Shown: in pieces, positions 1 to 33,147 of the stretch
Position numbering within the stretch: position 1 is the stretch's first letter
Layout: every line of letters begins with the position of its first letter
Origin: Minisyncoccota bacterium
GTDB taxonomy: Bacteria; Patescibacteriota; Minisyncoccia; Phycocordibacterales; UBA12079
Length of the DNA: 33,147 nucleotides
Assembly (NCBI GenBank): GCA_023135835.1
Contig: JAGLSI010000005.1
Coordinates: 1 to 33,147 of the forward strand
Direction of reading: 5' to 3'
Made by a program: the position numbers and the translations under genes
The notes under the pieces: model-generated
The model's input: only the letters and a program-made list of their open reading frames with translations
Told to the model about the DNA's origin: nothing
The model's database searches: none

Positions 1-197
1 TTTTCTAAATCAGAAATATCAGAAATTAAATGAATAAATAATCTGTCCATTCTTATGTTTTTTAACTCCCGAATTTGTTTATTAGAAACCTTATCATCAA
101 ACAAAGATGAAAAACCATAAATTGTATCTGTTGGTAATAAAAAAACTTTATTAATTAAGTTTTCTTTTTTTAATTCTCTCCAATTTGTTTTAATCAT
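1..197 (-). CDS. tsaC: Threonylcarbamoyl-AMP synthase (TsaC/Sua5/YrdC family), N-terminal part
   Basis: The gene runs off the left edge; 65 codons plus two bases are visible from an ATG at 195-197. The product begins MIKTNWREL and contains VFLLPTDTIYGFSSLF, which matches the PTDTxYGL nucleotide/threonine-binding signature of the YrdC/Sua5 fold. This family makes threonylcarbamoyl-AMP from Thr, bicarbonate and ATP, the first step of tRNA t6A37 synthesis; TsaD, which uses it, is also in this window at 13601. The usual K-x-R motif after the first helix reads as NIRMDRLFIHLI, so the following substrate loop is divergent. It starts 9 nt after the mnmA stop codon on the same strand, so the two are probably co-transcribed. 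Identification is from motif recognition on a fragment. Confidence 0.8.
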   Translation of the reverse strand, partial: MIKTNWRELKKENLINKVFLLPTDTIYGFSSLFDDKVSNKQIRELKNIRMDRLFIHLISDISDLE

Positions 198-206
198 TTT
201 TATATT

Positions 207-1415
207 TTATTTAATCACACCACCTCCTAAACAAATATCTTTATCGTAAATTACAATAGATTGTCCTGAAGATGCTGTTTTTTGTTCTTTTTCAAAATTT
301 ACAAAAACTTTTTCTTGTCCAATCTCTGATTTAGGGTCATCTTTTCTTTCTAAAACACAATTTTGTAAGGTTTGACGATACCTAATTCGTGCTGAGTATT
401 TTTTATTTAAATCTGGTTCTTTTTCTAAAATCCAATTAATATCTTCAATCTCAAGTAAATTTTTATCATTACCCTGACCCCCTTCAATGGTAGCGCTCGG
501 AGCGCTACCATTTTTAATCTGAAAATCATGAGAAACTATTAAAGTATTTTTTTCTAAATCTTTTGCAACAACATAATAAGGATTATCATCAGTGCCTTTT
601 TCTAAAATTCTAAACCCGTGTCTTTGCCCTAAAGTATAATAATGTATTCCGTCATGTTCCCCTATTTTTTCTCCAACACTATTCAAAACATCTCCAATTT
701 TATGAGGGATAAATCTTTCTAAAAATTCTTTCATATCTACTTTTCCAACAAAACATAAACCTTGACTATCTTTTTTTTGAGCATTAATTAAATTAAATTT
801 TTTAGCTATTTTTCTTACTTCTGGTTTTTCAAACTCTCCAATAGGAAATAAGCAATGTTTCAATTGCTTCTGAGTTAAAGTCCACAAAAAATATGATTGA
901 TCCTTATTTTTATCTACCCCCGCCAATAACTCCCACTTGGTAACTTGATTACCAAGTGATTTCTCCGCACTTGGTAACTTGATTACCAAGTCATTTAAAC
1001 GAACATAATGACCTGTTGCAATATAATCAACTCCATTTTGTAAAGCAAAATCTAAAAAAGCTCCAAATTTTATCTTTTTATTACACATCACATCAGGATT
1101 AGGAGTTCTACCTTTTTTATACTCATCAATCATATAATCAAACACCCCTTGCTTATATTCTTTTTCTAAATCTAAATCTAAAAATGGAATCTCTAAAAAA
1201 GCACAAACACGCATTGCGTCTAAACGATCTTCTTTCCACTGACACTCTATAAAATCAGGTTGCCAAACTTTAATAAAAACACCAGTCACATCATAACCTT
1301 GATTTTTTAGCAAAACAGCAGTGACAGAAGAGTCCACCCCTCCTGACATTCCAACAAAAACCTTCCTTCCTCTTTGATAAGTAGATTTATTTTTTAATTT
1401 ATTTTTATTTTCCAT
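207..1415 (-). CDS. mnmA: tRNA-specific 2-thiouridylase MnmA
   Basis: MnmA installs the sulfur of 2-thiouridine at position 34 of Glu, Gln and Lys tRNAs, using ATP and a persulfide relay. The 402-aa product has the PP-loop SGGVDSS at residues 24-30. The two catalytic cysteines are C111 (NPDVMCNKKIKFG) and C221 (DSQGLCFVGK). ATGHYVR lies near 133-139, NKDQSYFLW near 170-178, and the C-terminal GQSIVIYD and CLGGG motifs are typical. Two stretches look like extra sequence encoded by palindromic DNA: residues 142-161 (two copies of a 23-nt inverted repeat) and about 302-310 (a 27-nt palindrome). The start ATG has only a weak purine stretch (AGAGAGACT). It is preceded by a 34-nt palindrome at 1444-1477 and followed by tsaC. 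A glutamate tRNA with a UUC anticodon, a likely substrate, is at 12736. Confidence 0.96.
   Translation of the reverse strand: MENKNKLKNKSTYQRGRKVFVGMSGGVDSSVTAVLLKNQGYDVTGVFIKVWQPDFIECQWKEDRLDAMRVCAFLEIPFLDLDLEKEYKQGVFDYMIDEYKKGRTPNPDVMCNKKIKFGAFLDFALQNGVDYIATGHYVRLNDLVIKLPSAEKSLGNQVTKWELLAGVDKNKDQSYFLWTLTQKQLKHCLFPIGEFEKPEVRKIAKKFNLINAQKKDSQGLCFVGKVDMKEFLERFIPHKIGDVLNSVGEKIGEHDGIHYYTLGQRHGFRILEKGTDDNPYYVVAKDLEKNTLIVSHDFQIKNGSAPSATIEGGQGNDKNLLEIEDINWILEKEPDLNKKYSARIRYRQTLQNCVLERKDDPKSEIGQEKVFVNFEKEQKTASSGQSIVIYDKDICLGGGVIK
486..512. repeat. 27-nt perfect palindrome inside mnmA
   Basis: AATGGTAGCGCTC, one central base, then its exact reverse complement. It encodes about residues 302-310 of MnmA (NGSAPSAT region). 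The core TAGCGCTC/GAGCGCTA is shared with the intergenic palindrome at 6015-6045, so a dispersed repeat seems to have inserted in frame here. Confidence 0.85.
935..991. repeat. Tandem pair of 23-nt palindromes inside mnmA
   Basis: Two identical 23-nt units at 935-957 and 969-991, each ACTTGGTAA, a 5-nt centre (CTTGA) and TTACCAAGT, separated by 11 nt. They encode MnmA residues 142-161 (LVIKLPSAEKSLGNQVTK), between ATGHYVR and the LLAGVDKNKDQSYF motif, where other MnmA proteins have a short connector. Confidence 0.9.
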
Positions 1416-1443
1416 AGTCTCTCTTACTTAAAAACCCTAATTT

Positions 1444-1477
1444 GTTATTATGATATTATTGATAATATCATAATAAC
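1444..1477. promoter_or_regulatory. 34-nt palindrome upstream of mnmA: probable operator
   Basis: GTTATTATGATATTAT, centre TG, then ATAATATCATAATAAC. The arms are perfect 16-nt inverted repeats. It sits between the stop-proximal side of mnmA's promoter region and the end of the winged-helix regulator gene, 28 nt upstream of the mnmA ATG. The same core recurs at 1788-1821 in front of the regulator. Two such sites placed before two genes on the same strand are the expected pattern for an autoregulated repressor that also controls mnmA-tsaC. The internal TATTAT could serve as a -10 element, so binding would occlude it. It might also fold as a hairpin, but there is no following T-run on the minus strand. 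Confidence 0.7.
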
Positions 1478-1485
1478 ATCAAACA

Positions 1486-1770
1486 TTAATTTATAACCTT
1501 TTCAGAAAAAGTTAAAAAATGTTTTCCTTTATCTGTAATTTTATGCTCAACTACTGAACCTTTATAGTTTTTATAAATAAAACCAACTTTTTCTAACCTC
1601 TGAGTATGGCTAGCTCCTGTCTGATAATTTATTTTTAAAATATCAGAAATTTCCTCAACACTTAGATTAGGATTTTTATTGATTAACATTAATATTTTAA
1701 TTCTTTTTTTATTAGCAACTGCTTTAAAATATAATTCCAATAATTTAATTTGTTTTTCTGCAATCTTCAT
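1486..1770 (-). CDS. ArsR/MarR-like winged-helix transcriptional regulator
   Basis: A 94-aa protein made almost entirely of one winged helix-turn-helix domain. Helix 1 covers about residues 5-18. A LANKKRIKIL-like motif (VANKKRIKILMLI) is at 18-30, and NLSVEEISDILKINYQTGASHTQRLEKVGFI forms the helix-turn-helix and wing entry at about 35-66, followed by a VVEHKITDKG wing. The layout fits ArsR-type regulators. There are no cysteines at all, so the metal- or thiol-sensing typical of many ArsR proteins is unlikely to use Cys. The start has a weak GAGAGA purine stretch. A 34-nt palindrome lies just upstream of its ATG and a near-identical one lies between it and mnmA; I infer that it binds both, repressing itself and mnmA-tsaC. 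The ligand is unknown. Confidence 0.82.
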   Translation of the reverse strand: MKIAEKQIKLLELYFKAVANKKRIKILMLINKNPNLSVEEISDILKINYQTGASHTQRLEKVGFIYKNYKGSVVEHKITDKGKHFLTFSEKVIN

Positions 1771-1787
1771 AATTTTATCTCTCTTTT

Positions 1788-1821
1788 ATTATTATGATAT
1801 TATTGATAATATCATAATAAT
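1788..1821. promoter_or_regulatory. 34-nt palindrome upstream of the winged-helix regulator: probable operator
   Basis: ATTATTATGATATTAT, centre TG, then ATAATATCATAATAAT. It differs from the 1444-1477 site only in the outermost base pair. It lies 17 nt upstream of the regulator's start codon, where its arms overlap any -10 box. A 15-nt half-like match (TTGATAATATCATAA) also occurs at about 27196-27210 upstream of ychF. Confidence 0.72.
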
Positions 1822-1842
1822 ATTTATGTTGATAACATTAGA

Positions 1843-2658
1843 TTAGTTATTATTCTTTAAAATTTTTTCAACTTGTTCTTTGCTTGGGGCTTTGCCGTGC
1901 CAAGTATAATCATTTTCAAATTCTTTGAAACCTTTTCCTGGGATTGTGTGAGCAATAATTACAACCGGTTTTTCTGTTATTTTTTTAGCAATTTCAAAAG
2001 CCCCGATAATTTGCTCAAAATCATGCCCGTCTACTTCTATTACATCCCAATTAAAAGCTTCAAATTTATCTCGTAATGGTTCTAGAGAAAGCACATCTTC
2101 AGTTTTTCCACTAATCTGAATTTCATTTCTATCCACAACAGCAATTAAATTATTTATTTTTTTATGTCCTGCTAACATTAAAGCCTCCCAAACTTGCCCT
2201 TCTTGTAATTCCCCATCTGACATTAAACAATAAAATTTTTTATCCGATTCTTTATTATCAATTTTTTCTGCCAAAGCCATTCCTACAGCCTGAGACAATC
2301 CAGAACCAAGAGGTCCTGAACTTGTTTCTAGTCCTTTCAACCACTCTTTGTGAGGATGCCCTTGCAAAGATGATCCGAATTTTCTTAAGGTATCCAATTC
2401 TAGTTTAGGGAAATATCCCAACTCAGCCATAACAACATACAATGCTGGACAAGTATGCCCATGAGAATAAATCACTCTGTCTCTGTCTTTCCAATCAGGG
2501 TTTTTAGGGTCATGATTCAAAATTCCAAAATATAATGCAACCAAAATATCTACCATCCCCAAAGGTCCTGCAGTATGTCCTGAACCAGCCTTGGCTAACA
2601 TTTTTAATATTTCTTCTCTAATTATTTGCGCTTTTTCTTTATATTTTTCTGTATCCAT
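1843..2658 (-). CDS. Transketolase, N-terminal subunit (split enzyme)
   Basis: At 271 aa this covers only the TPP-binding (PP) half of transketolase. Visible signatures are GSGHTAGPLGMVDILVAL (26-41), SHGHTCPALY (65-74), LETSSGPLGSGLSQAVGMA (110-128) and the TPP/metal motif SDGELQEGQVWEA (147-159) ending at N178 (VVDRNEIQISG). The C-terminal partner with the pyrimidine-binding half is not in this window and must be encoded elsewhere if the enzyme is functional. Transketolase moves two-carbon units in the non-oxidative pentose phosphate pathway; a ribulose-phosphate-epimerase-like gene lies just upstream beyond an ncRNA. No Shine-Dalgarno sequence is seen before the ATG. Confidence 0.93.
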   Translation of the reverse strand: MDTEKYKEKAQIIREEILKMLAKAGSGHTAGPLGMVDILVALYFGILNHDPKNPDWKDRDRVIYSHGHTCPALYVVMAELGYFPKLELDTLRKFGSSLQGHPHKEWLKGLETSSGPLGSGLSQAVGMALAEKIDNKESDKKFYCLMSDGELQEGQVWEALMLAGHKKINNLIAVVDRNEIQISGKTEDVLSLEPLRDKFEAFNWDVIEVDGHDFEQIIGAFEIAKKITEKPVVIIAHTIPGKGFKEFENDYTWHGKAPSKEQVEKILKNNN

Positions 2659-2835
2659 CCCATTAGAGACAATTTACAAGAAGTAAATAATCTTAAATTT
2701 AATTGTTAATTTTTAATTCCCGCCAAATCTCTAACGGGATTTATATTTACTTATTATATCTTATCCTTTGTTTAGTATCTAGCCCATTTTAAATCCCTGG
2801 ACATCCGATGTCCAAGTAAATTATTTAAGGAAAAT

Positions 2836-3096
2836 GAAAACCCCCTATTAAAAAATAGGAGGAAGTAGCAGAGAGAGGGGAGGTTAATCCAAAACCTGTT
2901 CTAAACACCCTTGTTTATAGTCCTAAGTCTTCTCGTGTACTCTCTTAAGACCCCACAAATTATTAAAGAATCCCATTCTAGCGAGTTGAATAGCTTCCGA
3001 GGAAACCCTCCACTAAAACTTTACCTTAACATGCCCTTAGAAAAAACGACCGAATCGCATCCCTAGTGAATTATTACTCTCTGCTAGCTACGACTG
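2836..3096 (-). ncRNA. Structured non-coding RNA, about 260 nt, unclassified
   Basis: No reading frame spans this stretch, but it has all the parts of an independent RNA gene on the minus strand: a consensus-like promoter (3103-3131), a predicted start near 3096, and an intrinsic terminator at 2837-2862. The body folds well by eye. A closing helix pairs AGCAGAGAG (complement of 3077-3085) with CTCTCTGCT (2867-2875). TTCACTA pairs with TAGTGGA. Local hairpins include UAAACA-AGGG-UGUUUA, GAGG-GUUU-CCUC, CGA-UUCGG-UCG and AGGUU-UUGGAUU-AACCU. I looked for signatures of tmRNA (a tRNA-like 3' end), RNase P (P4 core), SRP RNA (GGAAG loop) and T-box leaders and saw none. The branched fold also argues against rod-like 6S RNA. 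It may be a lineage-specific RNA. Confidence 0.75.
2837..2862 (-). terminator. Intrinsic terminator of the ncRNA
   Basis: Read on the minus strand: CCTCCTATT, loop TTTT, AATAGGGGG, then TTTTC. The stem is 9 bp with one G-U. On the plus strand there is no trailing T-run, so it is directional. Confidence 0.85.
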
Positions 3097-3102
3097 AAAT
3101 AG

Positions 3103-3131
3103 AATATACTCTTTTTTTAAAAATTAAGCAA
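3103..3131 (-). promoter_or_regulatory. Sigma-70-type promoter of the ncRNA
   Basis: On the minus strand TTGCTT (3126-3131), a 17-nt spacer, and TATATT (3103-3108). Predicted transcription start near 3096. Confidence 0.75.
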
Positions 3132-3136
3132 TAGTT

Positions 3137-3841
3137 TTAAGATAAATTATTTAATTTCTCAATATTTTCTGCAATTTGTTGCGAACTGTTATTTTCCCCA
3201 AAAATTGCTGAGCCAATAGCTAATCTTTCCGCTCCGGCATCAACTAAATCCCTAGAGTTTTCTAAGTTAACTCCCCCATCAACTGAAATTATCATTTCAG
3301 GATTTTCTTTTCTAAATTCTCGTATTTTTTCAATTACTGCGGGGTTAAAAGAACTTCCTTGCACCCCCACTCTATCAATCCCCATAAATTGCACAAAATT
3401 TATTTTATTTAAATAAGGATAAATTGTTTTAGTTGAAGTATTTGGAATTAAAGCTAAACCAATATCAGGTGAAAAATTTTCAAATTCAAAATTTGAAAGT
3501 TTTTCACCCCAATCTTCATAATGAAAAACGATTCTTTCAAAACCTGAATTACCCAACTCACTAAACCGTTCAGTTATTTTACTTTGCCCGTCTATAAGAT
3601 TAAGGTCTATATTTATATTCATTAAATCTAATTCAAAATCAAAAATATCTAAATATCTCTGGATTATAGAAAAATTAATATTTTCAAATAATTCATCATC
3701 ACAAATATCAATTTGCACCATCAACTTCTCTTCCATACCTAAAATTTGATAAGCCTCTTTCAGTAAATTTAATTTTACTTCTAAATCTTCAAAGCTTTTA
3801 GCTAAAATAGCTGGAATTATTTGTATTTTTTTATTAATCAT
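3137..3841 (-). CDS. Ribulose-phosphate 3-epimerase-like TIM-barrel protein, metal site divergent
   Basis: The 234-aa protein follows the Rpe fold: an N-terminal IIPAILAKSFEDLEVKL strand/helix, a central NKINFVQFMGIDRVGVQGSSFNPAVIEKI (matching the Rpe motif around V-x-PGF-x-GQ-x-F), and a C-terminal MIISVDGGVNLENSRDLVDAGAERLAIGSAIF phosphate-binding region. Canonical Rpe binds its catalytic metal through two histidines and two aspartates, in motifs like HVDVMDGHF and DVHLM. Here the equivalents read QIDICDDELF and ELDLMN, so both metal histidines appear to be missing while the aspartate of VDGG is kept. The reaction is therefore uncertain: it may be an epimerase with altered metal ligands or another phosphosugar-binding barrel. 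The pairing with a split transketolase gene nearby suggests a role in pentose phosphate metabolism. No Shine-Dalgarno sequence. Confidence 0.78.
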   Translation of the reverse strand: MINKKIQIIPAILAKSFEDLEVKLNLLKEAYQILGMEEKLMVQIDICDDELFENINFSIIQRYLDIFDFELDLMNINIDLNLIDGQSKITERFSELGNSGFERIVFHYEDWGEKLSNFEFENFSPDIGLALIPNTSTKTIYPYLNKINFVQFMGIDRVGVQGSSFNPAVIEKIREFRKENPEMIISVDGGVNLENSRDLVDAGAERLAIGSAIFGENNSSQQIAENIEKLNNLS

Positions 3842-3876
3842 AAGTTTATTTTAACATAAAAATTATGGACTGCCAC

Positions 3877-3968
3877 AAAAAGTTATTTTTTTAATTAACT
3901 CAACTCGTTGAATTAATTAAAAAATAACTTTTCTCGCAGAGACGGATTTTGGCTTCGCCAAAATCCGT
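3877..3968. repeat. Two intergenic hairpins
   Basis: The first (3877-3932) has arms AAAAGTTATTTTTTTAATTA and its near-complement, ending around CAAC-TC-GTTG, and could terminate transcription in either direction. The second (3942-3968) is ACGGATTTTGGC, TTC, GCCAAAATCCGT, a member of the dispersed GC-GAA-GC palindrome family; near-identical copies lie at 21488-21512 and 25986-26014. The gap 3842-4138 holds nothing else except the promoter of the next gene. Confidence 0.85.
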
Positions 3969-4125
3969 TTGTTTTTATGTTTTAATGTTCTTGTGTTTTA
4001 ATGATTTTCCGCTATACTAATGAAAGTTATTTTAAAAAATAACTATATTATTAATCATATATTGAAAATTAATCTTTTTATAAAGAAATTCGGCAGATTG
4101 TGGATTTGTAAAAAATATTTCATTA

Positions 4126-4138
4126 TATACTTTAAATT
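4126..4138 (+). promoter_or_regulatory. -10 box 7 nt before the S1-protein start (leaderless type)
   Basis: TATACT at 4126-4131 followed by exactly 7 nt and the ATG. This would place the transcription start at or next to the start codon. No Shine-Dalgarno sequence is present. The same TATACT/TATACC-N7-ATG layout precedes pth, ybeY and tsaD. Confidence 0.55.
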
Positions 4139-5233
4139 ATGTTAAATACTATAGAAGAAGAAAATAAAGATTTATTAGATGAATCTTTAATGTCTAGTTT
4201 CTTAGAGAAAACACAAGTCCTTCCAAAAACTGGTTCAATGATTGAAGGATCTGTTATCTCTTTAGAAAAAAATGCTGTTTTTATTAATCTACCCCCATTT
4301 GGAACAGGGGTAATTTTTGGTAAAGAATATATAACAGTAAAAGATGTTCTAAAAAATATCAATGTTGGAGATAAAATTATCGCTAAAATCATTGATCTTG
4401 AAGGAGAAAACGGTTACATAGAATTATCTTTGAAAGAAGCTCGTCAAGCTATCGTTTGGGGAGAAGCAGAAGAAATGATGAATTCTAAAACAATTTTAGA
4501 ATTACCTGTAAAAGAGGCAAACAAAGGTGGTTTAATAATAGAGTGGCAAGGAATTCAAGGATTTCTTCCTGCTTCACAACTTAAATCTGAACATTATCCT
4601 CAAGTAACAGATGGAAATAAAGATAGAATTTTAGAAGAACTAAAAAAATTAGTTGGGCAAAATCTTCCAGTAGCAATTATTGGTGCAATTCCTAAAGAAG
4701 GAAAACTAATATTCTCAGAGAAGAATATTACTCAGGCTCAAAAAACAGAAGCTGTTGAAAAATATGCTGTGGGTGATGTATTAGAGGGAGAAGTAACGAG
4801 TGCTGTTGATTTTGGAATCTTTGTAAAAATAGAAGATGATTTAGAAGGGCTTGTACATATCTCTGAAATCTCTTGGTCACTAGTTGAAGATCCTAAAACA
4901 ATGTTCAAACCTAATGACAAAATAAAAGTTAAAATTATTGAAATTGAAAAAGGAAAGATTTCACTTTCAATCAAAGCTCTTACTCAAAACCCTTGGGAAA
5001 AAGCAAAAAGTACATACAAAAAAGGAGATGATGTTAGTGGAGTTATTATTAAATTCAATAAACATGGAGCTTTAGCCAGTATTGAAGAGGGAGTAGCTGG
5101 TTTAGTACATATGTCAGAATTTGAAAATGAAACTAAATTAAGAGAAGCTCTTGAATTAGGCAAAAGTTACAATTTCAAAATTAGTATTTTTGAACCTGAA
5201 TCTCAAAAAATGATTTTGTCATTTGTATCATAG
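4139..5233 (+). CDS. rpsA: Ribosomal protein S1-like RNA-binding protein with four S1 domains
   Basis: The 364-aa product consists of about four consecutive S1/OB-fold RNA-binding domains: near 35-105 (GSMIEGSVISLEKNAVFINL ... GYIELSLKEA), near 115-195 (KGGLIIEWQGIQGFLPASQL), near 210-285 (VGDVLEGEVTSAVDFGIFVK ... GLVHISEISW ... GKISLSIKAL) and near 293-364 (GDDVSGVIIKFNKHGALASI ... GLVHMSEF). The third is the most canonical. E. coli S1 has six domains, so this is a shortened form as found in many small-genome bacteria. It would bind mRNA at the 30S subunit and help initiation, which is relevant because many genes here lack Shine-Dalgarno sequences. It ends just before a very strong 22-bp terminator hairpin. 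Confidence 0.9.
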   Translation: MLNTIEEENKDLLDESLMSSFLEKTQVLPKTGSMIEGSVISLEKNAVFINLPPFGTGVIFGKEYITVKDVLKNINVGDKIIAKIIDLEGENGYIELSLKEARQAIVWGEAEEMMNSKTILELPVKEANKGGLIIEWQGIQGFLPASQLKSEHYPQVTDGNKDRILEELKKLVGQNLPVAIIGAIPKEGKLIFSEKNITQAQKTEAVEKYAVGDVLEGEVTSAVDFGIFVKIEDDLEGLVHISEISWSLVEDPKTMFKPNDKIKVKIIEIEKGKISLSIKALTQNPWEKAKSTYKKGDDVSGVIIKFNKHGALASIEEGVAGLVHMSEFENETKLREALELGKSYNFKISIFEPESQKMILSFVS

Positions 5234-5273
5234 AAAACAACTAAAATACAAACATAACACAAACTTGATACAG

Positions 5274-5319
5274 AAAAACTAAACAGCTACGATTTTTAAA
5301 TCGTAGCTGTTTAGTTTTT
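5274..5319. terminator. Strong intrinsic terminator after the S1-protein gene
   Basis: A perfect 22-bp inverted repeat, AAAAACTAAACAGCTACGAT plus TT on the left arm, with a 2-nt centre, and the right arm ends in TTTTT. It is functional in either direction in principle. Confidence 0.9.
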
Positions 5320-5323
5320 GTAT

Positions 5324-5394
5324 AGACGGGCGAGGCTTTGCCTCGCCCGTCTTACTTTTGACTTTATGAACTTTATGGACTTTCGATTCAATTA
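5324..5394. repeat. GC-rich palindrome plus GACTTTATG-type tract
   Basis: AGACGGGCGAGGC, TTT, GCCTCGCCCGTCT (5324-5352) is a 13-bp hairpin that stands out by its GC content. It is directly followed by a degenerate ~9-nt repeat tract (TTTTGACTTTATGAACTTTATGGACTTT, in pieces) at about 5355-5385. The same combination of hairpin plus tract recurs at 21488-21577. Confidence 0.8.
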
Positions 5395-5975
5395 TATTCA
5401 TTCATCGCCTTCACCCGTCCTTCTATAATAATAGAGTCTAAAGCCTTGGTAATTTTAGGTTGAGCTTTTTTTAAAATTTCTAAATCTTTTTTAGTAAAAT
5501 CTTTCATAAGAAAATCTAAAACTTTATTTTCACCTTTTACTTTTTTTAACTTACCCGTTGGAGTGATTGGAGTAATCCCCACCCGTAATCTTATAAATTC
5601 TTTGGTTTTAATTGTTTTAACAATTGATTCTAATCCTTTATGCCCCCCTGTTCCTTTATTCCAAGAAATTTTAAAATCACCTAAAGCTAAATCCAAGTCA
5701 TCATAAACCACAACTAAAGTCTCTGCTTTTTTCTTACTAGTAATCAAGGACTTTATACTCAAGCCTGATTTATTCATAAAAGTTTCTGGCTCAATTAATT
5801 TCACTTTATTCTTTCCAACAAATCCATCAGAAGTAATAGCTTTTAACTTTCCATCAATTAACCATTCTTCAAACTTATTTTTCTTTGCATAATAATCTAA
5901 AATAATCCGCCCTATATTATGACGAGTTTTTTCATATTCTTCTCCTGGATTTCCCAAACCTACAATTAAATACAT
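5388..5975 (-). CDS. pth: Peptidyl-tRNA hydrolase
   Basis: Pth hydrolyses the ester bond of peptidyl-tRNAs released from stalled ribosomes. The 195-aa product starts MYLIVGLGNPG and carries the active-site set: the Asn of GLGNPG, the catalytic His of TRHNIG, the Asn of FMNKSG and the Asp of VYDDLDLALG, plus GTGGHKGLES. I chose the ATG at 5973-5975 instead of an upstream in-frame TTG (5979-5981), because the product then begins directly at the family's first strand and because a TATACT box ends exactly 7 nt before this ATG. The C-terminus VKAMNEYN is complete. A GACTTTATG-type tract lies immediately downstream. Confidence 0.95.
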   Translation of the reverse strand: MYLIVGLGNPGEEYEKTRHNIGRIILDYYAKKNKFEEWLIDGKLKAITSDGFVGKNKVKLIEPETFMNKSGLSIKSLITSKKKAETLVVVYDDLDLALGDFKISWNKGTGGHKGLESIVKTIKTKEFIRLRVGITPITPTGKLKKVKGENKVLDFLMKDFTKKDLEILKKAQPKITKALDSIIIEGRVKAMNEYN

Positions 5976-5982
5976 ACACAAT

Positions 5983-5988
5983 AGTATA
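5983..5988 (-). promoter_or_regulatory. -10 box of pth (leaderless type)
   Basis: TATACT on the minus strand, separated from the pth ATG by 7 nt (ATTGTGT). No clear -35 box was seen. Confidence 0.5.
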
Positions 5989-6014
5989 AAGTAAAAAACT
6001 AAAAGTTGAAAGTA

Positions 6015-6045
6015 AAAATAATAGCGCTCGAAGCGCTATTATTTT
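6015..6045. repeat. Palindrome of the GC-GAA-GC family
   Basis: AAAATAATAGCGCT, CGA, AGCGCTATTATTTT. The core is shared with the palindrome embedded in mnmA at 486-512. Confidence 0.85.
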
Positions 6046-6055
6046 AGTAAGAAAA

Positions 6056-6087
6056 AACCGCTGTGTTTATCCAAAAACACAGCGGTT
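6056..6087 (-). terminator. Intrinsic terminator of the receiver-domain gene
   Basis: On the minus strand AACCGCTGTGTTT, loop TTGGAT, AAACACAGCGGTT then TTTTC. It lies about 37 nt downstream of the stop codon of the 6124-6822 gene. Confidence 0.9.
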
Positions 6088-6123
6088 GATAACTTTTGTA
6101 GGATATCAAGCCTTCTAAATATT

Positions 6124-6822
6124 TTAATCAGGAAACGAAAATCGAGCGAGTATTTCTCCCCAATTTTTTCCTCCTCTCCGAATATCTTTCCGAGGGCCCC
6201 AGTTCCCTTCAAAATAAGGATACTTCTCCTCACCCAGAGGTGAATCCAAAAAATCTTGGGAAACGAGCCGTCCTGTTTTCTCATCAATCGAAATCATTCC
6301 CACATGGTTTGTACAGATGATCTCAACGCCCTCAAGCTTTCCTTTTCCCGAAAAACAATCAAAGGCTGCCGAAGCAGGATGGTCATGGTGGTTTTGGTCT
6401 GTCACCACCGCCACCTTTTTGATACCGGCACAAAGAGACAACAAAGCAATCGTTGTTCCAATAGGCATTTCTTGCCCTACATAATGTTCACCCTCCGGAT
6501 CTTGCGCCTGACGAGAAGCAAGGACCATCAAATCAGTCATGACAATGTCAAAGTCCGGATGGGTTGTCGCTTTCTTGTGACAATCACATTGAAACACAAA
6601 TCGAACTTCTCTTTCTTCTTCGTTGAGGTCACAAAGAGGTAGATCTTTGTATCTCTCATCAAAAAGCCTATCGGACTCATCATAATCAGTTTGAGCAATA
6701 AGAGCTTTCTGAGCCTCGTCGTAAGTTCCGACGATAGTTACATCATGACCCTCAAGGGTTAGCTCCGCTGACTTGCGGTGACTTTCACTGTCGTCAAATA
6801 CCAAAATCTTTAACTGTCCCAT
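6124..6822 (-). CDS. Receiver-domain (CheY-like) protein with a large insertion, possibly acquired
   Basis: The 232-aa protein begins QLKILVFDDSESHRKSAELTLEGHDVTIVGTYDEA, a receiver-domain start with the acidic pair D10/D11. It has DIVMTDLMV with the candidate phospho-acceptor D97 and KKVAVVTD with T141 in the place of the conserved Ser/Thr. A normal receiver is about 120 aa. Here about 45 extra residues, acidic and containing QCDCHKK, lie between strands 2 and 3, and a long C-terminal tail (about 155-232) has no recognised domain, so no DNA-binding output is evident. Composition is clearly more GC-rich than the neighbours. It has a strong Shine-Dalgarno sequence (AGGAGA), an almost consensus promoter and its own terminator: a stand-alone unit, perhaps horizontally acquired. 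Partner kinase unknown. Confidence 0.75.
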   Translation of the reverse strand: MGQLKILVFDDSESHRKSAELTLEGHDVTIVGTYDEAQKALIAQTDYDESDRLFDERYKDLPLCDLNEEEREVRFVFQCDCHKKATTHPDFDIVMTDLMVLASRQAQDPEGEHYVGQEMPIGTTIALLSLCAGIKKVAVVTDQNHHDHPASAAFDCFSGKGKLEGVEIICTNHVGMISIDEKTGRLVSQDFLDSPLGEEKYPYFEGNWGPRKDIRRGGKNWGEILARFSFPD

Positions 6823-6889
6823 CTTTCTTCTCCTTTTTCAGAATGATTCTAAGATTTAATTTCAAAAAACATTAACTTATCTGCTCAGT

Positions 6890-6918
6890 ATAATATCAAA
6901 TAATATCAAACATGTCAA
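6890..6918 (-). promoter_or_regulatory. Near-consensus promoter of the receiver-domain gene
   Basis: On the minus strand TTGACA (6913-6918), 17-nt spacer, TATTAT (6890-6895). The spacer and -10 contain a direct repeat of TTTGATATTA. Confidence 0.82.
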
Positions 6919-6981
6919 GTTGTATAACAATTTAAATTTCCTTGCTTATTTTTTAGAAACTATGTGGAATAGGTCATTTTT

Positions 6982-7010
6982 TTGACTTTAGGTTTTGATG
7001 AGAGTAAAAT
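6982..7010 (+). promoter_or_regulatory. Promoter of lepB
   Basis: TTGACT (6982-6987), 17-nt spacer, TAAAAT (7005-7010), only 9 nt before the lepB ATG. The leader would be about 2-3 nt, so this mRNA is probably leaderless or nearly so; no Shine-Dalgarno sequence is present. Confidence 0.7.
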
Positions 7011-7019
7011 ATTCCCAAG

Positions 7020-7571
7020 ATGAGTGAAAATAAAGAAAATTTTATTATAGAAACTCTTAAATTCTCCTTAATCGCCATTTTAATAGTGCTTCCTTTCAGG
7101 ATATTCATCGCTCAACCCTTTTTAGTTAGTGGAGCTTCCATGAGTCCTAATTTTGAAACAGGACACTATCTAATTGTAGACCAACTTTCATATAACTTTG
7201 AAGAACCTCAAAGAGGAGAGGTTATTGTTTTTCGTTACCCTAAAGATCCTAAAAAATTCTTTATCAAAAGGATAATCGGACTACCTAACGAAGTAGTAAT
7301 TCTTGAAAATAAGACTGTTACAATTAAAAATATAAACAATCCTGACGGTTTTAAGTTAAGTGAATCTTATGTCAAAAACTTTTCTGATAATAATATGAAA
7401 ATAACCTTAAGCGAAGGTGAGTATTTTGTAATGGGAGATAACCGACCAGCTAGTTCAGATTCTAGATCATGGGGAGTCCTCCAAGAAGACCTCATCATCG
7501 GAAGATCTTTCCTTAGATTATTCCCCTTTAACGAAATTGAGTTATTTCCTGAATATCCTGAAGACTTTTAA
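7020..7571 (+). CDS. lepB: Signal peptidase I
   Basis: This membrane serine protease removes signal peptides from exported proteins. The 183-aa product has one N-terminal membrane segment (about 12-31, KFSLIAILIVLPFRIFIA). Box B is SGASMSPNF with the nucleophile S40. The FIKRIIGLP box holds the general base K83. MGDNRPASSDSRSWG is the conserved GDN-x-x-x-S-x-D-S-R box. The length is typical of the short Gram-positive-type enzyme. It is followed 37 nt later by the HisRS-like gene on the same strand. Confidence 0.96.
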   Translation: MSENKENFIIETLKFSLIAILIVLPFRIFIAQPFLVSGASMSPNFETGHYLIVDQLSYNFEEPQRGEVIVFRYPKDPKKFFIKRIIGLPNEVVILENKTVTIKNINNPDGFKLSESYVKNFSDNNMKITLSEGEYFVMGDNRPASSDSRSWGVLQEDLIIGRSFLRLFPFNEIELFPEYPEDF

Positions 7572-7608
7572 AACAATCTTAATTACTAAATCTTAATTCT
7601 ATAATAAA

Positions 7609-8712
7609 ATGTCTAAAACAATAAACAAGGTAGAACGAACAGACGAAATTGCAAAATATTATGGTTTTAAAAAAACAGAGGTCCCTTCTTCCTGTAAACT
7701 TGGAAGTGTTTTTCTTCATCCAGACCAAAAAAGAACTATTTTAGAAAAACATAAAAATGATTACCCTAAAAAAGGTAATAATATTTCAATGATTTATAAT
7801 AAAAAAAGAAAACCTGTTAACTCTTTTAGAAATTTTAATTTTGACATTATAGGTGTTGCCGATAGTATTGCCGAAGCAACAATTATTCATACAGCCATCA
7901 CCTCACTTAGAGAAGAAGGTTATAAAAATCCTTTTGTAAATATAAATAGTTTGGGGGATAAAAATTCTCTATCTAGTTTTAGAAAAAGTTTATTTGATTT
8001 TTATAAATCTAGAGTTGATGAACTGCATCCAAAATGTAGAAATTTTAATAAAAAAGATGTATTTAATTTATTTTTATGTAACCACAAAGAATGTCGTGAA
8101 TTAAGAAAAGAAGCCCCTCGCCCTATCTATTTTTTATCTAATGAAAGCCAACGACATTTAAAAAATACTTTAGAATATCTAGAATCAATGAATATTGTTT
8201 ATAATATTGATGATTTATTAATAAGCTCAGACGATCATTTGTCAGATATAATTTTTGAAATAAAACACAAAGCGACTTCTCCAGAAAAAGAGATTATTTT
8301 AGGAAGAGGAGGAAGATATGATAAATTAGCTGAAAATATTCTTCGTAAAAGAGGTTTATCAGCGGTTGGAGTATCCTTAGAATTTCCAGTAAAAAAAAGT
8401 CCTATTCTAGAAAAACCATTACCTGAAAAAGCTGAATTTTATTTTATTCAATTTGGACCAAGCGCTAAGCAAAAAAGCTTACCTGTTATTGAAATGCTTA
8501 GAAAGGCTAATTTAAGAATTAATAGAGACTTACATATTAATAAATTTGAAGAACAAATAACTAAAGCCCGAGAGTTAGATGTTCGTTATATTTTAATTTT
8601 AGGCCAAAAAGAAGCAGAGGAAGACACACTTATAATAAAAGATTTAAAACAAGCTACTCAAAAAACCGTTAAATTAAAAATGGTTTTGAATTATCTAAAA
8701 CAATTAAAGTAA
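7609..8712 (+). CDS. Histidyl-tRNA-synthetase-like protein with degraded catalytic motifs
   Basis: The 367-aa product resembles class II HisRS in overall order: a DIIGVADSIAEATIIHTAITSL region (matching the QIGVE strand after motif 2), the INSLGD segment, ILGRGGRYDKLAENI with VGVSLEF (motif 3 surroundings), and a C-terminal anticodon-binding-like domain (ARELDVRYILILGQKE). However, the N-terminus is short, with no clear motif 1. The motif 2 region reads ISMIYNKKRKPVNSF, lacking the F-R-x-E arginine. The HisA signature RGLDYY is replaced by SSDDHLSDIIFEI. An active aminoacyl-adenylating enzyme is therefore doubtful. It could be a regulatory or tRNA-binding paralog, as HisZ is for histidine biosynthesis, or a very divergent HisRS. 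The region before its ATG reads CTATAATAAAATG, identical to that before valS. Confidence 0.7.
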   Translation: MSKTINKVERTDEIAKYYGFKKTEVPSSCKLGSVFLHPDQKRTILEKHKNDYPKKGNNISMIYNKKRKPVNSFRNFNFDIIGVADSIAEATIIHTAITSLREEGYKNPFVNINSLGDKNSLSSFRKSLFDFYKSRVDELHPKCRNFNKKDVFNLFLCNHKECRELRKEAPRPIYFLSNESQRHLKNTLEYLESMNIVYNIDDLLISSDDHLSDIIFEIKHKATSPEKEIILGRGGRYDKLAENILRKRGLSAVGVSLEFPVKKSPILEKPLPEKAEFYFIQFGPSAKQKSLPVIEMLRKANLRINRDLHINKFEEQITKARELDVRYILILGQKEAEEDTLIIKDLKQATQKTVKLKMVLNYLKQLK

Positions 8713-8723
8713 AATCTTTTGGC

Positions 8724-8760
8724 CAGTATCGTTTTTTCTTAAGAAAAAAAAACGATACTG
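8724..8760. terminator. Intrinsic terminator after the HisRS-like gene
   Basis: CAGTATCGTTTTTT on the left and AAAAAACGATACTG on the right with a short A/T centre. It lies 12 nt after the stop codon. Confidence 0.8.
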
Positions 8761-8786
8761 TTATGTAAAAATCCCCTAGGATTTTC

Positions 8787-8815
8787 TTGCATTTCGTCTT
8801 AAAAAATGATAATTT
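8787..8815 (+). promoter_or_regulatory. Putative promoter of the bS21 gene
   Basis: TTGCAT (8787-8792), 17-nt spacer, TAATTT (8810-8815), 9 nt before the ATG at 8825. It would give a near-leaderless mRNA. Confidence 0.5.
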
Positions 8816-8824
8816 ATATAAACT

Positions 8825-9064
8825 ATGATAAATATAGAAATCACTAAAAAGAATAGTAATGAAAATGACATGAATATGATTCGTCGTTTTACTAAAAAAG
8901 TTCGTAACTCAGGAATTCTTCCGAGAGTTCGCTCTATTCGTTATAATAATAGAAAAGTATCTAAATTTATTAAAAAGAAAGAAGCTCTTCAAGGAATTGC
9001 AAAAAGAGAAGAAATAAAAAGAATGATTAAGTTAGGTAAACTACCAGAGAACAGATTGAGATAA
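8825..9064 (+). CDS. rpsU: Small ribosomal subunit protein bS21
   Basis: The 79-aa, strongly basic protein has the bS21 layout: a short N-terminal strand (INIEITKK), then NDMNMIRRFTKKVRNSGILPRVRSIRYNNR, matching the family pattern of a helix with RRF-K, a G-I-L turn and a basic R-R-Y segment, then a Lys/Arg-rich C-terminal helix. bS21 sits near the anti-Shine-Dalgarno end of 16S rRNA on the 30S subunit. The C-terminal region (about 55-79, EEIKRMIKLGKLPENRLR) is slightly longer than in E. coli bS21 (71 aa). It stands alone between two terminators. Confidence 0.82.
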   Translation: MINIEITKKNSNENDMNMIRRFTKKVRNSGILPRVRSIRYNNRKVSKFIKKKEALQGIAKREEIKRMIKLGKLPENRLR

Positions 9065-9069
9065 AAACT

Positions 9070-9099
9070 AAAAGGGTTCGGCTAAAGCCGAACCCTTTT
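9070..9099 (+). terminator. Intrinsic terminator of rpsU
   Basis: AAAAGGGTTCGGC, loop TAAA, GCCGAACCCTTTT followed by further T residues. Confidence 0.92.
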
Positions 9100-9160
9100 T
9101 TTAATTTCTAGCATCACGAAAAACAATAGATGAAACCTGTTGTCTTTTTATATATAACTT

Positions 9161-9191
9161 TATGGACTTTAAAGACTTTTGACTTTATACT
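9161..9191 (+). promoter_or_regulatory. GACTTTATG-type tract leading into the -10 box of ybeY
   Basis: The 9-nt-periodic tract TATGGACTTT AAAGACTTTT GACTTTATAC ends in TATACT (9186-9191), which lies 7 nt before the ybeY ATG. A TGGACT 17 nt upstream of the -10 could act as a weak -35. The dispersed repeat may therefore supply the promoter. Confidence 0.5.
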
Positions 9192-9198
9192 ATTGAAT

Positions 9199-9573
9199 AT
9201 GTTTGATATTAAAAATACAACTAGAAACAATAACCCTAATCTTCCTTTTCAAAAAATTAAAGAAAAGATATTAGGTAAAAAATATGAATTAAGTTTAGTT
9301 TTTATTGGTGATAAATTATCAAAAAAACTAAACAATCAATATCGTAAAATAAATAAAGCTACGAACATATTATCTTTTAATCTTACTGAAACAGCAGGAG
9401 AAGTTTTTATTAATTTAAATCTAGCAAAAAAACAAGCTTACAAATTTAATAAAAATTATACTGATTTTGTAGGGCTCCTACTTATCCACGGTTTATTGCA
9501 TTTGAAAGGTTACCAACATAGTAGTAAAATGGAGAGTGAAGAAGAAAAAATAAGAAAGTTTTTTAATCTTTAG
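9199..9573 (+). CDS. ybeY: Endoribonuclease YbeY
   Basis: YbeY is a zinc-dependent endoribonuclease involved in 16S rRNA 3'-end maturation and 70S quality control. The product has the diagnostic metal motif HGLLHLKGYQH (His-x3-His-x5-His), preceded by NKATNILSFNL (the family's T-D-V-L-S-F segment) and GEVFINLNLAKKQA. The reading frame is open further upstream, to 9130, but that extension would be coded by a dispersed repeat tract. I place the start at the ATG at 9199 (MFDIKNTTR), giving 124 aa, because a TATACT box lies exactly 7 nt before it. The length is somewhat shorter than the usual 150 aa. Confidence 0.9.
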   Translation: MFDIKNTTRNNNPNLPFQKIKEKILGKKYELSLVFIGDKLSKKLNNQYRKINKATNILSFNLTETAGEVFINLNLAKKQAYKFNKNYTDFVGLLLIHGLLHLKGYQHSSKMESEEEKIRKFFNL

Positions 9574-9721
9574 TAACCAGCAGACTAGGTGATTTGACTG
9601 TTAGAGAAAATTTGCTTCCTGAATCAAAACCTCGTTTTGATTAGACAAACATTCTTTGGAGTGTTTTAGCCACAAATTTTCTACAACTTTTTATCTTCTA
9701 TTCTCTACCTTTTAATTAATT

Positions 9722-10891
9722 GTGTTAAAAAAAATATCAGTTGGAATAGATGTGGGAACTTACCAAATAAAGGTAATTATTACTGAATTAGTAAAGCAGC
9801 CCGATGGAAAAAAGATTCCTAAAATAATAGGTAAGGGGTTATTTAAATCCAAAGGTTTAAGACATGGATATATTATAAATAAAAACGAAGTTACAAGAAG
9901 TGTTCTTCAAGCAATAAGCCAAGCTGAAAAACAAGCTAAAATAAAAGTTAAAAAAGCTTTTATTTCTATAGGAGGAATAAGTCTAGAAGGAATACATATT
10001 AAAAATAAAACCGTAATCACTAGAGTTGATAATGAAATCACTCAAATAGATTTAAATAATATTTTAACTGAAAACGAAAAAAACCCTCTCCTTTTAAATA
10101 AAAAAGTAATCAGTACTATTCCAATAGAGTACAAAATAGATAACAAAAAAGTACTTGGAAACCCTATTGGGATGAAAGGTAATAAATTAGAATCGCAAAT
10201 ACTTTATGTAACTTGCTTAAAACAACACCTATACGATTTAATTCAAGCTATTGAGGAAATTGATATTGAAATAGAAGATATTCACGCATCTCCAATCGCA
10301 GGTTCTTTTGTAACCCTAACTAAAACACAAAAAATTGCTGGTTGTGTTTTAGCAAACTTAGGAGCTGAAACAGTTTCAATCATAGTTTTTGAAAATAATA
10401 TACCTATCTCATTAGAAGTCTTCCCTATTGGTTCTACAGACATAACAAATAATATAGCTTTGGAACTAAAAATTCCTTTAAATGAAGCTGAACAAATAAA
10501 ACACGGAATTATAACTTCTACAATTTACCCACGCAAAAAATTAGAAGAAATTGTTGAAACCCAACTTAATGTTATTTTTAAATTAATTGAAGCTCATCTT
10601 ACAAAAATTAATCGTAACGCCTTATTGCCTGCCGGAATTATTATTTCAGGAGGAGGTTCTGGAATTACAACAATAAGAGATTTAGCAGAAAACTCTCTTA
10701 ATATTCCTTCTCGAATAGCTAATATTAATTTTGTAAATGATTCAAATAATATTGTTCAAGATTCAACATGGGCAGTTTCTTATGGCTTATGTTTAATGGG
10801 GCTAACCGCTGGTCAAGATGTTGAAACAAAAAGTTTTATAAAAACCTTTTTTAACCAAACAAAAAAATGGATAACTCAATTTTTTGTATAA
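9722..10891 (+). CDS. ftsA: Cell division protein FtsA
   Basis: FtsA is the actin-like membrane anchor of the Z ring. The 389-aa product starts at a GTG (MLKKISVGIDVGTYQIKVII), with the phosphate-1 loop GIDVGTYQIK at 8-17. An SHS2 (1C) domain follows at about 85-165 (VKKAFISIGG ... LESQILYVTC). The phosphate-2 region is AGCVLANLGAETVSIIVFENN, the adenosine region is LPAGIIISGGGSGITTI, and a C-terminal amphipathic helix FIKTFFNQTKKWITQFF would bind the membrane and FtsZ's partner surface. It is followed by ftsZ after 155 nt containing a possible TATAAT at about 10963, so ftsZ may have its own promoter. The 148-nt gap before ftsA shows no other gene. Confidence 0.96.
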   Translation: MLKKISVGIDVGTYQIKVIITELVKQPDGKKIPKIIGKGLFKSKGLRHGYIINKNEVTRSVLQAISQAEKQAKIKVKKAFISIGGISLEGIHIKNKTVITRVDNEITQIDLNNILTENEKNPLLLNKKVISTIPIEYKIDNKKVLGNPIGMKGNKLESQILYVTCLKQHLYDLIQAIEEIDIEIEDIHASPIAGSFVTLTKTQKIAGCVLANLGAETVSIIVFENNIPISLEVFPIGSTDITNNIALELKIPLNEAEQIKHGIITSTIYPRKKLEEIVETQLNVIFKLIEAHLTKINRNALLPAGIIISGGGSGITTIRDLAENSLNIPSRIANINFVNDSNNIVQDSTWAVSYGLCLMGLTAGQDVETKSFIKTFFNQTKKWITQFFV

Positions 10892-11046
10892 GCCTTTAAA
10901 GGGTTTATAAATAAAGCAATTTGTTTCATAATTTAAAGTAGCATTGCATTTTCTTTTAATATATAATACAAAGTAAATAGATTTAATAAAAACAGAATTA
11001 ATCTTATAGTCAAAATATTGATAATTTTTGCCTAAAAATAACTAAT

Positions 11047-12273
11047 ATGCCAAAAATAAACACTGAGATAGAATCATTCGCTAGAATAAAAATCATAGGG
11101 GTAGGAGGAGCTGGAAAGAATGCTACCAACTATATGATCAAATCAAAAGTGCAAGGAGTTGAATTTATAGCAATCAACACAGACGCACAAGATTTACACC
11201 ATTCATTGGCTAAAAAGAAAATTCATATAGGAAAAAACCTTACTAATGGTTTAGGGGCTGGAATGAATCCTGAAATAGGAAGAAGAGCTGCAGAGGAAAC
11301 TGCTGAAGAAATCCAAGATGTTCTAAAAGGAGCAAATATGGTATTTATTACCGCTGGTTTTGGTGGAGGAACAGGAACTGGAGGGGCTCCAATTATCGCT
11401 AAAGCAGCAAAAGACCTAGGAATATTAACCGTAGCAGTAGTAACTAAGCCCTTTATGTTTGAAGGAGCTCAAAGAAGTGCTATTGCTGAAGAAGGACTTG
11501 CTAGACTAAAAGACTCTGTGGATGCCTTAATTATCATTCCTAACGACAGAATTTTAAGTGTATCCCCTAAAGGAACTACAATGGATAATGCTTTTGAAAT
11601 GAGTGATAAAATTCTAAAAGAAGCAGTTGAAGGAATTTCAGATTTAATTACTGTTCCAGGAAAAATTAATGTAGACTTTGCTGATATCCTAACAATTATG
11701 GGAGATGCTGGATCAGCTCTTATGGGAATAGGAAAAGCTAGTGGAGAAAACAGAGCGGAAGAAGCTGCTTTACAAGCAATAAACTCACCATTATTAGATA
11801 TTTCAATTGCAGGAGCAAAAGGGGTGTTACTTTCTGTTTCAGGAGGTGATGATTTAACTATAAATGAAATTCAAGAAGCTGCTAGAATTGTAACTGAATC
11901 AATTTCTCCAGACGCTAAAGTAATTTTTGGAACATCTAAAACAGAAAAACTGAAGAAAAATGAAATTAAAATTACTGTAATTGCTACTGGGTTTAAAGAT
12001 ACTAATGGAAACGGAGGAGGATTATTCCAAAGAACACCTAAAAAAGAAGAACCTGTGGAGGAAAAAGTGAGTATTTTTAGTAGCGGAGCAAAAAAAGAAG
12101 AGAAAAAGGAAAAAGAGAAAGAAAAGGAAGTAATTAAAGAACCTGAAAAAAAGAAAAAAGAAGTGCCTAAACCTAATCCGAAACCAAAAATTTTAGAAAT
12201 TCCACAAGATGACGATGATGATGATACTTGGGATGCAATTCCATCATTTCTAAGAAGATCAAAATTGAAATAA
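11047..12273 (+). CDS. ftsZ: Cell division protein FtsZ
   Basis: This is the tubulin-like GTPase that forms the division ring. Within 408 aa: IKIIGVGGAGKNATNYM near 13-29, FIAINTDAQDL near 40-50, the tubulin signature GGGTGTGGAP near 106-115, VVTKPFMFEGAQR, and the T7 loop NVDFADILTIM with the catalytic Asp near 212-222. A low-complexity, Lys/Glu-rich linker covers about 335-385. It ends in an intact C-terminal peptide, TWDAIPSFLRRSKLK, the site that binds FtsA, so an FtsA-FtsZ pair is expected to work together. An Asp run (QDDDDDD) precedes it. A strong terminator follows. Confidence 0.98.
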   Translation: MPKINTEIESFARIKIIGVGGAGKNATNYMIKSKVQGVEFIAINTDAQDLHHSLAKKKIHIGKNLTNGLGAGMNPEIGRRAAEETAEEIQDVLKGANMVFITAGFGGGTGTGGAPIIAKAAKDLGILTVAVVTKPFMFEGAQRSAIAEEGLARLKDSVDALIIIPNDRILSVSPKGTTMDNAFEMSDKILKEAVEGISDLITVPGKINVDFADILTIMGDAGSALMGIGKASGENRAEEAALQAINSPLLDISIAGAKGVLLSVSGGDDLTINEIQEAARIVTESISPDAKVIFGTSKTEKLKKNEIKITVIATGFKDTNGNGGGLFQRTPKKEEPVEEKVSIFSSGAKKEEKKEKEKEKEVIKEPEKKKKEVPKPNPKPKILEIPQDDDDDDTWDAIPSFLRRSKLK

Positions 12274-12282
12274 AACTAAGTA

Positions 12283-12320
12283 AAACAAACAACTATAATT
12301 AAAATCATAGTTGTTTGTTT
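12283..12320 (+). terminator. Intrinsic terminator of ftsZ
   Basis: AAACAAACAACTAT, a 10-nt loop, ATAGTTGTTTGTTT followed by TT. Confidence 0.9.
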
Positions 12321-12346
12321 TTATAATCTTTATCTTAAATTATTAA

Positions 12347-12367
12347 TGCGGAAGTGAGAGGATTCGA
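12347..12367 (-). repeat. Displaced copy of the tRNA-Ser 3' end
   Basis: The 21 nt TGCGGAAGTGAGAGGATTCGA are identical to 12552-12572, the 3' acceptor and T-arm end of tRNA-Ser plus two flanking bases. It lies 205 bp downstream in the same orientation. The sequence between the copies holds an imperfect inverted repeat (about 12374-12428) and the tRNA terminator. It looks like an att-type or duplication remnant; no integrase gene is present. Confidence 0.85.
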
Positions 12368-12513
12368 CTTCAACTCACTAAGCAAAATATTTCGTTCACA
12401 AGTTCACTCATATTTTACTAAGTGGTTCCTGTCCGGGCTCACCAGTTAGAAAACTCGCTATCGCTTGTTTCCTCTGGCTCCGCCTTTCGAACCCTTCCCT
12501 ACCAACAAGACAC

Positions 12514-12547
12514 TTTTTTAAAATAGCTTAATCGCTATTTTAAAAAA
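12514..12547 (-). terminator. Intrinsic terminator of tRNA-Ser
   Basis: TTTTTTAAAATAGC, loop TTAATC, GCTATTTTAAAAAA: a perfect 14-bp stem just downstream of the tRNA 3' end on the minus strand. Confidence 0.8.
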
Positions 12548-12553
12548 CTGTTG

Positions 12554-12640
12554 CGGAAGTGAGAGGATTCGAACCCCTGATACAGTTTCCTGCATACCGC
12601 TTTTCGAAAGCGGCGCTTTCAACCACTCAGCCACACCTCC
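12554..12640 (-). tRNA. tRNA-Ser, anticodon CGA
   Basis: The 87-nt gene reads on the minus strand GGAGGTGTGGCTGAGTGG..., with acceptor GGAGGTG pairing CACTTCC. The anticodon stem CCGCT/AGCGG surrounds the loop TTCGAAA, giving CGA, which reads UCG serine codons. It has a long variable arm (TATGCAGGAAACTGTAT) typical of tRNA-Ser and a T loop with GGTTCGAATCC. The 3' CCA is not encoded (discriminator G is followed by CAA), so CCA must be added by a nucleotidyltransferase. Confidence 0.96.
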
Positions 12641-12658
12641 AATATATTTATGTAAATA

Positions 12659-12700
12659 AATCTAACATCTTTTTGCTTTTTTGACAAAAATTGGTATAAT
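12659..12700. promoter_or_regulatory. Divergent promoters for tRNA-Ser and tRNA-Glu
   Basis: Minus strand: TTGTCA (12682-12687), 17-nt spacer, TAGATT (12659-12664), for tRNA-Ser. Plus strand: TTGCTT (12673-12678), 16-nt spacer, TATAAT (12695-12700), for tRNA-Glu. The two promoters overlap, so polymerase occupancy is probably mutually exclusive. Confidence 0.7.
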
Positions 12701-12735
12701 AATTTTCAATTATAGCTTATTGTTTATAATTAAAT

Positions 12736-12807
12736 GGCCCTATCGTCTAATGGTTAGGACATCAGCTTTTCAAGCTGGCAATCCGGGTTCGATTCCCGGT
12801 AGGGTCA
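12736..12807 (+). tRNA. tRNA-Glu, anticodon UUC
   Basis: 72 nt with acceptor GGCCCTA pairing TAGGGTC (one G-U), D arm TCGTCTAATGGTTAGGACA, anticodon arm CAGCT-TTTTCAA-GCTGG with anticodon TTC, and T arm CCGGGTTCGATTCCCGG. No encoded CCA. MnmA, encoded at 207-1415, is expected to thiolate its U34. Confidence 0.97.
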
Positions 12808-12809
12808 CA

Positions 12810-12850
12810 AATTTAAAAAGAGATAGTTTTTTACTATCTCTTTTTAAATT
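12810..12850 (+). terminator. Intrinsic terminator of tRNA-Glu
   Basis: AATTTAAAAAGAGATAGT, loop TTTTT, ACTATCTCTTTTTAAATT; it starts directly after the tRNA. Confidence 0.88.
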
Positions 12851-12922
12851 CTAGTGAATCTCCTGTGGAGATAATCGAAAGTCGGAAGAAAATCCGAGAT
12901 TTTCTGAGACGGGGTCGAGAGT

Positions 12923-12962
12923 ACTTATTATTTTCAGAGCGAAGCGAATGAAAATAATAAGT
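12923..12962. repeat. Inverted repeat between the tRNA-Glu and its 3' copy
   Basis: ACTTATTATTTTCA, a 12-nt centre (GAGCGAAGCGAA), TGAAAATAATAAGT. The outer bases GGTC/GACC could extend it. The centre again carries the GCGAAGC-like sequence of the dispersed palindromes. Apart from this the stretch 12851-13103 holds only the tRNA-3' copy. Confidence 0.75.
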
Positions 12963-12972
12963 AACTCGTGAC

Positions 12973-12996
12973 CGATTCCCGATAGGGTCACAAATT
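12973..12996 (+). repeat. Displaced copy of the tRNA-Glu 3' end
   Basis: 24 nt, CGATTCCCG then A (G in the tRNA) then TAGGGTCACAAATT, match 12790-12813 with one mismatch, in direct orientation 183 bp downstream. This parallels the tRNA-Ser copy at 12347. Confidence 0.85.
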
Positions 12997-13103
12997 AAAA
13001 AATATTTATTTATAACAACATTCCAGAAGGAATATTGTGTGATGAAATCATTGGATTCAACCCAATTATGATAAATAAAAATCTTGATTTAATTAAATAA
13101 CTT

Positions 13104-13205
13104 ATGAAAATATTATCCATTGAAACAAGTTGTGACGAAACTGCTATCAGTATTTTAGAAGCTGAGAGAATAAATTGGTTTTTTAAAACTCATTTTAGTT
13201 TATAA
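13104..13205 (+). pseudogene. Truncated duplicate of the 5' end of tsaD
   Basis: The first 60 nt from the ATG (MKILSIETSCDETAISILEA) match the start of the intact tsaD at 13601-13660 with a single synonymous C/T difference. The similarity then stops and the frame closes after 33 codons (…ERINWFFKTHFSL). It is 497 bp upstream of the intact start in the same orientation. An insertion that duplicated the 5' end of the gene and restored it on one side explains this best. The segment between the copies carries the small membrane-protein gene 13200-13511. Confidence 0.88.
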
Positions 13206-13511
13206 CGGGTTTACAAGCATTAGTATAACATGAGCTAATATTATCCATATTATTGTAAAAACTAACAGCAAAAAAATTATTCCTATGATTTGTTTCGTGG
13301 TTAATATATTTTGATTTTTTTTAGAAATCTTAAAAAACCCATAACATGTAAATATTATTGTAATTACTGAAATAAAAATTAGAATCATTAAATCCCCTCC
13401 AGTAAAAACTCTAAATCTCGTAATTAAAGAAGGGTATAATAAAATTATTGTATATAATATTAAGGCTATTATACTAAACTCAGATTTAAAAAAACTATTT
13501 ACTTGTTTCAT
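13200..13511 (-). CDS. Small membrane protein, three predicted transmembrane segments, function unknown
   Basis: The 103-aa product is not recognised. Hydrophobic segments are at about 12-32 (FSIIALILYTIILLYPSL), 41-60 (LMILIFISVITIIFTCYGFF) and 75-100 (IIGIIFLLLVFTIIWIILAHVILM), with short basic loops (KISKKNQN). The AT-rich sequence with no Shine-Dalgarno motif makes the call less sure, but an open frame of this length with regular membrane segments is unlikely by chance. It lies on the opposite strand inside the segment bounded by the tsaD 5' duplication, so it may have arrived with that insertion. Confidence 0.6.
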   Translation of the reverse strand: MKQVNSFFKSEFSIIALILYTIILLYPSLITRFRVFTGGDLMILIFISVITIIFTCYGFFKISKKNQNILTTKQIIGIIFLLLVFTIIWIILAHVILMLVNPL

Positions 13512-13587
13512 GTTATTATATCTTATTGAAGTATGTTTAAATACTTTTTAAATTATTTTATAAATATATTTTTATATATAAAATAAT

Positions 13588-13600
13588 TATACCATAATCT
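13588..13600 (+). promoter_or_regulatory. -10 box of tsaD (leaderless type)
   Basis: TATACC (13588-13593) followed by 7 nt and the ATG, the same spacing as for the S1-protein gene, pth and ybeY. The truncated 5' copy at 13104 lacks such a box. Confidence 0.45.
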
Positions 13601-14887
13601 ATGAAAATATTATCCATTGAAACAAGTTGTGACGAAACTGCTATTAGTATTTTAGAAGCTAAGGGAGTTTTTGGCGATGCTGAAAATCCAGTAAAATTTA
13701 AAATTTTAGCTAATACTTTAATTTCTCAAATTGATATTCATAAAGAATATGGAGGAGTCTTCCCTGCTTTGGCTAAAAGAGAACATGCGAAAAACTTAAT
13801 TCCTATTCTTCGTAAAACACTAGAAGAGGCAAAACTTAACAACCAAATTACTAAAACTAAAAATCCTTGGGAGTCCAACACCCAAGTAGAAGAAATTTTA
13901 GAGCGAGAATCTGATTTATTAAAATTATTTTTAGAATATATTCCTACTATTAAAATTCCTGAAATTGATGCTATTGCTATTACCCAAGGCCCTGGACTAG
14001 AACCTGCTCTTTGGGTAGGAATTAATTTTGCCAAAGCTCTAAGCCTAGTTTGGAAAAAACCCCTTATCCCTGTTAATCATATGGAAGGTCATCTTCTTTC
14101 TTCATTCATTGGCTCAGAGTCAAAAACCCAAAGTCAAAAGTCAAAGGAAATTGAATTCCCTGCTATTGGACTACTTATTTCTGGAGGACATACTGAATTA
14201 ATTTTAATGGAGAAATTTAGAGAATACAAAAAAATTGGACAAACAAGGGATGATGCTATTGGAGAAGCTTTTGATAAGGTTGCCAGAATGATGGACCTTC
14301 CCTATCCTGGTGGGCCAGAAATATCAAAACTTGCCCAAATCCAAAGAGAAAAACAAATTGACAGTGTTCCAAGCACTAATATCAAATTACCAAGACCAAT
14401 GCTAAATACTGATAATTTTGATTTTTCTTTTTCTGGCTTAAAAACAGCAGTATTATATTTAATTAAAAATCTGAAAAAAGACCTGCTTGCCGGCAAGGCA
14501 GGAAATTCCAGGAATGAATTACCTGAAGAAATTAAAGAAGAAATTGCTTTGGAATTTGAAAATGCTGTAACTGAAATTTTATTAAAGAAAAGTGAGAAAG
14601 CGATTGCAAAATATCAAGCTAAAACCTTAATCTTGGGCGGAGGAGTGATAGCTAATAACCACATACGACAATCATTTGAATCACTTAGTAGCCGGGGTAC
14701 TGATTTAGAGATTCTGATACCAGAAAGAGAATTTTCTACAGATAATGCGATTATGATAGGAATTGCTGGATATTTTAAATATATGGAACAAAACCCTAAA
14801 CCTTTGATCGGGCAAAAGAAAAAAGGTCAGCTGCAAACTGCAACCGACCTTGTAAACCTTCAAGCTAATGGGAATTTAAAACTTTAG
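13601..14887 (+). CDS. tsaD: tRNA N6-adenosine threonylcarbamoyltransferase TsaD
   Basis: TsaD transfers the threonylcarbamoyl group from TC-AMP (made by TsaC) to A37 of ANN-reading tRNAs, with TsaB and TsaE as usual partners (not in this window). The 428-aa protein starts MKILSIETSCDETA. It has the iron/metal motif VNHMEGH (H160, H164), SGGHTEL near 194-200, DDAIGEAFDKVARM near 217-230, FSFSGLKTAV near 275 and the C-terminal PEREFSTDNAIMIG. It is about 90 aa longer than E. coli TsaD. Extra pieces are a loop at about 78-118, the repeat-derived SESKTQSQKSK (172-182) and DLLAGKAGNS near 294-303, which comes from a palindrome. Its 3' end overlaps the convergent gene at 14876 by 12 nt. A truncated copy of its 5' end lies upstream. 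Confidence 0.96.
   Translation: MKILSIETSCDETAISILEAKGVFGDAENPVKFKILANTLISQIDIHKEYGGVFPALAKREHAKNLIPILRKTLEEAKLNNQITKTKNPWESNTQVEEILERESDLLKLFLEYIPTIKIPEIDAIAITQGPGLEPALWVGINFAKALSLVWKKPLIPVNHMEGHLLSSFIGSESKTQSQKSKEIEFPAIGLLISGGHTELILMEKFREYKKIGQTRDDAIGEAFDKVARMMDLPYPGGPEISKLAQIQREKQIDSVPSTNIKLPRPMLNTDNFDFSFSGLKTAVLYLIKNLKKDLLAGKAGNSRNELPEEIKEEIALEFENAVTEILLKKSEKAIAKYQAKTLILGGGVIANNHIRQSFESLSSRGTDLEILIPEREFSTDNAIMIGIAGYFKYMEQNPKPLIGQKKKGQLQTATDLVNLQANGNLKL
14118..14152 (+). repeat. AGTCAAAA-type tract inside tsaD
   Basis: The repeats AGTCAAAAAC, AAAGTCAAAAGTCAAAGG code for SKTQSQKSK, at a point where TsaD proteins normally have a short loop before the PAIGLLISGGH strand. It is the same repeat seen in many intergenic gaps and in leuS. 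Confidence 0.8.
14482..14502 (+). repeat. PAGEAG-type palindrome inside tsaD
   Basis: CCTGCTTGCC then GGCAAGGCAGG, an imperfect palindrome coding for LLAGKAG. A sibling codes for LPAGEAG in leuS at 24197-24217. Confidence 0.75.
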
Positions 14888-15100
14888 ATGGTTGTCATAG
14901 ATGTTGTAATACCTTTCAGCCATTTCTGTTGTTTCAGCATCTAATTCAATCACAATCGTTCCTTCTGTCTCCTTTAAAATCTCTGCTATTTTTTCAGCAA
15001 GACTCCAAACAAGTAAATTGAAATCTTCATCTGCCTCTCTTAATTTTTCAAACCCGGGATGTTTTCCTATAACAAGTTCTTCTACCTCGCTTACATTCAT
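14876..15100 (-). CDS. Small acidic protein, paralog of the upstream gene
   Basis: A 74-aa acidic protein of unknown function. It aligns over its whole length with the 76-aa product at 15122: both begin MN-x-x-E, then have a K-H-x-G-x-x-x-L segment, an E-x-F-x-x-L helix, an E-K turn, E-G, E-L-D-x-E and R-Y-x-x-I before a terminal Phe. The predicted structure is mainly helical; no signal peptide or membrane segment. It has a strong Shine-Dalgarno sequence (GAGGAGGGG) 21 nt after the paralog's stop codon, so the two form a translationally strong operon. Its 3' end overlaps tsaD by 12 nt. Confidence 0.8.
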   Translation of the reverse strand: MNVSEVEELVIGKHPGFEKLREADEDFNLLVWSLAEKIAEILKETEGTIVIELDAETTEMAERYYNIYDNHLKF

Positions 15101-15121
15101 GATCCCCTCCTCACAAATTAT

Positions 15122-15352
15122 CTAGAAACCAAACACATCTCCACAAATTTCAGCATATCTTTGAAAAAGACCTTCGGCTTCTTTATCTAATTCAGGTAAA
15201 GGTTCTCCTTCTGGATGAAAACTCATTCCTTTCATTTTTTCCCTGATCTTTCCATGAAGCTGTTTAAATTCTTCATTTTCATTTAATAAAGCATCCAACC
15301 CAGAATGTTTTAGATAAGGCATTATTAACGCCTTCGCCTCATTTAAATTCAT
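15122..15352 (-). CDS. Small acidic protein, first of a paralogous pair
   Basis: A 76-aa protein (MNLNEAKALIMPYLKHSGL...) with no recognised domain, related to the gene directly downstream and probably arising from a tandem duplication. Helical, acidic and soluble; no cysteine-based metal site (a single Cys near the end). A strong purine-rich ribosome binding site (AAGGGGGG) precedes the ATG. A possible promoter on the minus strand is TTTACT (15426-15431), 16-nt spacer, TAATAT (15404-15409). Strong translation signals, unlike the housekeeping genes around it, suggest an abundant or regulated product. Confidence 0.8.
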   Translation of the reverse strand: MNLNEAKALIMPYLKHSGLDALLNENEEFKQLHGKIREKMKGMSFHPEGEPLPELDKEAEGLFQRYAEICGDVFGF

Positions 15353-15500
15353 GATAATTTACCCCCCTTATATAAAAATATCTAAGAACTTTCTCTATAT
15401 CCTATATTACCTACAATTTAAAAAAAGTAAAGGTTAAAACAATAAAACAACAATTTTGTAAAGTGTTTTCGTGTAAATTCTTTTATGTTACTATAATAAA

Positions 15501-17630
15501 ATGAATGAAAAATTTCTTAACCCATACGACCCTCAAAAAACTGAAAAAATAAATTATAAGCTCTGGGAAGAAAGTGGTTTCTTTAATCCTGACAAGCTTC
15601 CTGAGCGTCACCAAAAACCATTTACAATCATAATGCCTCCTCCAAACGCAAATGGATCTCTTCATGCAGGGCATGCTCTTTTTGTAACTCTTGAAGACTT
15701 AATGATTCGTTATAAACGAATGCAGGGCTTTAAAACTTTATGGGTTCCTGGAGCCGATCACGCTGGTTTTGAAACACAAGTGGTTTATGAAAAAAAGTTA
15801 GAGAAAGAAGGAAGATCTCGTTTTAAAATGGATCCCAAAGAATTGTATGATGAAATAATGCAATTTACTTTAGATAATAAAAGTTTTATGGAAAACCAAG
15901 TTCGTTCACTTGGGGCATCTTGTGATTGGTCACGAGAAAGATTTACCTTAGAACCCAAAATAATAGAAACCGTCTATGAAACTTTTAAAAAACTTTCTGA
16001 TGATAACTTACTTTATAGAGGAGAGAAATTAGTTAATTGGTGTTCCAAACATCAAACATCTTTGTCTGAATTAGAAACTGATGGAGTAGATAAAGAAGAT
16101 AAATTTTATACTTTTCAATATGGACCTTTTCAAATTGGAACAACTAGACCTGAAACAAAATTTGGTGATAAATATGTTGTAATGCACCCCGACGACGAAA
16201 GATATAAAGAATATAGTCATGGACAAAAAATTGACTTAGAATGGATAAATGGACCTATTACAGCTACTATTATTAAAGATGAGGCTATTGATATGAAATT
16301 TGGTACAGGAGCAATGACAATTACCCCTTGGCATGATACTGCTGATTTTGAAATTGCCCAAAGACACAACTTAGACTACGAACAAATTATAGACTTTTAT
16401 GGAAAATTATTACCCATTGCCGGACCAGAATTTGAAGGAAAAAATATTTCTGTTGCTCGCGAAGAAATTGTTAAAAAATTAGATGAGAAAGGCTTGTTAG
16501 TTAAAACAGAAGAAAGTTTTAAACATAATGTTAAAGTTTGCTATAAATGCAACAGACCAATTGAGCCTCAAATTAAAGCTCAGTGGTTTATTAAAACAGA
16601 ACCCTTAACTCAAAAAGCATTAGAAGCTGTTGAAAAAGGTGATATAAAATTTGTAACAGAAAGACATGAGAGAATTTTTAGACATTGGATGGAGAATATT
16701 CATGATTGGAATATTTCACGACAAATTATTTGGGGAATTCCTATCCCAGCTAAAATATGTTTAGATTGCGGAGAAGGTATGGTTGATTTGGATGACTCTA
16801 TTTCTAAATGTTCTAAATGTGGAGGAAAAATAGAAAAAGATAAAGATACTTTTGACACTTGGTTTTCTTCTGGACAATGGCCTTTTGCTACTTTAAATTT
16901 TCCAGAAGGAAAAGATTTCAAAGGATTCTACCCTACCGATGTAATGGAAACAGGACATGATATTTTATTTTTCTGGGTAGCACGAATGATTATGCTTGGG
17001 ATTTACTGTACAGGAGAGGTTCCTTTTAAAACTATTTACTTACATGGTCTGGTTAGAGATGCAAAAGGTAAAAAAATGAGTAAAAGCGTAGGTAATGTAG
17101 TTAATCCATTAGAATTAAGTGACAAGTATGGAACTGATGCACTAAGAATGTCTTTATTGGTTGGAAATACTCCAGGAACTGATATGAATTTATCTGAAGA
17201 TAAAATCAAAGCTTATAAAAAGTTTGCTAATAAATTATGGAATATAAGTCGTTTTGTTTTAGATAATACAAAAGATTTAAATGAGGTAGATTTAGAATCT
17301 GAAGATATAAAAAAATTAATTAATTCTAATTCGGAATTGATTAATCTTGAAAAAACAATTACAGATATTACAAAAGATTTAGATAATTTCCAATTTCATA
17401 TTGCGAGTGAAAAGATATACCACTATATTTGGCATGAATTTGCTGATAAAATAATAGAAGAGTCTAAAGAAAAACTAGATAACTCAGAAACTCAATTAAT
17501 ATTATTATATATACTACAAATTTGCTTAAAAACACTGCACCCATTTATGCCATTTATCACAGAAGAAATATGGAAATCTATGCCTATTAAAAATAAAAAA
17601 TTATTATTAATTGAGGAGTGGCCTGTTTAG
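15501..17630 (+). CDS. valS: Valyl-tRNA synthetase, compact form
   Basis: This class I synthetase charges tRNA-Val. The HIGH motif is HAGH at 55-58 (PPPNANGSLHAGHAL), and KMSKS lies at about 524-528 (GKKMSKSVGNVVNPLELSDKYGTDALR). The editing (CP1) domain has TTRPETKFGDKYVVMHPDD and MTITPWHDTADFEIAQRH. A zinc ribbon with CLDCGEG and CSKCGGK lies near 416-440, followed by DTWFSSGQWPF, and the anticodon domain with LHPFMPFITEEIW is complete. At 709 aa it is much shorter than E. coli ValRS (951 aa) and ends after the anticodon domain, lacking the C-terminal coiled-coil arm that contacts tRNA. The ATG is preceded by CTATAATAAA with no Shine-Dalgarno sequence. Confidence 0.97.
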   Translation: MNEKFLNPYDPQKTEKINYKLWEESGFFNPDKLPERHQKPFTIIMPPPNANGSLHAGHALFVTLEDLMIRYKRMQGFKTLWVPGADHAGFETQVVYEKKLEKEGRSRFKMDPKELYDEIMQFTLDNKSFMENQVRSLGASCDWSRERFTLEPKIIETVYETFKKLSDDNLLYRGEKLVNWCSKHQTSLSELETDGVDKEDKFYTFQYGPFQIGTTRPETKFGDKYVVMHPDDERYKEYSHGQKIDLEWINGPITATIIKDEAIDMKFGTGAMTITPWHDTADFEIAQRHNLDYEQIIDFYGKLLPIAGPEFEGKNISVAREEIVKKLDEKGLLVKTEESFKHNVKVCYKCNRPIEPQIKAQWFIKTEPLTQKALEAVEKGDIKFVTERHERIFRHWMENIHDWNISRQIIWGIPIPAKICLDCGEGMVDLDDSISKCSKCGGKIEKDKDTFDTWFSSGQWPFATLNFPEGKDFKGFYPTDVMETGHDILFFWVARMIMLGIYCTGEVPFKTIYLHGLVRDAKGKKMSKSVGNVVNPLELSDKYGTDALRMSLLVGNTPGTDMNLSEDKIKAYKKFANKLWNISRFVLDNTKDLNEVDLESEDIKKLINSNSELINLEKTITDITKDLDNFQFHIASEKIYHYIWHEFADKIIEESKEKLDNSETQLILLYILQICLKTLHPFMPFITEEIWKSMPIKNKKLLLIEEWPV

Positions 17631-17724
17631 AAAGTTAGGAATTAACTAATTAGGATTGGGTTGAGCCGAAGCCCACCCTATTCTTAAAAAGCTAACAGGC
17701 TAACCAGCCATAAGCTAAATAATT

Positions 17725-18420
17725 ATGACAAACGAGTTAATACTTTATGCGTTTCTAGGAGGGGTTTTACCAACAATATTTTGGCTTTGGTTTTGGCTTA
17801 AAGCTGATAAATTAAATCCTGAGCCAAAAAGATACATAGCTTACTCTTTTGTTTTTGGAATACTTTCAGCTCTATTAGTTTTACCAGTAGAAGAATTTCT
17901 AAGTGAAATTATTACAGGAACAGGAATTATACTTATAGTAGCTCTATCGTTTTCAGAAGAATTATTTAAATATCTTGGAGCTTATTTTAGTGCTTTAAAT
18001 AAAAAATATATGGATGAACCCATAGATGCTGTTATTTATTTAATCACTGTAGCTTTAGGATTCGCTGCTCTGGAAAACTCTCTTTTCTTGTTAAGTGCCA
18101 TGAAATCAAACGGGGCTGAAATTAGCAGAATTGTTTTAGTGGGAAATATGCGTTTTATAGGAGCAACCTTATTACACACTTTATGTTCTGGGGTAATTGG
18201 ACTATTTATTGCTTTTTCTTTTTATAAAAAAAGTTTTTCTAAAAAAGTTTTTTTATTAATAGGGTTTATCCTATCAGTTACATTGCACACTTTCTTTAAT
18301 TTTTTTATAATTAATAGTGAAAGTAAAATTTTTATAATATTTTTAGCAATATGGGTAGCTATAATAATAATGATTCTTTTACTAGAAAAAATTAAACATA
18401 TGCGAAAAAGATTCGTATAA
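17725..18420 (+). CDS. PrsW-like intramembrane metalloprotease
   Basis: A 231-aa polytopic membrane protein with about seven hydrophobic segments. Motifs fit the PrsW/CPBP-related family: FSEELFKYLGAYF (EE-x-x-K) near 73-85, DEPIDAVIYLITVALGFAALENSLFL near 97-122, GATLLHTLCSGVIGLFIAF near 146-164 and LHTFFNFFI near 192-200. The Glu pair and the two His motifs are the expected zinc ligands. PrsW proteases cleave membrane proteins such as anti-sigma factors; the substrate here is unknown. There is no Shine-Dalgarno sequence. It is followed 41 nt later by hsp20, possibly in the same transcript. Confidence 0.85.
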   Translation: MTNELILYAFLGGVLPTIFWLWFWLKADKLNPEPKRYIAYSFVFGILSALLVLPVEEFLSEIITGTGIILIVALSFSEELFKYLGAYFSALNKKYMDEPIDAVIYLITVALGFAALENSLFLLSAMKSNGAEISRIVLVGNMRFIGATLLHTLCSGVIGLFIAFSFYKKSFSKKVFLLIGFILSVTLHTFFNFFIINSESKIFIIFLAIWVAIIIMILLLEKIKHMRKRFV

Positions 18421-18461
18421 ACTAATAATTAAATTATTAATTAAATTTAAAAATAAAAATA

Positions 18462-18905
18462 ATGAAATCTTTTTTTGATAAATTAACCGCTTCAAATAAT
18501 AACGAGGAAGAAACTGAGGATATTTTAGAGTTTAATAATTCTAATGAAAACCTTTCTGATATTGTTGAAGAAGAAGCTAAGGATGGTGAATTATCTGTGG
18601 ATGTTTTTGATGAGGGAGATAAAATTGTTCTTAAAACTATGGTGGCAGGAGTAGATCCTGATGACTTAGATATTTCAATAACTAGAGACGCTATAACTAT
18701 AAGAGGCTCTCGTAATGAAGAAAGAGAAATCAGTCAAGATGCTTATTATGAAAAAGAACTTTATTGGGGATCTTTTTCTAGAACAATAAAACTACCAACA
18801 GAAATAGATATTGACAATTCAGTTGCTATTGAAAAAAACGGACTTTTAATTTTAAATTTACCTAAAGTAGATAAAGAAAGAAAATCTAGTCTGAAAGTAA
18901 AATAA
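18462..18905 (+). CDS. Small heat shock protein, Hsp20/alpha-crystallin family
   Basis: A 147-aa ATP-independent holdase chaperone. An acidic N-terminal arm (about 1-45) is followed by an alpha-crystallin domain: LSVDVFDEGDKIVLKTMVAGVDPDDLDISITRDAITIRGSR, then YYEKELYWGSFSRTIKLPTEID, where the family pattern is E-R-x-x-G-x-F-x-R-x-x-x-L-P, and the terminal NGLLILNLPKV. A short basic tail (ERKSSLKVK) follows. No CIRCE-like or other heat-shock operator was seen upstream. A strong terminator follows. Confidence 0.94.
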   Translation: MKSFFDKLTASNNNEEETEDILEFNNSNENLSDIVEEEAKDGELSVDVFDEGDKIVLKTMVAGVDPDDLDISITRDAITIRGSRNEEREISQDAYYEKELYWGSFSRTIKLPTEIDIDNSVAIEKNGLLILNLPKVDKERKSSLKVK

Positions 18906-18925
18906 AAAGCTAAAATAATAAAAAA

Positions 18926-18949
18926 AGCGACGGACTAAAGCCCGTCGCT
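18926..18949 (+). terminator. Intrinsic terminator after hsp20
   Basis: AGCGACGG, loop ACTAAAGC, CCGTCGCT, then CTTTTTATTT. It may also serve mltG from the other side less well. Confidence 0.88.
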
Positions 18950-18971
18950 CTTTTTATTTAATCAAATTTCT

Positions 18972-20036
18972 TTAATTCATATAAAGTCTTTTATTTTCCT
19001 TATGCCCCTCAAAATCTTCAGCATAATACATGTTTCCAGCTCTATCTGATAAATAAAATAAGTAATTAGATTCAACAGGAGTCGCGGCTGCTAATAAAGA
19101 ATAAATACTCGGATTAGCAATTGGCCCTATTGGTAATCCTTTATTAGCATAAGTATTATAAGGAGAATCAACTTTTAAATCCTCTAACGTAAGCTGGTAC
19201 GTATTTTTACCTATGATATAAGGAAATACAGCATCCACCTGCAACGGCATGTTAATGTCTATTCTTTTCCATAAAATACCTGCTATTTTTTGCTTAGACT
19301 TAAGAGTTCTTGCTTCTTTCTCTAAAATAGAAGCCATGATTACAATCTCTTCTAAGGTTTTTTCTGACTCTTCTATCTCAAGAGCAATCTCCTCAAGCCT
19401 TTTGTCAAAATTTTCTTTCATAGTTTTAATTACAGCCTTAGGGGTTACATTTGGTAGAAAATAATAAGTATCAGGAAATAAATAACCCTCTTCGTCTTCA
19501 GCTAATTTTATAAACTTATCTTTATCAAAATTTTCAAATTTAGAACTCAAGGTCTCTGCAATATCAAAAATAGTAAAACCCTCTACCATAACTACTCTAG
19601 TCGGAATAATTCCATACGACCCCCTTATCATTCTCCAAACAACCCTAATTACAGAAGAATCTTTCTCAAAAAAATAATCTCCTGCCATTATTCTTTTTCC
19701 GCTCATCAGTAAATTAGCAAATAACTCAAATATTTCTGATGACTTAATTACATGCGTTTCTTCTAATTCAGTAGAAATCTCAGACAAAGTTTCTCCTAAT
19801 TCAACAGAAATAATAGTCCCTTTAGGAAAATCTTTGGGGGGAGCCATTAAAAAGTGATAAAACAAAGCGCTAGCAATCAAAAACCCTATAATTAAATAAC
19901 TACTGATCTTAAAAAACTTAAAATTTAACAATATTGAATGGCTAAATAAAGACTTATTTTTTAAACGAATCTTTGTAAAACAATTTTTAACTGAAACCTT
20001 AATATTTCTAGGGTTATAATTTGGGGGTGTTAACAT
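18972..20036 (-). CDS. mltG: Endolytic murein transglycosylase MltG (YceG-like)
   Basis: MltG cuts nascent glycan strands in peptidoglycan and may set their length. After a cytoplasmic N-terminus there is one membrane helix (FFKISSYLIIGFLIASALFYHFL), then a LysM-like region (KGTIISVELGETLSEISTELEE), and the YceG domain with catalytic-Glu motif MASILEKEA and VDSPYNTYANKGLPIGPIANPS near the C-terminus. The frame is open to 20075, but I prefer the ATG at 20034-20036 (MLTPPNYNPRN; 354 aa). The 13 extra residues are coded by a repeat tract, and a promoter (TTGACA, 17 nt, ATAAAT) ends 5 nt before this ATG. Confidence 0.93.
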   Translation of the reverse strand: MLTPPNYNPRNIKVSVKNCFTKIRLKNKSLFSHSILLNFKFFKISSYLIIGFLIASALFYHFLMAPPKDFPKGTIISVELGETLSEISTELEETHVIKSSEIFELFANLLMSGKRIMAGDYFFEKDSSVIRVVWRMIRGSYGIIPTRVVMVEGFTIFDIAETLSSKFENFDKDKFIKLAEDEEGYLFPDTYYFLPNVTPKAVIKTMKENFDKRLEEIALEIEESEKTLEEIVIMASILEKEARTLKSKQKIAGILWKRIDINMPLQVDAVFPYIIGKNTYQLTLEDLKVDSPYNTYANKGLPIGPIANPSIYSLLAAATPVESNYLFYLSDRAGNMYYAEDFEGHKENKRLYMN

Positions 20037-20041
20037 AATAT

Positions 20042-20070
20042 TTATTAGTCTAAAGTCTATAATGTCAAAA
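20042..20070 (-). promoter_or_regulatory. Putative mltG promoter partly built from a repeat tract
   Basis: On the minus strand TTGACA (20065-20070), 17-nt spacer, ATAAAT (20042-20047). The -35 box lies inside an AGTCAAAAGTC-type tract (about 20049-20080). Confidence 0.5.
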
Positions 20071-20139
20071 GTCAAAAGTTTTTATTCTAGAAAGATTTGT
20101 TTACAAACTCTTTAACTTGACTTAATTTTCTTTAGAAAA

Positions 20140-21393
20140 TTAAGTTGGTAAATTAAATGGCGCTTCAGCCTTTTTAGACATTAATTTTGATAATGTTGGA
20201 GTTTGAACAACTCCTCCAGGGAAATGATAAATAGTGGCTAATTCTTCTGTGTTTAATACAAAAGGCTGATAAAAAAGCGAAAATGACCTTCTTCTATATT
20301 CATTAAATACTTTTTGTTTTAATCTATTTACCCTTATCCCTTTATAATCTTGCCACGGAAAATCAAAACCTGTCGCTTGAGTTAATTTAAATCCATTCAA
20401 ATTATTTGAATTAAATTGTTTAAAAGTTCCTATCATAGCTACAATATTAATAGGATTAAATGATTCTTTTTCAGCTAAATAAATACCTCTAATATTGCAA
20501 TCAAAACTTAATTTTGAAACCGATCTTTCAATTGCAGCAATTACACCAGACTCTCCTTTAGTCATCATTCTAGGAGCTGTCCCTTCTTCTGCAGGTTTAG
20601 TAGCTTCTGTAATTAAATCTTTAACAGCCTCTTTAGATTGATCTCCCCAATCTTCAAAAGTATTCCACTCTTTCTTCTCCCATTTCTCTTTCCAAGCCAA
20701 AGCTTTTTTTCTTTCTTTTTTGTGAGCTTTTACAAGAATTTGTAACCAAATCTGCTGACCTTTTCCAGCAGACCCTAAATATTCAATAATAGGGGTGATG
20801 GGATCAATTTTTTCTTCTTCTTTAATTCCTTTACTTTCCATGTCATAATCAACATAAGTTTTAATAGGGTAAAAATCATCTTTAGCTAATTTAAATTCTG
20901 TCCCCCACAAAGTAAGGGCGTTTGGATCATAATTAACAAAAGAAGTATAATCAGGCACCTCGGTAATTTCAATGTCTGGATATTGTGCATAAATTTGAGC
21001 CTCTACTAAATTTTTAAAAAAACCCCTTGTCCAGATAAAAAACTTGACTTGCCCTTCCAAAGAAACCATCTCTAAGGAAAAAACTGGTCTTGATTTACCC
21101 TCAACATATTTTTGATACCAATTAGCTTCTCCTCCTACCTGAATTAAAGAAGTTAAAAATAACTCCATAGCTAAAGGTGTTTTTTTTATTTCGTTCGGTA
21201 ATTTTAACTCTAATAACCTATAATCTTGTTCATTAAGAAATTTAGTTTGAATATAATTCATCCAATTATTCCATAATATATATATTAAAATCACGGGTAA
21301 CCAAATAGGCATGAATAAATATAAATAATTCAATGCACCCACAATCAGACTATAATAAGCTGGAGGAAATATATTAGCAAAAGTTTCTATCAT
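20140..21393 (-). CDS. Conserved-looking membrane protein of unknown function
   Basis: The 417-aa product starts with one or two hydrophobic segments (about 10-45, YYSLIVGALNYLYLFMPIWLPVILIYILWNNW, given here in pieces: SLIVGALNYLYLFMP and IWLPVILIYILW) followed by a large soluble part. The soluble part has an LELKLPNEIKKTPLAMELFL segment, aromatic-rich strands (GQVKFFIWTRGFFKNLVEAQIYAQYP) and an ERSVSKLSFDCNIRGIYLAEKE segment. This resembles the N-terminal regions of conjugation/type IV secretion ATPases, but there is no Walker motif, so it is not an ATPase itself. In Patescibacteria such proteins often occur with type IV secretion-like genes; that is recollection, not evidence from here. 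mltG is the next gene downstream. Confidence 0.7.
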   Translation of the reverse strand: MIETFANIFPPAYYSLIVGALNYLYLFMPIWLPVILIYILWNNWMNYIQTKFLNEQDYRLLELKLPNEIKKTPLAMELFLTSLIQVGGEANWYQKYVEGKSRPVFSLEMVSLEGQVKFFIWTRGFFKNLVEAQIYAQYPDIEITEVPDYTSFVNYDPNALTLWGTEFKLAKDDFYPIKTYVDYDMESKGIKEEEKIDPITPIIEYLGSAGKGQQIWLQILVKAHKKERKKALAWKEKWEKKEWNTFEDWGDQSKEAVKDLITEATKPAEEGTAPRMMTKGESGVIAAIERSVSKLSFDCNIRGIYLAEKESFNPINIVAMIGTFKQFNSNNLNGFKLTQATGFDFPWQDYKGIRVNRLKQKVFNEYRRRSFSLFYQPFVLNTEELATIYHFPGGVVQTPTLSKLMSKKAEAPFNLPT

Positions 21394-21487
21394 ATATACT
21401 ATATTTTACTATAAAATAGTTTTTAAAGTAGAAAGAATGTAGATAACTTTGTTTAGGAAATTAGGTCTTAGGCGTTAGGTGTTAGAG

Positions 21488-21577
21488 ACGGATTTTGCGA
21501 AGCAAAATCCGTTAATAAAAAGGTCGTGGCGAAGCCACGACCTTTTTACTTTATAGACTTTATGGACTTTTGACTAA
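21488..21577. repeat. Two adjacent GC-GAA-GC palindromes plus GACTTTATG tract
   Basis: ACGGATTTTGC, GAA, GCAAAATCCGT (21488-21512); then AAAAAGGTCGTGGC, GAA, GCCACGACCTTTTT (21517-21547), which also works as an intrinsic terminator for the gene on the minus strand upstream; then TTTATAGACTTTATGGACTTTTGAC in pieces up to 21577. Confidence 0.85.
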
Positions 21578-22599
21578 ACAAGCGAATATGTTCCGTCTTT
21601 ATGTTTTTTAAAATAATCTGAATTTTGTAGGTTTACAACAACAGTATTTTCTTTAACATACCTTTCTTTCAAAACTCTATCAATAACAGATTCTTTAGTT
21701 AATTTTCCTTCTCTCTTTAAAATATCTAAAATAACATCTTTTACAATTCCTTTAGAATATCCCCATTCAGCTAAAGCATACATTCCTCTTCCTACCAAAA
21801 CAAATCTTTGATCTTTAATTAATTCGTTATGACAAGTAGCAGTGTGAACATTTTTCTTAAAATGTTTATTTATCATCTTAGCCACCTCTTTAAAATGCAT
21901 TGGTGAACCATTTTGTCTAACAACTAAATAAGCATAACTTCTAATTCCTCTAATTTTAATATTTTGAGAAGTAGCCAAACCCCATTCATCAAAAGGATTC
22001 TTATTTATCACTTTTGAAGTAGTTAACCATTTTTTAATCTGATCATTATTTACTTCTTTTCTGTTCTTTATTTTTTTAGCTTCTTTGCGAACCAGTTCTA
22101 ATAAATCATTCTCTGAAACCAATTGATCTCCTTCAAATTGACCATGAACTCTTTTTAATATTTTAACTACATCTTCGGCTAATTTCTTATCGGTATACCA
22201 CTTAGTATCAAAATCAATGTCTCCTTTATCTTTATAAAACGGACTTCCTATTACAAACAAAAAATATAGATGATTTTGTTCTGAAGCATCATTTGACAAA
22301 TGTTCTAACAAAGAATTCTCTTCAACCATTCCCCCAACGCTCTCTATAATAGAACTTAGCTCATCAAAATACTTTTCTGCTTTAGTAAAATTATCAGACT
22401 TAATTATGTTCTTAATTGAATGATTTTCAATTTGTCTTACTCTTTCTCGAGTAATTTTATATTTTTGGCCTATAGCTTCCAAAGTAGACTTTTTTACAGA
22501 ACCACCCAAACCATACCTTCTGATTAAGATATCTTGTGACCTTTTAGGGAGTTCTAAAAGAAAGTTTTGGACTATTTCCTTTGAATTAAATGTTGTCAT
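21574..22599 (-). CDS. Sigma-70 region 4 / HARE-HTH domain transcription factor
   Basis: The 341-aa protein begins with a sigma-70 region 4-like helix-turn-helix (about 14-66: LPKRSQDILIRRYGLGG, TLEAIGQKYKITRERVRQIE), the part of sigma factors that reads the -35 box, but lacks region 2, so it cannot be a full sigma factor. The C-terminal third holds a HARE-HTH domain (about 228-285: GSPMHFKEVAKMINKHF, FVLVGRGMYALAEWG) as in RNA polymerase delta subunits, followed by a second winged-helix-like repeat (KGIVKDVILDILKREGKLTKESVIDRV) ending KHKDGTYSLV. The middle is helical and charged. A weak AAGGA lies before the ATG. A role as an RNA polymerase-associated regulator is inferred. Confidence 0.85.
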   Translation of the reverse strand: MTTFNSKEIVQNFLLELPKRSQDILIRRYGLGGSVKKSTLEAIGQKYKITRERVRQIENHSIKNIIKSDNFTKAEKYFDELSSIIESVGGMVEENSLLEHLSNDASEQNHLYFLFVIGSPFYKDKGDIDFDTKWYTDKKLAEDVVKILKRVHGQFEGDQLVSENDLLELVRKEAKKIKNRKEVNNDQIKKWLTTSKVINKNPFDEWGLATSQNIKIRGIRSYAYLVVRQNGSPMHFKEVAKMINKHFKKNVHTATCHNELIKDQRFVLVGRGMYALAEWGYSKGIVKDVILDILKREGKLTKESVIDRVLKERYVKENTVVVNLQNSDYFKKHKDGTYSLV

Positions 22600-22785
22600 T
22601 ATTTTATTTTCCTTATTTTTATCATTATTTGGCTAAAAAGTCAAGGAAATCCTAATACAGGATTTCCGCAATCCCTCACTATTATTAATATAGATAATAA
22701 TAAAGCAATGTCGGATAAATTAATTATAAATTTGTTTTAAAATTAACTAAATAAGATTAATAATAGTGACGGGGGAAACCTTTTA

Positions 22786-25209
22786 TTAGACTACAATACT
22801 TAATAGTTTATTTTTAATATATATTATTTTTTTTGTCTCTTTTCCAACTATCCATTTTTGCACCTTTTCATCGTCTAGAGCTCTTTTTTTAATGGTTTCT
22901 TCGTCTTCTCCATCTTCAATTTCAAGTTCTGACCGTACTTTTCCGTTCACTTGAATAACCACAATATGCTTTTCGTCTTTAGCTAAGGCTTCATTATACT
23001 CTGGCCACTTTTCCAAATGAATTGAATCTGTATGTCCTAAACTCTCCCACAATTCTTCTGTAATATGCGGAGCAAACGGTGCTAAAATTTTTAAGAAAAT
23101 TTTAAAATCTTGTTTAGAGACAGAAGAGCTTTTTACAATATTTATAAATTTCATCATTTCAGAAATAGCAGTATTGTATCTCAAGTTTTCAATATCATTT
23201 TCTACTTTCCTAATTGTCTTGTGCAAAGAATTAATTACTTCATCAGAACTTTCTGTTAAATTCTCACTTACAGCCCAAACTTTTTCCAAAAAACGATAAA
23301 TTCCTACAATATTATTTTCATTCCATAATACTTCATCTTCTAACGGAGCCGCAAATAACATATAGGCTCTAACTGAATCTGCTCCAAATCTTTCTACCAT
23401 TTCAGTTGGATTAACTACATTCCCTTTAGATTTAGACATCTTTTTTCCTTCACCATCCAATACCATTCCTTGATGTCTTAATTTCAAAAAAGGTTCATCA
23501 AAATCCAATAAACCAATTTGCTTCATGGCTTTCACAAAAAAACGAGAAAACAAAAGATGCATATAAGTATGCTCCGCTCCTCCAATATACAAATTAACAG
23601 GCAACCATTTCTTGCGAGTTTCCGAACAAAATTCATTATCATTATGTGCATCTGGATATCTTAAAAAATACCACGAGGAATCCACAAAAGTATCCATTGT
23701 GTCATATTCTGGAACCCAACCTTCACCAAAAATCTTTTCTGTTCTTTCTTTTAATTCTTTTGAATCAGCTAACGGAGAAATCCCCGTTGGTTTAAAATCT
23801 ACATCAGTTGGAAGCAACCAAGGAAGATATTCTTTAGGAATTAATTTAACTTCACCTTCAGGCGAATAAACAATTGGTATTGGACAACCCCAATATCTTT
23901 GTCTTGAAATTGACCAGTCTCGCAAACGATAATTATTAATTAATTCCCCGCCCACAAACTCTGTAATTTTTTCCTTAGCTTCTTCTGAATCTAGTCCATT
24001 GAATTGCCCTGAGTTTATTATTTTTCCATTTCCAGAGTAAGCTTTTTCTTCAGTATCTCCTCCTAAAATAACTTCTTTAATCTCTAAACCAAACTTAGTA
24101 GCAAATTCATAATCTCTTTCGTCATGTGCGGGTACTGCCATGATTGCTCCTGTTCCATAACCACTTAAAACATAGTCAGCAATAAAAATTGGAATTCCTG
24201 CCTCACCAGCGGGCAGGTCTTCTTTGTCTGTTTTACCCGCTTTAGATAGGGCTGGATTGATTGCAAAAATTCCTAGAAGCTGAACTCCTGTTTTCTCTTT
24301 TCCTTCAACTCTATCCATCTCTGATTTTTTTTGAGTATCAATTATATATTTTTCCACTTCTTCCCAATTTTCTATTTTACCTTTCAATTCCTCAACTAAT
24401 TTATGTTCTGGAGCTAACACCATATAGGTTGCTCCAAACAAAGTATCTGGTCTGGTTGTAAATACTTTCAACTTACTTTTGACTTTTGACTTTTGACTTT
24501 TGACTAGGAAATTTATTTCCGCTCCTTCTGATTTCCCTATCCAATTTCTTTGATTTTTAATTGTATGTTCTGGCCAATCAACCTTATCTAAATCTTCAAT
24601 CAAAGCATCAGCAAAATCAGTAATTTTAAAAAACCACCCAGGAATTTCTTTTTGAGAAATCTGTGTTCCGCATCTTTCACATTCCCCTCCTAACACCTGT
24701 TCATTTGCAATTCCTGTCTGACAAGATTCACACCAATTAATTTTTGATGTTTTTTTATAAACTAAATTATTTTTAAAAAACTCTCCAAATAACCATTGTG
24801 TCCATTTATAATATTCTGAATCTGAAGAATTAACCATCTCATCAAAATCATAATTCAAACCAAGGGATTTCATTTGAACAATATAATTTCCTATATTTTT
24901 TTGAGTAGTTTCAGCAGGATGAATTCCAGTTTTAATCGCATAATTCTCAGCGGGTAAACCAAAAGAATCAAAACCCTGAGGATGTAAAACATTAAATCCT
25001 TGCATCTTTTTAAAACGATAAAATACATCAGAAGCAGTATAAGATTCTGTATGTCCCATATGCAAACCTTCCCCAGAGGGATAAGGAAACATATCTAACA
25101 TATAAAATTTTTCTTTAGATTGGTCGTCTTTATCTATCTTAACTACATTATCTTTCTTCCATTGGTCTTGCCATTTCTTCTCTATTTTTTTATGATCGTA
25201 TTTTTTCAT
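22786..25209 (-). CDS. leuS: Leucyl-tRNA synthetase
   Basis: This class I synthetase charges tRNA-Leu. The 807-aa protein has the HIGH-type motif PSGEGLHMGHTESYTASDV near 49-67, a zinc-type WCESCQTGIANEQV and CERCGTQ region, and the CP1 editing domain with TTRPDTLFGATYMVLAPEH and MAVPAHDERDYEFA. WSISRQRYWGCPIPI precedes the catalytic second half, DTFVDSSWYFLRYPD is present, and KMSKSKGNVVNP is near 575-586. The C-terminal anticodon-binding and IQVNGKVRSELEIE domains are complete. Two in-frame repeat insertions are visible: KSQKSKVKSK near 235-246, from a TTTTGAC tandem tract, and DLPAGEAG near 331-338, from a palindrome. Both lie in or near the editing domain, away from the catalytic site. 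Confidence 0.98.
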   Translation of the reverse strand: MKKYDHKKIEKKWQDQWKKDNVVKIDKDDQSKEKFYMLDMFPYPSGEGLHMGHTESYTASDVFYRFKKMQGFNVLHPQGFDSFGLPAENYAIKTGIHPAETTQKNIGNYIVQMKSLGLNYDFDEMVNSSDSEYYKWTQWLFGEFFKNNLVYKKTSKINWCESCQTGIANEQVLGGECERCGTQISQKEIPGWFFKITDFADALIEDLDKVDWPEHTIKNQRNWIGKSEGAEINFLVKSQKSKVKSKLKVFTTRPDTLFGATYMVLAPEHKLVEELKGKIENWEEVEKYIIDTQKKSEMDRVEGKEKTGVQLLGIFAINPALSKAGKTDKEDLPAGEAGIPIFIADYVLSGYGTGAIMAVPAHDERDYEFATKFGLEIKEVILGGDTEEKAYSGNGKIINSGQFNGLDSEEAKEKITEFVGGELINNYRLRDWSISRQRYWGCPIPIVYSPEGEVKLIPKEYLPWLLPTDVDFKPTGISPLADSKELKERTEKIFGEGWVPEYDTMDTFVDSSWYFLRYPDAHNDNEFCSETRKKWLPVNLYIGGAEHTYMHLLFSRFFVKAMKQIGLLDFDEPFLKLRHQGMVLDGEGKKMSKSKGNVVNPTEMVERFGADSVRAYMLFAAPLEDEVLWNENNIVGIYRFLEKVWAVSENLTESSDEVINSLHKTIRKVENDIENLRYNTAISEMMKFINIVKSSSVSKQDFKIFLKILAPFAPHITEELWESLGHTDSIHLEKWPEYNEALAKDEKHIVVIQVNGKVRSELEIEDGEDEETIKKRALDDEKVQKWIVGKETKKIIYIKNKLLSIVV
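24197..24217 (-). repeat. PAGEAG-type palindrome inside leuS
   Basis: CCTGCC ... GGCAGG arms around TCACCAGCG, coding for LPAGEAG in LeuRS just before IPIFIADYVL. Related to 14482-14502 in tsaD. Confidence 0.75.
24473..24506 (-). repeat. TTTTGAC tandem tract inside leuS
   Basis: About four 7-nt units TTTTGAC, coding on the minus strand for KSQKSKVKSK just before KVFTTRPDTLFG. It is identical in type to the intergenic tracts. Confidence 0.88.
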
Positions 25210-25250
25210 ATAAAAACCATTTTATCATAGGTTTAGATATAAAAAAACAA

Positions 25251-25328
25251 AAATTCCATCGGCTCATTTTAGTGAGCCGATGGAATTTTTCCTTTATGGA
25301 CTTTATAGACTTTACGAACTTTTGACTT
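25251..25328. terminator. Terminator hairpin followed by GACTTTATG tract
   Basis: AAATTCCATCGGCTCA (25251-25266), loop TTTTAG, TGAGCCGATGGAATTT (25273-25288) then TT. It would end the 25335-25904 transcript on the minus strand or any plus-strand transcript. A tract of CTTTATGGACTTTATAGAC... follows to 25328. Confidence 0.82.
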
Positions 25329-25334
25329 ATTTTA

Positions 25335-25904
25335 TTACTCAGTAAACTTTTTTATTGCTAAATAGATCAAAACAACTAAAGCAAGTCCTAGAATAGCCAA
25401 GTGTAGCCAATCACTAGCATATTGCCAGTACCTTAATGAAGCAATAATAAATGACAATATTCCACTTAATGATAACGCAATAGAGACAACTTCTTTGGCT
25501 AAAGTCATAAATCCAATAATAACAGAAATCACTCCAAAGATAATTAAAGCTATAAATACATTTCTTTCGTAATCCTCTCTAGCAGTATTAAATTCTTCAT
25601 GACAAGTAAATTGTTGATTACAATAACCAGATTCCCTTTGCGAAGTAGCAGGCAATTCATCTTCAACCAAAGGATCAGAAACCCCTATCATTCGCACTTC
25701 ATATTGAGGCTGTTCAACCCACTGCCCTCCTTCAATTAAACATTCTTCCTGATTATTAATTTGCTTAACAACAGGCTTGTCTTCACAATAATTATTATAT
25801 CGAGGCTCTGGATAAGCCACTTTTACCGCATACAAAAAGAATAGATTCAAAACAATTACTATTCCAATTATTAAAGGCCATTTTAATATTTTTTTAGTTT
25901 CCAT
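25335..25904 (-). CDS. Membrane protein with four predicted transmembrane segments, unknown function
   Basis: The 189-aa protein has an N-terminal anchor (about 9-27, WPLIIGIVIVLNLFFLYAV), an outside loop of about 85 residues, and three further helices (about 116-135 VFIALIIFGVISVIIGFMTL, 138-157, 166-184). The loop holds four cysteines (NYCEDK, EECLIEGG, GYCNQQFTC) that could form two disulfides, and the motif EECLIEGGQWVEQP resembles Cys-x-x-x-GG-W segments in other predicted CPR surface proteins. No enzyme motif is seen. There is no Shine-Dalgarno sequence. Its role is unknown. Confidence 0.75.
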   Translation of the reverse strand: METKKILKWPLIIGIVIVLNLFFLYAVKVAYPEPRYNNYCEDKPVVKQINNQEECLIEGGQWVEQPQYEVRMIGVSDPLVEDELPATSQRESGYCNQQFTCHEEFNTAREDYERNVFIALIIFGVISVIIGFMTLAKEVVSIALSLSGILSFIIASLRYWQYASDWLHLAILGLALVVLIYLAIKKFTE

Positions 25905-25985
25905 GGTATTTTTTAATTAAGCTACTAATAATTCATTATATCATTAAAAAATATTAAAGCACTAGAACATAAAAACATAAAAACA

Positions 25986-26014
25986 AACGGATTTTGGCGA
26001 AGCCAAAATCCGTT
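25986..26014. repeat. Palindrome of the GC-GAA-GC family
   Basis: AACGGATTTTGGC, GAA, GCCAAAATCCGTT. It is almost the same as 3942-3968 and 21488-21512. It may act as the 3' hairpin of ychF. Confidence 0.88.
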
Positions 26015-26038
26015 CTTAAATCCTAAATCTAATTAAAT

Positions 26039-27133
26039 TTATATCTTAAATTCAATCACATCTCCGTCTTTAACAATATATTCCTTTCCCTCAATTCTGA
26101 TTAAACCTTTTTCTCTAGCCTGAGCACGAGAACCCGAATTTAATAAATCTTCCCAATTTATAACATCAGCTTTAATAAATTTATCTTTAAAGTCTGTGTG
26201 GATAGCGGTTCCTGCTATAGGAGCTGTTGAATCTCTTTTAGTTGTCCAAGCTCGTGATTCTTCTTCACCCGTAGTCATAAAAGTAATCAAATCTAAAAGC
26301 TCATAACCCTTTCTAATTAATATATCAATATCATCACAAGCCCCGCCTAAAGTTTGTTTATACTCTCCTCTTTCATCTTCGGGTAAATCTTTTAATTCAT
26401 GTTCTATTTGAGTATCAATTTTTATCCATTTTGCACCTGTTTCAGTTAAAAACTTTTCTACCTCTTCCCAACGAGAGTCATCCATTTCATCTAAATTTTT
26501 TCCTCCCATTTTTTTATTAAAAGCGTATAAAATTGGCTTAATAGTTAAGAGGTTTAAAGTTTTTATTATTTTTTGTTCTTCTTCGTTACATTCTATTGAA
26601 TTAGCAAATTTCCCATCATCTAAAGCCTTTTCAATTTTTATTAAAATTTCTTTTTCAATTATAGCTTTCTTGTCTCCCTTTTTTACATCTCTTTCTAAAT
26701 TAGCAATTCGCTTTGAAACAGTTTGAAAATCCGCCATTATCAATTCCAAATTGATTACTTCAATATCGCTCATCGGGTCAATTTTCCCGTTTACATGAAT
26801 TACATCTTCATCTTCAAAAATTCTAACTATTTCAATAATTGCATCAGTCTCACGAATATTAGCTAAGAACTTGTTTCCCAAACCCTCTCCCTCATGTGCT
26901 CCAGCCACTAAACCAGCAATATCAACAAACTCAATGGCTGTATAAATAGTTTTTTTAGAATTGGAAAATTCACCCAATTTATCTAAGCGAGCATCAGGTA
27001 CAGAAACAACCCCTACTGAAGGATCTATTGTACAAAAAGGATAATTTTCAGCTAGAACACTTTTTTCCGTTAATGCATTAAAAAGTGTAGATTTTCCAAC
27101 GTTGGGTAAACCAACAATTCCGATTGATAACAT
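26039..27133 (-). CDS. ychF: Ribosome-binding ATPase YchF (OLA1 family)
   Basis: The 364-aa TRAFAC-class P-loop NTPase has G1 GLPNVGKST near 8-16, a G2-like NYPFCTIDP near 30-38, G3 [20 protein letters not shown] near 70-89 and an altered G4 (AFNKK, NxxE/NKxD-like position), the change linked to ATP preference in this family. A coiled-coil domain (about 130-200) and a C-terminal TGS-like domain (about 280-364: [27 protein letters not shown] ... [14 protein letters not shown]) complete it. It acts on ribosomes and in stress responses. Upstream (about 27196-27210) there is a TTGATAATATCATAA match to half of the palindromes at 1444 and 1788. Confidence 0.97.
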
Positions 27134-27239
27134 AATAAATTAGTTAAAAGTCTATAAAGTCAAAAGTTTATAAAGAATTTTAATTTTCAACACAGTTGAT
27201 AATATCATAAACAAGATTTTATTGCATTTTATTAGGTTA

Positions 27240-27752
27240 TTAGCTTTTTCTTTTTTCTTTAAATTCTAGAGCCCTTTTAATTATATTTTCACCAACTTTA
27301 CCCCAATCAAAATATTTTTTGTAATCTTTAGGATTAATACAAAGGATTTTATCAACAAAACCAGCGGGATCTGATTCAAACTCCCCTATTTTTTCAACAA
27401 TAGCAAAATATCTTAATTGATAAAATGATTCTTGAATTCCCCTTGTATCTATAACCTTTTGATAGCCAATGAGTTTAAAATTAGTTACCTTCATATTAGA
27501 TTCTTCTTGTATTTCTCTAATTAAAGTTTCATCTGGATGTTCATTTTCTTCAATAGAACCTCCAACCAAACCCCAATTATTTTTTTCAATATCGTGAACG
27601 ATAACTATCTTTTCTCCATAAAAAGCCACAGCATAACATTGTTTGAGTCTTTCTTTTGGTAAATGATCAAAAGAATCACATTCATAATATTCAAAGATAT
27701 ATTTAACACCAGCATGTCCTAAATATTCTTCTGTAATAATTAATTTTTCCAT
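27240..27752 (-). CDS. Nudix hydrolase
   Basis: The 170-aa protein has a Nudix box at residues 65-87, G-x5-E-x7-REIQEES-x-M: G65, E71, R79, E80, E83, E84, with Ser in the position usually Gly. It is preceded by NNWGLVGG and a KIVIVHDI strand. The family hydrolyses nucleoside diphosphate-linked compounds; which substrate cannot be told. The N-terminal 35 residues (EEYLGHAGVKYIFEYYECDSFDHLP) are outside the core. It follows the DUF6624-like gene by 9 nt on the same strand, so the two are probably co-transcribed, immediately downstream of the graspetide-type locus. Confidence 0.9.
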   Translation of the reverse strand: MEKLIITEEYLGHAGVKYIFEYYECDSFDHLPKERLKQCYAVAFYGEKIVIVHDIEKNNWGLVGGSIEENEHPDETLIREIQEESNMKVTNFKLIGYQKVIDTRGIQESFYQLRYFAIVEKIGEFESDPAGFVDKILCINPKDYKKYFDWGKVGENIIKRALEFKEKRKS

Positions 27753-27761
27753 AAATTATTA

Positions 27762-28280
27762 TCACCTCAACAAATTTTTATAAGTCTTTTTTAATTCATT
27801 TAATTGAGTTTCAACATCAAAAAGCCCCATTTTATTTCTTCTTTTTTCCAAATTATCTAAGTCTTCAGTAGGAGACATCACGAGCTTCCCATTTTCTATC
27901 TTAAATTGAGTACCATATAACTGTTTTTTACCTTCAGCTATTAAAATTCTATCTTCTAAATATGCTAAATCTTTAGAATCTGCCTCATTTTTTTCTACTG
28001 CTTTTTTTAATAATTTTAAAACTTCCTTCTGTAAAATAATATCTTTATCCATATGCTGAACTAATAACCAAAAATTATGAGACGCTTCCTCTCCAACTAA
28101 AGAAATAGTAGGCCAACTGTATTTTCTTAAAACTTTTTCAACAAACTTCTTACTTATTGAATCTTGAAAAATTACCTCTGAACAAAGTTCTTTAATTTGG
28201 GGAAATTTAAGAGATAGATTTCGTATATATTGATCTTGAGTCGCGTATTTATTTATCTCTATCTTTAATTTTTCATTCAT
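27762..28280 (-). CDS. DUF6624-like protein
   Basis: The 172-aa product resembles the DUF6624 family: SWPTISLVGEEASHNFWLLVQHMDKDIILQKEVLKLL followed by DLAYLEDRILIAEGKKQLYGTQF, matching the family's G-x-x-A-x-x-x-W-L-L-V-Q-H-x-D and A-Y-L-x-D-R...G-x-x-Q-x-Y-G-T-Q patterns. The biochemical role of the family is not known to me. The frame opens at an ATG six codons upstream (28298), but that start lies directly against the terminator at 28301-28328, so the ATG at 28278-28280 (MNEKLKIEINKY) is preferred; neither has a Shine-Dalgarno sequence. TATAAT lies just upstream. The gene lies between an ATP-grasp ligase and a Nudix hydrolase. Whether it takes part in the peptide pathway is open. Confidence 0.75.
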   Translation of the reverse strand: MNEKLKIEINKYATQDQYIRNLSLKFPQIKELCSEVIFQDSISKKFVEKVLRKYSWPTISLVGEEASHNFWLLVQHMDKDIILQKEVLKLLKKAVEKNEADSKDLAYLEDRILIAEGKKQLYGTQFKIENGKLVMSPTEDLDNLEKRRNKMGLFDVETQLNELKKTYKNLLR

Positions 28281-28300
28281 ATTATATATATTACACATAA

Positions 28301-28328
28301 AAAAGAGGGGTGTCTATTCCCCTCTTTT
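28301..28328 (-). terminator. Intrinsic terminator of ATP-grasp gene A
   Basis: On the minus strand AAAAGAGGGG, loop AATAGACA, CCCCTCTTTT then TT. It lies 5 nt after the stop codon. Confidence 0.92.
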
Positions 28329-28333
28329 CGGTC

Positions 28334-29260
28334 TTAAGATATTAATGCTTGTGCAATTGCTTTTCCAATAGGCAATCCCGTTCGCTCCTCTATAAATTTC
28401 CATTGTCCATTTGGATTAATTTCCAAAAAACAATACTCATCATCAGGAGTTACAATCATATCTATACATCCAAACCGTAGTCCTAACTCCGAGACATACT
28501 CAATACAAAGCTGTCTGATGTTCTTAGGTAATTCAAATATAGAAGCTTCTCCTAGCCCTCTTCTCCAATCAATTTTTGACGAGCTCTTAACCGTCGCAGC
28601 AAAAACATTATCATCAACAACAGTAATTCGTAACTCAAACTTCTTTTTAATCAATTTTTGAAAGATTACAGGAGAAAGCTTCAGCCTATCAATATTATTC
28701 ATAAATTCGGCTGTGACTTTATTTGTAAAAACAATACGATTTCCGTGAAGACTATTTGTTAATGTCTTAACAACCATCTCTTCCTCGCAGTATTTCCAAA
28801 AATCTTTAGCTCTAACAGGATTAGATGTTATTAAAGTATCAGGAATAACAAAACCCATATCCTGTGCTGTTTTTAACTGAAACGGTTTATGCTCAGCTTC
28901 AAGCATCTTGTAATAATTATTTATCCATTTAGCTTCCTTTAAGAGAGAGGCTAATGATCTCCAGAGAGCCAAAAACTGCCGATACATAAAAATTGATTCT
29001 TCATGTGGAGAATGTTCCCTCAAAGTTTTAGGTAAAACAGGTTTCCAAAACCATACTGATTCAACATTATTAAGGATATATTCCGAGATACCAACATCAG
29101 CAAATGTTTCTGCTTTTCTATCGATGAAGGAAAAACCGACTCCTTCATTCTCTAGACAGAGATCTGCCTTAAATATAATAACCTCTTTATCGCTAATTTC
29201 ACGAAGATGCGCAGTAACAGGTTCAACCAAATCTTTACTATTTCCAATTATAAATATCAT
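28334..29260 (-). CDS. MvdD/MdnC-type ATP-grasp ligase (putative graspetide synthetase A)
   Basis: The 308-aa protein follows the microviridin/graspetide ligase layout: an N-terminal pre-ATP-grasp domain ending VESVWFWKP (about 66-73, where MdnC has a D-A-I-W-Y-R-R-like motif), then PDTLITSNP (140-148). ATP-binding K165 is in VVKTL, FELRITVVDDNVFAATV (208-224) carries the E-x-R strand, DWRR is at 231-234, GCIDMI at 264-269, and the metal/ATP loop CFLEINPNGQW is at 277-287 (E280, N282). Members form ester or amide cross-links between Thr/Ser/Lys and Asp/Glu side chains of a precursor peptide. It is preceded by a strong Shine-Dalgarno sequence (AGGAGGTG) and, upstream, a 46-aa precursor-like gene with a terminator hairpin between them. 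Family assignment is from motifs; substrate is inferred from position. Confidence 0.92.
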   Translation of the reverse strand: MIFIIGNSKDLVEPVTAHLREISDKEVIIFKADLCLENEGVGFSFIDRKAETFADVGISEYILNNVESVWFWKPVLPKTLREHSPHEESIFMYRQFLALWRSLASLLKEAKWINNYYKMLEAEHKPFQLKTAQDMGFVIPDTLITSNPVRAKDFWKYCEEEMVVKTLTNSLHGNRIVFTNKVTAEFMNNIDRLKLSPVIFQKLIKKKFELRITVVDDNVFAATVKSSSKIDWRRGLGEASIFELPKNIRQLCIEYVSELGLRFGCIDMIVTPDDEYCFLEINPNGQWKFIEERTGLPIGKAIAQALIS

Positions 29261-29290
29261 GAAACACCTCCTTTTTAAATAAAGATTAAA

Positions 29291-29319
29291 AAGAGAGCAA
29301 CCACATGAGTTGCTCTCTT
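29291..29319 (-). terminator. Terminator/attenuator hairpin between precursor A and ligase A
   Basis: On the minus strand AAGAGAGCAAC, loop TCATGTG, GTTGCTCTCTT then TTTAATCTTT: a perfect 11-bp stem. Partial termination here would give much more precursor mRNA than ligase mRNA from one promoter. Confidence 0.85.
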
Positions 29320-29355
29320 ACCTACAATAATGTTGATAAAAAGCATTAGCCTCAT

Positions 29356-29496
29356 TTAGTCCAAACCAGCAGAATCTGGCTCATCATGAGTACCAATAGA
29401 AGTACCACCGAAAACAACCTGTTGTTCTCCCTCATAAACAATATTGATAGTTTCTGCAAAGTCCAAAATAAGGGGTTTTACTTGCCCTTTTTCCAT
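29356..29496 (-). CDS. Putative graspetide precursor peptide A (46 aa)
   Basis: The small frame encodes a 46-aa peptide, MEKGQVKPLILDFAE then TINIVYEGEQQVVF, ending GGTSIGTHDEPDSAGLD. The C-terminal 17 residues carry hydroxyl residues T32, S33, T36, S42 and acids D38, E39, D41, D46, the composition expected of a graspetide core. The leader contains P8-L-I-L-x-x-A-E15, similar in spacing to P14-I-L-L-x-x-I-E21 of the second candidate precursor at 32575. A very strong Shine-Dalgarno sequence (AAAGGAGGTGA) sits 7 nt before the ATG. An isolated transcription unit is suggested by a terminator upstream (29618-29645) and one downstream. I found no confident promoter. Product and cleavage are inferred; no protease or exporter is adjacent. 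Confidence 0.8.
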   Translation of the reverse strand: MEKGQVKPLILDFAETINIVYEGEQQVVFGGTSIGTHDEPDSAGLD

Positions 29497-29617
29497 ATTC
29501 GCTCACCTCCTTTCCTATAGTAAGTATTATCGTTAAAGGACTACCTATTTATAGGATAATCTTTTGGTTAAAATAGCAATATAAATTTATTATAATCCAT
29601 AACCTTCTTATGTTCAA

Positions 29618-29645
29618 AAAAAACACTCTCCATTAAGTGTTTTTT
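29618..29645. terminator. Intrinsic terminator between the 75-aa gene and precursor A
   Basis: AAAAAACACT, loop CTCCATTA, AGTGTTTTTT; symmetrical, so it works in both directions. Confidence 0.8.
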
Positions 29646-29707
29646 GATTGACGATTCCAAAGCCTCTTTTTTGAAATGGGTAATTTATAGTAAATTCAAA
29701 AAATATT

Positions 29708-29935
29708 TTAATTCAAAATATCTTTTAACTCGTTTTGATAATTACTCATTACTTCCATAGTAGCTGACATTTGGTCTTTTCCCTCTTTCATTTTAGCCTG
29801 AACTTCTGTTCCAATTTTTTGAAATAATTCTGGATTTTCAGTAACAACTTTTAAAATTTTTTCTTGTTCTGCTTCAGGCACGTCTTTTAATTGTGACTTC
29901 AACATCTTCTTCATCATCATATCTTTTAATCCCAT
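29708..29935 (-). CDS. Small helical protein, unknown function (75 aa)
   Basis: MGLKDMMMKKMLKSQLKDVPEAEQEKILKVVTENPELFQK and onward is a charged, Met-rich, fully helical protein with no Cys and no membrane segment. The pattern of a basic amphipathic N-terminus and a P-E-A-E-Q-E-K-I turn recalls small helical proteins common in CPR genomes, but I cannot name a family. There is no Shine-Dalgarno sequence. It lies alone, with a terminator after it and a repeat-rich gap before it. It is unlikely to be a precursor peptide because it lacks a Thr/Asp-rich tail. Confidence 0.7.
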   Translation of the reverse strand: MGLKDMMMKKMLKSQLKDVPEAEQEKILKVVTENPELFQKIGTEVQAKMKEGKDQMSATMEVMSNYQNELKDILN

Positions 29936-30325
29936 AATAAATTTAGTTAAAAGTCCATAAAGTCGAAAGTCGAAAGTCTTTTTTTAAAAAATTGCGGAGC
30001 AATTTTTTTTACTTTATAGACTTTATAAACTTTATAGACTTTTGACTTAATTATAATAACTTTTATATTAACATTTTAAATACTAAAAACAAATCCCCTT
30101 ACTATTCCAATCCATTGGACTAGTATCGATTTTTAATTTATTAAATTTTGATTAAAAAAAATAGAAATGAAAAACACCGAATCCCCGAAGGAAAACGATG
30201 TTTTTCATAGCACCTAAATTTTGGCAAGCCAAGATTCAAGTACTGTCCATATATTATCAAAATCAATAAATAAGTCAACAGCTATTCTTTGTTAAACAAT
30301 ATATTATATATTACGTCAAATTATA
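29936..30325. other. Gene-free repeat-rich stretch
   Basis: No gene was found in these 390 nt. They hold an AGTCCATAAAGTCGAAAG-type tract (29945-29980), a hairpin AAAAAATTGC-GGA-GCAATTTTTT (29987-30009), another tract of CTTTATAGACTTTATAAAC units (30010-30050), and an imperfect hairpin at about 30168-30207 (GAAAAACACCG ... CGATGTTTTTC) that may be the terminator of the DUF2914 gene. Confidence 0.75.
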
Positions 30326-31402
30326 CTATTTAACTTTTATTTCAAACTTAATTCTTCCAATTACTAAATTAGATTTTGTTTTTACATCTACTCTCCATTC
30401 CCCTGCTATTAAATTATTAGCATATACATAACCCCTATAACCATCCTCCCTTCCTCCTTCAATTGGATATTCTACTTTATTATAAGAAACCCATCTATTC
30501 TTCTGATTATCATACAGAGACCATTCATAAATTATTTCTGTTTTTAAATCAGTAGGAGCAAAAACTGAAGAATAAATATAAACAGGTCCTTGGGAAATAT
30601 TTAAAAAGTTATTTCCAAAAGAATACCAAGGTACTTCTACATCTTCTAACAAATAATCTCCGTTAATACTTTTTTCTATATTTCTATAAACCCCAATTTC
30701 TTTTATTGATAAAGGAACAGGAGGAATAATATTCAAAAAATACATTAGGTTAAACAAAACAAAAACACCAATTATGTGTATAGTTATTTTTTCTTTTCTT
30801 TTTTGACTTATTTCAAGAATGAAAGAAGAAATAAACTTAATTAATCCCCAAATTAACAAGAGACTTAAAAATCCACTTAAAACAAAAATCCAAACGCCTA
30901 TTTGTTTTAAAACAACAGGAATAAAAAAAATCATAAACGAAAACAAGGCAATAAACAAAATATTTATCTGAAAATCAATTTCCTTGTACTGTTTTCTAAA
31001 TTTTTCATTCCCAATAAAAATTCCAAAAATAATTAACAAAAAAATCCAACTAGTTGTCCAAGATGCAGACTTTGTATAGAAAATAATATAAGCACTAAAA
31101 AGTCCTCCAAAAGCAAACTGAGTAACTAAGGGGATATATTTTTCAAATTTTGAAAAATATGAATATTTATCCTGTATTTCTTTAGCTTTAATATAATTAA
31201 TTAAAATAATACTAAGTACAGCTAATAACAGGTAACTTAAAATTACTAAATTATCAAAAACCTGATCAATTCGAGTCAATGTTAAATTATCTACTATCAA
31301 ACCCGTTGTAAAAAACCCAATGATTAAATATTTTTCATTTTTAGTAAACCAAGACCTAGTTTTTTCCGTTCGCTTCTTAATTCTATTCTTTAGATTTAAC
31401 AT
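30326..31402 (-). CDS. Polytopic membrane protein with C-terminal DUF2914 domain
   Basis: The 358-aa protein has about seven to eight hydrophobic segments in residues 25-235 and then a soluble C-terminal domain (about 250-358). The latter matches DUF2914: VYIYSSVFAP, EIIYEWSLYDNQ, YPIEGGREDGYRGYVY, GEWRVDVKTKSNLVIGRIKFE. The family's function is not known; the domain has an immunoglobulin-like pattern and would sit outside the membrane. It is divergent from ATP-grasp gene B with 114 nt between start codons. A TATAAT lies two bases before the ATG. A role in exporting or sensing the modified peptide is conceivable from position only. Confidence 0.85.
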   Translation of the reverse strand: MLNLKNRIKKRTEKTRSWFTKNEKYLIIGFFTTGLIVDNLTLTRIDQVFDNLVILSYLLLAVLSIILINYIKAKEIQDKYSYFSKFEKYIPLVTQFAFGGLFSAYIIFYTKSASWTTSWIFLLIIFGIFIGNEKFRKQYKEIDFQINILFIALFSFMIFFIPVVLKQIGVWIFVLSGFLSLLLIWGLIKFISSFILEISQKRKEKITIHIIGVFVLFNLMYFLNIIPPVPLSIKEIGVYRNIEKSINGDYLLEDVEVPWYSFGNNFLNISQGPVYIYSSVFAPTDLKTEIIYEWSLYDNQKNRWVSYNKVEYPIEGGREDGYRGYVYANNLIAGEWRVDVKTKSNLVIGRIKFEIKVK

Positions 31403-31465
31403 TAATTATATTTTAGCATCATTCAAAAAAAATTTCTTTACAAAGTTTATCTTTTAAACTATTCT

Positions 31466-31495
31466 TTGTTATTAGATAAAGCTCTTTAATATAAT
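31466..31495 (+). promoter_or_regulatory. Promoter of ATP-grasp gene B
   Basis: TTGTTA (31466-31471), 18-nt spacer, TATAAT (31490-31495), followed by a ribosome binding site AGGAG (31503-31507) 9 nt before the ATG. Confidence 0.72.
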
Positions 31496-31516
31496 TAAAT
31501 ATAGGAGAATGGGGAA

Positions 31517-32509
31517 ATGAAAAAAATACTTTTAATCGCAAGTTTAGATGAAAAATATTATTATTTACCTTTCATTAATGCTGGTAAAGATAAAAATATT
31601 GAAATACATATTTTTGATCCTGATAGTATCCCTGAAAAAGCAGAATTAGAAATCTTTTTCAATCGAAACAGTGTCAAAATTGATGGTTTTATAGATACTA
31701 ATAAAATTGTTGAAGAAAATTTTCAGAAATCTAGAATAAAAATATCTGAAATTGATGTCGCTTGGTATTTAAGAGAAAGACCTGGGATATCTTTAAAAGA
31801 AATGAACTTAAAAAACAAATTTGCTAAAAATGAGTCAAGAGTAGCTGTTAAAACACTATTAGCTACTCTTGAGTGTAAATGGGTAAATAAAAAAGAGACA
31901 ATAGATTTTTTATCAAGCAACAAATTGTATCAACAAATAATAGCTCACAGAAGTGGATTAATTACTCCTGATACATTAATATCAAATAACGCAAAGAATG
32001 TTTCTAAATTTTCAAGATTAAAAGGAGATTTACTTTTAAAGCCTTTAGGATATATAGGAATAGATGACAAGGGAGAATATTTTCTTTATGCACAAATTTT
32101 CTCTCAAAAAGAAATTTCTAATTCTTTTGGTGCGATAAAAGCATGTCCAGTCTTTGCTCAAGAATATATAAAGAAAAGATATGAATATAGAATTATGGTT
32201 ATCGGAAATTCTGTATTATCTTGTCGTATAGATTCTCAAGCAAGTGAAAAAACAAAAATAGATTGGCGTCATTATGATTTTGAAAATGTGAATCACAGTA
32301 AAGTTGATTTACCAATAGAAATACAGAAAAAACTTCTATACTTTATGAAAAAAATTAATTTAAAATACGGAGCAATTGATATGATAGAAACTCCAAATGG
32401 AGAATTTGTTTTTTTAGAAGTTAACCCCTCTGGACAATGGGGTTGGATAGCTGATCTAGCAAAATTACCCATATCAGAAGCTGTAGTTAATATGCTTCTC
32501 AATATTTAA
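31517..32509 (+). CDS. MvdD/MdnC-type ATP-grasp ligase (putative graspetide synthetase B)
   Basis: The 330-aa protein has the same architecture as the ligase at 28334 but is clearly divergent. The pre-ATP-grasp domain ends SEIDVAWYLRERPG (77-90), closer to the MdnC motif than in ligase A. PDTLISNN is at 151-158, K175 in LLLKPLG, YEYRIMVIGNSVLSCRI at 222-238, DWRH at 249-252 (Arg-Arg in most relatives), GAIDMIETPNGEFVFLEVNPSGQWGW at 285-310 (given in pieces: D288, E301, N303), and LPISEAV at 317-323. It has its own promoter and an AGGAG ribosome binding site. The 67-aa candidate precursor is convergent with it, 65 nt beyond its stop codon, across a shared terminator. It is likely to form ester/amide links in that peptide; whether A and B exchange substrates is unknown. 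Confidence 0.92.
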   Translation: MKKILLIASLDEKYYYLPFINAGKDKNIEIHIFDPDSIPEKAELEIFFNRNSVKIDGFIDTNKIVEENFQKSRIKISEIDVAWYLRERPGISLKEMNLKNKFAKNESRVAVKTLLATLECKWVNKKETIDFLSSNKLYQQIIAHRSGLITPDTLISNNAKNVSKFSRLKGDLLLKPLGYIGIDDKGEYFLYAQIFSQKEISNSFGAIKACPVFAQEYIKKRYEYRIMVIGNSVLSCRIDSQASEKTKIDWRHYDFENVNHSKVDLPIEIQKKLLYFMKKINLKYGAIDMIETPNGEFVFLEVNPSGQWGWIADLAKLPISEAVVNMLLNI

Positions 32510-32522
32510 TTTCAAAAAAAAT

Positions 32523-32556
32523 AAAGGCTTTGATTAATTTACTAATCAAAGCCTTT
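32523..32556. terminator. Bidirectional terminator between ligase B and precursor B
   Basis: AAAGGCTTTGATTA, loop ATTTAC, TAATCAAAGCCTTT, with A/T runs on both sides, placed between two convergent genes. Confidence 0.9.
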
Positions 32557-32574
32557 TCTATAATGCATATTTTT

Positions 32575-32778
32575 TTAATTACGAGTAGCATCTTCCTGTT
32601 GATCATGCATTTCTGGTTGTGCTCCAGCAGTGGTAACAACAGTCATATGTGTTGCAACAGGTGTTATCACAATTCCATCTTTATCGAATTCTTCTATTAC
32701 AACTTCTGGTTTCTTTTCAATTCTACGAAGTAGAATAGGCGCATTATTATCAATTTCAAAATTATTTCCAGTTAACAT
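32575..32778 (-). CDS. Putative graspetide precursor peptide B (67 aa)
   Basis: The 67-aa peptide starts MLTGNNFEIDNNAPILLRRI and ends in a Thr- then acid-rich tail: T39, T43, T46, T49, T50 in ITPVATHMTVVTTAG and E56, D59, E62, D63 in QPEMHDQQEDATRN. Separate clusters of hydroxyl and acidic residues suit a hairpin- or ladder-like set of ester links. The leader-like P14-I-L-L-R-R-I-E21 resembles P8-L-I-L-D-F-A-E15 in peptide A. A strong Shine-Dalgarno sequence (AAAGGAGG) lies 9 nt before the ATG, and a near-consensus promoter is at 32833-32862. A frame on the opposite strand overlaps but lacks these signals. The assignment rests on composition and neighbourhood. Confidence 0.75.
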   Translation of the reverse strand: MLTGNNFEIDNNAPILLRRIEKKPEVVIEEFDKDGIVITPVATHMTVVTTAGAQPEMHDQQEDATRN

Positions 32779-32830
32779 AGCAAAACCTCCTTTTCTTTAT
32801 ATATTCAAAAACAAAATAACTAAACTTTTT

Positions 32831-33147
32831 TTATAATAACTTATTATTAATCCAAAAGTCAAGCCCTATAATTTTATCTTTAAATTCTTTTACGAGGTAT
32901 TTGGCGGTTGTTTTTTCAGGTTCTGTTATTATACCATCAGACCATATTTCAGCTTCTCTTAATTTGTTGTGAGTTAAAAGATAAAAAAGTTTAGTTATTT
33001 TGTTTGGATGATTTCCAAATTGATACTCTAAAGCTTTTTTTGAATATTCTTGAGCTTTTTTTTTGTTATGATACCTCCAAATTGCACAACTAATAGCATG
33101 ATGATACCACGACCATAAAATATTCCTTATCCAAAAAACCTCATCTG
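32831..33147 (-). CDS. C-terminal part of a TPR-like helical protein
   Basis: An open frame enters from the right edge and ends at the TAA at 32831-32833; 104 residues are visible. The sequence (SWYHHAISCAIWRYHNKKKA, EYSKKALEYQFGNHPNK, KLFYLLTHNKLREAEIWSDG, EPEKTTAKYLVKEFKDK) shows repeated helix pairs with A-x-x-x-x-x-x-A-L-E-Y spacing like tetratricopeptide repeats. Function unknown. It lies directly upstream of precursor B on the same strand, and the -35 box of the precursor's promoter is inside its last codons. It was too truncated to be listed as an intact gene. Confidence 0.65.
   Translation of the reverse strand, partial: DEVFWIRNILWSWYHHAISCAIWRYHNKKKAQEYSKKALEYQFGNHPNKITKLFYLLTHNKLREAEIWSDGIITEPEKTTAKYLVKEFKDKIIGLDFWINNKLL
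32833..32862 (-). promoter_or_regulatory. Promoter of precursor B
   Basis: On the minus strand TTGACT (32857-32862), 18-nt spacer, TATTAT (32833-32838). The predicted leader is about 48 nt and includes the Shine-Dalgarno sequence. Confidence 0.75.

Follow-up and report, generated by a model that had tools for sequence, protein, structure and literature searches.

A compact operon predicted to encode a graspetide in a reduced CPR-type genome

Results

Organization of the locus

The window is a stretch of 33,147 nucleotides, contig C31 of a genome assembled as 572,592 bases in 35 contigs (90% complete). This genome is reduced and of the CPR type, as a preliminary description of the DNA had assumed. 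The locus is read from the minus strand, and its order is a 46-aa peptide gene (29356–29496), a hairpin, an ATP-grasp ligase gene (28334–29260), and a DUF6624 gene (27762–28298). The preliminary description had proposed the peptide and ligase frames; both are real and begin with ATG, the ligase frame encoding 308 aa. It had also placed the peptide directly upstream of the ligase, and indeed only 95 bp of gene-free DNA separate them. It did not mention the strand, the DUF6624 gene, which starts 36 bp past the end of the ligase frame, or the terminator-like hairpin at 29319–29291.

The strong Shine-Dalgarno sequence that had been claimed for the peptide gene is read directly as AAAGGAGGTGA at 29503–29513 (minus strand), and it is kept in G003, a genome of the same genus as the host. 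A promoter-like site, TTGAAC-17-TATAAT, lies at 29589–29617 (minus strand), 93 bp upstream of the precursor start. It is a consensus match only, and promoter-like sites in the region are no more common than in shuffled sequence (7 vs 9.3). Farther upstream, beyond a 75-aa frame at 29708–29935, short imperfect repeats (aaagtcgaaagtc and actttatagacttta) occupy 29955–30050.

The precursor peptide

The 46-aa peptide has the sequence MEKGQVKPLILDFAETINIVYEGEQQVVFGGTSIGTHDEPDSAGLD. G003, whose ligase is 86% identical, has the peptide at the same place with frame and tail kept. Over the 46 codons, the two genes differ by 23 nucleotide changes and only 4 amino acid changes, where the codon test expects 15.4. 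In the 15-residue tail, 6 nucleotide changes lead to no amino acid change (4.05 expected, p = 1e-4), whereas the upstream and intergenic flanking DNA is only about 71–72% identical. The peptide is thus under strong purifying selection. A third homologue occupies the same position in G184, beside a 55%-identical ligase, and its tail is TSRGTHDEPDTAGLD. A profile of the three precursors, run against 397 genomes of the order, matched in these three genomes alone (E < 1e-31; next best 0.02); within the order, the precursor is therefore restricted to genomes with the ligase. The codon test and this distribution rule out a small frame arising by chance. Homologues beside related ligases and purifying selection together support the graspetide precursor role that had been suggested from composition and position.

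Leader: PLILDFAE (P8–E15; 29452–29475, minus strand) is invariant in the three close precursors and is predicted to be the site at which the ligase docks. Its residues 8–13, P-L-I-LD-F, fit the published Phhx(1,2)h motif.

Core: The predicted core is TSIGTHDEPDSAGLD, 15 residues at the extreme C terminus (29359–29403, minus strand), and it is identical in G003.

Double glycine: A double-glycine cleavage site was considered and rejected. GG is present in the window and in G003, but is absent from G184 (AQ) and from most relatives.

The ligase

The ligase is a graspetide synthetase of the MvdC/MvdD type, as judged by NCBIfam and PDB matches. The NCBIfam models GRASP_SAV_5884 (TIGR04187), MvdC (TIGR04185), and MvdD match it with E values of 1.9e-62, 9.3e-60, and 1.1e-49, respectively, and rimK_fam with 4.3e-22. 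The corresponding scores of the first three models (211, 202, and 169 bits) are above the 79 bits of rimK_fam but below the curated NCBIfam cut-offs of 350, 425, and 475. Hence, the enzyme is a divergent member of the family. At E ≤ 0.001, the PDB matches are AMdnB, MdnB, MdnC, CdnC, the MvdD-like ligase 9bou, and 7drm, which we take to be PsnB. The E value is 9e-44 for AMdnB and 0.0025 for RimK. These model and PDB scores rule out a RimK or glutathione-type identity, so that the ligase groups with graspetide synthetases and not with those enzymes.

The motifs DWRR, FLEINPNGQW, and PDTLITSNP, which had been noticed earlier, are all present. Among related ligases, D231-W232-R233, K165, E209, R211, D267, E280, and N282 are invariant, and the conserved residues are expected to bind ATP and Mg.

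One precursor family and one ligase clade

Relatives were sought in the order, the class, and the phylum, which gave about 60 related ligases. Whole-genome profile searches performed better than a scan of genome contigs with the single ligase, which returned one close relative and distant genes of Legionella and Bacteroidetes. Eleven of the ligases are preceded by a small frame on the same strand with the leader P-[FL]-[IV]-[LM] and the core T-[ST]-x-G-[TY]-x4-D. They comprise the window and ten other genomes, all of the phylum, so the small frame is indeed kept beside homologous ligases.

Across the eleven precursors, T1, G4, and D10 never vary, and only S or T occurs at position 2; Thr/Ser donors and Asp acceptors are thus conserved in the core. 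T5 is replaced by Y in two relatives. A second Asp is found at position 13 in eight precursors and at position 15 in the subclade of the window.

In a quick tree of the ligases, built without the precursors and without bootstraps, the ligases of these eleven precursors form one monophyletic clade (SH-aLRT 97), and none of 500 shuffles was equally clustered. As the eleven precursors match exactly one ligase clade, the ligases have kept their type of precursor, as would be expected for a substrate and its enzyme.

Other small peptides were seen near the related ligases. Those of G086 and G063 have different precursors, with the leader IPLGILLSEE and the core PTSAWWTGGP. Precursors with this leader and the core PTSAWWTGGP[DE]S lie at L050 (7443–7607, minus strand) and L051 (6327–6479, minus strand), where a divergently oriented DUF6624 gene lies between precursor and ligase. 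In L055 (1666–1815, minus strand) and L068 (2970–3125, plus strand), a conserved small peptide with the common sequence YDPxTQTWSHRNxxxxSPVKHNxE lies near divergent ligases. It is without the Thr-to-Asp pattern and may be a precursor of another type. In Legionella-type genomes (L015, L016, L017, and L018), the related ligases are 31–33% identical and form a tight clade on a long branch.

The DUF6624 protein

The gene at 27762–28298 (minus strand) encodes a 178-aa protein with a match to PF20329 (3.6e-19). In the precursor clade, all eight loci that have enough downstream sequence have a DUF6624 gene 30–86 bp behind the ligase and on its strand; at the remaining three of the eleven, the contig stops shortly after the ligase. 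Over all ligases collected, DUF6624 adjoins 26 of 59 and was not found beside the other 33. H82, D116, Q126, G129, T130, and R154 are invariant. The AlphaFold2 model is almost all helical with a mean pLDDT of 95.1, and the protein is without a signal peptide. The fold search gave no PDB match at E ≤ 0.001 and no enzyme fold. For DUF6624, the ligases, and their neighbours, PADLOC gave no convincing match that would point to an anti-phage role. The likeliest role for DUF6624 is that of a partner or tailoring protein. The precursor, the ligase, and DUF6624 make up a minimal three-gene unit in which its role could be found.

Hairpins and expression

A 12-bp hairpin with a T run lies between precursor and ligase (29291–29319, minus strand), beginning about 37 nt past the precursor stop codon. 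It was called by the terminator scan as terminator-like and has a fold z of −3.0. Hairpins are present at this place in 10 of the 11 clade loci, and their sequences are unrelated, differing even in G003 and G184. The T run is missing in several relatives; hence, the hairpin is not strictly a terminator everywhere, and processing or mRNA protection are also possible. In the window, it is predicted to lower the expression of the ligase relative to the precursor. Partial termination which keeps the precursor in excess over the enzyme is a common device in RiPP operons.

After the ligase, an inverted repeat, AAAAGAGGGG-N8-CCCCTCTTTT, is read directly at 28303–28330 (minus strand) and could be a terminator or read-through point before DUF6624. 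The terminator scanner made no call for it in the window; its counterpart in G003 was called.

Maturation and export

The statement that no protease or exporter adjoins the locus holds. Elsewhere, neither the host genome nor G003 (96% complete), its closest relative with the locus, has a C39 peptidase or ABC_membrane match over the cut-off, so that no type-I ABC exporter was found in either. A dedicated C39/ABC exporter acting in trans is judged unlikely, as there is a lone sub-threshold C39 match of 11 bits, and the sole (weak) ABC_membrane match in the host genome reads as SecD by sequence. With the host genome 90% complete, absence of an exporter is not proven. As no C39 peptidase-transporter was found, the route of maturation and export is probably not encoded in the operon. 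MacB-type permeases are present in 9 of the 11 clade genomes; they are widespread and, in the host, unlinked to the locus. Release via a MacB-type exporter, release via an unlinked protease, or no release at all are possible. In G586, a MacB-type permease (C7:12633–13307) is located about 3.5 kb from a graspetide ligase (C7:16802–17764; locus L113, G586:C7:13800–20800) and is a candidate exporter.

A second graspetide locus in the window

A second, convergent locus consists of a ligase at 31517–32509 on the plus strand (MvdC model, 6.8e-55) and a precursor at 32575–32778 on the minus strand. This precursor has 67 aa, ends in MTVVTTAGAQPEMHDQQEDATRN, and is conserved in G051, G178, and G345. 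Its core agrees literally with the branch-1 signature TxxxTx(6-10)Dx(1-4)D. Upstream of the precursor, a gene at 32831–33145 (minus strand) is cut by the contig end. It has apparent counterparts at the same locus in the three genomes just named and no Pfam match, and may be the TPR-type neighbour that has been described for CPR branch 1.

Discussion

Proposed pathway

We consider it very likely that the locus is a compact operon for a graspetide, i.e., a RiPP macrocyclised through side chains, with crosslinks that are predicted from the sequences described above. The precursor would be transcribed first, and the terminator-like hairpin would pass part of transcription on to the ligase gene; partial termination there would leave the substrate in excess over the enzyme. 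The ligase would then dock on the leader. In the established chemistry of this ligase family, Asp is phosphorylated and attacked by a hydroxyl to give an ester. Here, the ligase would use ATP to phosphorylate the Asp side chains of the core, and Thr/Ser hydroxyls would attack to form ester crosslinks. The tail probably carries two such side-chain links. By the alignment, T1 and S/T2 (or T5) could be the donors, with D10 and D13/15 as the acceptors. The likeliest product would have Thr32 and Ser33 (or Thr36) linked to Asp41 and Asp46, which corresponds to −36 Da. Because two relatives have Y in place of T5, and the second acceptor moves from 13 to 15 in the subclade of the window, the alignment does not fix the link pattern.

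A more far-reaching reading is unlikely in our judgement, with some prospect of being right. It holds that the core T-[ST]-x-G-[TY]-x4-D-x2-4-D defines a distinct graspetide type, that its synthesis cannot proceed without DUF6624, a partner whose fold would be new, and that export of the product needs no peptidase-containing ABC exporter, or else that the product works within the cell or at the site of host contact.

Alternative explanations

A frame upstream of a terminator-like hairpin also has the layout of an attenuator, so the 46-aa frame could be a regulatory leader peptide for the ligase with the true substrate elsewhere. This is very improbable: such peptides can do without a docking motif and without conservation of the tail; here, selection on amino acids reaches the last codon, and the tail, rich in donor and acceptor residues, is conserved in 11 genomes. 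The distance from stop codon to hairpin also argues against attenuation, and no alternative antiterminator was seen.

Two further alternatives, both of which we hold to be very improbable, concern the chemistry. The ligase has the ATP-grasp core in common with RimK, and the Pfam RimK domain matches it with 3e-11; it might add amino acids such as glutamate to the peptide or to another protein and form no macrocycle. The graspetide models, however, score far above rimK_fam, AMdnB outranks RimK by some 40 orders of magnitude in the E value of the PDB match, and the related ligases retain the D-[FW]-R motif. The peptide might also stay linear and be modified otherwise, with DUF6624 and not the ligase doing the main chemistry. 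Its tight linkage to the ligase and its invariant H, D, Q, and R would suit such a role, and a group 18 graspetide cluster is described as turning Asp into aminomalonate on a linear precursor (PMC13097080). Against this, the active-site residues of the ligase are kept, DUF6624 was not found beside more than half of the ligases collected, and the fold search turned up no enzyme for it.

Comparison with known systems

The genomes of CPR bacteria are tiny, and a life on other cells is assumed for them. This 0.57-Mb genome keeps two separate graspetide loci about 2 kb apart, and one tail is frozen by selection; what a RiPP does in a probable episymbiont is therefore testable from short synthetic genes.

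As in the microviridin system (MdnA with MdnB/MdnC), the ligase is homologous, the leader has a P-hydrophobic motif, and the core combines Thr/Ser with Asp/Glu. The locus differs from it in having one ligase instead of two and no adjacent ABC exporter. The tail, as had been pointed out earlier, is unlike the microviridin core, with no TxKxPSD and no Lys. In the stem-loop graspetides fuscimiditide and OEP6-1 (PMC12291112), a single short core likewise has its Thr donors towards the N terminus and its Asp acceptors towards the C terminus, an arrangement which suggests nested links. The fuscimiditide pattern T-x3-T-x10-D-x3-D is nearer to the second locus of the window (32575–32778), and no methyltransferase is present at the locus described here.

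Graspetide loci and precursors of CPR bacteria have been reported in ATP-grasp branches 1 and 2 (PMC8939145; Biol Direct 2022). Those loci resemble ours in the kind of host, the ligase family, the Phhx(1,2)h leader, and the Thr...Asp core. The branch-1 signature is carried by most, not all, branch-1 cores in that study; the present core departs from it, as in TSIGTHDEPDSAGLD the TxxxT is followed 9 residues later by a D, with no further D. Cluster 23 of the same work is an uncharacterised family, associated with the loci, in which His and Arg are conserved; this family may be DUF6624. In a 2026 survey (PMC13097080; ACS Chem Biol), DUF6624 is found at high frequency in graspetide groups 18, 20, 23, and 42; the survey leaves its role open. 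Group 42 (and group 27) are the closest in kind, group 42 being rich in candidate-phyla members and in DUF6624. As CPR graspetide loci and the co-occurrence with DUF6624 are both published, the locus is a fresh example and not a new system. In the 2022 study, no similarity was found from one precursor cluster to another and branch-2 precursors were few; the eleven precursors described here, by contrast, have one motif in common. What is added is this one-motif family with its one-to-one match to a ligase clade, in a setting where the usual exporter was not found, together with a recurrent hairpin and the tight linkage of DUF6624 within the clade.
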